A stretch of DNA of 64,000 nt from Actinomyces viscosus (GTDB lineage Bacteria > Actinomycetota > Actinomycetes > Actinomycetales > Actinomycetaceae). Position numbers and translations under genes: made by a program. The notes under the pieces were generated by a model. It saw nothing but the letters and a program-made list of their open reading frames with translations, was not told the DNA's origin and did not search any database. The DNA is taken from NCBI RefSeq assembly GCF_900637975.1, contig NZ_LR134477.1, positions 248,001-312,000 of the forward strand, given 5' to 3'. Shown here one piece after another: positions 1-64,000 of the stretch; the first letter of the stretch is position 1, and every line of letters starts with the position of its first letter.

Positions 1-519
1 CCCCTGTACATCCTGCGCTGCTTCTGCTCCTTCATCGCTGCCTACGGATTCGCGATGCTGTTCAATGCGGGCGCTAAGGCCAGCGTGCTGGCCGCTGTCG
101 TCGGGGCTCTGGCCAACACCGGGCGGCTTCTTCTCATCGACGTCTTCCACGTGCCGTGGCAGCTCTCCGTGGGGCTGGCTGCGGTGACGATCGGCCTGCT
201 GGCCCAGCTCTTCGTCTCCCGCGCCTCGCTGTCGCGGGTGGCGCTCTCCGTGCCCGCCGTCGTCATCATGATCCCCGGAGTCCCCTTCTACCGGGCCATC
301 TCCGCACTCAACACGCTGTCGGTGGACAAGGGCGTCGATGTCGGCGAGGCTGCCACGAACCTGGCCGAGGTCTTCTTCGTCATCACGGCAATTGGTGTCG
401 GACTCGCCTTGGCGCGCATCATCACCGACCACAATTGGCGCCACGATGTCGCCACCTCCGGACACATCACGCTGCCTCGCAATCGGGACGAGGCGGAGAG
501 GCAGCCGATCGAGGACTGA
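1..519 (+). CDS. Threonine/serine exporter family protein, C-terminal part (5' end outside window)
   Basis: The reading frame is open from the first base, so the start lies outside the window. The visible 172 residues hold several hydrophobic helices (for example around AAVVGALANTGRLLLIDVF and a VIMIPGVPFYRAI segment) and a short charged tail. The segment with VPAVVIMIPGVPFYR followed by NLAEVFFVITAIGVGLALAR is characteristic of the C-terminal membrane domain of the ThrE/DUF3815 family, integral membrane proteins that export threonine and serine. Whether the N-terminal ThrE_1 domain is fused upstream cannot be seen. Family assignment is by recognised sequence pattern, and the substrate is inferred from the family. 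The gene converges on the next gene, with a strong hairpin between them. Confidence 0.75.
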   Translation, partial: PLYILRCFCSFIAAYGFAMLFNAGAKASVLAAVVGALANTGRLLLIDVFHVPWQLSVGLAAVTIGLLAQLFVSRASLSRVALSVPAVVIMIPGVPFYRAISALNTLSVDKGVDVGEAATNLAEVFFVITAIGVGLALARIITDHNWRHDVATSGHITLPRNRDEAERQPIED

Positions 520-548
520 CGCGAAGTCCTCGGCGTCCACAAGACGTC

Positions 549-587
549 ATGGTGGCCCGCCGCTGCATACCAGCGACGGGCCACCAT
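549..587. terminator. Bidirectional hairpin terminator between convergent genes
   Basis: A perfect 11-bp stem (arms 549-559 and 577-587) is followed, after one mismatch, by a further 5-bp stem (561-565 with 571-575) and a 5-nt loop. It sits between the stop codons of two convergent genes. There is no long U tract, as is common for high-GC actinobacterial terminators. The structure is read directly from the sequence; terminator function is inferred. Confidence 0.6.
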
Positions 588-623
588 TGACGTTGTCAAA
601 CGGGTGAGGCTCAGTCGGAGAGG

Positions 624-2399
624 TCAGAGACCGCCGAGGATCTGGGCGATGAAGATCTTGACGATCATCGCCACGGGATAGACCATCGCATACCCCAAGG
701 CCACCCGAGGGTCGGCACCGGTGCGCTCGTTGGCGAAGGCCAGAATCGCCGGCTGGGTCTGGACACCACCGATGAGGCCGGACAGGCGAGTTCCCCCCAT
801 CCTGACCACCCAACGCATGGAGACGTAGATCCCCAGCCCCACAATGGTGGTGACGACGAAGCCGGTGATGAAGATCCTCCACCAGTCACCGCCGGTGAAT
901 GCATGCGCAATCTCTCCACCCGCCTTGGTGCCGGCCTGGGCCAGGAAGACCAGGAGACCGAACTCCGAGAGCACCGCCGTCGCAGTGAAGGGCATGGCGG
1001 TCACGAAGTTCCCGATGCGGCCGATACGGCCGAAAATGAGTCCGACCAGAAGCGTGCCGGCCGCCGACCCGATGGAGAAGGTGGCGCCGGTAGGCGTGAG
1101 GAACTTCCACTCACCGATGAAGATGCCCAGGGCCATCCCCAGCCCCAGGGCCACCGGGTTGATGGATGACAGCCCTCGCGACGAGTCGCCGAAGTAGGTT
1201 GAGATCTCCTTCATGCGTCCGGTCGGGCCGACGACGCGAACCCGGTCACCCTGCTGGAGGACGAGGTCCGAGGTGCCCACCATGTCCACGTCGCCGCGGC
1301 GGACACGAGAGATCGTCGCCCCGAAGCGGTGGTCGATGTCGAGCTCGCCGATGGTGCGGCCGGCCAGCTTCGGGTCGGAGACCGTGATGCGGCGGAAGTC
1401 GAGGTACTTACGGTCCTCGATGAGGGAGTGCGACGAGCCGTGGCCCACTGCCCTGATCGCCTGGTTGACGGCCTCCTGAGTGCCGACGACGGTGATGAGG
1501 TCGTCCTTGTACAGGCGGTCGTCATTCGTCGGCCGGGTGATCGGTCCCTTCTCGCCGCGACGCAGGCGGGAGAATCGTAGCTGCCCCGAGATGGTCTCGA
1601 CGATGTTGCCCAGGACAGGACCGTCCTCACGCTCCACACGGATGGTGCGGTTGATGAGCGGGGAAGGGGTGTCCTTGTCGCTGCGGCGGTAGCGCAGCGC
1701 CAGCAGGCAGAAGAACAGCATGCCGATGACGCCGTAGAGGTAGGTGACGGCGTAGGCCACCGTGGCGTCTCCCGGTCCGGCCTTGTCACCGGCCATCGCT
1801 GCGGCGTTTCCGGCTGCCGCCAGGGCAGGCGTGTTTGTGACGGCTCCGGCGAATGCGCCCGCGATCATCGCTGCCTTGAGGCCGAGAAGACGTCCTACAC
1901 CCACGGCTGCCAGGGACGCGACGCCCAGTACACCCAGAACGATGGCCAACGGCCCACCGGCGGTGCGGATGACGTGGAAGAAGTTCGGCCCGGACTGGAT
2001 GCCGATGGCGAAGGTGAAGATCGCAAGCCCCAAGGTCCCCACCTCTCTGGGAACCTCGATGGGGGTCGAGGCGGACGCTCCCCAGGCGGCCAGCGCGATG
2101 CCGCAGAACAGAACTGCCGCCGCCCCGAGACTCACTCCCTTGATCTTGACGTGTCCAAGCAGCATCCCGGTACCTACCAGCAGGAACAGGACGAGAACCG
2201 CGTTCCCGGACAGGTGGTGCAGGACATTGGCGTGTGCCACTTTCCAGGCCATGAGGGCGGTGCTGCAGACCAGGAGCACCGTCGCCGGGATGCGTATGCT
2301 TCTGCGCCTGGCGCGCCAGAGGAGCATCCCGGCGCCAACCATGAGGAGCACGATGACAACCGGGTTGTCTAGCAGATAGTCCAGGACAGTGGTGACCAC
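624..2399 (-). CDS. AspT/YidE-type putative transporter with two RCK_C domains
   Basis: A 591-residue membrane protein starting at GTG. It has an N-terminal block of hydrophobic helices (about residues 1-240), a hydrophilic centre with two TrkA-C (RCK_C) regulatory modules (about 245-400, including GNIVETISGQLRFSRLRRGE and LVLQQGDRVRVVG), then a second block of helices (about 410-591). The split membrane domain flanking paired RCK_C domains is the architecture of the aspartate:alanine exchanger family (AspT, YidE, YbjL). Members are thought to exchange amino acids or dicarboxylates, but most have unknown substrates, so none is claimed. The gene stands alone, divergent from the ilvBNC operon. 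The intergenic gap of about 285 bp holds both promoters. Confidence 0.8.
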   Translation of the reverse strand: MVTTVLDYLLDNPVVIVLLMVGAGMLLWRARRRSIRIPATVLLVCSTALMAWKVAHANVLHHLSGNAVLVLFLLVGTGMLLGHVKIKGVSLGAAAVLFCGIALAAWGASASTPIEVPREVGTLGLAIFTFAIGIQSGPNFFHVIRTAGGPLAIVLGVLGVASLAAVGVGRLLGLKAAMIAGAFAGAVTNTPALAAAGNAAAMAGDKAGPGDATVAYAVTYLYGVIGMLFFCLLALRYRRSDKDTPSPLINRTIRVEREDGPVLGNIVETISGQLRFSRLRRGEKGPITRPTNDDRLYKDDLITVVGTQEAVNQAIRAVGHGSSHSLIEDRKYLDFRRITVSDPKLAGRTIGELDIDHRFGATISRVRRGDVDMVGTSDLVLQQGDRVRVVGPTGRMKEISTYFGDSSRGLSSINPVALGLGMALGIFIGEWKFLTPTGATFSIGSAAGTLLVGLIFGRIGRIGNFVTAMPFTATAVLSEFGLLVFLAQAGTKAGGEIAHAFTGGDWWRIFITGFVVTTIVGLGIYVSMRWVVRMGGTRLSGLIGGVQTQPAILAFANERTGADPRVALGYAMVYPVAMIVKIFIAQILGGL

Positions 2400-2583
2400 G
2401 TCGCTGTGCCGCCTTCCGTCTCACCGCTGAAAGTGACGCAGCGGATGTTTGTCATGAGTAACAGACTCATTGTGTCATCTCCGGAGGACCTCGTGCCGTA
2501 CCAAGGTCCGGGATTCGCCGGCCGAAGACGGCGGGGAACAGGCTCGTCGTCCGGCGGCACCGCGAGTCCGTGATTCCACGATG

Positions 2584-2602
2584 TGAGATCATGGGTGTCT
2601 CA
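2584..2602 (+). promoter_or_regulatory. Inverted repeat upstream of ilvB, possible operator
   Basis: TGAGA and TCTCA form an inverted repeat separated by 9 nt, about 80 bp upstream of the ilvB start. Part of it (GTCTCA followed by an AT step and GAC) recurs upstream of leuB at about 8075-8089. The sequence is seen directly; a regulatory role is inferred, and no regulator is identified. No convincing amino-acid-rich attenuator was recognised in this leader. Confidence 0.25.
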
Positions 2603-2684
2603 ATATGACTCTCTGCGGCCACTGATCTAACGTTCATTACCCGGCAGGTCGCCGGACGCTCAGCACGGACAAGGAGAGCGAGCG

Positions 2685-4469
2685 ATGACACGCGATGACG
2701 CTCCCGCACGTCAGGACCAACAGGTCATGACAGGCGCTCAGGCGCTGGTGCGCGCACTGGAGGAGCTTGGGGTCACAGACATCTTCGGGATGCCGGGTGG
2801 CGCCATCCTGCCCTTCTATGATCCGCTGCTTGCCTCGACGAAGATCCGCCACGTCCTGGTGCGTCATGAGCAGGGGGCGGGTCACGCCGCTGAGGGCTAC
2901 GCCATGGTCACCGGTCGGCCCGGAGTCTGTGTGGCGACGTCCGGCCCCGGTGCCACCAACCTCATCACCGCCATCGGTGACGCGCACATGGACTCGGTGC
3001 CGGTGCTCGCCATCACTGGTCAGGTCTCCAGTCGTGGGATCGGGACGGATGCCTTCCAGGAGGCCGACATCGTCGGCGCCACGATGCCCTTTGTCAAGCA
3101 CTCCTTCCTCATCACCCGCCCCGAGGACATCGTCCCGCGCGTGGCCGAGGCCTTCCACATCGCCTCCACCGGTCGTCCCGGTCCCGTTCTCATCGACATC
3201 TCCAAGGACGCCCAGGAGGGCTCCACGGAGTTCGTGTGGCCGCCGGTCCGAGACCTGCCCGGCTACCGTCTTGCCGGCAGGCCCAACCAGCGGCGCCTGG
3301 CTCAGGCCGCCGAGGTGATCGCCGCGGCCGACCGGCCCGTCCTCTATCTTGGCGGTGGGCTGAACCGTGCGCAGGTGCCCTCCGAGGATCTCTCCGAGCT
3401 CATCGAGCTGATCGGGGCTCCCTTCGTCACCACGCTGACCGCTCTGGACGTCATGCCCAGTGAGCACCCGCTCAACCTGCGAATGCCGGGAATGCACGGC
3501 ACCGTCGCCGCCGTCGGAGCTCTTCAGCGCGCCGATGTCGTCGTCTGCCTGGGCGCCCGCTTCGACGACCGGGTCACCGGCAGGCCCGACACCTTCGCCA
3601 CCAAGGCCTCGGTGATCCACGTCGACGTCGACCCGGCCGAGATCTCCAAGATCCGTACCGCCGACGTCCCGATCGTCGGCGACCTGGCCGACGTCGTCCC
3701 CGCCCTGAGCGCCGAGTTCCGCGACCACGTCGCCGCTGAGGGACGGGTGGACATCGCCCCGTGGCGCCGAGAGGTCGAGCGCATCCAGGCGACCTACCCG
3801 ACGGACTGGACCGATACCGACGACGGGCTGCTGCAGCCCCAGGAGGTCATCACCCACCTCAACCGGGCCGCCTCCGAGGACACCATCTGGGTCACCGGAG
3901 TGGGACAGCACCAGATGTGGTCGGCGCACTACCTCACCTTCCGCCGCCCCCACACCTGGCTCACGTCCGCCGGCGCGGGCACCATGGGCTACGGCCTGCC
4001 TGCCGCCATGGGCGCCAAGGAGGCCTGTCCCGACCGTCCGGTGTGGCTCATCGACGGTGACGGGTGCTTCCAGATGACCAACCAGGAGCTGGCCACCTGC
4101 ACCCTCAACAACATCCCGATCAAGGTCGCCGTCATCAACAACTCCTCGCTGGGCATGGTGCGTCAGTGGCAGACGCTGTTCTACGGGCAGCGCTACTCCA
4201 ACACCGACCTGCACACCGGGGCCGGAACGGCGCGGGTCCCCGACTTCGTCAAGATGGCCGAGGCCTACGGGGCCGTGGGGCTGCGCTGCGAGCGCCTGGA
4301 GGACCTGGACGAGGTCATCGCCCAGGCCAACGCCATCAATGACCGCCCCGTCGTCGTCGACTTCATCGTCTCCGCGGACGCCCAGGTGTGGCCGATGGTC
4401 GCCGCCGGGGTTTCCAACGACGAGATCCAGCACGCCCGCGGCATGAGCCCGGTGTGGGAAGAGGAGTGA
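2685..4469 (+). CDS. ilvB: Acetolactate synthase large (catalytic) subunit
   Basis: This thiamine-diphosphate enzyme condenses two pyruvates, or pyruvate with 2-ketobutyrate, in the first common step of valine/leucine/isoleucine synthesis. The 594-residue protein has the N-terminal TPP-binding Pyr domain with the catalytic Glu in [15 protein letters not shown] (near residue 62), a central domain (about 200-340), and the C-terminal PP domain with the metal/TPP motif IDGDGCFQM followed by the conserved NN (near 455-480). Length is normal for the family. The ATG start has AAGGAG 9 nt upstream. It is the first gene of the ilvBNC operon; its end overlaps the alternative ilvN start by a few bases, consistent with coupled synthesis of the two subunits. 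Confidence 0.97.
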
Positions 4470-4474
4470 GCGCT

Positions 4475-4987
4475 GTGAGCCAGAAGCACACGCTGTCCGT
4501 CCTGGTGGAGAACAAGCCCGGTGTCCTGACCCGGGTGTCGGCGCTGTTCACGCGTCGAGGCTTCAACATCCACTCCTTGGCCGTGGGACCCACCGAGCAC
4601 GAGGACATCTCGCGCATCACGGTGATTGCCGACGCCGAGGGGCTGGCCATGGAACAGGTCACCAAGCAGCTCAACAAGCTGGTCAACGTCCTTAAGATCG
4701 TTGAGCTGGATCCCGACACCTCGGTCGAGCGCGAGCTCTACCTCATCAAGGTCCACGCGGATGACGCCAACCGCACCGCGGTGCTCCAGGTCGTCGACCT
4801 GTTCCGCGCCCACGTCGTGGACGTCGCCCCCACGTCGGTGGTCATCGAGACCATCGGCTCAGAATCCAAGGTCAAGGCTCTGCTGACGGCTCTCCAGCCG
4901 TACGGCGTCAAAGAGATTGTCCAGTCCGGTGCCGTGGCGATCACGCGCGGCCCACGATCCATCACCGATCAACTCAAGGAGAAGTGA
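4475..4987 (+). CDS. ilvN: Acetolactate synthase small (regulatory) subunit
   Basis: The 170-residue regulatory subunit begins SQKHTLSVLVENKPGVLTR, the canonical start of the N-terminal ACT domain (about residues 3-80), followed by the C-terminal regulatory domain ending in ...RGPRSITDQLKEK. It binds the IlvB subunit and confers valine feedback control. GTG at 4475 is chosen because GGAG lies 8 nt upstream, inside the end of ilvB. An in-frame GTG at 4466, overlapping the ilvB stop, is a less well spaced alternative. It lies 9 bp upstream of ilvC. Confidence 0.95.
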   Translation: MSQKHTLSVLVENKPGVLTRVSALFTRRGFNIHSLAVGPTEHEDISRITVIADAEGLAMEQVTKQLNKLVNVLKIVELDPDTSVERELYLIKVHADDANRTAVLQVVDLFRAHVVDVAPTSVVIETIGSESKVKALLTALQPYGVKEIVQSGAVAITRGPRSITDQLKEK

Positions 4988-6028
<1,041 letters not shown>

Positions 6029-6048
6029 GGTCCGCTGAGACTGCTCGA

Positions 6049-6088
6049 GGCGGTGCCTCCGACGGCTCAGGTCGTCGGAGGCACCGCC
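6049..6088. terminator. Strong bidirectional hairpin after ilvC
   Basis: A perfect 16-bp inverted repeat (6049-6064 with 6073-6088) with an 8-nt loop lies between the ilvC stop and the end of the convergent MFS gene. It is very GC-rich and has no clear U tract. It probably terminates both transcripts. Confidence 0.75.
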
Positions 6089-6120
6089 ATCTGTCTCCGT
6101 TGTCCCGGTTGTCCCGCGGC

Positions 6121-7371
6121 TCAGGCGAGCCGGCGGCGCCGGAGACGAACGTTGAGGGCCACCAGGGCCATGACCAGCCCCATGAGCCCGACGAGCAGGG
6201 CGGCCCCGCGTCCCGGGCCGGTGCCGACAATGGTTCCGAGACCGGTTGACAGCGGCTGCCCCGGGGCCAGGAGGGGCTGGAGGACCCTGTCGACCAGCAC
6301 CCCGGAGCACAGGTAGGCCAGCAGGTAGCCCATCTGGGTGACCAGGCTGATGGTGCCCCAGGTCCGTGCCTGCCGGGCGTTGTCGACCCGGGTGCGCACC
6401 AGGACCTCCGCCCCGGCCTGAGACAGAGGAAGGCTCGCGAAGGTGAGGAATCCGCAGGCGGCCACCCACCAGGCGCCCGGCCTCAGCGGCACCAGAACCA
6501 TCGCGGCGCCGGTTCCTGCCAGGCCGACGGCGAGCAGCGTCGTCGGCTGAGCGCTCTTCCAGGCGGTCACCAGTCCCGCTCCCACGAGCATTCCGGTGGC
6601 GGAGACCGTCTCGATCACGCCCATCTCGGAGGTGCTCACGATCGGCAGGAGGATCGGCTTGATGAGGACCTGGATGACTCCGATGGCGAGGGTGGCCAGG
6701 GTCATGAGGGTCACGAGCGTGCGCAGGCCGCGGGAGGAGACGATGGTTCGCCACCCCGCCAGGACATCGTGGTCATCACCCTGCTGAACGGCGTCGCGCT
6801 GCGGCGCTTCCGCGGCCAGGGCACGGCGCACCGTGATGGTGCAGGCCACGGTGACGAGGCAGGTGCTGGCGTCGAGCAGGACGAGTCCCCGCACGCCGAC
6901 GAGGGGCATGAGGAAGCCCGCGGCGGCGGGGGCCAGCAGGTACTTGGCCGCCGAGGCGAGCTGGAGAAGGCCGGAGGAGCGCACGTAGTCCTCCTCGGTC
7001 ACCAGATCGGTGACGCTGGCCCGCAGGGCCGGCTCGGTGAGGGCCGCCAGGCAGGAGGACAGGACGGCTCCTGCGCAGACCCAGGCCAGGGAGGGGCGGG
7101 GCGAGGACAGGGCCAAGAGGATGATGCTCAGACCGAGCACCGAGCCGGCGTCGCCGATGATCATCATGAGGCGGCGGTCGTAGCGGTCCGCCAGAGCCCC
7201 GGCCAAGGGCGCCAGGAGGACGACGGGAGCGAAGGCGCTCATCTGAACGGCCGCCACCGAGGAAGCCGTTCCATAGGTGCGCAGCATGATGATGGCCAGT
7301 CCGAAGGCGGTCAGTCCCGTTCCCAGGGAGTTGATGAACGATCCCAGGACCAGCAGCCCGACGCGCTTCAC
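6121..7371 (-). CDS. MFS efflux-type transporter
   Basis: A 416-residue polytopic membrane protein with about 12 hydrophobic helices. The loop between helices 2 and 3 reads LAGALADRYDRRLMM, the MFS signature. Its order resembles the MFS_3/enterobactin-exporter-like drug efflux group found in actinobacteria. The GTG start at 7371 is preferred because it overlaps the TGA stop of the upstream tetR gene (GTGA), implying translational coupling. An in-frame start further upstream would extend into tetR. Being encoded with a TetR repressor suggests inducible export of a small molecule. The substrate is unknown. Confidence 0.85.
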   Translation of the reverse strand: MKRVGLLVLGSFINSLGTGLTAFGLAIIMLRTYGTASSVAAVQMSAFAPVVLLAPLAGALADRYDRRLMMIIGDAGSVLGLSIILLALSSPRPSLAWVCAGAVLSSCLAALTEPALRASVTDLVTEEDYVRSSGLLQLASAAKYLLAPAAAGFLMPLVGVRGLVLLDASTCLVTVACTITVRRALAAEAPQRDAVQQGDDHDVLAGWRTIVSSRGLRTLVTLMTLATLAIGVIQVLIKPILLPIVSTSEMGVIETVSATGMLVGAGLVTAWKSAQPTTLLAVGLAGTGAAMVLVPLRPGAWWVAACGFLTFASLPLSQAGAEVLVRTRVDNARQARTWGTISLVTQMGYLLAYLCSGVLVDRVLQPLLAPGQPLSTGLGTIVGTGPGRGAALLVGLMGLVMALVALNVRLRRRRLA

Positions 7372-7988
7372 GACTCTGCCTCTACCAGGAGGTTGAGACT
7401 CCCGGGCCGGGCGCCCAGAAGCACCTCGCTCGCCCACATGAGACTCTCGCGGCGGAGGGCGAGCTCGTCCGGGCCGGAGTTCATGATCTCATGGTCCAGA
7501 AGGATTCCGGAGGCGCTCAGGAGCAGCTCGATGGCGTCGTAGGGCCGCTCCGTGGTAAAGACCCCCTCACTCACTCCCTGGGCGACGACGTCGGCCAGGA
7601 CCGGCGTCAGATGCTCGATCATCGCCGTGATGGACAGCAGGTGGAACTCCGCGTTGCCCGGCGCATGGAACTGCTCGACGAGCTCGGTCTCGGTGTCCTC
7701 GACCCGCATCGCCCCCAGGATCGCCACGAGCTTGTCCATCGCGGGAGCCGACGAGACGGCGATCTCGCGGGCCCGCTGCTCGACCTGGCCGACGATGCGC
7801 AGGACAAGAGCCTTGAGAATCTGCTCCTTGCTGGGGAAGTGGTAGTAGAGCGTCCCCTTGGCGATGCCCACGACCTTCAGGATGTCCTCCATGGTGGTGG
7901 GCTGGAAGCCCTTGGTGGTGAACAGGGTGTGCGCGGCGTCGAGGATCTCCTCACGACGTTGCGCAGCGGGACGATGGATGCGCGGCAT
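7368..7988 (-). CDS. TetR/AcrR-family transcriptional regulator
   Basis: A 206-residue repressor. The N-terminal helix-turn-helix domain reads REEILDAAHTLFTTKG, then TTMEDILKVVGIAKGTLYYHF (split here across helices 2-4) and KEQILKAL (about residues 10-60). The C-terminal ligand/dimer domain (about 70-206) is of the type found in TetR_C-like efflux regulators. The ATG at 7988 is preceded by a very strong Shine-Dalgarno AAGGAGGAG. It is co-transcribed with the MFS gene through a 4-nt stop/start overlap. A perfect palindrome 32 nt upstream is the likely operator for autoregulation. Confidence 0.9.
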   Translation of the reverse strand: MPRIHRPAAQRREEILDAAHTLFTTKGFQPTTMEDILKVVGIAKGTLYYHFPSKEQILKALVLRIVGQVEQRAREIAVSSAPAMDKLVAILGAMRVEDTETELVEQFHAPGNAEFHLLSITAMIEHLTPVLADVVAQGVSEGVFTTERPYDAIELLLSASGILLDHEIMNSGPDELALRRESLMWASEVLLGARPGSLNLLVEAES

Positions 7989-8020
7989 GGCTCCTCCTTG
8001 GGGTGGCTGGAACAAGACTA

Positions 8021-8033
8021 ACCGACCGTCGGT
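8021..8033. promoter_or_regulatory. TetR operator palindrome
   Basis: ACCGAC-C-GTCGGT is a perfect 6-bp inverted repeat around a single central base, between the divergent tetR and leuB genes. Its position just upstream of the tetR start and its form match typical TetR-family operators. Binding is inferred. Confidence 0.6.
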
Positions 8034-8096
8034 CGAAAGGCGAGTGTGCATGGCTCCCATCATGTGGAGCTCTCGTCTCATATCGTGACCGTGCTC

Positions 8097-8102
8097 TAAG
8101 GT
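8097..8102 (+). promoter_or_regulatory. -10 element of leuB, leaderless arrangement
   Basis: TAAGGT (TANNNT type) is followed by exactly 6 nt and then the leuB ATG, with no Shine-Dalgarno between them. This places the likely transcription start on the A of the ATG, giving a leaderless mRNA. The -35 region is unclear. Confidence 0.5.
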
Positions 8103-8108
8103 GGCCTC

Positions 8109-9176
8109 ATGACGCAGACCATCAAGCTGGCAGTAATCCCGGGCGACGGCATCGGCAAGGAGGTCGTTCCCGAGGGGCTCAAGGTTCTTGACCGGGCGCT
8201 GGAGGGGACCGGGGTCGAGATTCAACCGACCACCTTCGACCTGGGGGCCGAGCGCTGGCACCGGACCGGGCAGACCCTCACCGATGAGGACCTTGAGGCG
8301 ATCAAGGGTCATGACGCCATCCTGCTGGGCGCCGTCGGCGATCCGTCCGTCCCCTCCGGCGTCCTCGAGCGCGGCCTGCTTCTGCGCCTGCGCTTCGCCC
8401 TGGACCATTACGTCAACCTGCGTCCCTCGATCTACTTCCCGGGAGTACCGACGCCGCTGGCCGATCCCGGCGACATCGACTTCCTCGTCGTGCGAGAGGG
8501 AACCGAAGGCCTGTACTGCGGCAACGGGGGAGTGGTGCGCCAGGGCACGGAGCACGAGATCGCCACCGAGGTCAGTGTCAACACCGCCTACGGGGTGGAG
8601 CGCCTGGTCCGTTACGCCTTCGCCAAGGCGCAGGCCAGGGCGGCCAAGCACCTCACGCTCGTCCACAAGCACAACGTGCTCGTTCACGCCGGTGGCTTGT
8701 GGCGCCGCATCGTCGAGGCCGTCGGCGCCGAGTACCCCGAGGTCGCCGTCGACTACTGCCACGTGGACGCCGCCACCATCTACATGGTGACCGACCCCGG
8801 CCGCTTCGACGTCATCGTCACCGACAACCTCTTCGGGGACATCCTCACCGACGAGGCCGGTGCGGTCACCGGCGGCATCGGGCTGTCGGCATCGGGCAAC
8901 ATCAACCCGGAGCGAGCCTTCCCCTCCATGTTCGAGCCCGTGCACGGCTCGGCCCCGGACATCGCTGGACAGGGCAAGGCCGACCCGACCGCCACGATCA
9001 GCGCCGTGGGTCTCATGCTCGACCACCTGGGGCTGCCCGAGGCGGCTGCCCGGGTCGAGGCCGGGGTCAAGGCCGACATGGCTGCCCGTGGTGATGGTGC
9101 CGAGCGCACGACCAGCCAGGTCGGTGACGCCATTGCCGCTGCCGTGGCGCAGGGGGCGGATACGCCATCGCACTGA
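8109..9176 (+). CDS. leuB: 3-isopropylmalate dehydrogenase
   Basis: The enzyme oxidatively decarboxylates 3-isopropylmalate with NAD+ in leucine synthesis. The 355-residue protein has the N-terminal [20 protein letters not shown] motif, [20 protein letters not shown] (substrate-loop region) and [15 protein letters not shown]. It also has [14 protein letters not shown], the catalytic LVHKHNVL lysine region, [14 protein letters not shown], and the metal-binding [21 protein letters not shown]. The C-terminal NAD motif is [20 protein letters not shown]. The pattern matches the actinobacterial LeuB type. Translation appears leaderless. ilvE follows after about 90 bp. Confidence 0.95.
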
Positions 9177-9257
9177 TGCGCGTGGCCGAGGCCTGGTGGC
9201 CGGTCCGTCTGCGAGCCAGGATGTGGGAAGGCTGTGTCCGGGTCGTGGCCTCGGCGG

Positions 9258-9263
9258 TAGGGT
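9258..9263 (+). promoter_or_regulatory. -10 element of ilvE, leaderless arrangement
   Basis: TAGGGT is followed by exactly 6 nt and then the ilvE ATG, with no Shine-Dalgarno. This is the same arrangement as at leuB and suggests that ilvE has its own leaderless promoter even though it lies only about 90 bp after leuB. Confidence 0.5.
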
Positions 9264-9269
9264 GGGCCT

Positions 9270-10445
9270 ATGTCCGAGACAGACGCCACCTCAACCGACT
9301 TCGCATCCACCTCCTTGGCCCGCGCCGCGGAGGTTCCCGTTCCCGAGGCCGACGCGATCGCCGGTCGCTTCCCTCTGACCGCCAACCCGTCGCCCGTCGC
9401 GGAGGATGAGCGCAGGGCGATTCTGGCGGGTCTCCACTTCGGCGACTACTTCACCGATCACATGGCCCACGCGCGTTGGACCCAGGACAGGGGGTGGGGT
9501 GACTACGGCGTCGTTCCCTACGGCGACCTCAGTCTGTCCCCGGCCACCGCCGTCCTCCACTACGGCCAGGAGATCTTCGAGGGGATCAAGGCCTACCGGC
9601 ACGACGACGGCTCGGTGTGGACCTTCCGCCCTCGCTACAACGCGGCTCGGCTCAACGCCTCCGCCCGGCGTCTGGCCCTGCCCGAGCTGGCGGAGGAGGA
9701 CTTCGTGGCGTCCCTGGTGGACCTGGTGCGCGCCGACGTCGCCTGGGTGCCCTCGGGCGAGGGCGAGTCGCTCTACCTGCGTCCCTTCGCCTTCGCCTCC
9801 GAGGCCTTCCTTGGCGTGCGTCCCTCCAAGGTGGTCGACTACTACGTCATCGCCTCCCCCTCCGGCCCCTACTTCACCAACGGCCTCGAGCCCATCTCCA
9901 TCTGGGTGACCACCGAGTACCACCGTGCCGGGCGCGGCGGAACGGGCGCGGCCAAGACCGGGGGCAACTACGCCTCCTCCCTGCTTCCCCAGCAGGAGGC
10001 CTACGCGCAGGGCTGTGACCAGGTCTGCTTCCTTGACGACGTCTCGCAGAAGAACCTCGAGGAGCTCGGCGGCATGAACATCATGGTCGTCGACGCCGAC
10101 GGCTCTGTGCGCACTCCCCGCCTGACCGGGACGATCCTCGAGGGCTCCACCCGCAGCGCCATCATCCGCATGCTGCGCGACTCCGGCCGCAGCGTCGTCG
10201 AGGACACCATCAGTCTGGAGGGGCTCCTCGCGGACATCGAGTCGGGCCGTGTCTCTGAGGTCTTCGCCTGCGGCACCGCCGCTGTCGTCGTGCCCCTCGG
10301 GCACCTCAAGGGGGAGGGCTTCGACGCCCGCATCGAGGGCAGCGAGGTCACCCGGCAGATCCATGACCGGCTCACCTCCATCCAGTCCGGTCGCGCCGAG
10401 GACCCCTACGGGTGGATGTACCGGCTTGCGCCTCCCCGCTCGTGA
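9270..10445 (+). CDS. ilvE: Branched-chain amino-acid aminotransferase
   Basis: This class IV PLP enzyme performs the last step of leucine, isoleucine and valine synthesis. The 391-residue protein has the entry region HYGQEIFEGIKAY, RPRYNAARLNASARRLALP, and the PLP lysine in AKTGGNYASSLLPQQEA (K near residue 229). The C-terminal signature includes ELGGMNIMVV, TGTILEGSTRSAI and EVFACGTAAVVVPLG. Length and motifs fit the long actinobacterial IlvE group. Its placement next to leuB supports biosynthesis rather than degradation. Confidence 0.95.
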   Translation: MSETDATSTDFASTSLARAAEVPVPEADAIAGRFPLTANPSPVAEDERRAILAGLHFGDYFTDHMAHARWTQDRGWGDYGVVPYGDLSLSPATAVLHYGQEIFEGIKAYRHDDGSVWTFRPRYNAARLNASARRLALPELAEEDFVASLVDLVRADVAWVPSGEGESLYLRPFAFASEAFLGVRPSKVVDYYVIASPSGPYFTNGLEPISIWVTTEYHRAGRGGTGAAKTGGNYASSLLPQQEAYAQGCDQVCFLDDVSQKNLEELGGMNIMVVDADGSVRTPRLTGTILEGSTRSAIIRMLRDSGRSVVEDTISLEGLLADIESGRVSEVFACGTAAVVVPLGHLKGEGFDARIEGSEVTRQIHDRLTSIQSGRAEDPYGWMYRLAPPRS

Positions 10446-10623
10446 AGTAATCGGACAACATTCTTCTGATCGAACGGAAAGATACTCTGAGTACTGTTCT
10501 CAACGGTGACAGGGAGATGACGTCAGTCTCAATTGCATCTCATTTCATGAAGTTTTCCCCGAAATCCTTAGGAGATAGAGGATCCGGGAAAAGCGCTTTG
10601 AAAATATGTGATGCCGTTACCTC

Positions 10624-11787
10624 ATGATGCAGCCCCACCTGCCAGATTCTGGAAGCGCCCCGGCCGAGAAGGGGGACGCTGACACCGTCCCGAGTTCTCA
10701 CAGCGCCGACGGCGATACCGAGGCCTCATCCAGCGCCGAGGCGGCGCCGACGGGTACTCCCCGCAGGCGCCCCGGCCGAGGCTGGAGGATCGCCCTTCTC
10801 AGCGTCCTGGCGATCTTCCTGGTCCTCACCCTGGCCACCGGAGGCGTTGCCCTGTGGGTGCGTCACTCCATTGCCTCGGGCATCGAGACCATCGCCAATC
10901 CCTTCGCAGGTATCGCCACGAGAGCGCCACAGCAGTCGGTGCCGGCCGGCCAGGAACCCGCCACCAACATCCTGGTCCTGGGGACCGACTCCCGTACCAG
11001 CGCCTCCGACCCCTCCCAGTGGGAGGAGGGCGCGCAGCGTACGGACGCGATCATGATCCTGCAGGTCAGCGGTGACCGGAAGACAGTCTCGGTCATGTCG
11101 ATCCCCCGCGACTCCTGGGTGGACATTCCCGGCCACGGCCAGGGCAAGATCAACGCCGCCTACTCCTACGGCGGCCCCTCGCTGACGATCCACACTGTGG
11201 AGAACCTCACCGGTATTCACATCGATCACTTCGCGGTGGCGAACTTCGAGTCCTTCGTCGCCCTGACCGACGACATCGGCGGGGTACGGATCAACCTCAA
11301 GACGCCTCAGACGATCGCCGGTCAGGAGTTCGGAGCCGGGCCGCAGACTCTCAACGGCACTCAGGCCCTGGCCTACACCCGCGAGCGCTCCTCCCTCCCA
11401 GGCGGTGACTTCGACCGTGTCAAGCGTCAGCAGACCTGGATGCGTTCCATCGTGAGCAGGGTCCTGTCCAACGGCACCCTGTCGAGCCCCACGCAGCTCT
11501 ACTCCTTCCTCAAGACCGCCACCCGGACGGTCGCCGTGGACGAGTCCTTCACCATCAACCAGATGCAGTCCCTGGCCCTGGGGACGCGGAACCTGCACAG
11601 CAACGACATCAAGTTCATGACCGCGCCGACCGCCGGCACGGGAACCTCCGCGGACGGTCAGTCCATCGTCCTGCTCGACGCCGATGCCGACGCGCCGCTG
11701 TTCAAGGCCTTTGCCGAGGACCGGGTGGGTGCCTACCTCGCCGAGCACCCCGATGCCGTCGAGCTGCTTCCCGCCACGGTGAACTGA
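10624..11787 (+). CDS. LytR-CpsA-Psr (LCP) family cell-wall glycopolymer transferase
   Basis: A 387-residue membrane-anchored protein with a cytosolic Ser/Pro-rich N-terminus (about 1-52), one transmembrane helix (RIALLSVLAIFLVLTLATGG, about 55-77) and an extracellular LCP domain (about 115-290). Conserved marks are NILVLGTDSR, RTDAIMILQV, SVMSIPRDSWVDIPG, KINAAYSYGG and, towards the end, LAYTRERSSLPGGDFDRVKRQQ. LCP enzymes move undecaprenyl-pyrophosphate-linked polymers onto peptidoglycan or, in Actinomyces, onto surface proteins. Position at the head of the glycopolymer cluster supports ligation of that polymer. Two adjacent ATGs begin the frame and no Shine-Dalgarno is visible, so the start is uncertain by one codon. 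Confidence 0.9.
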   Translation: MMQPHLPDSGSAPAEKGDADTVPSSHSADGDTEASSSAEAAPTGTPRRRPGRGWRIALLSVLAIFLVLTLATGGVALWVRHSIASGIETIANPFAGIATRAPQQSVPAGQEPATNILVLGTDSRTSASDPSQWEEGAQRTDAIMILQVSGDRKTVSVMSIPRDSWVDIPGHGQGKINAAYSYGGPSLTIHTVENLTGIHIDHFAVANFESFVALTDDIGGVRINLKTPQTIAGQEFGAGPQTLNGTQALAYTRERSSLPGGDFDRVKRQQTWMRSIVSRVLSNGTLSSPTQLYSFLKTATRTVAVDESFTINQMQSLALGTRNLHSNDIKFMTAPTAGTGTSADGQSIVLLDADADAPLFKAFAEDRVGAYLAEHPDAVELLPATVN

Positions 11788-11862
11788 CGGCAGAAGGCCG
11801 GGCGGACCGGGGACTCGTCCCCCGGGGCGCGCGCAGATGCACGGAAGACTCACGGAAGACTC

Positions 11863-13145
11863 ATGACTGACGCTGCTGGAGTAGTCGACGTCGCCGTTAT
11901 CGGACTGGGGTACATCGGTCTGCCGACGGCGGCCGTCCTGGCCCGTGCCGGGCTCGACGTCGTCGGAGTGGACCGTGCCCGGGAACGTGTCGAGGCCGTC
12001 AACCGCGGGGAGCTCCTCTTCCTCGAGGACGGGCTCGCCGCCGTCCTGGCCGAGCAGGTTGAGGCCGGCCGACTGCGTGCCCAGACGATGATGTCGTCGG
12101 CGCGGAACTACGTCATCGCGGTACCGACGCCGTCGGCGCGGGAGGACCACTCGGCCGATCTCTCCCTGGTCGAGGCCGCCATCGGACAGATCGCCCCTCG
12201 CCTCACCGGGGGAGAGCTCATCGTCCTGGAGTCGACCTGCCCGCCGGGCACCACTCGTGACCTGGCTGAGGCGATCATCTCGATGCGTCCGGACCTCTCC
12301 CTGGACGGCAGTGGCGGACGCGCCCGGGTGCACGTCGCCCACTGCCCCGAACGAGTGCTGCCGGGCCGCATCATGGCCGAGATGGTGACCAACTCCCGGG
12401 TCATCGGCGGCCTGACCCCCGAGGCCGCGAGACTGGCCCGGGACCTGTACGCCACCTTCTGCCGGGGCGACCTGCTCCTCACCGACGTCATCACCGCCGA
12501 GATGGCCAAGCTGGCGGAGAACTCCTTCCGCGACCTCAACATCGCCTTCGCCAATGAGCTGGCCCTCATCTGCGACAGGGTCGGTGTCGATGTCTGGGAG
12601 CTCATCGACCTGGCCAACCGCCATCCGCGCGTCAGCATCCTGAGGCCCGGTCCCGGGGTGGGCGGCCACTGCATCGCCGTGGATCCCTGGTTCCTGGTCT
12701 CCTCAGCGCCCGAGGAGGCCCGGCTCATCCGTACCGCCAGGCAGGTCAACGACTCCCGACCCGCCTACTACGTCGAGCGCATCCACCGGGCGCTGGAGGG
12801 GCTGGTAGCGCCGACGGTGGCGGTGCTCGGCCTGACCTTCAAGGCCGACGTCGACGACCTGCGCCAGTCCCCGGCCCTGGCGATCACCGAGCAGGTGGCC
12901 GCTCATTCACCCATGCCCGGGTCCTGGTCGCTGAGCCGCACGCCACCACGCTCCCATCATCTCTGGCGCAGCGCGCCAACGTACGGCTGACCGGATGCCG
13001 GCAGGCCGTTGAGCAGGCCGACGTCGTCGTGGTCCTCGTCAGTCACCGGGAGTTCGCCGATCTCGACCCGGGGCTGCTTCAGGGGAGGGTCGTCATCGAC
13101 GCCACGGGGCTCTGGGGCCACCAGGATCGTCACCTGACGGGGTAG
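11863..13145 (+). pseudogene. wecC: UDP-N-acetylmannosamine dehydrogenase, frameshifted near residue 347
   Basis: The N-terminal 346 residues are a clear WecC-type NAD-dependent UDP-ManNAc dehydrogenase: VAVIGLGYIGLPTAAVLARA (Rossmann), YVIAVPTPSARE, ESTCPPGTTRD, CPERVLPGR, ENSFRDLNIAFANELALIC and the catalytic Cys in GPGVGGHCIAVDPWF. The expected C-terminal UDP-binding domain is out of frame. The initial frame runs to a stop at 12990 with non-homologous sequence. The +2 frame from about 12909 reads HARVLVAEPHATTLPSS, then ADVVVVLVSHREF and VVIDATGLWG, and stops at 13145. One missing base (or two extra) between about 12895 and 12912 explains this. It may be a true mutation, a phase-variable state or a sequencing error. 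The product would supply UDP-ManNAcA; no wecB is visible here. Confidence 0.85.
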
Positions 13146-13152
13146 GCCGGCG

Positions 13153-13251
13153 GTGAGTGCGCGACGTGTTATCGGTGCGGCCCTGCGCGCGGTGCACCGG
13201 CCCCGGGTCAGTGCCATCGTCAGGGCGGCAGGAGCTGGTCCCCACCTGGAA
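13153..13251 (+). pseudogene. 5' remnant of the glycosyl/glycerophosphotransferase gene cut by the IS
   Basis: Starting at a GTG 7 nt after the wecC stop, this fragment reads SARRVIGAALRAVHRPR and continues for 33 codons to the IS edge, where translation would run into IS sequence. The last 86 bp are repeated on the far side of the IS in the same frame as the downstream gene. It is therefore the original start of that gene. Only the first 13 nt, including the start codon, are unique to this side. Confidence 0.85.
13166..13251 (+). repeat. 86-bp direct repeat, left copy (IS target duplication)
   Basis: Identical over 86 bp to 14919-15004 by direct reading. The copies directly abut the two ends of the IS. 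The sequence is host coding sequence of the interrupted gene, so it is a target-site duplication and not part of the IS. Confidence 0.9.
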
Positions 13252-13317
13252 CCTGACTTGGCTCATTGCGGGGTGGTTGGGTCGCTGGGGGTGTGGTTGT
13301 GGTTGGGATTGTGCGGG

Positions 13318-13345
13318 TTGCGTGGGTGGGGGTGCGCACTAACGT
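13318..13345 (+). promoter_or_regulatory. Transposase promoter, leaderless arrangement
   Basis: TTGCGT (13318-13323), a 16-bp spacer and TAACGT (13340-13345), then exactly 6 nt to the transposase ATG without a Shine-Dalgarno. This suggests a leaderless transposase mRNA starting at the ATG. Functional assignment is inferred from spacing. Confidence 0.5.
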
Positions 13346-13351
13346 GGGGGT

Positions 13352-14908
13352 ATGAGTCCGTACGTTCGCGCGGTCAGGACGGCGTCGGGGGCCCGTGCGG
13401 TGCAGATCGTGTACTCCTCCCGCAAAGGAGCCCGCAGCATCGAGCACATCGGCTCAGCCCATGACGATGCTGAGCTGGCGGCGCTTAAGGAGGTCGCCAG
13501 GCAGCGTCTCAACGCTGGCCAGCTCGGCCTTGACCTGCCGGGCCTGAACGGTGCGGACGTCGGGGGAAAGGGACCGCAGGCGCTGGCTGGGGCCGGGCGC
13601 GTAGCGCCGATCACCTCCAACCGGATGGGAGTGCTCCTGGAGACGCTGGAAGCGGCTTGGAAGGCAGTGGGCCTGGACGGGCTCGGTGGTGCTGACGAGG
13701 TCTTCCGCCAGCTCGTTACCGCCAGGCTGATCGAGCCGACCAGCAAGCAGGGCTCCCTGCGGGTCCTGGCCGAGGCAGGTCTGACGCCGGTGTCCTACGC
13801 CACGGTCAAGCGTCATCTGCCCCGCTACGCCGCTGAGGAGTTCACCCGGGGCCTGTCGCGCCTGCTGGCCGGACGCGCCCGCATCGACCGGGCCTCGCTG
13901 GTCCTGTTCGACGTGACGACCCTGTACTTCGAGACCGACAAGGCCGACGGTTTCCGCGAGCCGGGCTTCTCGAAGGAAAGACGCCTGGAGCCGCAGATCA
14001 CGGTAGGGCTGCTCACCGACGAGACCGGGTTCCCTCTACGGGCCGAGGCCTTTGAGGGCAACAAGGCCGAGACCGCCACCATGATCCCGACGATCAACGA
14101 CTTCATGAACGCCTACAACCTCGACGACGTGGTGGTCGTCGCCGACGCCGGGATGATCGGCGCCGCCAACAAGCAGGCCCTGGAGGCAGCCGGCCTGTCT
14201 TACGTGCTGGGCTCACGCACCTCACGCGTCCCCCACGTGATCAGCTCCTGGCACGACAGCCACCCCGACCAGGACGTCCCCGACGGGCTGACCCTGACCC
14301 AGCCCTGGCCCGCCGGAGCCAGCGACCAGCGCCGTGACGAGACCATCTGCTACCGCTACAGCGCCGACAGGGCCCGACGCACGCTACACGGGATCGACAC
14401 CCAGGTCGCCAAGGCCGAGAAAGCCGTCGCAGGAAAGATCCCCGTCAAACGCAACCGCTTCGTGCACCTGTCCGGCGCCACCAGGAGCATCAACCGCGAC
14501 CTGGAGACACGGGCCCGGACCCTGGCCGGGTGGAAGGGATACGTCACCAACCTGCCCAACCCCGACCCCGAGACGGTCATCGGTGCCTACCACCGCCTGT
14601 ACAACATCGAGAAGTCCTTCCGCATGTCCAAGTCCGACCTGAGAGCACGCCCCATCTACCACCACCTGCGCCAGTCCATCGAGGCCCACCTGACCATCGT
14701 CACCGCCGCCCTGGCCATGGCCCGATGGCTGGAGAACACCACCGGCTGGTCCATCAGACGCCTGATCACCACCAGACGCCTGATCACCACCGCCCGCCGC
14801 TACCGCACCATCACCATCAACATCACCGGACACACCCTCACAGCCGCCGCCCCACTCCCACCCGACCTCATCCAAGCCCTCAACAACATCCACCACGACA
14901 CTAAATGA
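13352..14908 (+). CDS. IS1634-family DDE transposase
   Basis: A 518-residue IS4-superfamily transposase. The catalytic DDE triad can be placed at LVLFDVTTLYFET (first D, near residue 189), DDVVVVADAGMIGAANKQAL (second D, near 265) and YNIEKSFRMSKSDLRARP (E, near 420), with the YREK-like spacing of the IS1634 group. Near the C-terminus an 18-bp tandem duplication (14756-14773 and 14774-14791) gives the repeated RRLITT. The gene lies in the same reading frame as the downstream interrupted gene, separated from it by its own TGA stop. Confidence 0.9.
   Translation: MSPYVRAVRTASGARAVQIVYSSRKGARSIEHIGSAHDDAELAALKEVARQRLNAGQLGLDLPGLNGADVGGKGPQALAGAGRVAPITSNRMGVLLETLEAAWKAVGLDGLGGADEVFRQLVTARLIEPTSKQGSLRVLAEAGLTPVSYATVKRHLPRYAAEEFTRGLSRLLAGRARIDRASLVLFDVTTLYFETDKADGFREPGFSKERRLEPQITVGLLTDETGFPLRAEAFEGNKAETATMIPTINDFMNAYNLDDVVVVADAGMIGAANKQALEAAGLSYVLGSRTSRVPHVISSWHDSHPDQDVPDGLTLTQPWPAGASDQRRDETICYRYSADRARRTLHGIDTQVAKAEKAVAGKIPVKRNRFVHLSGATRSINRDLETRARTLAGWKGYVTNLPNPDPETVIGAYHRLYNIEKSFRMSKSDLRARPIYHHLRQSIEAHLTIVTAALAMARWLENTTGWSIRRLITTRRLITTARRYRTITINITGHTLTAAAPLPPDLIQALNNIHHDTK
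14756..14791 (+). repeat. 18-bp tandem duplication inside the transposase
   Basis: Two exact adjacent copies of an 18-bp unit beginning AGACGCCTGATC encode RRLITT twice, so the reading frame is kept. It is near the transposase C-terminus and may be a slippage duplication. Confidence 0.8.
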
Positions 14909-14918
14909 GCCAACTCAG

Positions 14919-15004
14919 GTGTTATCGGTGCGGCCCTGCGCGCGGTGCACCGGCCCCGGGTCAGTGCCATCGTCAGGGCGGCAGGAGCTGGTCCCCACCT
15001 GGAA
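14919..15004 (+). repeat. 86-bp direct repeat, right copy (IS target duplication)
   Basis: Exact second copy of 13166-13251, abutting the right IS end. It restores nearly the whole 5' coding sequence of the interrupted gene except its first 13 nt. Confidence 0.9.
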
Positions 15005-18000
15005 GGGGCGATCCGCTCAGTGCTCAACCAGAGCGTCAAGGACCTGGAGGTTCTGGTCGTCGTCGAGCGGGAGAGCGCTGGTGAGCAGGTCGCGGTTCGC
15101 CTGGCCGCCAGGGACCGGCGCGTTCGGGTCCTGCGCTGCGACCCGGACCAAGACCCGGGCAGCGACCTGGATGCCGCCCTGAGACGGGCCCGAGGACGCC
15201 TGGCCACGATCATCGACGGTGGAGACGCCCTTCTGGCCGGTGCCTACCAGTCGATGACGCGGTCCCTGGACCTCTCGGGCTCCGACGTCGTCGTCGCCCG
15301 CTCGCGCCCGTTGACCTCTCCAGCCGCCTCGAGGATACGGGCCGCTGCCCCGAAGGCACCGCGCAGGGGCCAACGACTTGCCCAGGTGCCTGAGGTGGTT
15401 GAGGACCTGGTGTCCGGCGCGGTGATGGCTCCGCCACGGCTGTGGGCGCTGTCGAAGGCGGGCGGTGCAACCGGCTCCGTCCGGGCGTCCCTGGCTGTGA
15501 GAGCTCTTGCGGTGCTTGTGTCCGGGAGGCGTATCGACCTGCTGGACCAGGAGGTCTACACCTGGCGTGCCGGGTCGGCGGCTGTCGGGGCGAGCCTGGA
15601 GGCCGCCCCCGAGGCTCTCCTGGAGGAGGTGGGCGCCCTGGCGCAGATGACCGTTCGCGCGCCGGCGGCCGTGCACCGGAGCCTGGTCGTCGGACGACTG
15701 GGCCGGGACCTCGTGCGCCTGGCTGCGCGCTCGCGGCAGGAGCACCCTGACTTCGGCGGCAGGCTCCGGAGCGCCGCGCGGACCGTGCTCCCAGCCGCTG
15801 AGGACCCCCTCTGGGAGTCGATCGAGCTGCTCGATCGCGTGGCGCTGTGGCTCCTCACCCGAGACGAGCCGGCCAGGGCCGAGGAGCTTGAGGAGCTGCT
15901 CGGCCGGAGAGCTGAGGACCTCGTCTCTGTTCCCCTGACCCTTGAGAAGGGTGCGCTGCTCCCCGACCCGTGCCTTGTGAGGCAGATCAAGGTGCCCGGC
16001 CGACTCACCGAGATCCGGGACGTCGACCTCAGGCTGAACGTCAGCACCGACACGGCCCGCTGGGTCGGCCCCAGGACCCTGGAGGTGAACGGCTGCGCCT
16101 GGGTGCCGGGGGTTGATCCGAGCCTGACCGACCTTCCGGTCATTGAAGCCGTCGACGAGGCCGGAAGGGGTCTGGCGCGCACCGAGGTGGAGCGCTGCGA
16201 GGCGCCCCGGGCCGACCTGGAGGCCGGGGACCCGTGGCGCTCCTACCTCGCATCGGGGATCACGGTGCGGTTGACGGTCCGGCCCGACCGCACTACCTGG
16301 TTCCGAGTGGTGACCCGCGTGGCGGGACGAACGGTCTCAGCATGGATGCCGCAACCGGCCGGCTCGAGCAGGCGACGCCCGGGGCCGCCGGAGTCCGGGC
16401 GGTGCCTGGTCGCCTCCGGTGAGCGCGGGCTGCTTGAGGTCTCCCCAGCGGAAACCGGGAACCGGGGGAGCGCGGTGCCACCGCAGGAGCAGGTCGCCGT
16501 CGTTGTCACCGGAGCCCTTCTGTCCGCCGACGCAACGCTTGTGCTGACCGGAACGGTGGCGGGAGCTCCAGAGGACCTGGACATCGTCCTGGCCTGCAGC
16601 AGCGCCCGCAGGACGACGCCCGCCGCCCTGGCACCGGGGAACAGGTGGTCGGTCAGGCTCGACCTGGCCGATCCCGACGTCGAGCTGGGTACCTACGCAC
16701 TGCTCTGGCGGACCGGGACCGGGGGAGCACTGCACCGCCCCCTTGAGGGCACCTGCCTGGCAGGGCATGAGGTGGACGGCCCTGCCACTGAGGTGCCCGT
16801 CGCCCCGGAACCTGCCGGCAGCCGGGTGGTGCCGGGTCGCGGTGTCGTCGGGGGCGTCACCGGTCGCCCCGCGCGCCGCGCCCGGATCATCACCCGTCGA
16901 GACGGGTCCGTGGCCCTCGCCGTCATTCCCCCGCTGACGCTGCAGGAACGTTCGACGAGAGGCCGCTGGGTCCTGGTTGAGCGTGAGGCACCGGATTTAA
17001 GACCGGGAGTTTTCCTGGAGTCCTTCGGTGGACGTCGTGGGGGAGACAACCCGGCCGCGATCTGCGAGGACCTGGCCGCTCACGGCGTGACCGTGCCGCT
17101 GTGGTGGTCGGTGGTCGATGGGACGGTCCCGGTTCCGGCGGGGGCGGTTCCCGTCGTCGTCGGATCACCGGAGTGGACGGAGGCGCTGCGCGGCTCACGC
17201 GTCATCGTCACCAACGACCACCTCCCGCAGTGGTTCTCGAAGCGCGAGGGGCAGCGCCTGCTCCAGACGTGGCACGGCACCCCGGTCAAGAGACTGCTGC
17301 ACGACGCCGCCCCGGGAGCCGTCAGTCTGCGGTACCGCCGGCTCATGAGCCGCCAGGTCCCCCAGTGGGACCTGCTGCTCGCCCAGAACCAGGAAGCCGG
17401 CCAACGCCTGAAGCGGGCGCTGGGATACTCCGGAGAGGTCCGGGTGGGGGAGTACCCCCGAAACGTGAGGATGCTCGGGGGTGCGGACCTGAGAAGGCGG
17501 GTGCGTCGCGAGCTCGGTATCGGTGAGGAGCGGCGGACCGTCCTCTGGGCCCCGACCTGGCGCGAGGACCTGCGTCACGCGGACGTGAGGGGCGGGCGCC
17601 ATGGTCAGCTCAGCAGCATATGGGCGGACGCTCCGGCTCTGGCCGACCGTCTTGACACGGTGATCCTCATGCGCAGCCACCACATGAACAGGACGAGACC
17701 CGGCAAGGGGATGATTGACGTCAGTCGGTACCCGAGCGTCGAGGAGCTCATGGTGGCGGCCGACGTCCTGGTCTCGGACTACTCGAGCATCTTCTTCGAC
17801 TTCGCCCTGACCGGTAAGCCGGCCGTGATCTATGCGCCAGACCTGGAGCACTACCGCGACGTCGAAAGAGGCCTGTACGACGACTGGCCCCGGAGGTCAG
17901 GACGTCCCGTTGCCCTTGAGCAGGAACGGCTCGCCTCCCACCTGTCCCGGATCCTGGGCGGTGCCGACGCCGCTACGGCTCGCAAGGCGCCGCCCGAGGT

Positions 18001-18067
18001 GGATCCCTCACCGATCCTTGACAACCTGGCGTGGATTCGAGAGTGGATCACACGTTTCCTGGACTGA
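14945..18067 (+). CDS. GT2-like / CDP-glycerol glycerophosphotransferase (TagB/TagF-like) fusion, start displaced by IS
   Basis: A protein of about 1040 residues. The N-terminal part looks like a GT2 fold start (RVSAIVRAAGAGPHLEGAIR, SVLNQSVKDLEVLVVVE and an IIDGGDALLAGAYQSM segment). The middle (about 300-640) is unassigned beta-rich sequence. The C-terminal 340 residues are a CDP-glycerol:poly(glycerophosphate) glycerophosphotransferase domain with LLQTWHGTPVKRLLHD (HGTP near 777), VLWAPTWRED and VSDYSSIFFDF (near 943). Such enzymes polymerise or prime teichoic-acid-like polymers at the membrane. The IS removed its natural GTG start and ribosome-binding region. The in-frame stop just upstream is the transposase TGA (14906-14908), and the internal GTG at 14945 has no Shine-Dalgarno. 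Expression would need reinitiation or read-through and may be lost. Confidence 0.8.
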   Translation: MHRPRVSAIVRAAGAGPHLEGAIRSVLNQSVKDLEVLVVVERESAGEQVAVRLAARDRRVRVLRCDPDQDPGSDLDAALRRARGRLATIIDGGDALLAGAYQSMTRSLDLSGSDVVVARSRPLTSPAASRIRAAAPKAPRRGQRLAQVPEVVEDLVSGAVMAPPRLWALSKAGGATGSVRASLAVRALAVLVSGRRIDLLDQEVYTWRAGSAAVGASLEAAPEALLEEVGALAQMTVRAPAAVHRSLVVGRLGRDLVRLAARSRQEHPDFGGRLRSAARTVLPAAEDPLWESIELLDRVALWLLTRDEPARAEELEELLGRRAEDLVSVPLTLEKGALLPDPCLVRQIKVPGRLTEIRDVDLRLNVSTDTARWVGPRTLEVNGCAWVPGVDPSLTDLPVIEAVDEAGRGLARTEVERCEAPRADLEAGDPWRSYLASGITVRLTVRPDRTTWFRVVTRVAGRTVSAWMPQPAGSSRRRPGPPESGRCLVASGERGLLEVSPAETGNRGSAVPPQEQVAVVVTGALLSADATLVLTGTVAGAPEDLDIVLACSSARRTTPAALAPGNRWSVRLDLADPDVELGTYALLWRTGTGGALHRPLEGTCLAGHEVDGPATEVPVAPEPAGSRVVPGRGVVGGVTGRPARRARIITRRDGSVALAVIPPLTLQERSTRGRWVLVEREAPDLRPGVFLESFGGRRGGDNPAAICEDLAAHGVTVPLWWSVVDGTVPVPAGAVPVVVGSPEWTEALRGSRVIVTNDHLPQWFSKREGQRLLQTWHGTPVKRLLHDAAPGAVSLRYRRLMSRQVPQWDLLLAQNQEAGQRLKRALGYSGEVRVGEYPRNVRMLGGADLRRRVRRELGIGEERRTVLWAPTWREDLRHADVRGGRHGQLSSIWADAPALADRLDTVILMRSHHMNRTRPGKGMIDVSRYPSVEELMVAADVLVSDYSSIFFDFALTGKPAVIYAPDLEHYRDVERGLYDDWPRRSGRPVALEQERLASHLSRILGGADAATARKAPPEVDPSPILDNLAWIREWITRFLD

Positions 18068-18253
18068 TGGGCGACATTTCCTGGACGGAGGCGCGCCTCG
18101 AAGAATCGCCTCATATATTTCGACCATATATCAGTATCGCATCGTTTCTGTGACGCCTTCGATAACGGCTTACGGCTAGGTAATACTCATGGCGGTTTGC
18201 CCCGTGTCCCATCAGGCGGGCGGCTCCCGGACATTCGACCAGGAAGTGACTCC

Positions 18254-18646
18254 ATGAGGCGTGTGATCACCTATGGCACCTATGACCTGCTCCATTACGG
18301 TCATATCGCGCTGCTGAAGCGTGCGCGGGCGCTCGGTGACTTTCTGGTGGTGGCGCTGTCCAGTGATGAGTTCAATGCTGGAAAGGGGAAACGGGCGTAC
18401 TTCTCCTATGAGGAGCGCAAGTCAATGCTGGAGGCCATTCGATATGTCGACCTCGTAGTGCCCGAGCTGACCTGGGGGCAGAAGACCGAGGATATTGCCA
18501 TGTACGGCATTGATGTCTTCGTCATGGGTGATGACTGGAGCGGTGAGTTCGATGATCAGCTCCAGGGGCTGTGCGAGATCGTCTACCTTCCTCGTACTCC
18601 TGAGGTCTCGACGACTCAGATCAAGAACGACATGCGTCTGCGCTGA
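18254..18646 (+). CDS. tagD: Glycerol-3-phosphate cytidylyltransferase, copy 1
   Basis: The enzyme makes CDP-glycerol from CTP and glycerol 3-phosphate, the activated donor for the glycerophosphotransferases around it. The 130-residue protein has the nucleotidyltransferase HxGH motif in YGTYDLLHYGHIALLKRA, YEERKSMLEAIRYVD and VFVMGDDW. Its C-terminal signature is RTPEVSTTQIK, matching the RTxGISTT catalytic signature of the family. The ATG has AGGAAG at good spacing. An AT-rich stretch about 100-150 bp upstream, following the previous gene, probably holds its promoter. Confidence 0.95.
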   Translation: MRRVITYGTYDLLHYGHIALLKRARALGDFLVVALSSDEFNAGKGKRAYFSYEERKSMLEAIRYVDLVVPELTWGQKTEDIAMYGIDVFVMGDDWSGEFDDQLQGLCEIVYLPRTPEVSTTQIKNDMRLR

Positions 18647-18715
18647 GCTCTCAACGAGAGTCGCAGCGGAACCCACAGCGGACATAGTGGAACCCATAGC
18701 GGAACAAGGACGGTT

Positions 18716-21700
18716 ATGAGCACCAGGGATGCTGTCCTCAGACGGATAGGCCGTGTCGTCTCTGGTCGGTCGGAGCTGCCGGTGGCCAGCAGGTTCGTGC
18801 GTTACGCCGCCGCCAGGGCGTATGAGGAAGGCAGCCTGGTAGAGGCCAGGCACCTGTATGAGAAGCTGCCGGCGAGCGCCCATGACGCCGTCACCAGGCT
18901 GCGTCTGGGGGTTATCGCCGAGCGCGAGGACCGGCTCGAGGACGCCCTGAGAACCTACATCGAGGTGGCGGACCACGATCCCACCTGCGGGGAGGCCGCC
19001 TACCGTGCCGGGCGTCTCCTCAGGCGGCAGGACGATCCGGCTGCGGCCTCAGTCTTCTTCTCACGCGCCATCTCCTCGGGGGTGCGAGATCGGCGCTACT
19101 CGGAGAACCTGCTCGCCTGCCTGCCCGCGAGCGCCCCGCAGTGGCAGCGTCTGGAGATCCTGCTCTCCGGCCTGCCCGAGCACGAGACCGACGCCGCCTG
19201 GTTGCGCAGGATCCTTCAGGCTCAGCTCCATCTCGGCCAGAACGGCCCGGCCAGGTGCACTCTCAAGGCCTTGGCCGATGTCGGAGAGCTCGACGCGCAG
19301 GAGCTGTTCGAGCACGGTCTCATCGCTCACCGCGACGGCGACCGGGCCACCGCCTCCACCAAGTTCTCGGCCGCCTGCAAGGCAGCCGGCGGCAAGGCCC
19401 TCAGCAAGGGCCCGGCCCATCTCGCCTGCACCCGGGGTGACTGGAGGCTCGCGCTCGAGCTCTTCGAGCTCTACCCGGGAAAGGACCTGTCCCGGTCGGA
19501 CCTGGCCTACTGCCTCGACCGTCTGCGCGAGTACCAGAAGGCTCAGGGGCAGCACGCTCTGGCCACCTCGCTGGAACCGGGAAACGGGCACCGCCTCTAC
19601 AAGCTGGGGCTCGCCTCGGAACGTGCCGGTGATCTCGTCACGGCGGAGCTCTCCTACCTGAAGGCCCTCGAGACGCTGAAGAGTCCCCACGGCAGCTGGT
19701 GGAGCTATCGCCGCGGGGTCTGCCTGGCCCGGCTGGGGCGCTACGACGAGGCGCTCGAGTCCTTCTGGGCCTACCTGGGCCCGGTTCCTGAGCCGGTCTC
19801 CCCGTCGCCGCATCGTGGTGCAGGCGGGTTCCTCGGCCTCGTCCGCTCCAAGAGCGCGACCATGCCGCGTCAGCGTCCGGAGGATCTCGTGGAGTCCGCC
19901 ATCATCGATCTCAGGCTGAGGCTCGCTCCGGGCGGTCCTGGTGCTGGTTCGAAGACGTCCGCCTCGTCCGCCGCGGTGCACGAGGCGGTACGTTCCATCC
20001 GTCGGGTTCTCCCCCTGGTCCTCAAGGGTGACCGGAGTCGCCGCCTGGTCCTGGCCCGGCTGGCGCAGGCCGCCGGGCAGACGTCCCTCGCCTGCGAGAT
20101 CCTCGAGCAGGCCGAGGAGTTCGGTTGCAAGGACGGCCTGGACCCGCGGGCCTACGGGCGCACCGCGGGAGCCGCCCGCAACATCCGCTACGCCGAGGCC
20201 CTTGAGGTGCTCCCACTCAGCCCCCACCTGGTGCTGTGGGAGTCCAACCACGGCGCCTCCATCGGCTGCCACCCCCTGGCCGTCTTCCGCTGGATGGTCG
20301 ACCGGCCCGAGTACTCCCACCTGATCCACGTCTGGGCCGTCAACGACCTGGGCGCCATCCCGGCAGACCTGCTGGGACGTCGTAACGTCGTCTTCGTCGC
20401 GCTGCACAGCGCCGAGTACATGCAGTACCTCGCCACGGCCGGCTACCTCGTCAACAACGTCTCCTTCGCGCCCTACTTCGTCCGCCGCCCCGAGCAGCGC
20501 TACCTCAACACCTGGCACGGCACCCCCTTCAAGGCCCTGGGGCGATCCATGAGGGGCGGCCTGCTCGACTACGAGAACCTGCAGCGAAACTTCCAGCTGA
20601 GCACCACGCTCATGGCCCCCAATGAGCTCACCCGCTGGGCTCTCATCGAGGACCACGATCTGCTCGACGTCTACCGGGGCCGTACCATCATCACCGGCTC
20701 CCCCCGGCTGGACGCCTCACTGACCATGAGCCCTCAGGACCGCAAGGCGCTCAGAGGCCGCCTGGGAATGGCCGAGGACGACGAACGTCGTCTGATCCTG
20801 TTCGCCCCCACCTGGCGCGGTGGTGTCAGCAAGCGGGAGCTGGACCGCGAGGCCCTGGTCGCCGACCTGGCCGCCATGTCCTGCCGACAGGACGTGCTCG
20901 TGGTCTACCGGGCGCATCGCCTCTCGGAGAGGCTCCTGGCCGGCGTGGACCTTCCGGTCAGCGTCGTGCCCAAGGACATCGACACCAACGAGCTGCTGGC
21001 CGCCGTCGACGTCCTGGTCACCGACTACTCCTCGATCCTCTTCGACTTCCTCCCCCAGAGGCGTCCCATCGTGCTCTACATGCACGACCTTGAGGACTAC
21101 CGGGCTGAGCGGGGCCTGTACCTGGATCCCGAGGAGGTCCCCGGGCTGGCCTGCCACGACCGCGGCGAGCTGGCCTCGGCCATCGGTCGTGCCCTGGACG
21201 GGGAGGGGATCCCGGACCAGGAGGCTCTGGCCCGATACTGTCCCTACGAGGACGGGCTGGCCTCAGCACGGCTGACCCGGTTCTTCTTCGACGACGACCA
21301 TGACCTCGGGGACCTCGGGGACCTCGGGCGGCGTGCCGTGATCACAGACCACGCCGTCGATCACGCCCACGACGAGCGCGTGCCGCGGCGCCGCACGCTC
21401 CTGTTCCACGCCTCCATGATCCCCAACGGGATCGCCTCGGCCTTCCTCGCGCTCCTGGAGGCACTCGACCCCGCGCGCTACTCCGTCAATCTCATCGTCG
21501 AGCCCTCAGTCCTACGAGCCAACGAGGACCGTCAGAGGATCTTCCACCGACTGCCCAGCCACGTCCACGTCATCTGCAAACCCGGAGCGGCTCCCTGGCG
21601 GATCCACGAACGCTCCTGCATCAACGACTTCGCCCGTCATCCCGTCTACACCTCGCAGAGCTTCTGGGACGCCTACTGGGCCTACTACGAGCGCGAGACG

Positions 21701-22675
21701 CGCCGCATCCTGGGGGACTTCGTGCCCGACGCCGCCATCGAGTACGACGGCTACGCCGAGACCTGGGTGTCTCTCATCGCCGCCTGGGGGCGCCGCGGGG
21801 CCCGCAGCTCGTGCTACCAGCACAACCAGATGGACAACGAGTGCCGGGACAAGTACCCCAACCTCAGACGCGTCTTCTCCCTCTACGGTGATATCGACGC
21901 CGTCGTCGCAGTCAGTCCGGGACTGGCCCGTCACAACCGCGCCGGGCTGGCCGGTCTGGGCACAGACCTCTCAGGCCGTCAGCTCTCAGCCCGTAATCTC
22001 CTCGACGTCGAGCGGGTGCTCACCGGGGCCGAGGAGCCGCTCCCCGACGCCTTCACGGCGCTGAAGAGCGAGCACGACATCGTCCTGGCCACCATGGGGC
22101 GGATGTCGATGGAGAAGAACCAGGCCACTCTCATCGAGGCGGTCGCGCTCCTGCGCCAGCAGGACGGAGCCTGCGGCAACGGCCTGAGCATCGGCCTGGC
22201 GATCGTCGGGTCCGGGGTGCTCGAGGGGACGCTACGGGCCAAGATCGACTCCCTGGGGCTCAGCAGGAGCATCGCGCTTCTGGGCCAGCTGGACAACCCC
22301 TTCCCGGTACTGAGCGGAGCGGACCTGTTCGTTCTGCCCTCCTTGCACGAGGGGCAGCCGGTGACCCTCCTGGAGGCCATGACCCTGGGGACCGCGGTCG
22401 TGGCCTCGGACCTGCCCGGCAACCGAGAGCTCGTCGCCCTCGGCTACGGGCGCCTGAGCGGAACCTCCGCCCAGGACATCGCTCAGGCGATTCGTGACGC
22501 CCTGGCTGATCCCTCCTGCGCTCGCGGGACCTTCGACGTCGAGCAGCACAATGCGAGCTCGTTGGCGGACACCCTCAGCGCACTGCTCGGTCCCGGTGCC
22601 CTCCCGGAGCCGGGCGGCGGGGCACCGGAAGCGGCGCCGCCCGGCTCCCCGGATGAGCGAGGAGGAGAGAAATGA
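18716..22675 (+). CDS. TPR / CDP-glycerol glycerophosphotransferase / GT4 glycosyltransferase fusion (1319 aa)
   Basis: A giant three-part protein. Residues about 30-460 are helical tetratricopeptide-like repeats (for example ALRTYIEVADHDPTCGEAAY, YKLGLASERAGDLVTAELSY). Residues about 500-860 are a TagB/TagF-type glycerophosphotransferase with LNTWHGTPFKALGRS (HGTP near 602), LFAPTWRGG and VTDYSSILFDF (near 769). Residues about 890-1300 are a GT4/GT-B glycosyltransferase with IVLATMGRMSMEKNQATLIE, IVGSGVLEGTL and the LPSLHEGQPVTLLEAM donor-binding motif. It may both add glycerol phosphate and glycosylate the same repeat unit. The ATG has AAGGA upstream. Its end overlaps the next gene by 4 nt (ATGA). 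A threefold GACCTCGGG tandem (DLG repeat) links the last two domains. Confidence 0.85.
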   Translation: MSTRDAVLRRIGRVVSGRSELPVASRFVRYAAARAYEEGSLVEARHLYEKLPASAHDAVTRLRLGVIAEREDRLEDALRTYIEVADHDPTCGEAAYRAGRLLRRQDDPAAASVFFSRAISSGVRDRRYSENLLACLPASAPQWQRLEILLSGLPEHETDAAWLRRILQAQLHLGQNGPARCTLKALADVGELDAQELFEHGLIAHRDGDRATASTKFSAACKAAGGKALSKGPAHLACTRGDWRLALELFELYPGKDLSRSDLAYCLDRLREYQKAQGQHALATSLEPGNGHRLYKLGLASERAGDLVTAELSYLKALETLKSPHGSWWSYRRGVCLARLGRYDEALESFWAYLGPVPEPVSPSPHRGAGGFLGLVRSKSATMPRQRPEDLVESAIIDLRLRLAPGGPGAGSKTSASSAAVHEAVRSIRRVLPLVLKGDRSRRLVLARLAQAAGQTSLACEILEQAEEFGCKDGLDPRAYGRTAGAARNIRYAEALEVLPLSPHLVLWESNHGASIGCHPLAVFRWMVDRPEYSHLIHVWAVNDLGAIPADLLGRRNVVFVALHSAEYMQYLATAGYLVNNVSFAPYFVRRPEQRYLNTWHGTPFKALGRSMRGGLLDYENLQRNFQLSTTLMAPNELTRWALIEDHDLLDVYRGRTIITGSPRLDASLTMSPQDRKALRGRLGMAEDDERRLILFAPTWRGGVSKRELDREALVADLAAMSCRQDVLVVYRAHRLSERLLAGVDLPVSVVPKDIDTNELLAAVDVLVTDYSSILFDFLPQRRPIVLYMHDLEDYRAERGLYLDPEEVPGLACHDRGELASAIGRALDGEGIPDQEALARYCPYEDGLASARLTRFFFDDDHDLGDLGDLGRRAVITDHAVDHAHDERVPRRRTLLFHASMIPNGIASAFLALLEALDPARYSVNLIVEPSVLRANEDRQRIFHRLPSHVHVICKPGAAPWRIHERSCINDFARHPVYTSQSFWDAYWAYYERETRRILGDFVPDAAIEYDGYAETWVSLIAAWGRRGARSSCYQHNQMDNECRDKYPNLRRVFSLYGDIDAVVAVSPGLARHNRAGLAGLGTDLSGRQLSARNLLDVERVLTGAEEPLPDAFTALKSEHDIVLATMGRMSMEKNQATLIEAVALLRQQDGACGNGLSIGLAIVGSGVLEGTLRAKIDSLGLSRSIALLGQLDNPFPVLSGADLFVLPSLHEGQPVTLLEAMTLGTAVVASDLPGNRELVALGYGRLSGTSAQDIAQAIRDALADPSCARGTFDVEQHNASSLADTLSALLGPGALPEPGGGAPEAAPPGSPDERGGEK

Positions 22676-24597
22676 GCGCCCACGACCCGCAAGCCGCGAA
22701 TCGGCCCGCCCCTGAGCTGCGACGCGCGCTGTGGCACCTGCGCCACTCAGGACTGAAGGGGCTCAGCGAGCACCTGCGCCGCGGTCGAGCCACCTCCTGG
22801 TCCCGCCCCCGTCGGTGGGCTCACGGGCGCCGGGATCAGACGACCTTCCCCCAGTGGCCCCTGCCCTCGCCGGAGGAGACCGGGCCGCGCCACGACGTAA
22901 CCGTCGGAGTCATCGCCGACGAGTTCACGGCGCTCGCCCTGCGCTACGAGTGGCGCGCCGTCGCCCTGACCCCCGCCCACTGGTGCGAACAGCTCGACGA
23001 GACCCCCATCGACCTGCTCTTCGTGGAGTCCGCCTGGCACGGCAACGACGACGCCTGGCGCTTCCAGGTGATCGGTCCCCAGGGGCCCTCGGACCACCTC
23101 AGCGAGATGGTCACGGCGATGCGAGGACAAGGGATCCCAACGGTCTTCTGGAACAAGGAGGACCCCGCCCACTACGACGAGGCCATCGCGACCGCCCGAC
23201 TGTTCGACTGGGTCTTCACCACCGATGAGGCAGTGGTTGAGCGCTACCGGCGCGACCTGGGGCACGACCGCATCGGGGTCCTGCCCTTCGCGGTCCAGCC
23301 CACGATCCACAACCCCATCCGCCTCCTGGATGACGAGGGTATGCCCGTCCCCTTGCGGGACGTCGCCTTCGCCGGGACCTACTTCGCCCACAAGTACCCG
23401 GAACGACGCGAGCAGATGGACATCATCCTGGGAGGTGCTCTCGACGCCTCGGCCCGGCTGCCCCACGGACTGGACATCTTCTCCCGGTACCTGGACGGCG
23501 AGGACGCCTACCAGTTCCCGGAGCCCTGGGACGCCCGTGTGCGCGGCAGCCTCAGCTACCCCCAGATGCTCAGCGCCTACCGCGCCTACGCCGTCTTCCT
23601 CAACGTCAGCTCCGTGGTGAGCAGCCCCTCCATGCTTCCGCGCCGCGTCCTCGAGGTCCTCGCCTGCGGCACCCCCGTGGTGACCACGGCGACGCCCGCC
23701 ACCGACCGCCTCCTGCCCCCGGGCGCCCTGGCCAAGGTCGGTGACCGTGCGCAGGCCGGTCACACCGTGCGCGCTCTCGTGGCCAACCCGGTCCTCGGCG
23801 AGTACATGACCTACCTGGCGCAGCGTGAGATCTGGGCCCACCACACCTACAGCCACCGTGTGGACACCGTCCTGCGCGCCGTCGGCATGGGGGAGCGGGC
23901 CCGATCTCGGCCCACCATCGCACCGCTCGTGGCCACCATGCGTCCGGAGCGGGTCGACCACGTCCTGGAGACCCTGGCCTGTCAGCAGCGGGTGACGATG
24001 GCCCCGGTCATCCTCACCCATGGCTTCACACCCAGTGCCAGCAGCAGGTCCCGGGCCCGTGAGCTGGGGCTCGACATCGACTGGATCACGGCAGAGACCG
24101 GCACGTCCCTGGGATCCTGCTACAACCTCATGCTGACGCGGGTCGATGCCGACTACGTCGCCAAGATCGACGACGACGACCTCTACGGCGGGCACTACCT
24201 CTTCGAGTCCCTCGCCGCAGCCGACTACGCCCGTGCCGAGGTCGTCGGCAAGCACGCCCACTACCTGCACCTGACCGGTCCGGACCTGACGGTACTGCGC
24301 TTCGCCGACTGGGAGCACCGCTATACGACCTTCGTCTCCGGACCTACGCTGGTGGCCCGTACGGACCTGGCACGCGCCGTCAGTTTTCCCGATACAACCC
24401 GTGGGGAGGATACTGGTTTCCTCAGTGACTGCGTACGTTCCGGGGCTCGTATCTATTCGGCCTCCCGGTTCGGGTTCGTCCAACGGCGTGGAACGACTTT
24501 CGGACACACCTGGGACATCTCCAACACGGAGGTGCTTGCGACGTCCACCATTAGTCATTGGGGACCACCCCACGAAATGGAGATACCCACCTCATGA
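22672..24597 (+). CDS. Two-domain glycosyltransferase (CgeB/DUF3880-like GT-B plus GT2-like)
   Basis: A 641-residue protein. Residues about 75-410 resemble the CgeB/DUF3880 GT-B group (PTVFWNKEDPAHYDEA, FDWVFTTDEAVVERYR, VAFAGTYFAHKYPERREQMD, then MLPRRVLEVLACGTPVVTT). Residues about 420-630 resemble a GT2 domain: LVATMRPERVDHVLETLACQ, YNLMLTRVDADYVAKIDDDD (metal-binding acidic cluster near 503) and RGEDTGFLSDCV. The same CgeB-GT2 order is seen in teichoic/capsule loci, but the sugar is unknown. It starts inside the previous stop codon and ends inside the start of the next gene (ATGA on both sides), so these genes are tightly coupled. Confidence 0.75.
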   Translation: MSAHDPQAANRPAPELRRALWHLRHSGLKGLSEHLRRGRATSWSRPRRWAHGRRDQTTFPQWPLPSPEETGPRHDVTVGVIADEFTALALRYEWRAVALTPAHWCEQLDETPIDLLFVESAWHGNDDAWRFQVIGPQGPSDHLSEMVTAMRGQGIPTVFWNKEDPAHYDEAIATARLFDWVFTTDEAVVERYRRDLGHDRIGVLPFAVQPTIHNPIRLLDDEGMPVPLRDVAFAGTYFAHKYPERREQMDIILGGALDASARLPHGLDIFSRYLDGEDAYQFPEPWDARVRGSLSYPQMLSAYRAYAVFLNVSSVVSSPSMLPRRVLEVLACGTPVVTTATPATDRLLPPGALAKVGDRAQAGHTVRALVANPVLGEYMTYLAQREIWAHHTYSHRVDTVLRAVGMGERARSRPTIAPLVATMRPERVDHVLETLACQQRVTMAPVILTHGFTPSASSRSRARELGLDIDWITAETGTSLGSCYNLMLTRVDADYVAKIDDDDLYGGHYLFESLAAADYARAEVVGKHAHYLHLTGPDLTVLRFADWEHRYTTFVSGPTLVARTDLARAVSFPDTTRGEDTGFLSDCVRSGARIYSASRFGFVQRRGTTFGHTWDISNTEVLATSTISHWGPPHEMEIPTS

Positions 24598-27005
24598 ACA
24601 CCCGCAGCGCCGAGACCTTGCACGTCATCATCATCGGTTCCGCAGGTGGTCAGGACACGCTCGACTCCCTTCAGCAGGACCCGCCCGAAACCGGGATCGT
24701 CCCCATCGGGTGCCCCGATCCGACGGCGGTGGCCCAGGCTCTCAAGCCACTGAGCGCCGGAACCCGGGTCCTGTTCCTGAGGGCCGGCGATCGGGTCGAA
24801 CCCGGCTACCTCGCCTCGCTTGACCGGCACGGCCCGGACGAGGCCGTCGGGGTCCTTCTGACACCGACCGCCGTCATCCGTCCCGACGGCACCCGGGACG
24901 ACCGGATGCAGTGGCGCTTCACTCACGGCAGCCGCAGCGCGGACCTGACCGCTGAGCCCTACATCTTCCCCGAGACCATCAGCGGAGTGGTACTCACCGT
25001 CCCCCGCCGAGGTCTGCCGGACTGGGGCGGGCCGGGACCGCTCCGCGGAGTCGATGACGCCGACGGCGCCGGTGGTGACGGCGAGAACGCCGGTCTGAGC
25101 GGGCTCATCGCCCATATCGTGTCCACCGGCAACCGGGTCGGTCTCCACGACGGCCCAGCCGTCATCCGCCACGCCTCGCCGCCCCCCGGCGCCTGGGGAG
25201 AGATCGACCACTACCGCCACCTGCTGGGCACGATTCTCCCCGCGTGGTTGCAGGCCGACGGTCCCCCTCCCGCCTGGGTCTACCAGCTCATCACTCACCG
25301 GCTGATCCAGGTGACCGAGGCCGACCGGGGGCTGCGTTACCCCGCGGCCGGGCTCACGGCCGCCGAGCGCGCCGAGGTGGCCCGACTACTGCGTGCTGTC
25401 ACCCAGCGCGTTCCCGCCGCTCAGATCGAGGCGTACTGCTCCACGCCGCTGGCAGTAGGGCGCCGCACAGCCCTGATGGCCATGGCCGCAGGCCCCATGC
25501 CGGCACCGATCCTGTTCTCGGGGCGTAGGTTCCGCAGCGACCAGAAGGTCACCTACTTCTACACCGGCGCCACGCCCACGGAGCAGTGGAAGGTGGACGG
25601 AGCCTGGAGCGGCCCCACCAGCACCAAGATGGTCGATCACCGGTACTTTGACGAGGTGGTGCTCCACGAGCGCATCGTCTGGTTGCCCAAGGGGGAGATC
25701 ACCGCCGTCATCAACAGTCAGGAGCTTCCGGTGGCTCCTTACCCGGGCGACCCCCGGCCGCCTGAGACGATCCCCGGTCAGCGCCGCCACGGATCATTGT
25801 CCTCCGGGCTGCGCCGGCGCCTGGCCGGGGTCCTCGGCCGCGGCAGCGCGCAGGAGCAGCCGCAGCAGACCAGCGCGTCATCGACCTCGACAGCTTCCGC
25901 CTCCTCCTTATCGTCCTCGGCGCCGGCCTCGGTGTCCTCCTCGGCGCCATCGCCGTACACGGCCTCGTCTCCGACCGACTGGCCCCGCACCTGGCTCTAC
26001 ATGGACCGCCACAACAGCGCCGGTGACAACGCGGAGCCGCTGTACCGCTATGCCCGCACTCACGCCCCCAACGTCCGGCACATCTTCGTCATCGAGCGCA
26101 CCAGCCCGGACTGGGACCGACTCGCGCAGGACGGCTTCGTCCTCCTTGATCCGACCGCCCCCGGCTTCGATGCCGCATGGACCGGGGCGGAGACCTTCCT
26201 CCTGTCCGACATCGGTGACCCCCTCATCAAGCATCGGCTCACAGGGGCGGGCACCAGCCCCGATCAGCGCCTCGTCTTCCTCCAGCACGGCGTGACCATG
26301 CGAGACATGTGGCGCTGGTTCAACGGCGCCCGCCTGGACGTCGTCGTGTGTGCCACCGCGCCTGAGCAGGCGGGGCTGACGGCGGACCACACCTCCTACA
26401 CGCTCACGGACCGTGAGGTGTGGCTCACCGGATTTCCGCGCCACGACCACCTCTACGAGCTCCTGGGACAGGAACGTGACCGCATCCTTCTGGCCCCCAC
26501 CTGGGACCCGGAGGTCTCGCGAGCCCTGGAGGCGGCCCCGGATGCCGTCGGGCTCCTCGACGCGCTCTACCGGCCGTGGCTCGAGCTGGCGGCGGGCCTG
26601 ACCCAGGCAGGACACCGGGCCGTCCTCTTCGCCCACCCCAAGCTCGTACTGAACGCCCCCGAATGGTTCAGGGCCCTGGGCGTTCCCGCCGTCACGGGAC
26701 GAGAGCTCCCCGAGGCGCTGGCCCGCTCACGGGCCGTCGTCTCCGACCGGTCCTCCGTTCTCGACGAGGGCATGCTCGCCGGCTGCGTCGGTATCGTCTG
26801 GGACCCCCACGGCCGGCCGGACACGGACCACTACCGCTCCCGCCACGAGGCCGTCGGCGCCATCGGCGTCGACACCTTGGAGCAGGTGTATCAGGCAGTG
26901 GATGATGTCGTCTCCGGCCGCCTTGTCGCTCCCGAGGACCTTATCCTGCGCGACGCCGGAGCCTGCGCCCGCCTCACCAAGCTGCTCCAGCGCGACATGA
27001 TCTGA
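24594..27005 (+). CDS. TagF-like transferase with degenerate GT2-like N-terminus and Ser/Ala-rich linker (803 aa)
   Basis: Residues about 1-150 resemble the front of a GT2 fold (TLHVIIIGSAGGQDTLDSLQ, RVLFLRAGDRVEPGYLASLD), and 150-380 are unassigned. A low-complexity Ser/Thr/Ala/Pro linker spans about 420-465. Residues about 468-800 resemble the CDP-glycerol glycerophosphotransferase fold with LYMDRHNSAGDNAEPLYRY, VFLQHGVTMRDMWRWF (in place of the usual HGTP), LLAPTWDPE and VSDRSSVLDEGML (in place of SDYSS). The changed motifs suggest a divergent acceptor or donor. ATG 24594 overlaps the previous stop (ATGA); its own TGA overlaps the next ATG (TGATG). Confidence 0.7.
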   Translation: MNTRSAETLHVIIIGSAGGQDTLDSLQQDPPETGIVPIGCPDPTAVAQALKPLSAGTRVLFLRAGDRVEPGYLASLDRHGPDEAVGVLLTPTAVIRPDGTRDDRMQWRFTHGSRSADLTAEPYIFPETISGVVLTVPRRGLPDWGGPGPLRGVDDADGAGGDGENAGLSGLIAHIVSTGNRVGLHDGPAVIRHASPPPGAWGEIDHYRHLLGTILPAWLQADGPPPAWVYQLITHRLIQVTEADRGLRYPAAGLTAAERAEVARLLRAVTQRVPAAQIEAYCSTPLAVGRRTALMAMAAGPMPAPILFSGRRFRSDQKVTYFYTGATPTEQWKVDGAWSGPTSTKMVDHRYFDEVVLHERIVWLPKGEITAVINSQELPVAPYPGDPRPPETIPGQRRHGSLSSGLRRRLAGVLGRGSAQEQPQQTSASSTSTASASSLSSSAPASVSSSAPSPYTASSPTDWPRTWLYMDRHNSAGDNAEPLYRYARTHAPNVRHIFVIERTSPDWDRLAQDGFVLLDPTAPGFDAAWTGAETFLLSDIGDPLIKHRLTGAGTSPDQRLVFLQHGVTMRDMWRWFNGARLDVVVCATAPEQAGLTADHTSYTLTDREVWLTGFPRHDHLYELLGQERDRILLAPTWDPEVSRALEAAPDAVGLLDALYRPWLELAAGLTQAGHRAVLFAHPKLVLNAPEWFRALGVPAVTGRELPEALARSRAVVSDRSSVLDEGMLAGCVGIVWDPHGRPDTDHYRSRHEAVGAIGVDTLEQVYQAVDDVVSGRLVAPEDLILRDAGACARLTKLLQRDMI

Positions 27006-28207
27006 TGATCGGTCTGATACCGGGGATGTCCCGCGGGCGTTACCGCCCGCCCCGGGTCAGCCTCGTCAGCCCCGTCTACGGCGTGGCCCCCTGCCTGCCG
27101 CGCTTCCTCGACTCACTCGATGCCCAGGACTATCCGCACAGCCGGCTCCAGGTCGTGCTCGTCCTGGACGGAGCCCGCGACGAGTCGCCCCGAGTGTGCC
27201 GCGCCTGGGCCCGACGAACAGACCTCGACGTCGAGATCGTCGAGACCGAGAACGGTGGACAGGGCAGAGCCCGCAACCTGGGGATGGAGCACGCCCGGGG
27301 ACAGTGGATCGGCTTCCCCGATCCCGATGACTGGCTCGCCCCGGACTTCCTCACCCGGCTGTTGGGCGCCAGGCGTCACGGTGACCTCCTCCTGAGCGGC
27401 CGTACCCTCATCCACCAGGGTGGCAGCCGGACGTGGCACCCCCTGGACTTCCGGTTCCAGAGCGGCACCGCTCGCGTCGATGCCGCGCGCCGGCCGCAGG
27501 CCATCCAGCTCTCCGTCCACGAGTGCCTCATCCGCTCCGACCGGGCGCTCGCGGCCAGATTCCCCGAGGACCGTGAGGCTCCCACCTTCGAGGACGCCCT
27601 CTACCTGGGAGGCATCCGGGCCGGATCCGGTCGTATCGTCTTCGTGCCCGACGCCGTCTACCACTATGACAAGCGGGCCTCAGGTGAGTCCGCGGTTCAG
27701 ACCTCCTGGTCGCGGCCGGGACGCTACCTCGATCAGATACGCACGCGCTACCACGCTCTTCTCGACGTCGCCGGAGGTGCTGCCTGGGCGCAGCAGACGA
27801 TTCTGTACGACCTCGGCTGGTACTTCGGGGTCGTGGACGCCGGGAGGATGCCCACGCAGCCTTCCGGACTGGGCCAGACGCATGCCGCCGAGATGCGTCA
27901 GCTGGCGCAGCGACTCGACGTCGAGCAGGTCATCCGCAGCCCCTGGGGGAACCTTGGCGCCTCAGCGAGGGCTCGGCTCCTGCTCTGGAAGAGCCTGCCG
28001 GAGGTCGCCGTGGTACGCGACGGTGAGGTCATCGAGCTCTACACCGATGAGCCGCCCAGCGTGCAGGCGAAGCCCTTGCGCTACGCCGGAACCGACGTCG
28101 GCTGGGTGCTCACCGGAAGCGCGGCGGTGCAGCGATACTCCGGAGGAGACGTCCCCCGTATCCCCCTGTGGCCCAGGAGACCCCGCCTGGCGGAGACACT
28201 GCGTTGA
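27005..28207 (+). CDS. GT2-family glycosyltransferase
   Basis: A 400-residue GT-A enzyme. Marks are VSLVSPVYGVAPCLPRFLDS, LQVVLVLDGARDESPR, TENGGQGRARNLGMEHARG and WIGFPDPDDWLAPDFL (DxD-type acidic motif near residues 102-105). The C-terminal half (250-400) has no recognised domain. Similar GT2 proteins with this C-terminal extension accompany teichoic-acid genes. It starts within the stop of the previous gene and is the last tightly coupled gene of this run; a 183-bp gap follows. Confidence 0.85.
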   Translation: MIGLIPGMSRGRYRPPRVSLVSPVYGVAPCLPRFLDSLDAQDYPHSRLQVVLVLDGARDESPRVCRAWARRTDLDVEIVETENGGQGRARNLGMEHARGQWIGFPDPDDWLAPDFLTRLLGARRHGDLLLSGRTLIHQGGSRTWHPLDFRFQSGTARVDAARRPQAIQLSVHECLIRSDRALAARFPEDREAPTFEDALYLGGIRAGSGRIVFVPDAVYHYDKRASGESAVQTSWSRPGRYLDQIRTRYHALLDVAGGAAWAQQTILYDLGWYFGVVDAGRMPTQPSGLGQTHAAEMRQLAQRLDVEQVIRSPWGNLGASARARLLLWKSLPEVAVVRDGEVIELYTDEPPSVQAKPLRYAGTDVGWVLTGSAAVQRYSGGDVPRIPLWPRRPRLAETLR

Positions 28208-28390
28208 GCGACTCGGGACGCCCCGTTCAAATCGACCATCCACCTGGATCGTCTCCGCTGATCTCCGGTATTGCCGCGGTGTCGTGATCTAGTGTGGTGG
28301 TTGTCCTGATCGGGTGCGTCTTCGCGGCCGGGTGGCGCGGAAGGGTGCGGCTGGTTCTGCCATGAAGGAGAGCAAGGAGGAGAGGCTGTT

Positions 28391-30007
28391 ATGGGGCGTG
28401 TGTCTCGGCGTGTGCTGCTGGTGGGTGGTTGGTCGATTCTGGGGGTTCCGGTGCTGGCCGCATGCCTGGGCCGGGGTGGTGGCAAGGGCGGGGGTTCGGC
28501 GGCGTCCGGCGGCGCAGGGACAGGATCGGGCTCGGCTGGGGCGTCGCCGTCGGGCTCGGGTTCTGCGGGGGTGTCGGGTGGTTCGGGGCAGGGTGTGACT
28601 CGGACGGTGACGACCGTGGGGGCGACCTTGAAGGTCACGGTGGGGCCGGCGGTGGTCTCCGACGACGTCATGGTGGTGCCTCTGGCCGTGCACCTGGACA
28701 AGATGGGCTCCGGCGGCCTGTCGTCTGACGGCAAGAAGTTCGATGTGCACCTGGCCTGGAGCGGCACGGGAAGCTTCACTGGTGCTGATGGGGTGCGGTT
28801 GGTGGACTTCGACGCCGGTACTGTCCAGGAGACCTTCAAGGCCTCCTCCGAGAGCACCGGGCTGACGAAGGAGGAGCCCGACGCCACGCTGCACGCCCTG
28901 TTCAAGCCGGTCGACGCCAAGACCATCAACGTCCTGGTGCCCGAGTCGGGTCTGTTCGAGGGCGTGCCGGTGGTGCGTGACGGCGAGCTGTCCGAGGAGG
29001 CCAAGAAGGCGCTGGAGTACACCTACGACACCGAAAGCACCCCGGATCCGGTGGCCTTGGAGACCTTCACGGCGGCGGTGGACGGGGCCTTGGACACGCG
29101 GGTGACGGGTAAGTCGGTGGTGATCAACCTGGCCTCCGACGTGCTGTTCGACTCGGACTCGGCCGAGCTGAGCGCCCAGGCCGACACGACGCTGAAGAAG
29201 GCGGCTGATCAGCTGGCGGCCTATCCGGGTGGGCAGGTGACGATCGTGGGGCACACCGATGACGTCGCTGATGACGCTCACAACCAGGACCTGTCCCAGC
29301 GTCGGGCTCAGGCCGTGGCCGACCGGCTGGGGCAGCTGACGAACATGTCGGCCTACTCGGTGAGTGTCTCGGGCAAGGGTGAGGGTGAGCCGCGGGTGCC
29401 TAACGACTCCGATGAGAACCGTCAGCTCAACCGGCGTGTGGAGATCACGCTGGTGCCCACCGAGTCGACCTCATCGAAGTCGCCTGCCGGTGCGGGGCAG
29501 GGAGGTGGTGATCTTCCCAAGGCCGAGGGGCCGGTGGCCAAGGGTGGTGAGGAGGTCACGGTGAAACGCGGCAGCGGGGACGACAAGCTGACCTTCGTGC
29601 TCAAGGAGGTGTCCCGCCGTGGCAAGTACCTTGTCGGCGAGGTCCAGGCCACCGGTGGGCCTGGGGGCACAGATGTCGGGCCCTCGGACTGGTTGCAGCC
29701 GACCCAGCTGGCCGGAAGCGCCCGTGGTGAGGAGGACACCAAGCTGCTGGGTGCGATCACGGGGCTGAGCCTGCTGACCGCCCAGACGCGCTACTACCCG
29801 GTTGACTACGCCACCGCCCAAGGGACCCACCGCCCCCTGAGCGAGATCACCGCCGACAACAAGCTGGGTGACGGCGACGCCACCACCCTGACGGTGGTGT
29901 GGCCCGACACCGGACAGGACACCGTCACCCTCGACCTCGAACCCGCCAAGCGCCCTACCCGCCCCAACAACCCCTTCCGAATCACCGACATCCCCGTCAA
30001 AGGGTGA
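28391..30007 (+). CDS. OmpA-domain lipoprotein
   Basis: A 538-residue secreted protein. The N-terminus VSRRVLLVGGWSILGVP leads to the lipobox VLAAC (Cys near residue 25), with paired arginines that could serve Tat export. A Gly/Ser-rich linker follows. The OmpA/MotB peptidoglycan-binding domain spans about 225-355 (VINLASDVLFDSDSAELSAQ, VTIVGHTDDVADDAHNQDLS, QRRAQAVADRLG, ENRQLNRRVEI). The C-terminal 170 residues are unassigned. In an organism without a typical outer membrane it probably tethers to peptidoglycan from the membrane. A strong AAGGAGGAG lies 7 nt before the ATG. It is transcribed with or after the glycopolymer genes and converges with the export genes. Confidence 0.85.
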   Translation: MGRVSRRVLLVGGWSILGVPVLAACLGRGGGKGGGSAASGGAGTGSGSAGASPSGSGSAGVSGGSGQGVTRTVTTVGATLKVTVGPAVVSDDVMVVPLAVHLDKMGSGGLSSDGKKFDVHLAWSGTGSFTGADGVRLVDFDAGTVQETFKASSESTGLTKEEPDATLHALFKPVDAKTINVLVPESGLFEGVPVVRDGELSEEAKKALEYTYDTESTPDPVALETFTAAVDGALDTRVTGKSVVINLASDVLFDSDSAELSAQADTTLKKAADQLAAYPGGQVTIVGHTDDVADDAHNQDLSQRRAQAVADRLGQLTNMSAYSVSVSGKGEGEPRVPNDSDENRQLNRRVEITLVPTESTSSKSPAGAGQGGGDLPKAEGPVAKGGEEVTVKRGSGDDKLTFVLKEVSRRGKYLVGEVQATGGPGGTDVGPSDWLQPTQLAGSARGEEDTKLLGAITGLSLLTAQTRYYPVDYATAQGTHRPLSEITADNKLGDGDATTLTVVWPDTGQDTVTLDLEPAKRPTRPNNPFRITDIPVKG

Positions 30008-30033
30008 GCGCGACGACCAGACGGGACTCGGGC

Positions 30034-30807
30034 TCAGAGCGCCGGAGCGAGGCTGCGCGGTGATCGAGCGACCTCCAGTTCGTCGGCGATCCATGAGTAC
30101 ACGGTGCCGACGTAGTGGAAGGGGGCCGATCCCCAGTGATGCGCGTTGTCGGCGACGACGAGCTCATCGGGTACGTTGAGGACTCGCACATCGGTCTCCT
30201 GGCGGACAAGATCGAGGTAGCGGGTCATGACCCAGTTGGCCTCCATCGCCGTCTGTCCCCAGCTCGGGACCGTCGATTCGCCGGACGTGGTTCTCGTCGC
30301 CCATGGCACGTTGATCAGCACTGTCCTGCTCGTCAGGTCGAGCCGCTCCAGAAGACCGCGGAAGTGCAGTAGCGCCGGCCTCCACAGGTGCAGGTGCTCC
30401 GCCGTTCCCAGCTCCAGGAACCTGGCGGTCAGCCCCTCGTAGAGACCGGCCGTCAGGGCCTCCGTCGAGCGCGTCAGAAATGCCCCGGGGGCCGTCTCCA
30501 GGACGCCGAGACGCTCGTCGGTCAGGTCCCACAGCAGCAGATCGGTGCAGGCGGCGACAGCCGTCAGCTGCGCCTCCAGGTTACCCACCATGTCGGACAG
30601 GAAGGAGCGTCGGGCGAACGGCGACGTCAGCAGCGACAGGTTGAGGTCGCCGGCATCCGCCGGGCGCCCCGCGCTGATGAGCGACTGGCGGGCGATGTAA
30701 CGCTCGACGCTCCAGCCCCGTTTCTCCATCTCGCCGGCCACGTCCCTGGCCACGCAGGAGCCGTAGACGGTGACTCGTCCGGTTGACCTGTTCTTCTCAG
30801 CATGCAT
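30034..30807 (-). CDS. DUF6270-domain protein coupled to the polymer exporter
   Basis: A 257-residue soluble protein. The start RVTVYGSCVARDVAGEME, then YIARQSLIS, DLLLWDLTDERLG and the late HHWGSAPFHYVG region match the DUF6270 family pattern (a GSC..RD start and a C-terminal D/H-containing end reminiscent of SGNH esterases). No function is established; an acyl- or glycan-modifying role is only a guess. ATG 30807 is chosen because GAGGAG lies 7 nt upstream; ATG 30813, overlapping the ATPase stop, is possible. It is the last gene of the minus-strand operon, directly after the ABC exporter genes, which suggests a role in polymer modification or export. Confidence 0.7.
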   Translation of the reverse strand: MHAEKNRSTGRVTVYGSCVARDVAGEMEKRGWSVERYIARQSLISAGRPADAGDLNLSLLTSPFARRSFLSDMVGNLEAQLTAVAACTDLLLWDLTDERLGVLETAPGAFLTRSTEALTAGLYEGLTARFLELGTAEHLHLWRPALLHFRGLLERLDLTSRTVLINVPWATRTTSGESTVPSWGQTAMEANWVMTRYLDLVRQETDVRVLNVPDELVVADNAHHWGSAPFHYVGTVYSWIADELEVARSPRSLAPAL

Positions 30808-30809
30808 GG

Positions 30810-31847
30810 TCATACTCCTCGAGCGTGTCGGTAGGGCAGCGTGCGACTTTCTGATCGCTGGATCCGCACGCCCGCCGGTTTCCACTTCTCCCGGCACGTG
30901 GCCAGAATCTTGGCGGCCTTCTCAGGCTTGTCCTTGGCGATGTTCCAGGACCACCATCGGTAGTCATGGGCGATCTGCGGTCCGGGGCCGTCCCCGATGA
31001 GCTCGCCGTCCATGAGCCACAGCGCCCGGGTGCACATCTCCTCAATGACCTGCGCGGCGTGGTTGACGATGAAGACCGTTCCGGCTCCGCGCCGCAGCTG
31101 CGTCATCTTGTTCTCGCTGCGCTCCTTGAACGCGGCGTCGCCGGTGGACAGCGCCTCATCAATGAGAAGAATGTCCGGGTTCGCAGCGGCGGCAATCGCA
31201 AAACGAAGTCGTGACGCCATGCCCGAGGAATAGGTCTTCATGGGGCGGTAGACGGCCTTCCCGATTCCGGCCAGCTCGATCACTTCCGGCAGGACCGACT
31301 CGATCTCCCTGGGCTCCAAGCCCATGGCCAGGCACCCCAGGCGCACGTTCCGCTCCCCTGACAGGTCCGGGACGAGCGCGGCACTGACGCCCAGGAGCAC
31401 CGGGGTGGAACGGGCGCTCACCATCCCCGATGTCGGTGTCTCCAGACCGGCGATGATGCGAAGCAGGGTGGACTTGCCGGCTCCGTTTCTCCCCAGGATC
31501 CCGATCGACTCCCCGGCGCGCGCCACGAAGGAGACGCCCTTGAGGGCATCGACCCTCACCCTTGGCCTCTGTCCCGTCATTCCCAGGAGGACCTTCTGCG
31601 TCGGTGGCGCGCCGCGCAGGTCCTCGGCGTCGGTGGAGGGGACTCGGTACCGCACCCGAATGTTGTCAGCGACGACGGTCGCCGTACCGATTCCGGCCCC
31701 ACCACTGTCCGCCGCGGTCATGACTGCGGGATGGGAGGCGGCATCGGGTGCCGTCGTGATGACGGGGAGCTCCATCGTCGGCGCCTCCGAGTCGTCCACG
31801 CGGCGCATCCTCCGGCCGTTACGCGGCCTGCTCTCAGCGCTCGGCAC
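30810..31847 (-). CDS. Polysaccharide/teichoic-acid ABC exporter ATPase (TagH/Wzt-like)
   Basis: A 345-residue ATPase of the ABC-2 polymer exporter group. Marks are the Walker A GILGRNGAGKSTLLRII, the TYSSGMASRLRFAIAAA signature (the divergent SSGM form typical of this family), Walker B ILLIDEALSTGDAAF and the switch VNHA. The N-terminal 60 residues are a non-homologous extension. GTG 31847 is selected because AGGAGG lies 6 nt upstream inside the permease end (14-nt overlap); an ATG at 31808 is an alternative. It pairs with the permease just upstream to move lipid-linked polymer across the membrane. Confidence 0.9.
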   Translation of the reverse strand: MPSAESRPRNGRRMRRVDDSEAPTMELPVITTAPDAASHPAVMTAADSGGAGIGTATVVADNIRVRYRVPSTDAEDLRGAPPTQKVLLGMTGQRPRVRVDALKGVSFVARAGESIGILGRNGAGKSTLLRIIAGLETPTSGMVSARSTPVLLGVSAALVPDLSGERNVRLGCLAMGLEPREIESVLPEVIELAGIGKAVYRPMKTYSSGMASRLRFAIAAAANPDILLIDEALSTGDAAFKERSENKMTQLRRGAGTVFIVNHAAQVIEEMCTRALWLMDGELIGDGPGPQIAHDYRWWSWNIAKDKPEKAAKILATCREKWKPAGVRIQRSESRTLPYRHARGV

Positions 31848-32748
31848 CGTAGTCCTCCTCCTTCTCCCAGAAGAGCACAAGGGCAGTCAGCGTCAGCCCC
31901 AGTGACCACGCGCTGAGAATGAGCCACATTCGCGCCTGCGGAACACGCTGGTACAAGATCGCGTCTCGATACATCGTGATCATGAGATACCCGGGATTGA
32001 GATCCATGGCTCTGAGCACCACAGGGTGGTCGATGAAACGCTCGTAGGAGAAGAAGACACCCGAGACGTAGAACCAGAACCGGGTCAGAAACGGCCAGAT
32101 GTTCCGCATGTCCGGGATCGTCGTCGTGATACGGGAGGTGACGAGTACCAGCCCCAGGATCAGAAGCATCTGGAGAGCGAAGACCGGGAGAGCGAGCAAC
32201 CAGTGCCAGCTCGGCCAGGCGTGAGGGGGAAGAACCGCTACCAGGACGAGGGCCGCGATCATTGGCGGAACCAGGTCGATCGCGCAGCGAATCGTGTACG
32301 ACACGGGCAGGGCGGCTCGAGGGAAGGAGAAACCCCGAATGAGGTTCTTGCCGGCCACCATCACCTGGCTGCCGCCGGTCACCGCCCGCTGCAGCGGTGG
32401 GAAGAACGTGACTCCGATGATGAGGTAACCGACGAAGTTGTCGATACCGCGGCTCGTCTGCAGCAGTAGCCCGAACACGATGAAGAAGACGATGGCGTCG
32501 AGCATCGGCTTGGCGATGAGCCACGCGTTTCCCAGAAACGTGCCTCGCTGGGAGCTCAACGCCTTGGCCCGGGCATCGGCCCAGATGAAGTGGCGTCGTT
32601 GCCAGAGCTGGTGCAGATAGCTCGGCAGCGGGGGACGCCGGCCCACCGGGGACAGCTCGCTGAGCTCGACGACGCTGACAATGACCTCCGACCTGTCTCC
32701 CCAGAACGGCTGCCCGCCCGACCACGTCGCCCAGGAGGCCTCGCTCAT
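31834..32748 (-). CDS. Polysaccharide/teichoic-acid ABC exporter permease (TagG/Wzm-like)
   Basis: A 304-residue ABC-2 type membrane protein with six predicted helices. Family marks include LGNAWLIAKPMLDAIVFFIV, GIDNFVGYLIIGVTFFPPLQ, RGFSFPRAALPVSY and, near the end, FYVSGVFFSYERF and LNPGYLMITMYRD. It forms the channel half of the exporter. The ATG is preceded by AAGGAG and overlaps the stop of the upstream glycosyltransferase (ATGA). Its end overlaps the ATPase start. Confidence 0.9.
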   Translation of the reverse strand: MSEASWATWSGGQPFWGDRSEVIVSVVELSELSPVGRRPPLPSYLHQLWQRRHFIWADARAKALSSQRGTFLGNAWLIAKPMLDAIVFFIVFGLLLQTSRGIDNFVGYLIIGVTFFPPLQRAVTGGSQVMVAGKNLIRGFSFPRAALPVSYTIRCAIDLVPPMIAALVLVAVLPPHAWPSWHWLLALPVFALQMLLILGLVLVTSRITTTIPDMRNIWPFLTRFWFYVSGVFFSYERFIDHPVVLRAMDLNPGYLMITMYRDAILYQRVPQARMWLILSAWSLGLTLTALVLFWEKEEDYGAER

Positions 32749-34517
32749 ATCAGCTCCTTGTAGATCTCGATCTGACGCACTGCGTTGCCGGCCCAGGTGG
32801 GCAGCTCCGGCGGTGTCGGACAGGAGGCTGGATCCGCCCCCCGGGACGGGCGGCTGCCCCCGGTCTCCGTCGGTCTCCCGCCTGACTCGGCTGCCATCTG
32901 GGCCAGCACCCGGGCGAGCGCCTCCACGTCGCCGGCCGGGAAGGACCGGTTCGACGTGGGCGCGGTGAGCTCCCTGAGCGCCGGAAGGGCCGAGGCCACC
33001 ACCGGCCGTCCCAGCGCCATCGCCGTCATCGGCTTGATCGGCGTCACCAGCCGGCACACCGGCGTATCCAGCCTCGGTACGCAGAACACGTCCAGGGCCT
33101 GGTACCAGTCCAGGGCCGATACACGATCGACTCGTCCGGGAACTGCGCACACGGACTCACCCAGCCCCAGCTCTCCGGCCAGGGCCACCAGTCCGGGGCG
33201 GCTGACACCGTCGCCCACGATGGCGCACCGGAGATCGACCCCTCGGTCACGGCAGCGCGCCACCGCCCGGAGCAGCACGTCGAACCCCTCGTAGCCGACC
33301 AGCGAGGAGACGCTCCCCACCCACAGACCCTCGCGGGGCAGACCGAGCCTCGCCCGCGCATCGGCCGGCGAGAGCCGGGGAGAGGTGAGGGTCTCCTGGT
33401 CCACGGCGTTGGGCACGACCGTGATCCGGTCGGAATCGACGCCGCGGGCGATCAGGTCCTCCGCCTGGACCCGGGAGAGGACGACGACGGCGTCGGCCTG
33501 CCCGGCCATCTCGGTCTCCTTGTCGCGCAGCAGTGCGAAGCGCTCAGAGCTCAGCGCCTCGTCCTCCTGCCAGGACGGCCTGCCGGCCACCCAGGTGCAT
33601 TCCAGCACTCCTCGCATCTCATAGACCCAGGGCAGCCCGTAGGAGCGGGCCACCGCATGGGTGACCAGGGCATTGAGATAGTTGGTGGTCGTGTGCAGCA
33701 CATGTGGGGCGAAGCGTTCCACCTCGCGGGCCAGCAGGCGGCTCATCTGTGTCAGCCGGGCTGCTGGCCAGGCCTGGGCACGAGCGGGAAGAATCCGCCG
33801 GTAGATGACGCCGTCGACGACGTCGGTCTCCTGCGCCGTGGGCCTGCCGATGATGACGGGGTAGCCGATGCGCGTCACCGCGCGTGCATCGACGCCGGCC
33901 ATGGCCTGCGCCCGGAGGATGGCGTGCGAGCGCATGGTGTAGCCGGACTGGGTGTGCGGCAGCGAGCTGGTCAGCACATGAAGGACCCGGAGCGGTTCTG
34001 CCGGGTCGGGGACTCTCCAACCGGGTGAGGGAGTCAACCGGGGAAGCTGAAAGCCCGGGCTCATCATGGCCAGCTGGGAACGCAGACGGGCCCGGTGCGC
34101 CCCGGTGCCCGGAACACCCTTGAGGATACTGATCGCGGCGCTCAGGTGTCCTCGAGCCCACAGGTCCCGTGCACGCACCGACGGGCTCCATCGATCGACG
34201 TCGATGCGGCTCAGCTCGGCTCCACCGAGCTGGACGGCCAGCTCAGCGGCGAGCCTGATCCCCATGGCCGATCGCGGTGAGGCCCGCCTCAGCGCCCGCC
34301 TGGCTGAGTCGTGTCTGTCGGCCATGAGCTCGGACAGCGCCCGGCGCACCTCATGATCTCCTGCCCCGATGGCCAGTGCTCGGGCAGCCCGGTCACGCCA
34401 GGGCCCCGGCAGCCGACGCGCCCCCTGCAGGGCCAGGAGCACCGGGTCCTCGACCAGCTGTCGGGCGGCGGATGCGCCCAGCAACGACAGGTTCCTCAGG
34501 ATCTGGACGTCAGTCAC
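32745..34517 (-). CDS. GT4-family glycosyltransferase
   Basis: A 590-residue protein. The N-terminal 170 residues are Ala/Arg-rich helical sequence of unknown role. Residues about 175-570 are a GT-B/GT4 fold: LRVLHVLTSSLPHTQSGYTM, SHAILRAQAMAGVDARAV, HVLHTTTNYLNALVTHAVA, VVLSRVQAEDLI, ITVVPNAVDQE, WVGSVSSLVGYEGFDVLLRA and TPIKPMTAMALGRPVVAS. The C-terminal tail is Pro/Ser/Arg-rich. The GTG start overlaps the previous gene end by 8 nt. It probably adds a sugar to the undecaprenyl-linked intermediate before export. Donor and linkage cannot be told. Confidence 0.85.
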   Translation of the reverse strand: MTDVQILRNLSLLGASAARQLVEDPVLLALQGARRLPGPWRDRAARALAIGAGDHEVRRALSELMADRHDSARRALRRASPRSAMGIRLAAELAVQLGGAELSRIDVDRWSPSVRARDLWARGHLSAAISILKGVPGTGAHRARLRSQLAMMSPGFQLPRLTPSPGWRVPDPAEPLRVLHVLTSSLPHTQSGYTMRSHAILRAQAMAGVDARAVTRIGYPVIIGRPTAQETDVVDGVIYRRILPARAQAWPAARLTQMSRLLAREVERFAPHVLHTTTNYLNALVTHAVARSYGLPWVYEMRGVLECTWVAGRPSWQEDEALSSERFALLRDKETEMAGQADAVVVLSRVQAEDLIARGVDSDRITVVPNAVDQETLTSPRLSPADARARLGLPREGLWVGSVSSLVGYEGFDVLLRAVARCRDRGVDLRCAIVGDGVSRPGLVALAGELGLGESVCAVPGRVDRVSALDWYQALDVFCVPRLDTPVCRLVTPIKPMTAMALGRPVVASALPALRELTAPTSNRSFPAGDVEALARVLAQMAAESGGRPTETGGSRPSRGADPASCPTPPELPTWAGNAVRQIEIYKELI

Positions 34518-35784
34518 TGGTCACCTGCTTCAAGAGGTCCTCGTAGCGGTCCGCCATCTCCTCGGCGTCGGCGTGGTCCGTCAACCACCGTTGCCCGCCC
34601 GTCACGCGCAGGCGGCTGCGGTCTGCGGCCAGCGACGCCCACAAGGCGGCCAGCGCCTCTGGATCCTGCGGCGCAGCGACGTCGCCGCAACCGGCGTCCT
34701 CCACGATGCGCCGAGCCTCACCATCGACCGAGGCGCTCACGTGCAGCCCCACAGCCATGATCTCGTAGAGCTTGGACGGAACCGTCAACGACATGGCCGG
34801 CCAGTCCTGCAGGCTGACCAGGGCCGTGTCGGCCCAGGCGTAGTGCCGGTCCACCTGGCTCCAGGGAACGGCGGCGTGCATCTCCACCGGCGCCCCGAGC
34901 CTGCGGGCCAGCGCCGCGACCTGACCGTACTGCGCGCCGTCGCCGACGATGCGCAGCACCAGCCGGGCCCCTCGCCGCCGGGCGATCGACGCGGCCTCCA
35001 CCGCGCAGCCCAGCCCCTGTGCGCGCCCCACCGTCCCCAGGTAGAGCACGTGGAGGACGCCGTCCGAGTCCCTCCTGCCGACGAGTCCTCGGCCTGAGGC
35101 AACGCCACCGCCGGTATTGCGGACCGTGACCACACGGCGCAGCCCGCGGGAGCGCAGGACCCGTGCGAAGGAGTCCGTCGTCGTCACCACGGCCGCGGCT
35201 TCTCGCTCCAGCCGGGTCACCAGCGGTGGCAGGAGGACGCGTGCACCCCGGCCGACGAGGCTCGCCCTCTGGTGCGGGCGCGCTTCCGGTGCCACGGACG
35301 GCGGCCGGGTAGTAGACGTCCACTGCTCGGCAGACATGAGCAGGTCTGGCCAGGCGTCTCTCAGCTCCATCACGACCGGACGGCGCAGCACCCTGCCAAC
35401 GGTGAGTGCCGCCGGGAGCGTGGGAAGACCGGGAACAGAGCCGAGGACGACGTCGGGGCGGTTCGCCCCGCAGAATCGACTCACCCCCAGGCGCACGGAG
35501 TCGGCAGCAGCGACCAGCTGATCGACGCTGCGTCCCCGCAATCCGCTGTCGTAGGGGAGAAAGGCGGTGCGGTGCACCATGGCTCCGGTGACGTCTCGGC
35601 TGACCGAGCCGGGAAGGTACGGCCTGCCACCCTTGAGGAGACGACCAGTCGGGTAGTGGGGGCCGGGGGCCAGAACGGCCAGCTCATGACCTCACGAGAC
35701 CAGGGAATCGGCCAACCGGTTCCAGCGCCGCTGAGGGGCTCCGACCTCGGGAACCCAGTAGTGGATGAGGAGAAGGATCCGCAC
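34510..35784 (-). pseudogene. GT4-family glycosyltransferase with in-frame TGA at codon 31
   Basis: From a GTG at 35784 the frame reads RILLLIHYWVPEVGAPQRRW then NRLADSLVS, a stop (TGA, forward 35692-35694), then GHELAVLAPGPHYPTGRLLK, a perfect continuation of a GT4 N-terminus. The normal codon is probably CGA (Arg, giving SRGHELAVL), so a single C-to-T change explains it. Downstream the body is intact: VVMELRDAWPDLL, VVTTTDSFARVLRSRGLRR, VLHVLYLGTVGRAQGLG and VPSKLYEIMAVGLHVSAS. Translation from a later ATG (35580) would lack about 68 residues of the acceptor-binding N-terminal fold and is unlikely to be active. The gene sits between the WecA-like enzyme and the second GT4. Confidence 0.85.
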
Positions 35785-35788
35785 GTCC

Positions 35789-36829
35789 TCACCCCGCCTT
35801 GCGCGGTGCGGGGAAAGGGGACGGTGCTCCGATGATGGAGGGCATGCTCAGGTAGAGGAGCAGGATCGTGGCCATGCCAACCCGCGGCTCCCAGGACGGA
35901 CCACGGGTGAGCAGGCTGCCTGCCGCCAGGGCGGAGCAGGAGACGGCGGCCAGAGTCACCAGAAGAGCCGCTGCCCAGTGCGGCCAGCCCGCGCAGACCA
36001 GGCGCTGGTAGACGTGAAGCTTGTGCGACTCGTACCAGTGCTGCCCTGCTCTTACTCGCATCCACAGGGTGTAGCCGGTGTCCGTGAGGAACACGAGAAG
36101 CGGTGCGAGCGCCGCTTCCAGCGCCACGTCCTGGGCGAGGCAGGCCGTGACCGCGAAGGCCCATGCCCCGCCCAGCGCGTAGGATCCGGAGTCGCCGAGA
36201 AACACCCTGGCCCGTGGCGCGTTGAAGGGGAGGAACCCGAGGCTCGCCCCAGCCACCGCGATCATGACGAGTCCCAGTCCGGGAACCGGAACCACCGTCG
36301 CGACCAGGAGGTACCACAGGGAGGTTGTCACGGCGTGACCACAGGCCAGGCCGTTGGCGCCATCCATGAAGTTCGTGGCGTTGACCAACGCGGTTGTGCC
36401 CATGCAGACCACCAGTGCCCACCATCGCGAGGCCTCGAAGGCGCCGCACGCCATCAGCCCGAGTCCCATTCCCAGGGCGAGCTGGAGGGCCAGGCGGGTC
36501 CTCACCGACAGGGAGAACAGGTCCTCGATGAAGCCGACCAGTGCGAAGGCGAGTACCGTTGTCAGCCCCATGAGGACAACATCGAGCCTTGCCATCACGT
36601 GGATGGCGCTTAGCCGCTGCATCGCTATGAGGATGGTCGTCCCGACGGTGAGCAGGACCGCTAGGACGACGGCGAGTCCGCCGCCGCGGGGGACGGGGTG
36701 GTGATGCAGGGACCTCTCCTCGGGCACGTCGATGACGTGTGCCCTTTTCAGAAGTGGAATTGCGGTGGCAGTGAGAGCCGCGGAGACGACGGAGGTGGCC
36801 CCGATCCCGCCCAGGAGCACGATGGTCAT
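35789..36829 (-). CDS. WecA/MraY-family undecaprenyl-phosphate sugar-1-phosphate transferase
   Basis: A 346-residue protein with about ten transmembrane helices. Family marks are HVIDVPEERSLHHHPVPRGG, FIEDLFSLSVRTRLALQLAL, TTALVNATNFMDGANGLACG (the NxxNxxDGxDGL region), RVFLGDSGSYALGG (LGDSGS) and HWYESHKLHVYQRL (HxxHxYQRL). These enzymes load GlcNAc-1-P or a related sugar phosphate onto undecaprenyl phosphate, so it is the probable initiating step of the glycopolymer. ATG 36829 is chosen as it overlaps the stop of the upstream gene (ATGA). Confidence 0.9.
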   Translation of the reverse strand: MTIVLLGGIGATSVVSAALTATAIPLLKRAHVIDVPEERSLHHHPVPRGGGLAVVLAVLLTVGTTILIAMQRLSAIHVMARLDVVLMGLTTVLAFALVGFIEDLFSLSVRTRLALQLALGMGLGLMACGAFEASRWWALVVCMGTTALVNATNFMDGANGLACGHAVTTSLWYLLVATVVPVPGLGLVMIAVAGASLGFLPFNAPRARVFLGDSGSYALGGAWAFAVTACLAQDVALEAALAPLLVFLTDTGYTLWMRVRAGQHWYESHKLHVYQRLVCAGWPHWAAALLVTLAAVSCSALAAGSLLTRGPSWEPRVGMATILLLYLSMPSIIGAPSPFPAPRKAG

Positions 36830-37188
36830 GAGGCCGGCTCCAGGGCTCGCTGTGCTCGAGCCCGCCACCGCAGTCGGTAGCGCCACTGGTCTGCCACGGC
36901 GATGATCGATCCGCTGACACTGGCTGTCCACGGCAGCAGGTGGACTCCGGCAACGAGGTCAAGGAAGCAGGACCCGGCCACGAATCCCGCCCCTGCGACG
37001 ATGATGAACGGCATCACTCGTGTGGAGGCCCATGGCCAGTACCGCCATGTCACGCACCACGCCGTCAGCTGAATGAGGACCGCGGTCGTGATTCCTATCA
37101 GCAGCATACGAGGATAGAGAATTCGATGCGTCGACAGCAGTGTCCTGATCAGAGTCGCCAGGAGGAGCCATAGCGTCCAGGAAGTCAT
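36826..37188 (-). CDS. Small four-helix membrane protein of the glycopolymer operon
   Basis: A 120-residue protein with four hydrophobic segments (TLWLLLATLIRTLL, LLIGITTAVLIQLTAWCV, FIIVAGAGFVAGSCFLDLV and a C-terminal one ending in ADQWRYRLRWRAR). No family is recognised; it may be a small accessory subunit of the WecA-like enzyme. It is the first gene of the minus-strand operon, overlapping the next by 4 nt. The start is uncertain: no Shine-Dalgarno supports ATG 37188, and GTG at 37200 or 37308 are possible. Confidence 0.55.
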   Translation of the reverse strand: MTSWTLWLLLATLIRTLLSTHRILYPRMLLIGITTAVLIQLTAWCVTWRYWPWASTRVMPFIIVAGAGFVAGSCFLDLVAGVHLLPWTASVSGSIIAVADQWRYRLRWRARAQRALEPAS

Positions 37189-37782
37189 GTCTCGACGCAC
37201 TGCCGAGAAATCGGTGGGGAGATAAGGAGTGGACGTGGTCAGTGGCGGGACGGCTGATGCTGCGCGGGAACGAGCCGTGAAGGCTCGAGCAGGAGCGGCT
37301 GCGACCACGGGCGACCTCCAGGCTGCTGGGATGGGTGAGGCCCGGGAGATAGGCCTTCTTCATTCGCTTTCTGATAACGGTAGTTGTGCCGAAGAACTGG
37401 AAAAGCGACTGCCGCCATGATGCGCTTGTCTGCAATCAGACTGTGATGTACAAGGCTCGCTGTGACGACGCTGAAACCCCCTGTCATCGTTGTGATACCA
37501 AGGAATACCTGGGTTCGGTCACATGATGGCCTCAGCTGCTGATGCCACGCGGTCAGGGATGGACCGCAGTTCGGCGCATTCATTGGGTTAAGTGATAAGG
37601 GGTGATCGTCGCCATAGTCCGCGACCTGCTGCGGAGGGATAACAAGGGGAGTTTCGGGGGTGGGGACTGCCTAGACTTAACGGCAAGCGCGTTCAACCGC
37701 CATACGCGCAACCAACGACAATGCGATCGGTTCTTGTGTGATTCATACAAAAACTGATGGCCCTGACCCGAGGACAATCTTG
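37189..37782. other. Intergenic promoter region, 594 bp, no gene seen
   Basis: The gap lies between divergent genes (membrane protein on the minus strand, second tagD on the plus strand) and is AT-richer than the surroundings, especially 37420-37620. No frame shows protein-like sequence on either strand. It presumably contains the promoters of both transcripts; no consensus pair could be placed with confidence. Confidence 0.5.
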
Positions 37783-38190
37783 ATGAAACGCGTGATCACC
37801 TACGGCTCCTTCGATCTGCTCCACTACGGGCATATCGAGCTGCTGCGTCGAGCCAAGGCGATGGGTGACTATCTCATTGTCGCTCTGTCCACCGATGAGT
37901 TCAGCGCGTCCAAGGGGAAGCAGGCCTACTTCTCCTATGAGCAGCGCAAGTCGATGCTCGAGGCCATCCGGTACGTGGACCTGGTCGTTCCCGAGCAGAC
38001 CTGGGGGCAGAAGAGCCGGGACATCGATGAGTACGGCATTGATGTGTTCGTCATCGGTGATGACTGGGTCGACACCTTCAACGAGCAGCTTGAAGGGCGA
38101 TGCGAGATCGTCTATCTGCCGCGGACCCCGGAGATCGACTCCTCGCGGATGCAGGAGTGCTACGACGTCGAGGAGGCTCGGACACTGTGA
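37783..38190 (+). CDS. tagD: Glycerol-3-phosphate cytidylyltransferase paralogue with altered C-terminal signature
   Basis: A 135-residue paralogue of the enzyme at 18254. It keeps the HxGH motif (YGSFDLLHYGHIELLRRA), FSYEQRKSMLEAIRYVD and VFVIGDDW. The catalytic RTxGISTT signature is changed: copy 1 reads RTPEVSTTQIK, this one RTPEIDSSRMQE. It is therefore uncertain whether it makes CDP-glycerol. It may act on another polyol phosphate such as a ribitol- or arabitol-like substrate, or be impaired. It stands alone, ending 4 bp before the convergent deacetylase. Confidence 0.85.
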   Translation: MKRVITYGSFDLLHYGHIELLRRAKAMGDYLIVALSTDEFSASKGKQAYFSYEQRKSMLEAIRYVDLVVPEQTWGQKSRDIDEYGIDVFVIGDDWVDTFNEQLEGRCEIVYLPRTPEIDSSRMQECYDVEEARTL

Positions 38191-38194
38191 GCCG

Positions 38195-39067
38195 TTAGGC
38201 GCGACGGCTGTGCCCGGGGCCGAAGTAGACGTCGTCGAGCGTGGCGGTCAGCAGGGACCGCTGACGCAGGATGTCGATGATCTGACCATAGAGGTGCGTG
38301 ACGGTTGGGAAGTTCGCGTGACCGATGACGATGTGCTGCGCGAGCAGCCACTTCTGAGCCTCACCGAGAAGTACGTCCTCCGTCAGCAGCCCGGAGTCCC
38401 CGAATGAGCCGTACCACAGGGCCGCTGTCGTGTAGCCCGCTTTTGCGCAGACCGAGTCGGTGAAGGAGCTGCGACTGCCGTAGGGAGGACGGATGAAGGG
38501 CGCTCCGGTGACGCCGTAGGTGTTGCGCAGAAGGTTCTCGCACTGGGTGAGCTCGTCAATGAGCGCTCCCTCTGACAACGTCGTCAGATCCGGGTGCGTC
38601 CAGGTGTGGTTGGCCAGCTGGACCTGCCCCGACTCCACGAGGGGCCTCAGCTTGTCCCGGTTGTCTGTCCAGCTCGGGTAGACACCCGTGACGAAGAAGG
38701 TCAGGCGGACTCCCGAGTCCTTGGCGAAGTCCAGGTATGCGTCCACGACGGAGGAGTCGACGCCGTCGTCAACCGTGATGGCCACGACGTTGCCGACGTT
38801 CTCCGGCAGCCCGGTGATGAGCGAGTCCGCCGGCGTGGGAGCGGGCAGTGGGGGCGGTCCGTCCTGAAGGTGGAGCGGACTGAGTGACGGTGTGGGGGAG
38901 GGTGTGGGGGAGGGCGCCTGCGACGCAGGCGTGGGTGCCGAGGCCGTGGCCTGTGTCAGGGATGAGCTCGAGGAGTCGGCTCGGGGCGCCGACTGCACCG
39001 CGGTGCAGGCGCTGAGGCAGCCGGCCGTCCCGGCGGCCAGGGAGAGTAGGAAGTCGCGTCGTTGCAT
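38195..39067 (-). CDS. Polysaccharide deacetylase lipoprotein (NodB fold, CE4)
   Basis: A 290-residue secreted enzyme. The N-terminus has twin arginines (RRDFLLSLAAGTAG) and the lipobox LSAC (Cys near residue 21), so it is probably a Tat-exported lipoprotein. A Ser/Pro/Ala-rich linker with a PTPSPTPS tract precedes the CE4 domain (about 90-285). It has all core motifs: AITVDDGVD (motif 1, DD), NHTWTHPDLTTL (motif 2, two His) and RPPYGSRSS (motif 3). It probably N-deacetylates wall glycans or the glycopolymer. Converges with tagD copy 2. Confidence 0.9.
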   Translation of the reverse strand: MQRRDFLLSLAAGTAGCLSACTAVQSAPRADSSSSSLTQATASAPTPASQAPSPTPSPTPSLSPLHLQDGPPPLPAPTPADSLITGLPENVGNVVAITVDDGVDSSVVDAYLDFAKDSGVRLTFFVTGVYPSWTDNRDKLRPLVESGQVQLANHTWTHPDLTTLSEGALIDELTQCENLLRNTYGVTGAPFIRPPYGSRSSFTDSVCAKAGYTTAALWYGSFGDSGLLTEDVLLGEAQKWLLAQHIVIGHANFPTVTHLYGQIIDILRQRSLLTATLDDVYFGPGHSRRA

Positions 39068-39280
39068 GGGAGGGACTTTCTCAGACGTGAGGTTGTGAGA
39101 GCATCAAGGATCGGCTCGGCAGGCATCCTGAACGTCAGGGCGTCCGAGCGACCTGCTGCTCAGGGCGTTGCGGTCACGTAGTCGACGCACTCACTGTCGG
39201 GGGCGTTCCCGAGGCGCGTAAGTGGGTCTCGCTGCAGACTGGGAGGCCGAGGCCGGTGCCAGCCGGGCGGTCTCAGTCGA

Positions 39281-39357
39281 TGGGGTGGCTGACGGGGTTT
39301 GAACCCGCGACCTCCTGGACCACAACCAGGCGCTCTGCCGACTGAGCTACAGCCACC
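39281..39357 (-). tRNA. tRNA-His (GTG)
   Basis: The minus strand folds as a cloverleaf: acceptor GTGGCTG paired with CAGCCAC, D arm GCTC...GAGC, anticodon loop TTGTGGT with anticodon GTG, T arm GCGGG-TTCAAAC-CCCGT. The extra 5' G (G-1) opposite a C73 discriminator is the histidine identity feature. CCA is encoded. Confidence 0.95.
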
Positions 39358-39474
39358 ATGTGCGGCACAGCCGCAACGAGTCGGTACTGTATCCGGTTGA
39401 CTCCTCGCACACCAAACTGAACTCGGTGCACTGCGTCACTTCACGGGGCCGCTCCGCGATCGTCCTCGATCTCG

Positions 39475-40098
39475 TCACCTGGTCGGTTCGGCCAGGACGC
39501 GCTCGGCTGCCTCCTTGCACTCCTGCGAGCTCGGTCCCTCGCCGTCGGGGAACAGGACTGCGCGGTAGTAGCGCAGCTCATCGATGGATTCCAGGATGTC
39601 CGCCAGCGCACGGTGCCCGCCGGCCTTCTTCGGCGCGTGAAAGAAGGTCCTGGGGTACCAGCGCTTGGCCAGCTCCTTGAGGGAGGAGACGTCCACGATC
39701 CGGTAGTGAAGGTGTTCGATGAGCTCAGGCATGTCGCGCGCCAGAAAGGCCTTGTCCGTGCCCACCGAGTTGCCCGCGAGCTGGGCGGTGCGGGGCTCGG
39801 GCACGAGGGACGTCACGTAGTCCAGAACCGTCTTGCGGGCCGTCTCCATGGTCAGACCGTCCTCCAGGTCGGTGAGCAGGCCTGAGGAGGTGTGCATGTT
39901 CCGCACGTAGTCGTCCATCTGCTCCAGCGCGGCGGCGGGAGGTGTGATGAGCACGTCGATTCCTTCAGCCAGTGGCTTGAGCTCGTAGTCGGTGACGACG
40001 ACGGCGACCTCGATCAGCGCGTCAGCGCTCAGGTTCAGGCCCGTCATCTCACAGTCGATCCACACCAGCGGGTCGGAGGTTGTCATCTGCTTGCTCAC
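39475..40098 (-). CDS. orn: Oligoribonuclease
   Basis: A 207-residue DEDDh 3'-5' exoribonuclease that degrades 2-5-nt RNAs, and pGpG or pApA in nucleotide signalling. Marks are LVWIDCEMTGLNLSADALIE (DED site), AQLAGNSVGTDKAFLARDMP, HYRIVDVSSLKELAKRWYP and KAGGHRALADILESIDEL (catalytic H and D). GTG 40098 is proposed because TAGAGT ends 7 nt upstream without a Shine-Dalgarno, as in a leaderless promoter; ATG 40086 is the alternative. The gene follows tRNA-His in reverse order. Confidence 0.95.
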   Translation of the reverse strand: MSKQMTTSDPLVWIDCEMTGLNLSADALIEVAVVVTDYELKPLAEGIDVLITPPAAALEQMDDYVRNMHTSSGLLTDLEDGLTMETARKTVLDYVTSLVPEPRTAQLAGNSVGTDKAFLARDMPELIEHLHYRIVDVSSLKELAKRWYPRTFFHAPKKAGGHRALADILESIDELRYYRAVLFPDGEGPSSQECKEAAERVLAEPTR

Positions 40099-40267
40099 GG
40101 GCTCCACTCTAGTCACCAGTGACCCCTACCGGAATTCAGGTCATGGAAGCCTGCGTCCAGGGCGGCGCGATTCACGGTCGGCTCCTGACCGAGCGGCCCG
40201 TTTGGGGGTGAATCTCGCGATAAGGTCTCTGTGAAGTCTGACAGTCCTTGAGCGACACGGAGCCCTC

Positions 40268-42844
40268 ATGTCCCAAAGCCCCGCCCCTCGTCACCTCGGA
40301 AGCTCCTACATCATGGAGGCCCGGATCGGAGCAGGTGCCCAGGGCGAGGTCTGGCGCGGCCGGCGCACTGACGCCCGCGAGGTCCTGGCCTTCAAGGTGC
40401 TGCGTGCCGATCTCGTGGAGAATCCCGACGTCGTTGAGCGCTTCATCAAGGAGCGCTCAACGCTGCTCCGAGTGCGAAGCCCGTATGTCGTCGCTATTCG
40501 CGACGTCGTCATCGAGGGATCGACCTTCGCCATCGTCATGGACTATGTCAACGGTGGGGACCTGCGTGATCTGCTGAGGGCTCGCGGCTCGCTGCCTCCC
40601 GCACAGGTGGCGTCCCTGGGCACGCGCATCGCTCAGGGGCTGACCACGGTCCACCAGGCAGGAGTGATTCACCGGGACATCAAGCCCGCCAACGTCCTGC
40701 TCAGCTCGCGCCCGAGCAGAGGCGGTGACCCGGCTGAGACGGTTGCCACCGGCGTTGCCCCGGGAGGGAGTGTGCCGGAGGCGGTCGTACCGCGACTGGC
40801 GGACTTCGGAGTGGCTCGCATCTGCGACACCTTCTCCGCCTCCCACCTGACCGGAGCCATCGGTACCCCGCTGTACATGGCTCCGGAGATCCTGTCGATG
40901 CAGGCCCCCACCTCCGCGGCCGACATCTACTCGCTGGGCATCATGCTCTATGAGATGAGCTGCGGGACGACACCGTTCGTGGGGCAGCCCGCCCAGCTGC
41001 TCAGCCAGCACGCACGCCGCGACGCGGGCCGTCCCTACGGTGTCCCTGACGCCCTGTGGGAGCTCATCGCCTTGATGATGTCGAAGCAGCCCGGCATGCG
41101 CCCCTCCATCGAGTTCGTCGCCCAGCGCCTGGACGTCATGCAGTCCGCGCTGGCAGGTCTCCCGGCGGCCCCGAGACTCGCATCACCGCCTCAGTCGACG
41201 GCATCGGTCGTTCCCTACGACTGGGACGCCCCGTCGACAGGCCTCACAGCAGATGCGACGACGGCGCAGACGGTGCAGACGGTGCAGGCGGGTTCGGCCC
41301 CGCATCCGGGGACTGTACCGATGGGACCGGTGGCGCCGACCCTCGTAGCCGGTCAGCACGCCCACGCTCCCGGCCAGGTGGCTGCCGCAAGTGGCTTCCA
41401 GGGAGATTTCCAGAGAGGCTTCCAAGGAGGGGCGGGAGCCACTGCGCCGACGATGGTGACCACGACCGGCGCTCACGCTGTCAACCCAGCCATCCCGGCC
41501 GGCCCTGCCAACGGGGCTCCTCCCGCGCCCTTCTCCTCGCAGGTCGGCCCCCAGGGGGTCGGGTACCCGTCCTCCGAGGCGGCTGCCGGTGCCCCGAAGC
41601 GGTGGTGGCGTCGCCGGTGGGTCGCTGCGGCCGCCGTCGTCACCGTTCTGGCGGTCGTCGGGGCGAGTGCCACCTGGTGGTACTTCTTCTCCGGACCGAA
41701 CGTCGGTAACACCTGGCCGGCGGCACTGCCCGAGGGGGAACGCGTTCAAGAGGACCAGCGCTATACCGACGTCGATGACCCCTATCTCTCCGAGGACAGG
41801 GGAATGCTCGTATATTCTGATATGGGCAAGGTGCACTTGTTCGATCTGACGCGCGAGGGCACCAGTAAGGTGTGGAGCGGAGAATGCGATGAGGCTCGGT
41901 TCTGGGCGGGTACGTCCTTGCTCTGCATCAAGTTAACCGGAGGTGCGTCACTGGTCAGCGACAGCGGCAAGACCTCCAAGGCCCCGTTCCCTGAGGGCTC
42001 CACCTTCCTGGGAGCGACAACCGACGTCGCAGTGGTCTCCTCCGGCAAGGGCACGGCCACCGAGGGGCCCCTGATCGCCTATGACGCAACGGGCAAGGAG
42101 AAATGGCGTGTGGGCGGGCACTATGAGAAAGGGCGAGTGCGTAACGGGTTTGTCCTGGCCTATGAGAGCAAGTCCAAGCAGGTCCAGGTGCTGTCCGCCA
42201 AGGATGGTGCTGTCCTGATGTCCGAGACCGGAAAGGAGCCGGACTTCGCCGGCGACACGCGTTTCCCCGGTGGAGTCAATATCGAGACCGGGCCGGAGGC
42301 CTTTTCGAGAATGACGTCGTCGGGCGCCACGATCTACAAGGCTGATGGCAGTGAGGCGGGCACCGTGTCGGGAAGCTTCTCTGAGAAGCATCAGTGGGCC
42401 GCGTCAGTTCCCTTGGACTCTTCGGCGCTGAAGGAGGCCTACGAGTCGTTGGCGAAGGCGTCGTCCTCAACCATCCCTGTCATCGGTCCCCAGGGCACCG
42501 TCAACGTCTCGATCGATGTGAAGGCGTGCACAGCCAAGGTCGGTGACACGAAGCTCTCGCTTCCTGAGCCCGTCAAAGGTGAGGAATGCAATATCAGGCC
42601 CATAGGTGGATTGAGGGACGGGGAGTTCCTCATGCAGGTTGGCAAGCTGGGCTACCTCGCTGACGAGACCGGTGCTCTGGTTGTCGCAGTCTCTCCAGAG
42701 TCCGGCAAGGTCGGGTGGAAGGCTCAGGGGGCCTATGTCGCCACGGTGTCGCCGCTGGATGGGGATAGCGGTGCCCGTCTGATGCTTGGTCAGGGAACCA
42801 CTTACAGCTACGACCTGGTGGTATCCAGCATCACCAGCAGATAG
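40268..42844 (+). CDS. Membrane serine/threonine protein kinase with extracellular beta-propeller-like domain
   Basis: An 858-residue Hanks-type kinase. The N-terminal catalytic domain (about 12-285) has the glycine loop EARIGAGAQGEVWRG, the VAIK-like AFKVL, VIHRDIKPANVLL, LADFGVARI and GTPLYMAPEIL. A Pro/Gln/Ala-rich juxtamembrane linker (about 290-440) includes FQGDFQRGFQGG repeats. One transmembrane helix follows (about 448-472, KRRW-type). The C-terminal 370 residues are extracellular and resemble a PQQ-like repeat sensor. CGGAG precedes the ATG. It converges with the FHA-ABC gene, a combination in which kinase-FHA partnering is known (PknF-Rv1747), but linkage here is by neighbourhood only. 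Confidence 0.9.
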   Translation: MSQSPAPRHLGSSYIMEARIGAGAQGEVWRGRRTDAREVLAFKVLRADLVENPDVVERFIKERSTLLRVRSPYVVAIRDVVIEGSTFAIVMDYVNGGDLRDLLRARGSLPPAQVASLGTRIAQGLTTVHQAGVIHRDIKPANVLLSSRPSRGGDPAETVATGVAPGGSVPEAVVPRLADFGVARICDTFSASHLTGAIGTPLYMAPEILSMQAPTSAADIYSLGIMLYEMSCGTTPFVGQPAQLLSQHARRDAGRPYGVPDALWELIALMMSKQPGMRPSIEFVAQRLDVMQSALAGLPAAPRLASPPQSTASVVPYDWDAPSTGLTADATTAQTVQTVQAGSAPHPGTVPMGPVAPTLVAGQHAHAPGQVAAASGFQGDFQRGFQGGAGATAPTMVTTTGAHAVNPAIPAGPANGAPPAPFSSQVGPQGVGYPSSEAAAGAPKRWWRRRWVAAAAVVTVLAVVGASATWWYFFSGPNVGNTWPAALPEGERVQEDQRYTDVDDPYLSEDRGMLVYSDMGKVHLFDLTREGTSKVWSGECDEARFWAGTSLLCIKLTGGASLVSDSGKTSKAPFPEGSTFLGATTDVAVVSSGKGTATEGPLIAYDATGKEKWRVGGHYEKGRVRNGFVLAYESKSKQVQVLSAKDGAVLMSETGKEPDFAGDTRFPGGVNIETGPEAFSRMTSSGATIYKADGSEAGTVSGSFSEKHQWAASVPLDSSALKEAYESLAKASSSTIPVIGPQGTVNVSIDVKACTAKVGDTKLSLPEPVKGEECNIRPIGGLRDGEFLMQVGKLGYLADETGALVVAVSPESGKVGWKAQGAYVATVSPLDGDSGARLMLGQGTTYSYDLVVSSITSR

Positions 42845-42857
42845 CCGCATACGCGGA

Positions 42858-42894
42858 CGCCGGGGTGCCAACCAGGTGGGTTGGCACCCCGGCG
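42858..42894. terminator. Bidirectional hairpin between the kinase and FHA-ABC genes
   Basis: A perfect 16-bp inverted repeat (42858-42873 with 42879-42894) with a 5-nt loop, in the short gap between two convergent genes. No U tract. Just downstream a 13-bp tandem (TGATGAGCGGCTG, 2.5 copies) precedes the next stop codon. Confidence 0.65.
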
Positions 42895-42948
42895 CCTGTA
42901 GGGACGACAGTGATGAGCGGCTGTGATGAGCGGCTGTGATGAGCGAGG

Positions 42949-45639
42949 TCAGCGCCGTCCCCGGCGAGCCAGGGCGATGTAGCACGCCACCATGCAGACC
43001 AGACCGATGGCCGAGAGCAGGCCGTAGTTCGTCAGCCACTGCGCGGTCTCGTGCTTCCACAGCGCGTCGTCGCGGTTGGGCATGATGGCGAGCATCTCCA
43101 AGGTGGAAGCGGCCATCGCGTATCCCCACCGGGACGGCATGAACCACGCCAGCTGCTCGAAGACCGCGCGTCCTGAGATCGGGATGATGCCTCCGGAGAG
43201 GACCAGCTGAGCCATGATGGTGACCACCAGCACTGGCATCACCTGCTCGGAGGAGGAGACCATCGCCGAGACCGCCAGCCCCAGGAGACCGGCGACGAAG
43301 GCAACGGCCCAGCAGCAGAAGGCCAGCTCCAGTCCCGGCCACCCGTTCAGGATGACGGCATCGGTGGGGCCCTTGTTGAGCGCCAGGGCGATTCCCGTCA
43401 TCAGCGCGGTCTGAACGGTGGTGATGAGAGCCAGAATGACTGCCTTGGAGAAGAGGTAGGCGCCGGATCTCAGCCCGACCGCCTTCTCCCGCAGGAAGAC
43501 GTCCCGCTCCCCGATGAGGTCGCGGATGGTGGCCGACATCCCGGAGAAGGCGGCTCCGGTGATGAGGATGACCAGCAGCTGCATGGCCTGGCTGGAGTAC
43601 TTGACGATCGTGGGCGTGGGGTTGTCCGGTGTCGGAGGCGCTGGATCCGGGTAGCTGGGAACCGCGAACCCGTCGCTTCCCTCGATCGCCTTGGTCAGCA
43701 GTCCCATGATGATGGGCAGCAGCAGCATGAAGGCGAGGTAGGAGGGATCGGCCGCGACGATCCTCAGCTGGCGTCGTACCAGGGTCGAGACCTGCCGAAG
43801 CACGGACTGCTGCTTGGGCGGCTTCTCCTGCGCGGCGGGTGCGGTGGCCGTCGCCGGAGCTCCGCCGCGGCGCGTGGAGGGAACCGTGGACTCCATGTAC
43901 TGGCGCAGCTCCGCAGTGTGGTTGCGGATGAGCGCGTAGACGTCGGCGTAGCCGTCCACGGCCGGCGGGTCGGGCAGCGTGCCCTTGGGAGTGTTGAGCA
44001 GGAGGCGCCCCTGGGAGGCGATCTCGTTGAGTCGCTGCCGGAAGTAGGGGAGTACCTCGCGGGGGGAGCCGTAGTAGACGGGCTTTCCGCCGGCCGCCAG
44101 GATGAGGACCTTGTCCGCTCGATCGATGTGGTTCTCGTTGTGAGTGACGACGACGACGGTACGGCCGCTGTCACCGGGACGAGTTCCGTGGGCCAGGGAC
44201 GCCAGCAGGTCCATGACGTCGCGATCCAGCTGAGGGTCCAGACCGGAGGTGGGCTCGTCAAGGAAGAGCAGGCTGGGGCGGGTCAGCAGCTCGATGGCGG
44301 TGGAGACCCGCTTGCGCTGGCCCCCGGAGAGCTTCTTGATGCGCTTGTCCACGTGCGCGGTCAGGTCCAGGTCCTCCAGGACCTCGGCGATACGCTGACG
44401 CCGCTCGGCCTTGGCGACGTCCTTGGCGAATCTCAGCTCGGCGGCGTACTCCAGGGTCTTGCGGACGGTCAGAGCCGAGTGGATGACGTCGCTCTGGGGA
44501 ACGACCCCGATCTTGTTGCGCATCACCGGATAGTGCTCGTAGACGTCCAGCCCGTTGAAGAGCACCTGGCCCTCCTGGGCCTTCTGCTCACCGGTGAGGG
44601 CCTTGAGCAGCGTTGACTTGCCGGCTCCTGATGGTCCGACGACGGCCAGCAGCTCGTTGCCGGGAAGTGAGAAGGAGATGCCGTCGAGCAGCGTCAGGCT
44701 GCCGTTGTTGACGCGGAAGGTCAGGTCCTTGCCCACCAGCTCGCCGCCCGCACCGCCTACGACCTGGACCTCACACAGCCCGTCGGGACTCAGGGCGATG
44801 AAGGTCGATCCCAGCCCCAGGAGCACGGGCTGGGTCACCTGGACCTGTGAGACTCGCTGACCAGCGACGTAGATGCCGTTCGTGGACCCCAGGTCGGTGA
44901 CGACCATGCCGTTGGCGGAGACGTCGATACGAGCATGGTGCTTGGAGATGAGCGGGTCATCCAGAACCAGGGTGTTGTCGGGAGCTCGCCCGATAGTGCC
45001 CGAGGAGGTGATGCGGAAGGACTTGAGCGTGTGTCGGGAGGAGGGGAAGGCGCCGGAGCTCGCCGAGCTCGACGACGGCGCTCCCTGAGGGCTTCTGGGT
45101 GCGACATAGGTAGCGGCTGAACCCGCTGAGCTCATTGCCGGCGGCATAGGGCGACCCTGCGTTGGGATAGCCGTTGTCGGGGGGAGGCCTGACGGGGGCT
45201 GGGGGTGGGGGACGGCCTGCGGCGCTGAGGCTGCGCTCGGCTGGGACGGGATGAAGGGGGCGCTCGGTGCCGATCGAGCAGGTTGCCCCGTCGGTCGCGA
45301 CGGACTGGGAGACCCGGCCTGTGGAACGGCGTCGGACACGACCGGGGTGAACCCCAGAGCCGGCCCCGAGGCGTCACCCAGCTGGATTCGAGTCCCCTGG
45401 GTCACGAGTGCCTCACGCGTGACGGCTCCGTTGACGAGCATGCCGTTACGACCCTGGCAGCTCACGGCCCACCCGGATGGGGTGGGGGTCACCAGCAGAT
45501 GTGTTCGAGACACGAGGGGGTGGACGATCTGAACATTGCTGTCAGGCGCCCTTCCCACGGTGAAAGGCGTGGTGAAGGTGTGAGGTTCCAACGAGGCCTG
45601 AGCAGAGAGGGAGCGCACGATGAGTGCGGGAGTGGGCAA
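42949..45639 (-). CDS. FHA-FHA-ABC transporter (Rv1747-like ABCG half-transporter)
   Basis: An 896-residue single-chain transporter. Two forkhead-associated domains (about 1-95 and 195-285) are separated by a Pro/Ser-rich linker. The first has TVGRAPDSNVQI and PLVSRTHLLV; the second has TIGRAPDNTLVL and DDPLISKHHARID, followed by DLGSTNGIYV. The ABC ATPase (about 300-545) has VVGPSGAGKSTLLKAL, KLSGGQRKRVSTAIELL, LFLDEPTSGLDP and VVVVTHNENH. The ABC-2 membrane part (about 650-890) has six helices. FHA domains bind phosphothreonine, so a Ser/Thr kinase is likely to control it. The start is TTG at 45639, supported by GGAAGGA 7 nt upstream. In mycobacteria the relative Rv1747 exports lipooligosaccharide precursors. 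Confidence 0.9.
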   Translation of the reverse strand: MPTPALIVRSLSAQASLEPHTFTTPFTVGRAPDSNVQIVHPLVSRTHLLVTPTPSGWAVSCQGRNGMLVNGAVTREALVTQGTRIQLGDASGPALGFTPVVSDAVPQAGSPSPSRPTGQPARSAPSAPFIPSQPSAASAPQAVPHPQPPSGLPPTTAIPTQGRPMPPAMSSAGSAATYVAPRSPQGAPSSSSASSGAFPSSRHTLKSFRITSSGTIGRAPDNTLVLDDPLISKHHARIDVSANGMVVTDLGSTNGIYVAGQRVSQVQVTQPVLLGLGSTFIALSPDGLCEVQVVGGAGGELVGKDLTFRVNNGSLTLLDGISFSLPGNELLAVVGPSGAGKSTLLKALTGEQKAQEGQVLFNGLDVYEHYPVMRNKIGVVPQSDVIHSALTVRKTLEYAAELRFAKDVAKAERRQRIAEVLEDLDLTAHVDKRIKKLSGGQRKRVSTAIELLTRPSLLFLDEPTSGLDPQLDRDVMDLLASLAHGTRPGDSGRTVVVVTHNENHIDRADKVLILAAGGKPVYYGSPREVLPYFRQRLNEIASQGRLLLNTPKGTLPDPPAVDGYADVYALIRNHTAELRQYMESTVPSTRRGGAPATATAPAAQEKPPKQQSVLRQVSTLVRRQLRIVAADPSYLAFMLLLPIIMGLLTKAIEGSDGFAVPSYPDPAPPTPDNPTPTIVKYSSQAMQLLVILITGAAFSGMSATIRDLIGERDVFLREKAVGLRSGAYLFSKAVILALITTVQTALMTGIALALNKGPTDAVILNGWPGLELAFCCWAVAFVAGLLGLAVSAMVSSSEQVMPVLVVTIMAQLVLSGGIIPISGRAVFEQLAWFMPSRWGYAMAASTLEMLAIMPNRDDALWKHETAQWLTNYGLLSAIGLVCMVACYIALARRGRR

Positions 45640-46033
45640 GGCGCGGTCCTTCCAGGGGCGTGTGGCGGGGCTCCGGTCACGATACTGGGGTTTCGCTGTC
45701 GTCGCTAAGAGTAAGGGCTATCCAGTGTGAGGTTGCCTACATCGAGGCTCTGTCGCGGTCCGGCGCACTGATCGTTGCGGACTATCGTTCCGACTGGTCA
45801 CAAGGTGGTTGCAGTGCTGTCACGGCTGCATTGCGGCCCGTGCGGAGAGCGGTGCGGAAGCTGGTCGTACTGGACACGCAGAATCGTCCGCACGCCTGGT
45901 TGGATGTCGTCCCGTGATGGTGGTGTGACCGGCTCGTGACCACCCGTTGTTGCTGAGGGCGGTGCTGGGACGAGTCGTATCGGGGGCTCGAGCCCGACTG
46001 CTGATGGCGTAGGCTGGTCAGGCGCTCGCGCAC
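45640..46033. other. Intergenic region, 394 bp, no supported gene
   Basis: The gap runs from the FHA-ABC start to tRNA-Arg. A plus-strand frame ending at 45917 could encode about 60 residues (EVAYIEALSRSGALIVADYR...), but it has no convincing start or ribosome-binding site in its protein-like part and moderate third-position GC. It is not called. The promoter of the FHA-ABC gene and of the tRNA must lie here. Confidence 0.5.
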
Positions 46034-46106
46034 GCCTCCGTAGCTCAATGGATAGAGCATCGGCCTTCTAATCCGCAGGTTGCCGGTTCGAGTCCGGCCG
46101 GGGGCA
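46034..46106 (+). tRNA. tRNA-Arg (TCT)
   Basis: A 73-nt tRNA: acceptor GCCTCCG paired with CGGGGGC and discriminator A, D stem GCTC/GAGC, anticodon loop CTTCTAA with anticodon TCT (46067-46069), T arm GCCGG-TTCGAGT-CCGGC. The anticodon stem is weak (only three clear pairs), which is the one unusual feature. CCA is not encoded. Confidence 0.9.
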
Positions 46107-46359
46107 CTGGCCAGCGGCCTTGAAAAGGTTGAGATTCCGAGGATGACCGACCGCTCGGGCCGCTGGGTTGAAGAGATGCGGTGGCGGTTCCCTGCCGAGG
46201 CCCCACCGCGGGGCGATGGCCCTGGCTGACCGTTCTCCCGGGGCGGCTGATGCATGATCTTGATCATCACAGCGGAGTAACAGGAGATTCTCGCTGAGTT
46301 TGCGACACCCATGGCGTGGACTGTCGAGATCAATCGTCGACTCCGCCCTGATGTGCTCA

Positions 46360-46365
46360 TAGTGT
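46360..46365 (+). promoter_or_regulatory. -10 element of the GTPase operon, leaderless arrangement
   Basis: TAGTGT is followed by exactly 6 nt and then the ATG of the first GTPase gene, with no Shine-Dalgarno. TCGACT (46337-46342) is a plausible -35 at 17-bp spacing. Confidence 0.55.
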
Positions 46366-46371
46366 TGGCAC

Positions 46372-47973
46372 ATGCCCGCTCCTGTCCCCTCTCGCCACTC
46401 CGAGGACGATGCCCCCGTCTCCTCGCTGAGTCGTGTTCAGCTCCTCGATGTCCTTACTGACCTGGTCAGGGACCTCGAGCGTCTCGACCTGGCCCTGAGC
46501 TCCCATGGCGTTGAGGCTGCACGCACGCTGCGTGACGGTCTCATCGGACAGGTCCGTGATCAGGTGATTCCCCGGCTTCAGGATGCCGATATCCCGTCCA
46601 TCGTGGTAATCGGAGGCTCCACGGGGGCTGGAAAGTCGACCCTCGTCAACTCCGTGCTCGGCCAGGAGGTCTCAGACGCCGGAGTGCTGCGGCCCACCAC
46701 TCGGGTCCCCGTCCTGGTGGCCAACCCCGAGGACATGGAGTCTCTGAGCGAGCACCCTCTGACGGAGGTGTGCCGCCAGGAGGTCTCCGCGGCCATCCCG
46801 GCGGGTCTGGCCCTCATTGACGCCTCGGACCTGGACTCCGTGCACGAGGCCAACCGGGCGCTGGCGGGCAGGCTGCTGGAGGCGGCCGACCTGTGGCTGT
46901 TCGTCACCACCGCAGCGCGCTACGGCGACCAGACGCCCTGGATGACCCTGGAGGAGGCCGCACGACGCGAGACCCCCATCGGTGTGGTGCTCAACCGGGT
47001 GCCGGCGACGATCCTGGCCGAGGTGCGTCGCGATCTCATCACCCGTCTGCAGGGACTTGGGCTGTCGGAGGCGCCGTTCTTCGTCATCCCGGACGCCGGA
47101 CCGCACGAGGGGCTGCTGTCGGGGGAAGGGGTGGACGAGCTGCGCGACTGGCTTCAGCTCCTTGCCGGCCGTCACCGTGCAGCCGGTCTTGTGCGTCGTA
47201 CGGGGAGGGGTGTGTGGAGCACCCTGCGCAGCGACCTCGAGCGCCTGGCCGACGACGTCGATGCCCAGGAGGCGGTGGCGCAGCACCTGGAGAAGGAGTG
47301 TCAGGGGCTCAGGGACGCGGCGATCGAGTCGCTGAGCGCCGACATCACGTCCGGTTCCGCGGGCCAGGGGGCTACCGCCACGCGGTGGATCAGCCTGGCC
47401 TCATCAGGCGGTCCGCTGGCCTCCCTGGCACAGGGAGGCAGGATGCGCAGGGGCTTCCTGGGCAAGGCGGACAAGGCCCGTGCCGAGGGGCTCTCGCAGC
47501 TGGCCGGCGATGCCCGTGAGGCACTGGCCAACCAGCTTCAGGCCGCGATCGTCGCCCTGTGCGCCAGGGCGGAGCGAGCCTGGGACGAGGCGGGGGCCGG
47601 TGAGCGCGCTCGCAGGATCCTGGGGCAGGGCGATGAGGCGATGGTGACTATCGACGCCTGGGTCGGCTACCTCGAGGCCAACATCGAGATCCCGCAGGAT
47701 ATTCGTAGACTGAGCCCCGTCAGCGTCATCGACCTCCTCATCTCCGCGGCCGCCGGTGTCGACGGAGCCGTCTTAGCCGCCAGGCGCCTGGGACTGGAGG
47801 AGCAGACCGTCCAGGCCAGTACCCTCCTGGTGGAGGCGGTCACGGAGGCGCTGACCGCCACAGTCCCCAAGGGGGCAGCGACCTCGCTCGCCCCCGCCCC
47901 CGGGTTCGCCGCTGCGCTGCGTCTGCGCTCGGGCGAGCTCAAACCCTTCACTCGTCCCGGAGCCACAGCATGA
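46372..47973 (+). CDS. Dynamin-like / P-loop GTPase, first of a pair
   Basis: A 533-residue P-loop protein. The G1 motif is GGSTGAGKSTLVNSVLGQEV (about residues 81-100), with a conserved RPTTRVPVLV (G2-like) after it. The G3 region reads LALIDASDLDSVHEANRAL and G4 is only LNRV instead of NKxD, so nucleotide specificity may be relaxed. The C-terminal half is helical and Ala-rich (about 270-520). Such paired GTPases occur next to each other in many actinobacteria and are annotated as dynamin-family or YfjP-like; a membrane-remodelling or stress role is inferred from the family only. Its stop overlaps the start of the next gene (ATGA). Confidence 0.8.
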   Translation: MPAPVPSRHSEDDAPVSSLSRVQLLDVLTDLVRDLERLDLALSSHGVEAARTLRDGLIGQVRDQVIPRLQDADIPSIVVIGGSTGAGKSTLVNSVLGQEVSDAGVLRPTTRVPVLVANPEDMESLSEHPLTEVCRQEVSAAIPAGLALIDASDLDSVHEANRALAGRLLEAADLWLFVTTAARYGDQTPWMTLEEAARRETPIGVVLNRVPATILAEVRRDLITRLQGLGLSEAPFFVIPDAGPHEGLLSGEGVDELRDWLQLLAGRHRAAGLVRRTGRGVWSTLRSDLERLADDVDAQEAVAQHLEKECQGLRDAAIESLSADITSGSAGQGATATRWISLASSGGPLASLAQGGRMRRGFLGKADKARAEGLSQLAGDAREALANQLQAAIVALCARAERAWDEAGAGERARRILGQGDEAMVTIDAWVGYLEANIEIPQDIRRLSPVSVIDLLISAAAGVDGAVLAARRLGLEEQTVQASTLLVEAVTEALTATVPKGAATSLAPAPGFAAALRLRSGELKPFTRPGATA

Positions 47974-49478
47974 GCCAGCCCAACGTCCCCTCCGCCTCCC
48001 CCGTGCCCACCGCGCAGCCGGACTTCGAGGTGCTCGACGCCGCGCGGCTCGACGCCCGGCTCAACGCGGTCCGAGATGCCCTGCGCATGTGCCCGACCGA
48101 GGTTCCGGCCTCGTTGTCGATCCCTGCTCACAAGGCACTCGATGCCGTGGCGCAACGCCTGGCGCTAGGAGTGGATCACACGGTGGTGGCGCTGTTCGGG
48201 GGCACTGGCTCGGGAAAGTCATCCCTGTTCAACGCCTTGACCCAGCTGAACTTCGCGGATGTCGGTGCGCGCCGGCCCACGACGTCGCGGGCCGCCGCCT
48301 GCTCCTGGGGTGACGATGCCGGCCCGCTCCTGGACTTCCTCGGGGTCTCCTCGGAACGGCGGATCCGGAGGGACTCTCTTCTTGACGCGCAGGACCAGGG
48401 GAGCATGTCCGGACTGGTCCTGCTCGACGTCCCCGACTACGACTCGGTGACCACGGAGCACTCGTTGCAGGTGGACCGCCTGGTGCCACTGGCCGACATT
48501 CTCGTGTGGGTCGTCGATCCGCAGAAGTACGCCGATGCGGCCCTTCACGACGGTTACCTGCGCGGGCTGGGTGCCCGTCAGGAGGACATGCTCGTTCTGG
48601 TCAACCAGGTGGACACCCTTCCGGAGAGTGGACTGGCGAGCCTGCTCGACGACGTCGGCTCCCTCCTCAAGGAGGACGGTCTCAGCCGGGTTCAGGTACT
48701 GCCGGTGTCGGCGGTGCGCGGCGACAACCTCGACGTCGTCCGAGACCTGCTGCGCCAGCGCGTCGCCCGGGAGTCCAACGCGGCCCGCACCGCCTCGGCC
48801 GAGCTCGATGCGATCACGCGGCGCTTGCGTCCCACGGTGGCCAAGAACAAGGTGGAGCTCAACGCCGATCTGACCGAGGACGCAACCAAGGTGCTGCTGC
48901 AGGCCTCCGGTGCCCAGGCGGTGGAGGACTCGGTGAGAGCCGGCCTGTCGAAGGTCCTTCCCCGGGTGCTGGCCCGTCCTGAGCCTCCTTCTCGTACCGC
49001 GGTGGCCTCGGCCCACTCGACGTGGGTCCATCGCACCTCGCAGGGGCTGCCGCCCGCCTGGGCCCGCAGCATGGAGTCATCCGTGGTCCCGCCCGAGACC
49101 CTGGCGGGGCAGACGGCTGAGGCGGTCGGCTCCGTCCCGCTCCCGGGGCATCGTCAGCCGGTGATCGACCTGCTGTGGTGGGGCGGCCTGCTCCTGGTGA
49201 TCGGCGGGGTGTCGTGGCTGGTCGCCTCCGTGGTCCGGGAAGGGCTCGAGGCGCTGCGCCACGGCATCGAGATCGTCCCCGTCTGCCTCATCGTCCTGGG
49301 GATCGTGGCTGTCCTGCTGGCGACGGTGCGTCGGCGCACCAGGGCGCGCCGGGAGGCCGAACGCTACGGGCAGCAGGTGCGTGCCCGCCTCGAGTCTGTG
49401 GTCGAGCGCGGCCTGAGCCGGCCCGCCGCCGGGGTTCTGGAGAAGCATCGGGTGCTGCAAGCCGCTCTGGGACTCTAA
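47970..49478 (+). CDS. Membrane-anchored GTPase, second of a pair
   Basis: A 502-residue protein with a GTPase domain (about 55-270): G1 ALFGGTGSGKSSLFNALTQL, G2-like RRPTTSRAAACSW, G3 LLDVPDYDSV and G4 LVNQVDTLP. Two C-terminal transmembrane helices follow (LLWWGGLLLVIGGVSWLVAS and VPVCLIVLGIVAVLLATV, about 390-455), then a basic tail. It is coupled to the preceding GTPase by a 4-nt overlap, so the two probably act together, the second as the membrane-bound member. Function is unproven. Confidence 0.8.
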   Translation: MSQPNVPSASPVPTAQPDFEVLDAARLDARLNAVRDALRMCPTEVPASLSIPAHKALDAVAQRLALGVDHTVVALFGGTGSGKSSLFNALTQLNFADVGARRPTTSRAAACSWGDDAGPLLDFLGVSSERRIRRDSLLDAQDQGSMSGLVLLDVPDYDSVTTEHSLQVDRLVPLADILVWVVDPQKYADAALHDGYLRGLGARQEDMLVLVNQVDTLPESGLASLLDDVGSLLKEDGLSRVQVLPVSAVRGDNLDVVRDLLRQRVARESNAARTASAELDAITRRLRPTVAKNKVELNADLTEDATKVLLQASGAQAVEDSVRAGLSKVLPRVLARPEPPSRTAVASAHSTWVHRTSQGLPPAWARSMESSVVPPETLAGQTAEAVGSVPLPGHRQPVIDLLWWGGLLLVIGGVSWLVASVVREGLEALRHGIEIVPVCLIVLGIVAVLLATVRRRTRARREAERYGQQVRARLESVVERGLSRPAAGVLEKHRVLQAALGL

Positions 49479-49645
49479 ACCCGGTTCTCCGCGGCCTTTC
49501 AGTGGCCACAGCCGACGGTTCTGCACCTGCCGGTACTCGTGCGGGGATACGGAGCAGGGCCCGTTGGGCGCGTGAGGGGCCCGACGAGCACGGTTGGGGG
49601 AAGGGGCGGCAGAGCGCCGCCCGCCTACGACCAAGGAGCCTCCTC

Positions 49646-50299
49646 ATGACTCGTCAGCTCGATCTCACCGTCCAGGGCGTCGTCGGAACGAATCCGGTCC
49701 TGTCCCGTGTCGGGGACAACGCCCGTCCCTACTGTCGTTTCCGCGTTGCCGTCACCCCGACCTACCGCACGGATCAAGGCTGGAACAATGCCGACACGAT
49801 CTGGTTCACCGCCAAGGCGTGGGGCCAGCTCGCCGCCAACCTGAGTCACTCGGTGCGCAAGGGTGATGCGGTCCTGCTGACTGGGCGCTTCTCTCAGGAG
49901 TCCTGGGAGAGCAATGGCAGGGAGCATGAAACCAACGTCATCACGCTGCAGGCCGCGGGGCATGACCTGACCAGGGGGGAGTCCCGCTTCGCCCGGGTCA
50001 GAGCCGTGGAGTCGGCGCCTTCCGCCTCCTCGGGAGCCGGTGCCGGTGATACCGAGGTCGACTCCGGTGATGGGTACCACGTCTCGCCGGATCACTGGGA
50101 TACTGCGGTTCCGGCCGATGGTGCCCTGGCTCCCACCTCGCAGGATGCTGAGACGCCTGCAGGCTCGTCCGAGTCCGGGGCGCCGTCTCAGAGCCCCGAG
50201 TCCCCCGTCATCGGTCCGGTCTCCTTGGAGACCGGGGGAGGGTGGCCGGCGTATGAGCTCGCCGACGACCTCGTGGAGGAGGCGGCTGAGGTCAGCTGA
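49646..50299 (+). CDS. ssb: Single-stranded DNA-binding protein
   Basis: A 217-residue SSB. The N-terminal OB fold (about 1-110) has LTVQGVVGTNPVLSRVGDN, RPYCRFRVAVTPTYRTDQG, ADTIWFTAKAWGQLAANLSH, VRKGDAVLLTGRFSQESWES and ETNVITLQAAGHDLTRGESR. The C-terminal tail is Ser/Pro/Glu-rich and acidic but lacks the usual terminal DDDIPF-type tip. It is a second, non-replicative type SSB likely to act in repair or recombination. AAGGAG lies upstream of the ATG. It converges with the next gene, overlapping its end by 8 bp. Confidence 0.85.
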   Translation: MTRQLDLTVQGVVGTNPVLSRVGDNARPYCRFRVAVTPTYRTDQGWNNADTIWFTAKAWGQLAANLSHSVRKGDAVLLTGRFSQESWESNGREHETNVITLQAAGHDLTRGESRFARVRAVESAPSASSGAGAGDTEVDSGDGYHVSPDHWDTAVPADGALAPTSQDAETPAGSSESGAPSQSPESPVIGPVSLETGGGWPAYELADDLVEEAAEVS

Positions 50300-50864
50300 C
50301 GTCGGAATGCGCGCGGAGGAGATAGTCGAGGTCCGCAGGGTGAGCGACCTCGAGCACCTCAATGAGGATCCGCGTCACCAGCTCGGCCGTCTCCTCGCCG
50401 TCGGGTAGCAGCCGGCTAAAGACATGGCCGGTCTCCTGCCATCCGATCGCGCCCAGGATCCTTCGCTCGGTGGGGCCGAGCATCACTCTGCCCTGCGCGT
50501 CAAGCTCGGGCAGGGACACCTCGATCCCGTCTGAGCGACCGACGAGGACCGCGCCCGGCAGGTCAGGCGAGGGAACAGGGGCAGCAGACAGTGCCAGCCG
50601 CGACAGCAGTCGTGACCAGCGCCCCTCCTGGGCCAGCTCCTCCTCCTTGACCATGGGGGTCGGAGCCGTGAGCAGCAGGGTCGCGCCGGACGGATCAATG
50701 ACCGGGTGGGAGGCCTCTCCCCGCTGCGTGGCCGGTTTCGGCTCCGGCCTGCACACCTCATCGAGGAACCGGGCCAGTGATGGGGTGAAACCTGCCCAGG
50801 AGCCCAGATCGACGCGATCCTCGAAGGTCCGTGACAACGCCTGTGACAAGGAGATCTCACTCAT
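50292..50864 (-). CDS. Hypothetical protein, actinobacterial type
   Basis: A 190-residue soluble, acidic protein. No domain is recognised with confidence. It has an N-terminal helix rich in Leu/Ser, a central segment (ATLLLTAPTPMVKEEELAQE, PGAVLVGRSDGIEVSLPELD) and a final LVTRILIEVLEVAHPADLDY helix. A weak resemblance to YbjN/TY-chaperone-like proteins is not strong enough to name it. It sits alone between ssb and ftsE, opposite in direction to both, its stop overlapping the ssb end. Confidence 0.55.
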   Translation of the reverse strand: MSEISLSQALSRTFEDRVDLGSWAGFTPSLARFLDEVCRPEPKPATQRGEASHPVIDPSGATLLLTAPTPMVKEEELAQEGRWSRLLSRLALSAAPVPSPDLPGAVLVGRSDGIEVSLPELDAQGRVMLGPTERRILGAIGWQETGHVFSRLLPDGEETAELVTRILIEVLEVAHPADLDYLLRAHSDVS

Positions 50865-51079
50865 GCGGCCAAGCCTAGAACGCGTTCCCGGTGAGCTGCT
50901 GGAGCACGGTTCCTCCGGTCCCCTCGATCACAGGAGCATCACACCTTGTCGTCGCCAGAACAAGCCACATCGATGGTGGGCGTGTCACGGCGGGAAATTG
51001 GCGTGTCGGCGCATACGGTGGCCATAACGCCATGAACCCGGGCGCCGTGCTCGGGGCGCAGCAGGGGAGCAACGAGCAG

Positions 51080-51769
51080 ATGATCCGCTTCGACCACGTC
51101 TCGAAGGTTTACAAACGCGGGGCGCGTCCGGCACTTGACGACGTCGACATCAAGGTCAACCGCGACGAGTTCGTGTTCCTCGTAGGTGCCTCAGGCTCAG
51201 GGAAGTCGACCTTCCTGCGGCTGGTCCTGCGTGAGGAGCGCCCCACCAAGGGGCGTATCCACGTCCTGGGGCGTGACCTGTCGCAGATCTCCTCGTGGAA
51301 GGTGCCCCAGCTGCGCCGGGAGATCGGCTTCGTGTTCCAGGACTTCCGGCTCCTGGAGAACAAGAACGTCCTGGAGAACGTGGCACTGGCGTCCCAGGTC
51401 ATCGGTAAGCCTCGCCACTACATCCTCTCCGCCGTGCCGGAGGCCCTCGACCTGGTGGGGCTGGACGGCAAGGAGAAGCGCCTCCCGCACGAGCTCTCCG
51501 GAGGTGAGCAGCAGCGCGTCGCGATCGCCCGCGCCATGGTCAACCGGCCCAAGCTTCTTCTGGCCGATGAACCCACCGGAAACCTGGACCCCTCAACCTC
51601 GGTCGGGATCATGCGTCTGCTCGACCGTATCAACCGGCAGGGGACCACGGTCGTCATGGCGACCCACGACGACGAGATCGTTGACCAGATGCGCAAACGC
51701 GTCATCGAGCTCAAGGGCGGTGAGGTCGTGCGCGACCAGGACCGCGGTGTCTACGGCTCGGACCGCTGA
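51080..51769 (+). CDS. ftsE: Cell-division ABC ATPase FtsE
   Basis: The 229-residue ATPase of the FtsEX complex, which activates septal peptidoglycan hydrolases. Marks are [20 protein letters not shown], Walker [21 protein letters not shown] (about 33-50), [53 protein letters not shown] and TTVVMATHD. The ATG at 51080 gives the family-normal length; an in-frame ATG at 51032 would add 16 residues and is a possible alternative. GGGGAG lies about 10 nt upstream. ftsX follows after 12 bp. Confidence 0.95.
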
Positions 51770-51781
51770 AGGAGAAGAACT

Positions 51782-52699
51782 GTGAGGCTGCGTTTCATCC
51801 TCTCGGAGACCGCCAAGGGCATGTCCCGTAATCTGGCGATGACGGTGTCGGTCATTCTCGTCGCCTTCGTGTCCCTGCTCTTCGTAGGCGCCTCATCGCT
51901 GCTGCAGAGCCAGATCTCAACCATGAAGGGCGACTGGTACGACAAGGTCGAGGTCTCGGTCTACATGTGCCCGAAGGCATCCGCCTCATCCAACTGCGCC
52001 AACGGCGAGGCCACTGAGGCTCAGATCAGCGAAGTCGAGAAGCTCATCACCAGCGGTGCCCCCTCCGGCTACGTCAAGTCCTATCAGATGGAGACCAAGG
52101 CCCAGGCCTACCAGAACTTCATGAAGGCCTACGCCAACTCGGCCGTGGGGCGAAACGCCACGGAGGACATGATGCCCGTGTCCTTCCGCATCAAGCTCAA
52201 GGACGCAGAGAACTACAAGCTGGTGGCCGAGCAGTTCGAGGGACACAGCGGTGTGGAGCGAGTGGTTGACCAGCGCTCCACCCTGGAACCCCTCTTCCTC
52301 GTGATGAACCGCGCTTCCTGGATCACGGGAGGGCTGGCAACTATCATGGCCGTGGCTGCGGTTCTGCTCATCTCGACCACCATCAGGCTGTCAGCCATGT
52401 CCCGCGCCCGTGAGACGGGGATCATGCGACTGGTGGGCGCCTCGAACCTCTTCATCCAGCTGCCCTTCATCCTCGAAGGGGTGATCGCGGCCCTGACCGG
52501 TGCGGTCCTGGCCGTGGTGGCCCTGTGGGTGGGGGTCCGCTATGTCGTGGAGGGGTGGCTCGCCTCCTCGATCTCCTTCACGAGTGCCTTCATCAGTACC
52601 AGGGACGTTCTCTTCCTGTCGCCCTGGCTGGTCCTGGCGGCCGTTGCCCTGGCTGCGGTCTCATCCGCCTTCTCCCTGTCCAAGTACACGAGGATCTGA
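51782..52699 (+). CDS. ftsX: Cell-division permease-like protein FtsX
   Basis: A 305-residue four-helix membrane protein. Helix 1 is near the N-terminus (VSVILVAFVSLLFVGASSLL). An extracellular domain (about 45-170) carries the activator-binding region and contains two Cys (MCPKASASSNC). Three C-terminal helices follow (TGGLATIMAVAAVLLISTT, FILEGVIAALTGAVLAVVAL and the last near LSPWLVLAAVALAAV). The conserved RLVGASNLFIQLPFILEGV motif is present. GTG start with AAGGAG upstream. It partners FtsE and the next gene product. Confidence 0.95.
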   Translation: MRLRFILSETAKGMSRNLAMTVSVILVAFVSLLFVGASSLLQSQISTMKGDWYDKVEVSVYMCPKASASSNCANGEATEAQISEVEKLITSGAPSGYVKSYQMETKAQAYQNFMKAYANSAVGRNATEDMMPVSFRIKLKDAENYKLVAEQFEGHSGVERVVDQRSTLEPLFLVMNRASWITGGLATIMAVAAVLLISTTIRLSAMSRARETGIMRLVGASNLFIQLPFILEGVIAALTGAVLAVVALWVGVRYVVEGWLASSISFTSAFISTRDVLFLSPWLVLAAVALAAVSSAFSLSKYTRI

Positions 52700-52705
52700 T
52701 CTCGC

Positions 52706-54022
52706 ATGCTGTCCCGTCTGTTCCTTCGCCGCTCACGCCGACGCGCCGCGGTCTGCGCCCTGGCCGCCGCCAGCCTCGCCTTCTTCTACTCCGGTGACAT
52801 CTCCCTGGCTGACGAACGCGATGACGCCGTCGCGAACCAGAACGAGGCGCAGCGCAGGCAGCAGGAGGTCGTCTCCTCCCTCGAGGGTGTCAGCGCCGAT
52901 CTGGGACAGGCCTACATCTCGTTGCAGAACGCCCAGACCTCCTTGACCGCCGCGGAGACGGAGCTGACCAGCGCCGAGAACACCCTGGCTGAGAAGGAGA
53001 GGGAGAAGCAGATCGCCAGCGATCGCCTGACCACGGCGCAGAACAGCCTCGACACGGTCAAACAGGAGTCGGAAGCGTCCAAGAAGACCGCCTCGGAGAC
53101 CTCGGACTCGGTGGCGGAGATCGTGGTGTCCACCTACCAGGGTGACAACTCGGTCACCTCGTGGAGCTACGTCCTCGCCTCGCAGGACGTCGAGGATCTC
53201 AACCGACGCGCCTCCGCCGTCGAGATCGGCTCAGGGGTCCAGGAGGCGGTGCTCTCCGCGGCCGAGGTCGAGCGTGCTCAGAACGCCAACCGTGAGGCCA
53301 GGCAGAACGCCGCCACGACGAGAGTGAGCACGCTCAAGACCGAGGCCGACACCGCTGAGGAGAATGCCAAGACCGCTCGGGATACTGCCCAGACCAAGCG
53401 GGACGACGTCGCCAGGCTGGCTGCTGAGAAGCAGGCAGCCGCATCGACGTTGGAGAGCCGCAAGAGCGACTTGCAGGCTCAGCTCGACCAGGCCAACGCC
53501 GATGCGGCGGCCGCGGCTGCTCGCGTCGCCGAGATCGACGCCGCCAACCGGGCTGCGGCCAGCGCCGGCACGATGCCGTCAGTGCCTTCCAGCTCGATCG
53601 CCTCAGACTCCTTAGGAGACGGGTACATCGGTCACCCGATCACCGGTCCGCTCGAGGTGACATCGCCCTTCGGCTACCGCGTTCACCCGGTCACCGGTAC
53701 CGGAACCGGGCACCAGGGGGTCGACTTCGCGGCCAGCGAGGGGACGCCGCAGTACGCCTCCGTGTCCGGAGTCGCCACCTACTGGAACTCCGAGTCCTGC
53801 GGCATCGGTATCGACATCAACGGCGGCATCATTGACGGGCACTCCTACGTCATCACTCTGTGCCACCTCTCTGGACGCTCCATTGCCGACGGTCAGTACG
53901 TCAACCGCGGTGACGTCGTCGGCTCCACGGGCTCGACCGGCTACGCAACGGGACCGCACGTCCACTTCCAGGTGGCTCAGGACGGTGTCTACATCGATCC
54001 GATGTCCCTACCTGGCTTCTAG
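52706..54022 (+). CDS. Coiled-coil M23 peptidase (EnvC/RipC-like, FtsEX partner)
   Basis: A 438-residue exported protein. A basic N-terminus and hydrophobic signal segment (RRAAVCALAAASLAFFY) are followed by a long Ala/Gln/Glu-rich coiled coil (about 32-285). The C-terminal peptidase_M23 domain (about 310-438) has SPFGYRVHPVTG, GHQGVDFAASEGTPQYASV, ITLCHLSGRS and GPHVHFQV. All metal-site His/Asp positions of M23 appear present, so unlike activator-only EnvC it may itself be a DD- or LD-endopeptidase. It is 6 bp after ftsX, so it is the expected FtsEX-regulated hydrolase. Confidence 0.9.
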   Translation: MLSRLFLRRSRRRAAVCALAAASLAFFYSGDISLADERDDAVANQNEAQRRQQEVVSSLEGVSADLGQAYISLQNAQTSLTAAETELTSAENTLAEKEREKQIASDRLTTAQNSLDTVKQESEASKKTASETSDSVAEIVVSTYQGDNSVTSWSYVLASQDVEDLNRRASAVEIGSGVQEAVLSAAEVERAQNANREARQNAATTRVSTLKTEADTAEENAKTARDTAQTKRDDVARLAAEKQAAASTLESRKSDLQAQLDQANADAAAAAARVAEIDAANRAAASAGTMPSVPSSSIASDSLGDGYIGHPITGPLEVTSPFGYRVHPVTGTGTGHQGVDFAASEGTPQYASVSGVATYWNSESCGIGIDINGGIIDGHSYVITLCHLSGRSIADGQYVNRGDVVGSTGSTGYATGPHVHFQVAQDGVYIDPMSLPGF

Positions 54023-54185
54023 TCGAGCCGTCCTTGACGCACCCCGTAGACTCCTGAGCCTGCGCGTCATCGTGCCATGCCGTGGTTCCGCGACCAGGTC
54101 AGGTGGCCACGGGTCTATCCGAGAACGCTTCGGGCCGTGCTGACACGGGCGCGCTCGAATCCCGTACTCGTGAAAGGACAGGCCG

Positions 54186-54722
54186 ATGACTCCTGGAGCA
54201 AAGTCTGGTCGGGCTCCTAAGCCCACCGCCGGTCAGAGGGCCAAGGCCGCTTCCGACGCCCACAAGACGGTGGCTCGTAACCGCAAGGCCGCTCACGACT
54301 ACTTCATCGAGGACCGCTATGAGGCGGGGCTGGTTCTCACCGGCACCGAGGTCAAGGCGCTGCGCATGGGGCGCGCATCGCTCACCGAGGCCTGGATCGA
54401 GATCGACCGTCACGGTGAGGCCTGGCTCCAAGGCGCCCACATTCCCGAGTACCTGCAAGGGACGTGGAACAACCACTCCCCACGCCGTAAGCGAAAGCTC
54501 CTCCTGCACCGCAATGAGCTGGAGCGTCTTGAGACCAGGGTCCAGGCCAAGGGCTACACCGTGGTTCCGCTGGAGCTGTACTTCATCGGTGGGCGCGCCA
54601 AGCTGGAGATCGCCCTGGCTCGCGGCAAGCAGGACTGGGACAAGCGCCAGGCACTGCGTGAGGCCCAGGACAAGCGGGAAGCCGCCCGGGCCATGGCGGC
54701 GGCCAACCGGCGTCGGGGCTGA
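54186..54722 (+). CDS. smpB: SsrA-binding protein SmpB
   Basis: The 178-residue partner of tmRNA in trans-translation. Marks are NRKAAHDYFIEDRYEAGLVL, GTEVKALRMGRASLTEAW, HIPEYLQGTWNNHSPRRKRK and LLLHRNELERL, followed by GYTVVPLELYF and the basic tail WDKRQALREAQDKREAARA. An N-terminal extension of about 20 residues precedes the core. AAAGGA lies upstream of the ATG. It is directly upstream of its RNA partner ssrA. Confidence 0.97.
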   Translation: MTPGAKSGRAPKPTAGQRAKAASDAHKTVARNRKAAHDYFIEDRYEAGLVLTGTEVKALRMGRASLTEAWIEIDRHGEAWLQGAHIPEYLQGTWNNHSPRRKRKLLLHRNELERLETRVQAKGYTVVPLELYFIGGRAKLEIALARGKQDWDKRQALREAQDKREAARAMAAANRRRG

Positions 54723-54904
54723 GACGACTGGATGGCTGCGTCGTCCTGTGACGAGACACCTGCCCCAGGCATCCCGGTTGCTGCCTGATCGTGTGATGCG
54801 GTGGTCATCATTGGCCGGTGCCTTCACACGTTTGTGCTGCTAGACTCGTCTGGCTCCATCGGGAGCATGTTCCGGCCGCCTTCGGGGCCGGTGACAAGTC
54901 CATA

Positions 54905-55272
54905 GGGGATGATCGGTTTCGACGACGGTCGTAGGTTCAGGAGAAGCGGGTCGAGGATGCGCAGTCATCTCGTCAACGCTCTGCGCGAACCAATAGGTGC
55001 CGATAACACTCGCACCGACTTCGCCCTCGCCGCCTGAGCGAGCCTCGAAGTCCGTCAGCCCGGGGAGCGCTTCCGCCCCGGTTCCTGGCGTCATCTAGGA
55101 AGCCACTGCTGAGAGCCCGTGTCGGTAGGGCTCTCGGGACTCTCTATCGACTGAGCCCGTCGGCGTCCTTGCTCGCGTGAGACGCCGGGGCCGAGAAAAT
55201 CGCTAGCGAGCTGCGCCCGGAGAAGTCCTGTTGTGCGCCCGTCGGACGGGGGTTCGATTCCCCCCATCTCCA
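54905..55272 (+). ncRNA. ssrA: Transfer-messenger RNA
   Basis: The 5' GGGGATG pairs with 3' CATCTCC followed by A, giving the tRNA-like acceptor. The 3' end has the T arm GACGGGGGTTCGATTCCCCC. The tag reading frame starts at GCC (54999) and reads ADNTRTDFALAA then TGA, ending in the standard ALAA degradation signal. CCA is not encoded. Position after smpB is the usual actinobacterial arrangement. Confidence 0.95.
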
Positions 55273-55283
55273 CGACTTCCCTC

Positions 55284-55326
55284 AGAGGGTCCGCTGAACT
55301 GCTGGGTTCAGCGGACCCTCTTTCTT
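55284..55326 (+). terminator. Rho-independent terminator of ssrA
   Basis: A perfect 16-bp stem (55284-55299 with 55306-55321), 6-nt loop, and a following TTTCTT. It lies 12 nt after the tmRNA 3' end and is the clearest intrinsic terminator in the window. Confidence 0.9.
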
Positions 55327-55378
55327 ACTGCTTCGTGGTCGAACAGCGGGACTGGTGGAACAGGCATGGAACACTAGG

Positions 55379-55384
55379 TAGCGT
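55379..55384 (+). promoter_or_regulatory. -10 element of the methyltransferase gene, leaderless arrangement
   Basis: TAGCGT is followed by exactly 6 nt and then the ATG, with no Shine-Dalgarno, the same pattern as at leuB, ilvE, the transposase and the GTPase operon. Confidence 0.45.
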
Positions 55385-55390
55385 GGCGTC

Positions 55391-55951
55391 ATGACGACGA
55401 ACGGCACGGCTCGCAGTTGCACCGTGAGCACTCCTGACGGTCCCTTCACCGTTGTCGCAGGCTATGGCGGCGTCGGAGCTGACCGGGCCGAGTACGTCCT
55501 GGCCTCCGGCTGGACCTCTGACCCGACGGAGCTGTCCGAGCTCATCCATCCGAGCCTGAGGCCGTCGCATATCGAGATGTGCTCGGAAGAGGACAGCGAC
55601 GGTGTCCTGGCCCGGGCCGTCGCCGCCGTGCGCTCCTACTACGGCGGTGACGATAACGCCCCCCAGGACGTTCCCGTTCTCCAGGCCGGTGGGCCCTTCA
55701 TCGAGCAGGCCTGGTCCCGGCTCCGAGAGATTCCGGCCGGCACGGCTCTGACCTACACCGAGCTCGCCCGTCTCAGTGGGAACCCGTCCGCATCCCGGGC
55801 CGCCGCCTCGGCCTGTGCGCGTAACGCGGCGGCGCTTTTCGTCCCCTGTCACCGGATACGGCGTTCAAACGGGAGTATCGGAGGATTCCGCTACGGGACC
55901 GCCGTGAAGTCCGCTCTGCTGCGCCGTGAAGGCGCCCAGGGGGCTGAGTAG
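55391..55951 (+). CDS. ogt: Methylated-DNA--[protein]-cysteine S-methyltransferase
   Basis: A 186-residue DNA-repair protein that removes alkyl groups from O6-alkylguanine to its own Cys in a single-use reaction. The C-terminal domain (about 95-182) has IPAGTALTYTELARLSGNP (helix-turn-helix), SRAAASACARNAAALFVPCH with active-site PCHR, and NGSIGGFRYGTAVKSALL. The N-terminal 90 residues are the usual poorly conserved domain. Probably leaderless. The final residues GAE run close to the next, convergent gene. Confidence 0.92.
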   Translation: MTTNGTARSCTVSTPDGPFTVVAGYGGVGADRAEYVLASGWTSDPTELSELIHPSLRPSHIEMCSEEDSDGVLARAVAAVRSYYGGDDNAPQDVPVLQAGGPFIEQAWSRLREIPAGTALTYTELARLSGNPSASRAAASACARNAAALFVPCHRIRRSNGSIGGFRYGTAVKSALLRREGAQGAE

Positions 55952-55977
55952 CCTGAGTAGGACGACCTCCTCTCGGT

Positions 55978-56676
55978 TCAGCTGAGGGCTGCCAGGAGTG
56001 GGGTGTAGTGCTGGGTGATGGCCTGGCGGTAGGCCTGGGCGTCTCCGGCGCGGGCGGCTTGGAGCATGGCCCGATGGGCTCGGGCGGTGGTCAGCATGTC
56101 CTCGGGCCTGGGGGCGCCCAGCAGGGGGACGGTCAGGGTGTGGACGGCCCAGAAGGCCTCGGTCAGGTGCAGGAAGAGGTGGTTGTCCAGGGGCTCGAGC
56201 AGTCGCATGTGGAAACGGCGGTCCTGCTCGGTGAAGAGCTCGCCCTTCTGCGCGTGAAGGTCCATCTGCGCCACGATCTGATCGAGTTCGGGGTCGTCCC
56301 GGTTCTTCCAGGCCTGGGTGACGGGGTCGGCCAGGGCGTTGTCGAGGGTGATGCGGACCTCGACGATGTCGCGTAGTCCGCGGTGGTCGTCTCCGGGGTT
56401 GAGCAGGCCTTTGAAGACGAGGGACTCGACCATGGGGCGCATGGAGACCTTGCCGACGAACATGCCGTGTCCGTGGCGGACCTCGACGATGTCGAGAGCG
56501 ACCAGGGTGCGCACGGCCTCACGGACGGAGGAGCGGGAGACCCCCAGGTCGGTGCACAGCTGCGACTCGGTGGGCAACGCATCACCCGGCTGCAGCCCCT
56601 TGGCGAGAATGTAGTTCTTGATCTCGGCGATCGCTGTGGAGGACTGGGTCATGGGAGTGGTGGTGAGGCCGGACAT
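55978..56676 (-). CDS. FadR-type GntR regulator, copy 1
   Basis: A 232-residue regulator. The winged-helix domain (about 12-75) has LPTESQLCTDLGVSRSSVRE and RTLVALDIVEVRHGHGMFVG; the FCD ligand domain (about 85-225) has RDIVEVRITLDNALADP, EQDRRFHMRLLEPLDNHLF and RAGDAQAYRQAITQHY. ATG 56676 is chosen for the GAGGTG 4 nt upstream; ATG at 56697 or 56724 would lengthen it. Its DNA-binding half is identical at DNA level to copy 2 for 300 bp, so both probably bind the same operator. Lies opposite the esterase start. Confidence 0.88.
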   Translation of the reverse strand: MSGLTTTPMTQSSTAIAEIKNYILAKGLQPGDALPTESQLCTDLGVSRSSVREAVRTLVALDIVEVRHGHGMFVGKVSMRPMVESLVFKGLLNPGDDHRGLRDIVEVRITLDNALADPVTQAWKNRDDPELDQIVAQMDLHAQKGELFTEQDRRFHMRLLEPLDNHLFLHLTEAFWAVHTLTVPLLGAPRPEDMLTTARAHRAMLQAARAGDAQAYRQAITQHYTPLLAALS

Positions 56677-56902
56677 GACACCTCGGGACGTCTGCATAAC
56701 TCTATTGTCCGACTTTTGGTGCATGAGCGCTGGTGAATACTGGTCCGTACATATCCGCTCATTTCCGAGAACCCGCCAAGGCCGTCACGCTTGTGGATCC
56801 GGTTTGATCGGGCAGCAGCCGGCAGCGATGCCGTGCATCACGGATCGATGACTGATTATGAGCGAGTTGCCCCCATAGCGATCATGGTGCAACAGTTGCG
56901 GC

Positions 56903-57994
56903 ATGGCTGACACCTACGAGGCACTCCCCGCCCGTCCTCCCTATGACAGTGCTACCGCCGCCCTGCTCGAGCGTATTGAACCGCTCGGTGTCTTTCGGAC
57001 TATGACGGTGGAGAACATTCCGAGCTGGCGCGCACCCGTCGACGAGGTCCGGGCTGGCTTCCTCGTCCGGCATCCCGATGTCGACCTGGAGGATGCCGAC
57101 GTCGCTCGCGATGACGGGACGAGCTTTCCCGTGGCGATCGTTCGGTCCTCGCAGGACGTCGCAGGTGGTCGGCCCGGTCCTCTGTTCCTCTCGCTGCACG
57201 GGGGAGGGCTCATCATGGGCTGCCGCTTCAACGGCTTGTTGACCGTTGTCCCGTGGCTGCGGCGCTACGGAGGCGTCATCGTCAGCCCCGAGTACCGCCT
57301 GGCCCCGGAGAATCCGGCGCCTGCCGGCGTCGAGGACTGCTACGCAACGCTGTGCTGGGCGGTCGAGCATGCCGAGGCTCTCGGTGCTGACCCGGACCGC
57401 GTCGTCGTCGTCGGGCCCAGCGCGGGCGGGGGACTGAGTGCCGGCACGCTGCTCATGGCCCGAGATCGACAGGGGCCGGCAGTCCTCGGTGGGCTGCTGG
57501 ACTACCCCATGCTGGACGACCGCACCGGACTGCCGGGCTGGCAGGGCTCGGTCTCTGCGCGTCAGTATCCCGACGACGGCACCTGGCCGACGGCGTACAA
57601 CGACGTTGCCTGGGAGGCGGCCCTGGGGGAGCGGCGCGGCACGGAGCTGGTGACCCCCTATGAGGCGCCGGCCCGCGCCGCCTGGCTGGGCGGACTGCCG
57701 CCGCTGTTCGTCTCGGTGGCGTCCGCCGAGGTCTTCCGGGACGAGGACGTCGCCTTCGCCTCCAGGGTGTGGCACGACGGCGGGGACGCCGAGCTGCACG
57801 TCTACCCCGGGGGCACTCACGCCATGGAGTTCGTCAATGCTCGCTGGCTCGCTCAGGGGCTCACCGCGGCGCGCGACCTGTGGATGGAGAGGCTGCTTCA
57901 CCCTGAGGATCCGCGTCTCAATGTCGCAGCCGTGGCGCAGGCCGGAACCTATCCTGCCCTGACCGAGGAGCTCTTCGCCGCTCGGCTCAGGTGA
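56903..57994 (+). CDS. HSL-family alpha/beta-hydrolase (carboxylesterase/acetylesterase)
   Basis: A 363-residue esterase. The oxyanion-hole motif LSLHGGGLIMG lies near residue 98-103, followed by VSPEYRLAPENPAPAGVEDC. The nucleophile Ser is in VVGPSAGGGLSAG (GxSxG near 174), and the His is in GGTHAMEF (near 306). An Asp acid probably lies near 275-280 (SAEVFRDEDVAFASR). Substrate unknown; hydrolysis of a small acetylated or acyl ester is the family expectation. It is flanked on both sides by the GntR paralogues, and its stop overlaps the stop of copy 2 by 8 bp (convergent). Confidence 0.88.
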   Translation: MADTYEALPARPPYDSATAALLERIEPLGVFRTMTVENIPSWRAPVDEVRAGFLVRHPDVDLEDADVARDDGTSFPVAIVRSSQDVAGGRPGPLFLSLHGGGLIMGCRFNGLLTVVPWLRRYGGVIVSPEYRLAPENPAPAGVEDCYATLCWAVEHAEALGADPDRVVVVGPSAGGGLSAGTLLMARDRQGPAVLGGLLDYPMLDDRTGLPGWQGSVSARQYPDDGTWPTAYNDVAWEAALGERRGTELVTPYEAPARAAWLGGLPPLFVSVASAEVFRDEDVAFASRVWHDGGDAELHVYPGGTHAMEFVNARWLAQGLTAARDLWMERLLHPEDPRLNVAAVAQAGTYPALTEELFAARLR

Positions 57995-58811
57995 GGGCTG
58001 CCAGGAGTGGGGCGTAGTGCTGGGTGATGGCCTGGCGGTAGGCCTGGACGTCTCCGGCGCGGGCGGCTTGGAGCATGGCCCGATGAGCCTTCGCGGAGCT
58101 GATCATGTCCTCGGGCCTGGGGCCGTCCAGCAGGGGGACGGTCAGGGTGTGGACGGCCCAGAAGGCCTCGGTCAGGTGCAGGAAGAGGTGGTTGTCCAGG
58201 GGCTCGAGCAGTCGCATGTGGAAACGGCGGTCCTGCTCGGTGAAGAGCTCCCGCTTCGAGGCGAGCTCCTCGATCTCATCGGCGATGGCGTCGAGCTCGG
58301 GGTCGTCCCGGTTCTTCCAGGCCTGGGTGACGGGGTCGGCCAGGGCGTTGTCGAGGGTGATGCGGACCTCGACGATGTCGCGTAGTCCGCGGTGGTCGTC
58401 TCCGGGGTTGAGCAGGCCTTTGAAGACGAGGGACTCGACCATGGGGCGCATGGAGACCTTGCCGACGAACATGCCGTGTCCGTGGCGGACCTCGACGATG
58501 TCGAGAGCGACCAGGGTGCGCACGGCCTCACGGACGGAGGAGCGGGAGACCCCCAGGTCGGTGCACAGCTGCGACTCGGTGGGCAACGCATCACCCACCT
58601 GGAGACCGGTTCTCAGGATGAAGTCCTTGATCGCGTTCATCGTGGTCTCGGCCTGGGTCGCTGGGGAGGTCATCAACGTGGAGTAGGCGCCGTCGGGAAT
58701 CACTGCCTCACCCGCACTGAGTGTGATGCTTGCCTCTTTTTTGGGTGAACTGCCTGTTGTGCTCGGCTTGGGTGCTCTGCTCACGATGCTGCTCTTCTCG
58801 GTGTCGACCAT
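57987..58811 (-). CDS. FadR-type GntR regulator, copy 2
   Basis: A 274-residue paralogue of copy 1 with the same winged-helix (LPTESQLCTDLGVSRSSVRE) and FCD domains. It differs in the segment around residues 165-185 (DAIADEIEELASKREL in place of DQIVAQMDLHAQKGEL) and has a longer, Ser/Lys-rich N-terminal tail. The start is uncertain: ATG 58811 is used, ATG 58832 or an internal ATG are possible, and no good Shine-Dalgarno is seen. It is divergent from the oligopeptide transporter operon, whose leader carries candidate operators, so it is the likely regulator of that operon. Confidence 0.85.
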   Translation of the reverse strand: MVDTEKSSIVSRAPKPSTTGSSPKKEASITLSAGEAVIPDGAYSTLMTSPATQAETTMNAIKDFILRTGLQVGDALPTESQLCTDLGVSRSSVREAVRTLVALDIVEVRHGHGMFVGKVSMRPMVESLVFKGLLNPGDDHRGLRDIVEVRITLDNALADPVTQAWKNRDDPELDAIADEIEELASKRELFTEQDRRFHMRLLEPLDNHLFLHLTEAFWAVHTLTVPLLDGPRPEDMISSAKAHRAMLQAARAGDVQAYRQAITQHYAPLLAALT

Positions 58812-58946
58812 GGTTCTTGCCCCGTCAATCATTGTGATCACTGCGATGTGAATCCGCTCGTCGAACCGCTCCGCTCCTGGTTGGACGGTGACGATCGAGC
58901 GCCTAACCTGCGAGGTTGTGAGTGGTCTGGACGTCCCAACCTCTGC

Positions 58947-58985
58947 TACAGTCATCCTACCAACGTCAGACATAAGACGTCAGAC
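58947..58985 (+). promoter_or_regulatory. Promoter -10 and GntR operator-like sites of the transporter operon
   Basis: TACAGT (58947-58952) is a plausible -10. Just downstream lie ACGTCAGACAT (58963-58973) and GACGTCAGAC (58976-58985). The same ACGTCAGACAT recurs before the permease gene. Placement downstream of the -10 fits repression by blocking RNA polymerase. Binding is inferred. Confidence 0.5.
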
Positions 58986-59000
58986 TTCAGGAGAGAATCA

Positions 59001-60626
59001 ATGGCGATCACAACTCCGGCCGGCTCCAGCCGTCGGGACTTCATCAGGCTGACCAGTACCCTCGGCATGGCTGCCGGCCTGGCCGTCAGCCTGGCGGCCT
59101 GCGGCGGTAAGGCCAAGACTGCGGGTGGCGCGAAGGGCAGCGCCATGGCCACCGATCAGGAGGTCACCCACAAGGACGGTGTCATCACCGCGGGCATTTC
59201 CTATGAGCTGGGCACCAATGGCTACGACCCGATGACGACGTCGTCGGCTCTCACGGTTGCTGCCAACTGGCACACCCTGGAGGGGCTCACCGAGCTTCAC
59301 CCGGCGACCCGAGAGGTCTACGCGGCGCTGGGCGCCGAGATGCCCAAGAAGGTGGATGACACCACCTACGAGGTGATGCTGCGCCAGGACGCGAAGTTCG
59401 CCGACGGCACCGCCGTGACCGCGGACGACGTCGTCTTCTCCTTCACGCGCGTGCTCGACCCCGCCAACAAGTCGCTCTACTCGCAGTTCCTGCCGTTCAT
59501 CGACAAGGTGGAGGCCAAGGACGCGAGCACGGTGACGATCAAGCTCAAGTACGCCTTCTCGTTGGTGGCTGAGCGCCTGAGCGTCGTCAAGATCGTTCCC
59601 AAGGCGATCGTCGAGGCCGATGCCAAGGCCTTCGACATGAACCCCACCGGCTCCGGCCCCTACAAGATGACCGACAACGGCGCCGCCAGCCAGAAGGTCG
59701 TCTTCGAGCGCAACGACAACTACAACGGTCCCCGCCCGGCGCTGGCCAAGTCCATGACCTGGCAGGTCCTTCCGGATGATACGACGCGCACCAACGCTAT
59801 GAGCTCCGGCTCCGTGCAGGCCATCGACGCCGTCCCGGCAGCCAACCTCTCGACGCTCAAGGAGCCGGTCAAGGTGGCGGCGCAGCAGGGCTTCGGTCTG
59901 CTCTTCGCCATGTTCAACAACACCACCTTCTCCAACGTCAAGGCGCGTCAGGCCGTGCTCTACGCGCTGGACTACGCCAAGATCTGCGACACCAGCATGG
60001 CCGGACTGGCGACGCCGGCGACCTGCTTCGTCCAGGAGGACCACCCCGCCTACAAGAAGGCCAAGATGGTCTACTCCATGGATGCGGCCAAGGCCAAGTC
60101 GCTCCTGGCGGAGGCCGGCATCACGACCATCAACGTCCTGTGCACGGACCACGGCTGGTTCTCGGCGGTGCGGCCCGTCATCCGTGAGAACCTCGAGGCC
60201 CTGGGTGTGACGGTCAACTACGACGAGAAGAAGTCCGCCGACACCTACTCCTTCATCGACTCCGCCCAAGGGGCGTGGGACGTTCTCATCGCTCCCGGAG
60301 ACCCCTCGGTCTTCGGTAACGACGCGGACCTGCTCATGCGCTGGTGGTACGGCGGCGACGTGTGGACCGAGACCCGCATGCACTGGAAGGGCTCGGAGAG
60401 CCAGGTCGCGGTCCAGGCCCTGCTCGACGAGGCGGTCAAGCTGGAGGGTGACACGCAGATCGCCAAGTGGCAGGAGACCTTCGACAAGCTCTCCGAGGAT
60501 GTTCCGCTGTACCCGATCTTCCACCGCAAGACTCCGACGGCCTACGACTCGGCGACGCTGGAGAACTTCAAGCCGATCGCGCTGACGGGTCTGTCCTTCG
60601 TGGGGACGGGGTCGTCCAAGTCCTGA
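59001..60626 (+). CDS. Oligopeptide/dipeptide ABC transporter substrate-binding lipoprotein
   Basis: A 541-residue SBP_bac_5 family protein. The twin-arginine signal SSRRDFIRLTSTLGMAAGL leads to the lipobox SLAAC (Cys near residue 34). The mature protein has the family's YDPMTT start region, the LRQDAKFADGTAVTADDVVF signature, MNPTGSGPYKM, NDNYNGPRPALAK and the C-terminal VPLYPIFHRK. It captures peptides or related ligands outside the membrane and delivers them to the permease. AGGAG lies upstream of the ATG. First gene of the operon. Confidence 0.93.
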   Translation: MAITTPAGSSRRDFIRLTSTLGMAAGLAVSLAACGGKAKTAGGAKGSAMATDQEVTHKDGVITAGISYELGTNGYDPMTTSSALTVAANWHTLEGLTELHPATREVYAALGAEMPKKVDDTTYEVMLRQDAKFADGTAVTADDVVFSFTRVLDPANKSLYSQFLPFIDKVEAKDASTVTIKLKYAFSLVAERLSVVKIVPKAIVEADAKAFDMNPTGSGPYKMTDNGAASQKVVFERNDNYNGPRPALAKSMTWQVLPDDTTRTNAMSSGSVQAIDAVPAANLSTLKEPVKVAAQQGFGLLFAMFNNTTFSNVKARQAVLYALDYAKICDTSMAGLATPATCFVQEDHPAYKKAKMVYSMDAAKAKSLLAEAGITTINVLCTDHGWFSAVRPVIRENLEALGVTVNYDEKKSADTYSFIDSAQGAWDVLIAPGDPSVFGNDADLLMRWWYGGDVWTETRMHWKGSESQVAVQALLDEAVKLEGDTQIAKWQETFDKLSEDVPLYPIFHRKTPTAYDSATLENFKPIALTGLSFVGTGSSKS

Positions 60627-60637
60627 GGTCTGTGCGC

Positions 60638-60677
60638 GGGCGGCGCGGCAAGCCAGTACTGGTTGGCCGTGCCGCCC
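60638..60677 (+). terminator. Intra-operon hairpin between binding protein and permease
   Basis: A 12-bp stem (60638-60649 with 60666-60677, one G-U pair) with a weaker inner stem and no U tract. It lies shortly after the binding-protein stop. Such hairpins often leave the binding protein in excess over the membrane subunits by partial termination or mRNA end protection. Function inferred. Confidence 0.5.
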
Positions 60678-60725
60678 GAGCCGTTCTCGATTCGCCGGAG
60701 CCTCTGTGAAGCAGACGTGACGGAC

Positions 60726-60754
60726 TTGCTATCTGACGTCAGACATCAGACAAT
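60726..60754 (+). promoter_or_regulatory. Possible internal promoter with palindromic operator before the permease
   Basis: TTGCTA (60726-60731), 17-bp spacer, GACAAT (60749-60754). The spacer begins with the perfect 12-bp palindrome TCTGACGTCAGA (60732-60743), overlapping the shared motif ACGTCAGACAT (60736-60746). It is likely controlled by the same GntR protein as the operon front. Confidence 0.45.
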
Positions 60755-60838
60755 TGGAGTGGCAGCTGGCCTCCCCGCTGCCAAGCCCACCCAGTCGCCC
60801 TCCCCGGCGGCAGGACGCTAACGCAAAGGAGCATTTCA

Positions 60839-61804
60839 GTGTCCAACCTCATCCGCCTGATCGGAAGGCGCCTGGTCGCGCTGCCGGTCATGGTGCTGGG
60901 CGTGACGCTGCTCGTCTTCGTCGTCATGTCGTTCTCCTCGGCAGACCCGGCGCGCCTGGCGCTGGGCGAGTCGGCAACGGCAGACGCCCTCGAGCAGTAC
61001 CGCGTCGTCCACCACCTCAACGATCCCCTTCTCAAGCGGTTCTGGGACTACCTTGTGGGCCTGGCCCACGGAGACCTCGGCACCTCCTTCACCGGAGTCA
61101 GCATCTCCCGCCTGGTCGCCGACGCCTTCCCGATCACGCTCCAGCTGACCTTCATCGGAATCTTCGTGGCCGTCATCTTCGCCACGATCCTCGGCATTAT
61201 CGCCGCTCTGTACCGGGACAAGTGGCAGGACCAGGTCATCCGTGTCATCTCCATCGCCTGCCTGGCCACCCCGTCCTTCTGGCTCGCCCTGCTGCTCATC
61301 CAGTGGTTCTCCGACATCCCGGGAGGAACCGGTACCTTCCCCGCGCTGGTGTCCGAGTGGGTTCCCTTCAGAGAGGATCCCGCGACGTACCTCAACCAGA
61401 TCTTCCTGCCGGCGCTGGCCATCGCGGTTCCCAACACCGGGTCGCTCACCCGCGTGGTACGTACCGCCATGGTTGAGGAGCTCGATCGCGACTACGTGCG
61501 CACTGCCATCGGTGGAGGTATTCCCAAGAACATCGTGGTCGCCCGCAACGTGCTGCGCAACGCGCTCATCACCCCGCTGACCGTGCTGGGGCTGCGCATC
61601 GGCTACGCCATGGGGGGTGCCGTCGTCATCGAGATGATCTTCAACATCAAGGGGATGGGGCAGCTGATCTTCCAGGGAATCACCCGTAACGACGTCAACA
61701 TCGTCCAGGGAGTGTCCATCACGGTGGCGCTGGCCTTCATCCTCATCAACATCGTTGTTGACATGCTCTACGTCCTCGTCAACCCACGAATCAGGAGCAT
61801 CTGA
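60839..61804 (+). CDS. Oligopeptide ABC transporter permease (DppB/OppB type)
   Basis: A 321-residue membrane protein with six helices. Marks are LIGRRLVALPVMVLGVTLLV at the start, LNDPLLKRFWDYLVGLAHGD and LGTSFTGVSISRLVADAFPI. The EAA-type cytoplasmic loop holds VRTAIGGGIPKNIVVARNVL, and KGMGQLIFQGITRNDVNIVQ is the conserved end motif. Start is GTG with AAAGGAG 8 nt upstream. Its stop overlaps the ATG of the next gene (TGATG). Confidence 0.93.
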   Translation: MSNLIRLIGRRLVALPVMVLGVTLLVFVVMSFSSADPARLALGESATADALEQYRVVHHLNDPLLKRFWDYLVGLAHGDLGTSFTGVSISRLVADAFPITLQLTFIGIFVAVIFATILGIIAALYRDKWQDQVIRVISIACLATPSFWLALLLIQWFSDIPGGTGTFPALVSEWVPFREDPATYLNQIFLPALAIAVPNTGSLTRVVRTAMVEELDRDYVRTAIGGGIPKNIVVARNVLRNALITPLTVLGLRIGYAMGGAVVIEMIFNIKGMGQLIFQGITRNDVNIVQGVSITVALAFILINIVVDMLYVLVNPRIRSI

Positions 61805-63957
61805 TGCTGCACCGTTCCACACTGGATAAGGCCTCGCGGCCCGGGCTGCGCTTCCAGGGCTGGAAGGCGCTGCCCCTCGGCTCGAAGATCGCCATCGTCG
61901 TGCTCGGCCTCATTGCCCTGATCGCCATCCTGGCTCCCGTCGTGGCCCCCTACGCTCCCGGTGCTACCGGTCTTGCGGAGGCCAAGACGACCTCTTACAT
62001 CGAGGGCGTCGGAGAGGTCACTGCCAGTGATCCCGTGGTGGCTCCCTCCATGTCTCACCTGTTCGGCACCGACGGCACTGGACGTGACATCTTCTCCCGC
62101 GCCGTCTACGGCGCCAGGGTCTCACTGGTCGTGGGTCTGACCGCCACCGGCCTGGCGCTCCTGGTGGCCTCCGTCCTCGGGGCCGTCGCTGCCACGTCGC
62201 GCAAGTGGATCGCCGAGACCCTCATGCGCGTGCTCGACGTCGTCATGTCCTTCCCGGGGATCGCTCTGGCCGCCGTGCTCGTCTCGGCGATGTCGACCCG
62301 CCTGCCGATGCTGCCGGTCATCATCATCTCCATCGCCATCCTCTACATCCCCCAGCTCACCCGAGTGGTACGTGCCAACATCATCTCCCAGTTCGGAGAG
62401 GACTACGTCGCCGCCTCCAAGGTGATGGGGGCGCCGGTGCCATGGATCCTTCTCAAGCACGTGGCACGCAACTGCATCGCCCCGATCATGGTCTTCGCGA
62501 CCGTCCTGGTGGCCGACGCGATCGTCTTCGAGGCCTCACTGTCCTTCATCGGTGCGGGCATCAAGTCCGTCAACACCCCGACCTGGGGAAACATGCTCTC
62601 GGAGGGCAAGGAGCTGCTCCTGTCCGGCCACTGGTGGCCGACCTTCTTCCCCGGCCTGCTCATCCTCATCACCACCCTGTGCCTCAACGTCCTGTCCGAG
62701 GGACTGACCGATGCGATGGCCTCGCCGCGCATCAAGGCCAAGCCCGACGTCCAGGCGGATGAGGAGGCCATGGAGGCCGAGGCGCAGGAGACCCTGGAGG
62801 CCTGGGACGACGCCGCCGAGGCGGTGACCGCAAACTCCACCGTCGCCAAGGACGGTGACGCCACCAGCGTGAGCTCGCTGACCGGCGTGGTTGCTCCAGC
62901 GGCCGAGGACGTTCCTCTCGCCGACCGGCTCAGCTCCCTGCGGGTCGCCGAGCTCGCCCGTCGTGACCGTCTGGTGTACGAGGACACCGGCGAGGAACCG
63001 GTCCTGGAGGTCAAGAACCTCTCGATCGCCTTCCCCGAGCAGCACGGCGAGGTCGACATCGTCGACGGCGTCTCCTTCTCGGTGCGTCCCGGTGAGACCA
63101 TGGGCCTGGTGGGTGAGTCCGGCTGCGGTAAGTCCATCAGCTCGATGGCCGTCATGGGGCTGCTGCCTCCGTCGGCCCGCCTCTCCGGTGAGATCCTGTT
63201 CAAGGGGCGCAACATCCTCGAGATGACGCCCACCGAGCACAACGCCCTGCGCGGCCACGAGATGAGCATGGTCTATCAGGACGCCCTGTCGTCACTGAAC
63301 CCCTCCATGCTCATCCGCACCCAGATGGCGCAGCTGACCTCCCGCGGCGGGACCCGCAGCGCCGAGGAGCTCCTCGAGCTGGTGGGGCTCGACCCCAAGC
63401 GCACGCTGCGCAGCTACCCGCACGAGCTCTCCGGTGGTCAGCGTCAGCGCGTTCTCATCGCCATGGCGCTGACCCGGGACCCCTCGCTGGTCCTGGCCGA
63501 CGAGCCGACGACAGCGCTGGACGTGACTGTCCAGAAGCAGGTCATCGACCTGCTCAACGAGCTGCGTGAGAAGCTCGGCTTCGCGATGGTCTTCGTCTCG
63601 CACGACCTGGCTCTGGTGGCCAAGCTGGCCCACCGCATCACCGTCATGTACGCGGGCCAGGTGGTCGAGCAGGCCCCCACCAGTGAGCTGCTGTCCAATC
63701 CCGTCCACGAGTACACCCGTGGACTGCTGGGAGCCGTGCTCTCCATCGAGGCGGGCTCCAAGCGGCTCCACCAGGTGCGTGGAGTGGTCCCCTCGCCCAG
63801 CGAGTTCGTCAAGGGCGACCGCTTCGCCCCCCGATCGGCCCATCCGACGGTCGGCCTGGACACCCGGCCTGTGCTCAAGCCGGTGCCCGGCACGACCGAG
63901 CACAGCTACGCCATCACCCCTGAGCTCGAGGCTCTGCTCGCGAAGGAGAATCACTGA
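61804..63957 (+). CDS. Fused oligopeptide permease (DppC/OppC) and ATPase (DppD/OppD)
   Basis: A 717-residue fusion. Residues about 1-315 are the second permease: LFGTDGTGRDIFSRAVYGAR, LMRVLDVVMSFPGIALAAVL and YVAASKVMGAPVPWILLKHV. A Glu/Ala-rich linker spans about 315-395. Residues about 398-717 are the ATPase with Walker A GLVGESGCGKSISSMAVMGL, YQDALSSLNPSMLI, ELSGGQRQRVLIAMALTRDP, LADEPTTALDVTVQKQ and VFVSHDLALVAKLA. The C-terminal PHEYTRGLL-like HEYTRGLLGAVLSIE region marks the oligopeptide class. Similar permease-ATPase fusions occur in actinobacteria. TGATG overlap at both ends. Confidence 0.93.
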   Translation: MLHRSTLDKASRPGLRFQGWKALPLGSKIAIVVLGLIALIAILAPVVAPYAPGATGLAEAKTTSYIEGVGEVTASDPVVAPSMSHLFGTDGTGRDIFSRAVYGARVSLVVGLTATGLALLVASVLGAVAATSRKWIAETLMRVLDVVMSFPGIALAAVLVSAMSTRLPMLPVIIISIAILYIPQLTRVVRANIISQFGEDYVAASKVMGAPVPWILLKHVARNCIAPIMVFATVLVADAIVFEASLSFIGAGIKSVNTPTWGNMLSEGKELLLSGHWWPTFFPGLLILITTLCLNVLSEGLTDAMASPRIKAKPDVQADEEAMEAEAQETLEAWDDAAEAVTANSTVAKDGDATSVSSLTGVVAPAAEDVPLADRLSSLRVAELARRDRLVYEDTGEEPVLEVKNLSIAFPEQHGEVDIVDGVSFSVRPGETMGLVGESGCGKSISSMAVMGLLPPSARLSGEILFKGRNILEMTPTEHNALRGHEMSMVYQDALSSLNPSMLIRTQMAQLTSRGGTRSAEELLELVGLDPKRTLRSYPHELSGGQRQRVLIAMALTRDPSLVLADEPTTALDVTVQKQVIDLLNELREKLGFAMVFVSHDLALVAKLAHRITVMYAGQVVEQAPTSELLSNPVHEYTRGLLGAVLSIEAGSKRLHQVRGVVPSPSEFVKGDRFAPRSAHPTVGLDTRPVLKPVPGTTEHSYAITPELEALLAKENH

Positions 63958-64000
63958 TGCCTTCCAACACCTCTGCATCGACCTCATGGAGCGAGGACCA
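63957..64000 (+). CDS. Start of the next operon gene, probably second ATPase (partial)
   Basis: The ATG overlaps the previous stop (TGATG) and the frame reads PSNTSASTSWSED to the window end. Too short to identify. An OppF-type ATPase is expected here from operon order only. Confidence 0.5.
   Translation, partial: MPSNTSASTSWSED

Follow-up and report, generated by a model that had tools for sequence, protein, structure and literature searches.

Most insertion sequences (IS) generate a short target duplication of fixed size. In the window analyzed here, a stretch of 64,000 nucleotides of Actinomyces viscosus (contig NZ_LR134477.1, positions 248,001 to 312,000), an IS within a TagF-like gene lies between two identical 86-nt copies of host sequence (13166-13251 and 14919-15004; all features are on the forward strand unless noted), which raises the question of how so long a duplication arose. 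A sequence-only reading of this DNA had described a 1667-bp element flanked by 86-bp repeats. Comparison within the window confirmed the identity of the two copies and the position of the element between them, and shifted both lengths by one base. Given that the G at 14919 mismatches the other flank in five of the 11 genomic copies, it was assigned to the IS, which then has ends of the form CCTGA...TCAGG. The IS is therefore 1668 bp long (13252-14919) and the duplication is an exact repeat of 85 bp, with a left copy at 13167-13251 (13166-13251 if the shared G is included) and a right copy at 14920-15004. The same assignment turned two seemingly repeat-less copies elsewhere in the genome into 5-bp duplications.

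The ends of this element carry near-perfect terminal inverted repeats that match at 15 of 16 positions, as originally noted: the left one, CCTGACTTGGCTCATT, occupies 13252-13267, and the right one, CCTGAGTTGGCTCATT read inward, occupies 14904-14919 on the reverse strand. The transposase open reading frame (13352-14908, 518 aa) passed profile NF033559 with 360.7 bits (cut-off 100), in agreement with the proposed IS1634-family identity. Its DDE residues are D187, D265, and E420, invariant among 46 aligned transposases, as is the motif Y413-(2)-L416-(3)-E420-(6)-K427. The transposase gene also contains an 18-nt tandem repeat (14751-14786), present as two units here and in the other two of three 1668-bp copies, and as one unit in eight 1650-bp copies.

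The interrupted gene encodes GT2 and CDP-glycerol glycerophosphotransferase domains, which bears out its description as TagF-like. Its cut-off 5' end (13153-13251) begins with a GTG start at 13153, is in frame with the portion downstream of the IS, and is collinear with six empty sites in relatives (see below). The rest of the gene (14945-18067) is a frame of 1040 aa with an internal GTG start and GT2 plus Glyphos_transf domains. The native start codon and upstream region are indeed missing after the IS; the right copy restores the reading frame except for the first 14 nt, one more than had been counted. The frame opening with GTG at 14945 retains both domains and yields a predicted 1040-aa protein. 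No sigma-70-like promoter was found between 13000 and 15200, and between the transposase stop codon, which shares its frame with the TagF-like gene, and the open frame of that gene (14906-15004) no second stop intervenes. That the long duplication nearly repairs the gene disruption is plausible and a reasonable guess from this arrangement. Upstream, the reading frame of a UDP-ManNAc-dehydrogenase-like gene (11863-13144) apparently breaks near 12910, either truly or through a sequencing error, and its C-terminal domain covers just 27 of the 103 positions of its profile.

If the duplication arose with the insertion, an uninterrupted locus should hold a single copy of the repeated stretch. A 3.2-kb query starting at the right copy was compared with 49 genomes of the genus, that of the window included, and gave a near-whole-query match in six other genomes (73-76% identity) and partial matches or none in the remaining ones. 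In all six comparable congeners, the upstream flank, one copy of the 85-bp stretch, and the downstream flank are contiguous without an IS; 80-81 of the 85 bp aligned at 81-85% identity, and the junction letters are collinear with the window locus. The number of independent witnesses is below six, since three of these loci closely resemble one another. Such an empty site is hard to reconcile with insertion of the IS between the copies of a pre-existing tandem duplication, a reading that nothing observed favors and that is refuted at this locus; across the survey described below, the repeat also directly abuts the anchored IS ends in 72 long cases, and we consider this origin of the long repeats hardly conceivable. 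For the genomic copy with a 367-bp duplication, the empty-site comparison in relatives returned only broken synteny. Chance was excluded as a source of the duplications, because 952 control pairings of the left flank of one element with the right flank of another gave 17 repeats of 3 bp, four of 4 bp, and five of 5 bp, and none of at least 6 bp. Judged from sequence comparison, the 85-bp duplication was created by the insertion itself.

The single 3.49-Mb contig of this genome carries 11 full copies of the IS with the same ends, the outer 30 nt being identical at both ends in all of them. Their duplications measure 5, 5, 21, 25, 35, 77, 83, 85, 129, 181, and 367 bp; nine of the 11 are thus 21-367 bp long, and two are exactly 5 bp (TAGGA and TATGA). 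Neither a two-copy empty site nor consistently short repeats at the other IS copies occurred, and the sequence-only reading of a long target duplication stood on both counts. Four letter-identical copies carry duplications of 77, 35, 129, and 21 bp, and duplication length is therefore not set by the IS sequence. Nor are the long duplications due to the host: among three further multi-copy IS in this genome, all 12 copies tested lacked a repeat longer than 7 bp (repeats of up to 700 bp were sought; L342 lay outside these 12 copies and one group, X, was poorly delimited). One of these control IS had repeats of 5-7 bp in three of four copies, and another was bounded by CTAG in three copies. As an observation in its own right, the 21-bp duplication at locus L015 sits in a terminator-like hairpin; no other pair of attack sites in the whole survey set encloses a strong inverted repeat (the shared run is 15 at L015 and 9 in the runner-up).

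We surveyed actinobacterial relatives in named contigs and further genomes, taking in part of the matches listed. Inverted repeats of the CCYG type served to anchor the ends, and direct repeats of at least 3 bp were accepted. The resulting 132 elements, which replaced an earlier set of 105 candidates with five spurious ones removed, were reduced to 122 by setting aside ten mis-anchored loci; the 11 copies from the genome of the window are included. Exactly 5 bp were duplicated in 26 elements and 19-976 bp in 72, and 24 had no repeat. The long repeats have a median of 91.5 bp (n = 72), 68 of the 72 are perfect, and the longest, 976 bp, belongs to Corynebacterium riegelii (L046). No repeats of 3, 4, or 6-18 bp occurred among the 122 elements; a lognormal distribution fitted to the long class by itself would put only some 3% of the repeats in the 6-18 bp interval. 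This empty interval is not strict, because relatives that carry passenger genes, counted outside the 122, add duplications of 14 and 17 bp (six of 11 such loci had repeats, of 20, 49, 49, 31, 14, and 17 bp; L050 had none at its outer end, and four others yielded no repeat-bearing outer end), and because the literature gives values of 13 bp (PMC10066036) and 8 bp (PMC2266710). Taken together, the surveyed sequences demonstrate a two-state duplication size, either exactly 5 bp or long (14-976 bp), common to a wide group of actinobacterial relatives.

Several candidate regularities were rejected. All 11 duplications in the genome of the window have odd lengths, but just 42 of the 72 long ones do overall, and the odd-length rule was dropped. 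Hairpin or cruciform targets gave one clear case (L015) and no clear overall excess (p = 0.06), and asymmetry of the IS ends was set aside as a cause since 5-bp and long elements have rather similar inverted-repeat scores (p = 0.10, distant group). Helical phasing was absent from the long-duplication lengths for periods of 10-11.

The survey also brought to light some composite and unusual arrangements. In Gordonia sp. ABSL11-1, two elements on one contig (L034 and L035) have the same orientation and no repeat of their own, and an exact repeat of 352 bp is present in both outer flanks. This arrangement would fit a composite transposon, about 22 kb in size, that duplicated 352 bp of its target. 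Neighboring copies of the same IS, with transposase genes a few hundred bases apart, occur at L128 and L130 (G027), L263 (G613), and L286 (G729). Six of the ten mis-anchored loci turned out to be a passenger-carrying element. One IS1634-type transposon, 2.9 kb long and equipped with two left ends (about 1636-4535 in L023), has a glyoxalase-family gene and an alpha/beta-hydrolase fragment ahead of its transposase; its loci are L023, L024, L027, L041, L044, L050, L053, L089, L069, and L072. Where they align, its copies in records of Kibdelosporangium, Amycolatopsis, and Actinomadura share 98-99% identity, a level that suggests recent spread.

The letters at the junctions differ between the two size classes. 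Targets of 5-bp insertions are mostly TCNGA-like, with C at position 2 and G at position 4 together in 20 of 26 (40 of 52 junctions); the two 5-bp sites of the element in the window, TAGGA and TATGA, do not fit this form. Long insertions, with 144 junctions in all, combine C2 with G4 at only 14 of them. The 144 junctions have T at +1 in 89 and A at +5 in 68 (p = 4e-17 for A at +5), with A at +2 to +4 and at +6 to +11 in just 14-33, and, on the other side, C at -1 in 77 and G at -2 in 68. The excess of A at +5 persisted when each transposase cluster was represented by a single insertion (about 43 of 94, p = 8e-11). An A at this position is what a 5-bp register demands of the partner end, and the two signature-bearing junctions of one long insertion lie up to 976 bp apart. 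Given that T-N3-A is found at each of the distant junctions, each end seemingly captured its own asymmetric target in a 5-bp frame. The contrast between symmetric sites and half-sites is partly tied to lineage: in the transposase clusters that make both sizes, C2 and G4 co-occurred in five of ten 5-bp insertions versus four of 32 long junctions (p = 0.023), so that support from mixed clusters comes from 10 insertions and 32 junctions; when general symmetry was scored in these clusters, the difference fell short of significance (p = 0.13).

The two outcomes are unevenly distributed among transposases. Mapped onto a tree that comprises 56 transposase clusters, the outcome changes eight times, compared with 12.4 times in shuffles. 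Among insertions with a repeat, long duplications make up 41 of 43 in the close group and 31 of 55 in the other group, and two clades have 5-bp repeats alone (14 of 14). Four clusters, that of the window included, make both sizes; one of these, L270, pools near-identical transposases from several genomes. From this pattern, we infer that the frequency with which the two ends uncouple is probably a trait of the transposase lineage.

We think it rather likely that the locus in the window reflects insertion into the TagF-like gene by a transposase whose ends join the target either coupled, 5 bp apart, or uncoupled, at two sites, with the stretch between them copied. At a symmetric site (TCNGA), both 3' ends of the excised IS would attack together, 5 bp apart. 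At an asymmetric captured site (CG^TCNNA-like), one end would be joined alone, and the remaining end would go to another site of this kind some distance beyond, which lies on the opposite strand and points toward the first. The stretch between the joints would then be copied, by repair or by strand-displacement synthesis, and so duplicated in full. A broader version, which we advance tentatively and hold to be not quite an even prospect, is that IS1634-type transposases possess a built-in second insertion mode that uses convergent half-sites at most about 1 kb apart and replicates the target between them, with a balance of modes that is set by lineage and could be mapped to residues. The polarity of the events bears on two-site joining in both directions. 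In its favor, long duplications outnumber repeat-less elements with adequate flanks by 72 to 13 (p = 5e-11 against even odds; the 13 are those of the 24 repeat-less rows with long enough flanks, and they include the composite halves L034 and L035). Given that a random order of the two sites predicts parity, polarity is biased to duplication; against two-site joining, the data offer no explanation for this bias.

The same imbalance weighs on two other readings. If the two ends attacked sister chromatids, or two supercoil loops that met by chance, the order of the sites would decide between duplication and deletion; variable lengths and separate target signatures would follow, and the 13 repeat-less copies, as possible deletions, do share the junction letters (T at +1 in 16 of 26 and A at +5 in 13 of 26). 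Deletions should then be about as frequent as duplications, contrary to the 72 versus 13 observed, and a deletion was not shown in any of the three repeat-less copies followed in relatives (L131 and L237, which adjoin multicopy DNA, and L221, at a synteny break). Looping also predicts few short distances and a 10.5-bp phasing, whereas many of the distances are 19-60 bp and unphased. On these grounds, we regard chance contact as unlikely. Two nearby 5-bp insertions in the same orientation on sister chromosomes could likewise leave, after crossover, one IS flanked by the intervening stretch. Such an event would also place a 5-bp signature at each junction, as observed, and composite and neighboring IS arrangements do exist; it would nevertheless require two close insertions for most copies and predicts deletions in numbers equal to duplications, and it sits poorly with a close group that is long in 41 of 43 insertions beside two clades with 5 bp in 14 of 14. 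This makes crossover quite improbable as a general source.

A last alternative is a special form of the favored two-site joining, in which synthesis precedes the second joining: once the first end is joined, the target 3' end set free would be extended by a polymerase with strand displacement, and joining of the second end would follow in the wake of the moving fork, so that duplication length reflects the delay. This order of events would account for why polarity is biased, why the lengths have a long tail, and why they show no phasing, and an Acidiphilium IS1634-family transposase is reported to bind the sliding clamp (PMC4549789). A simple clamp-binding pattern of that form was missing from the last 60 residues in 55 of 56 transposases, however, and a link to the replication machinery is therefore not supported here. 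Synthesis before the second joining and two attacks followed by repair of a wide stagger would leave indistinguishable sequences, and we treat the delayed joining as possible, though on present evidence somewhat doubtful.

Should the broader version of two-site joining be correct, the element duplicates stretches of its target as a built-in second mode of insertion. The survey itself shows that an IS of this type can copy a stretch of the gene at its landing place. It also makes the puzzle of long duplications testable, with two discrete outcomes, separate signatures at the joints, and sister transposases that seemingly always produce one or the other. The long variable duplications of IS1549 and IS1634 were reportedly described in 1998-1999, and the element class and its long duplications were already known from these two elements. 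What is new is the two-state size, the separate T-N3-A signature at each distant junction, and the symmetric TCNGA sites of the 5-bp insertions; in the open-access papers searched, we found neither the two-state distribution with its split target signature nor a mechanism proposed after 2008, and a 2008 review states that none had been proposed until then (PMC2266710).

In the description of the IS1634 family given in that review, elements measure 1500-2000 bp, have ends of the form C-----YT, and combine a DDE triad with Y..E..K, usually lacking the R of YREK (PMC2266710). The element in the window has all of these features, at 1668 bp, with ends CCTGACTT and CCTGAGTT, and it shares the duplication habit of the family (5-6 bp, or long and variable) with two of 11 copies at 5 bp and nine of 11 at 21-367 bp. 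Strict IS4-family membership was rejected, with L416 in place of the R of YREK and 31.8 bits for NF033592 (cut-off 115), as were the IS1380 (24.2 bits, cut-off 180) and IS701 (24.0 bits, cut-off 150) families; the fold search covered likely relatives only. Tn5/IS50 of the IS4 family differs from our element in its complete YREK, which in IS4-family elements accompanies duplications of about 7-13 bp, according to that review (PMC2266710). Within the IS1634 family, published reports give short duplications of 6 bp for ISGka5 and ISPfe2 and 5-6 bp for ISTth3 (PMC8024623, PMC3281130, PMC6352166), in contrast to the element in the window, long in most of its copies. The closest likeness, by published description, is to IS1549 of Mycobacterium smegmatis and IS1634 of Mycoplasma mycoides, IS1634-family elements with long variable direct repeats of 8-514 bp (PMC2266710), one IS1549 insertion having 13 bp (PMC10066036). 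Unlike these two, the element in the window produces both exactly 5-bp and long repeats, and its surveyed relatives reach a maximum of 976 bp.
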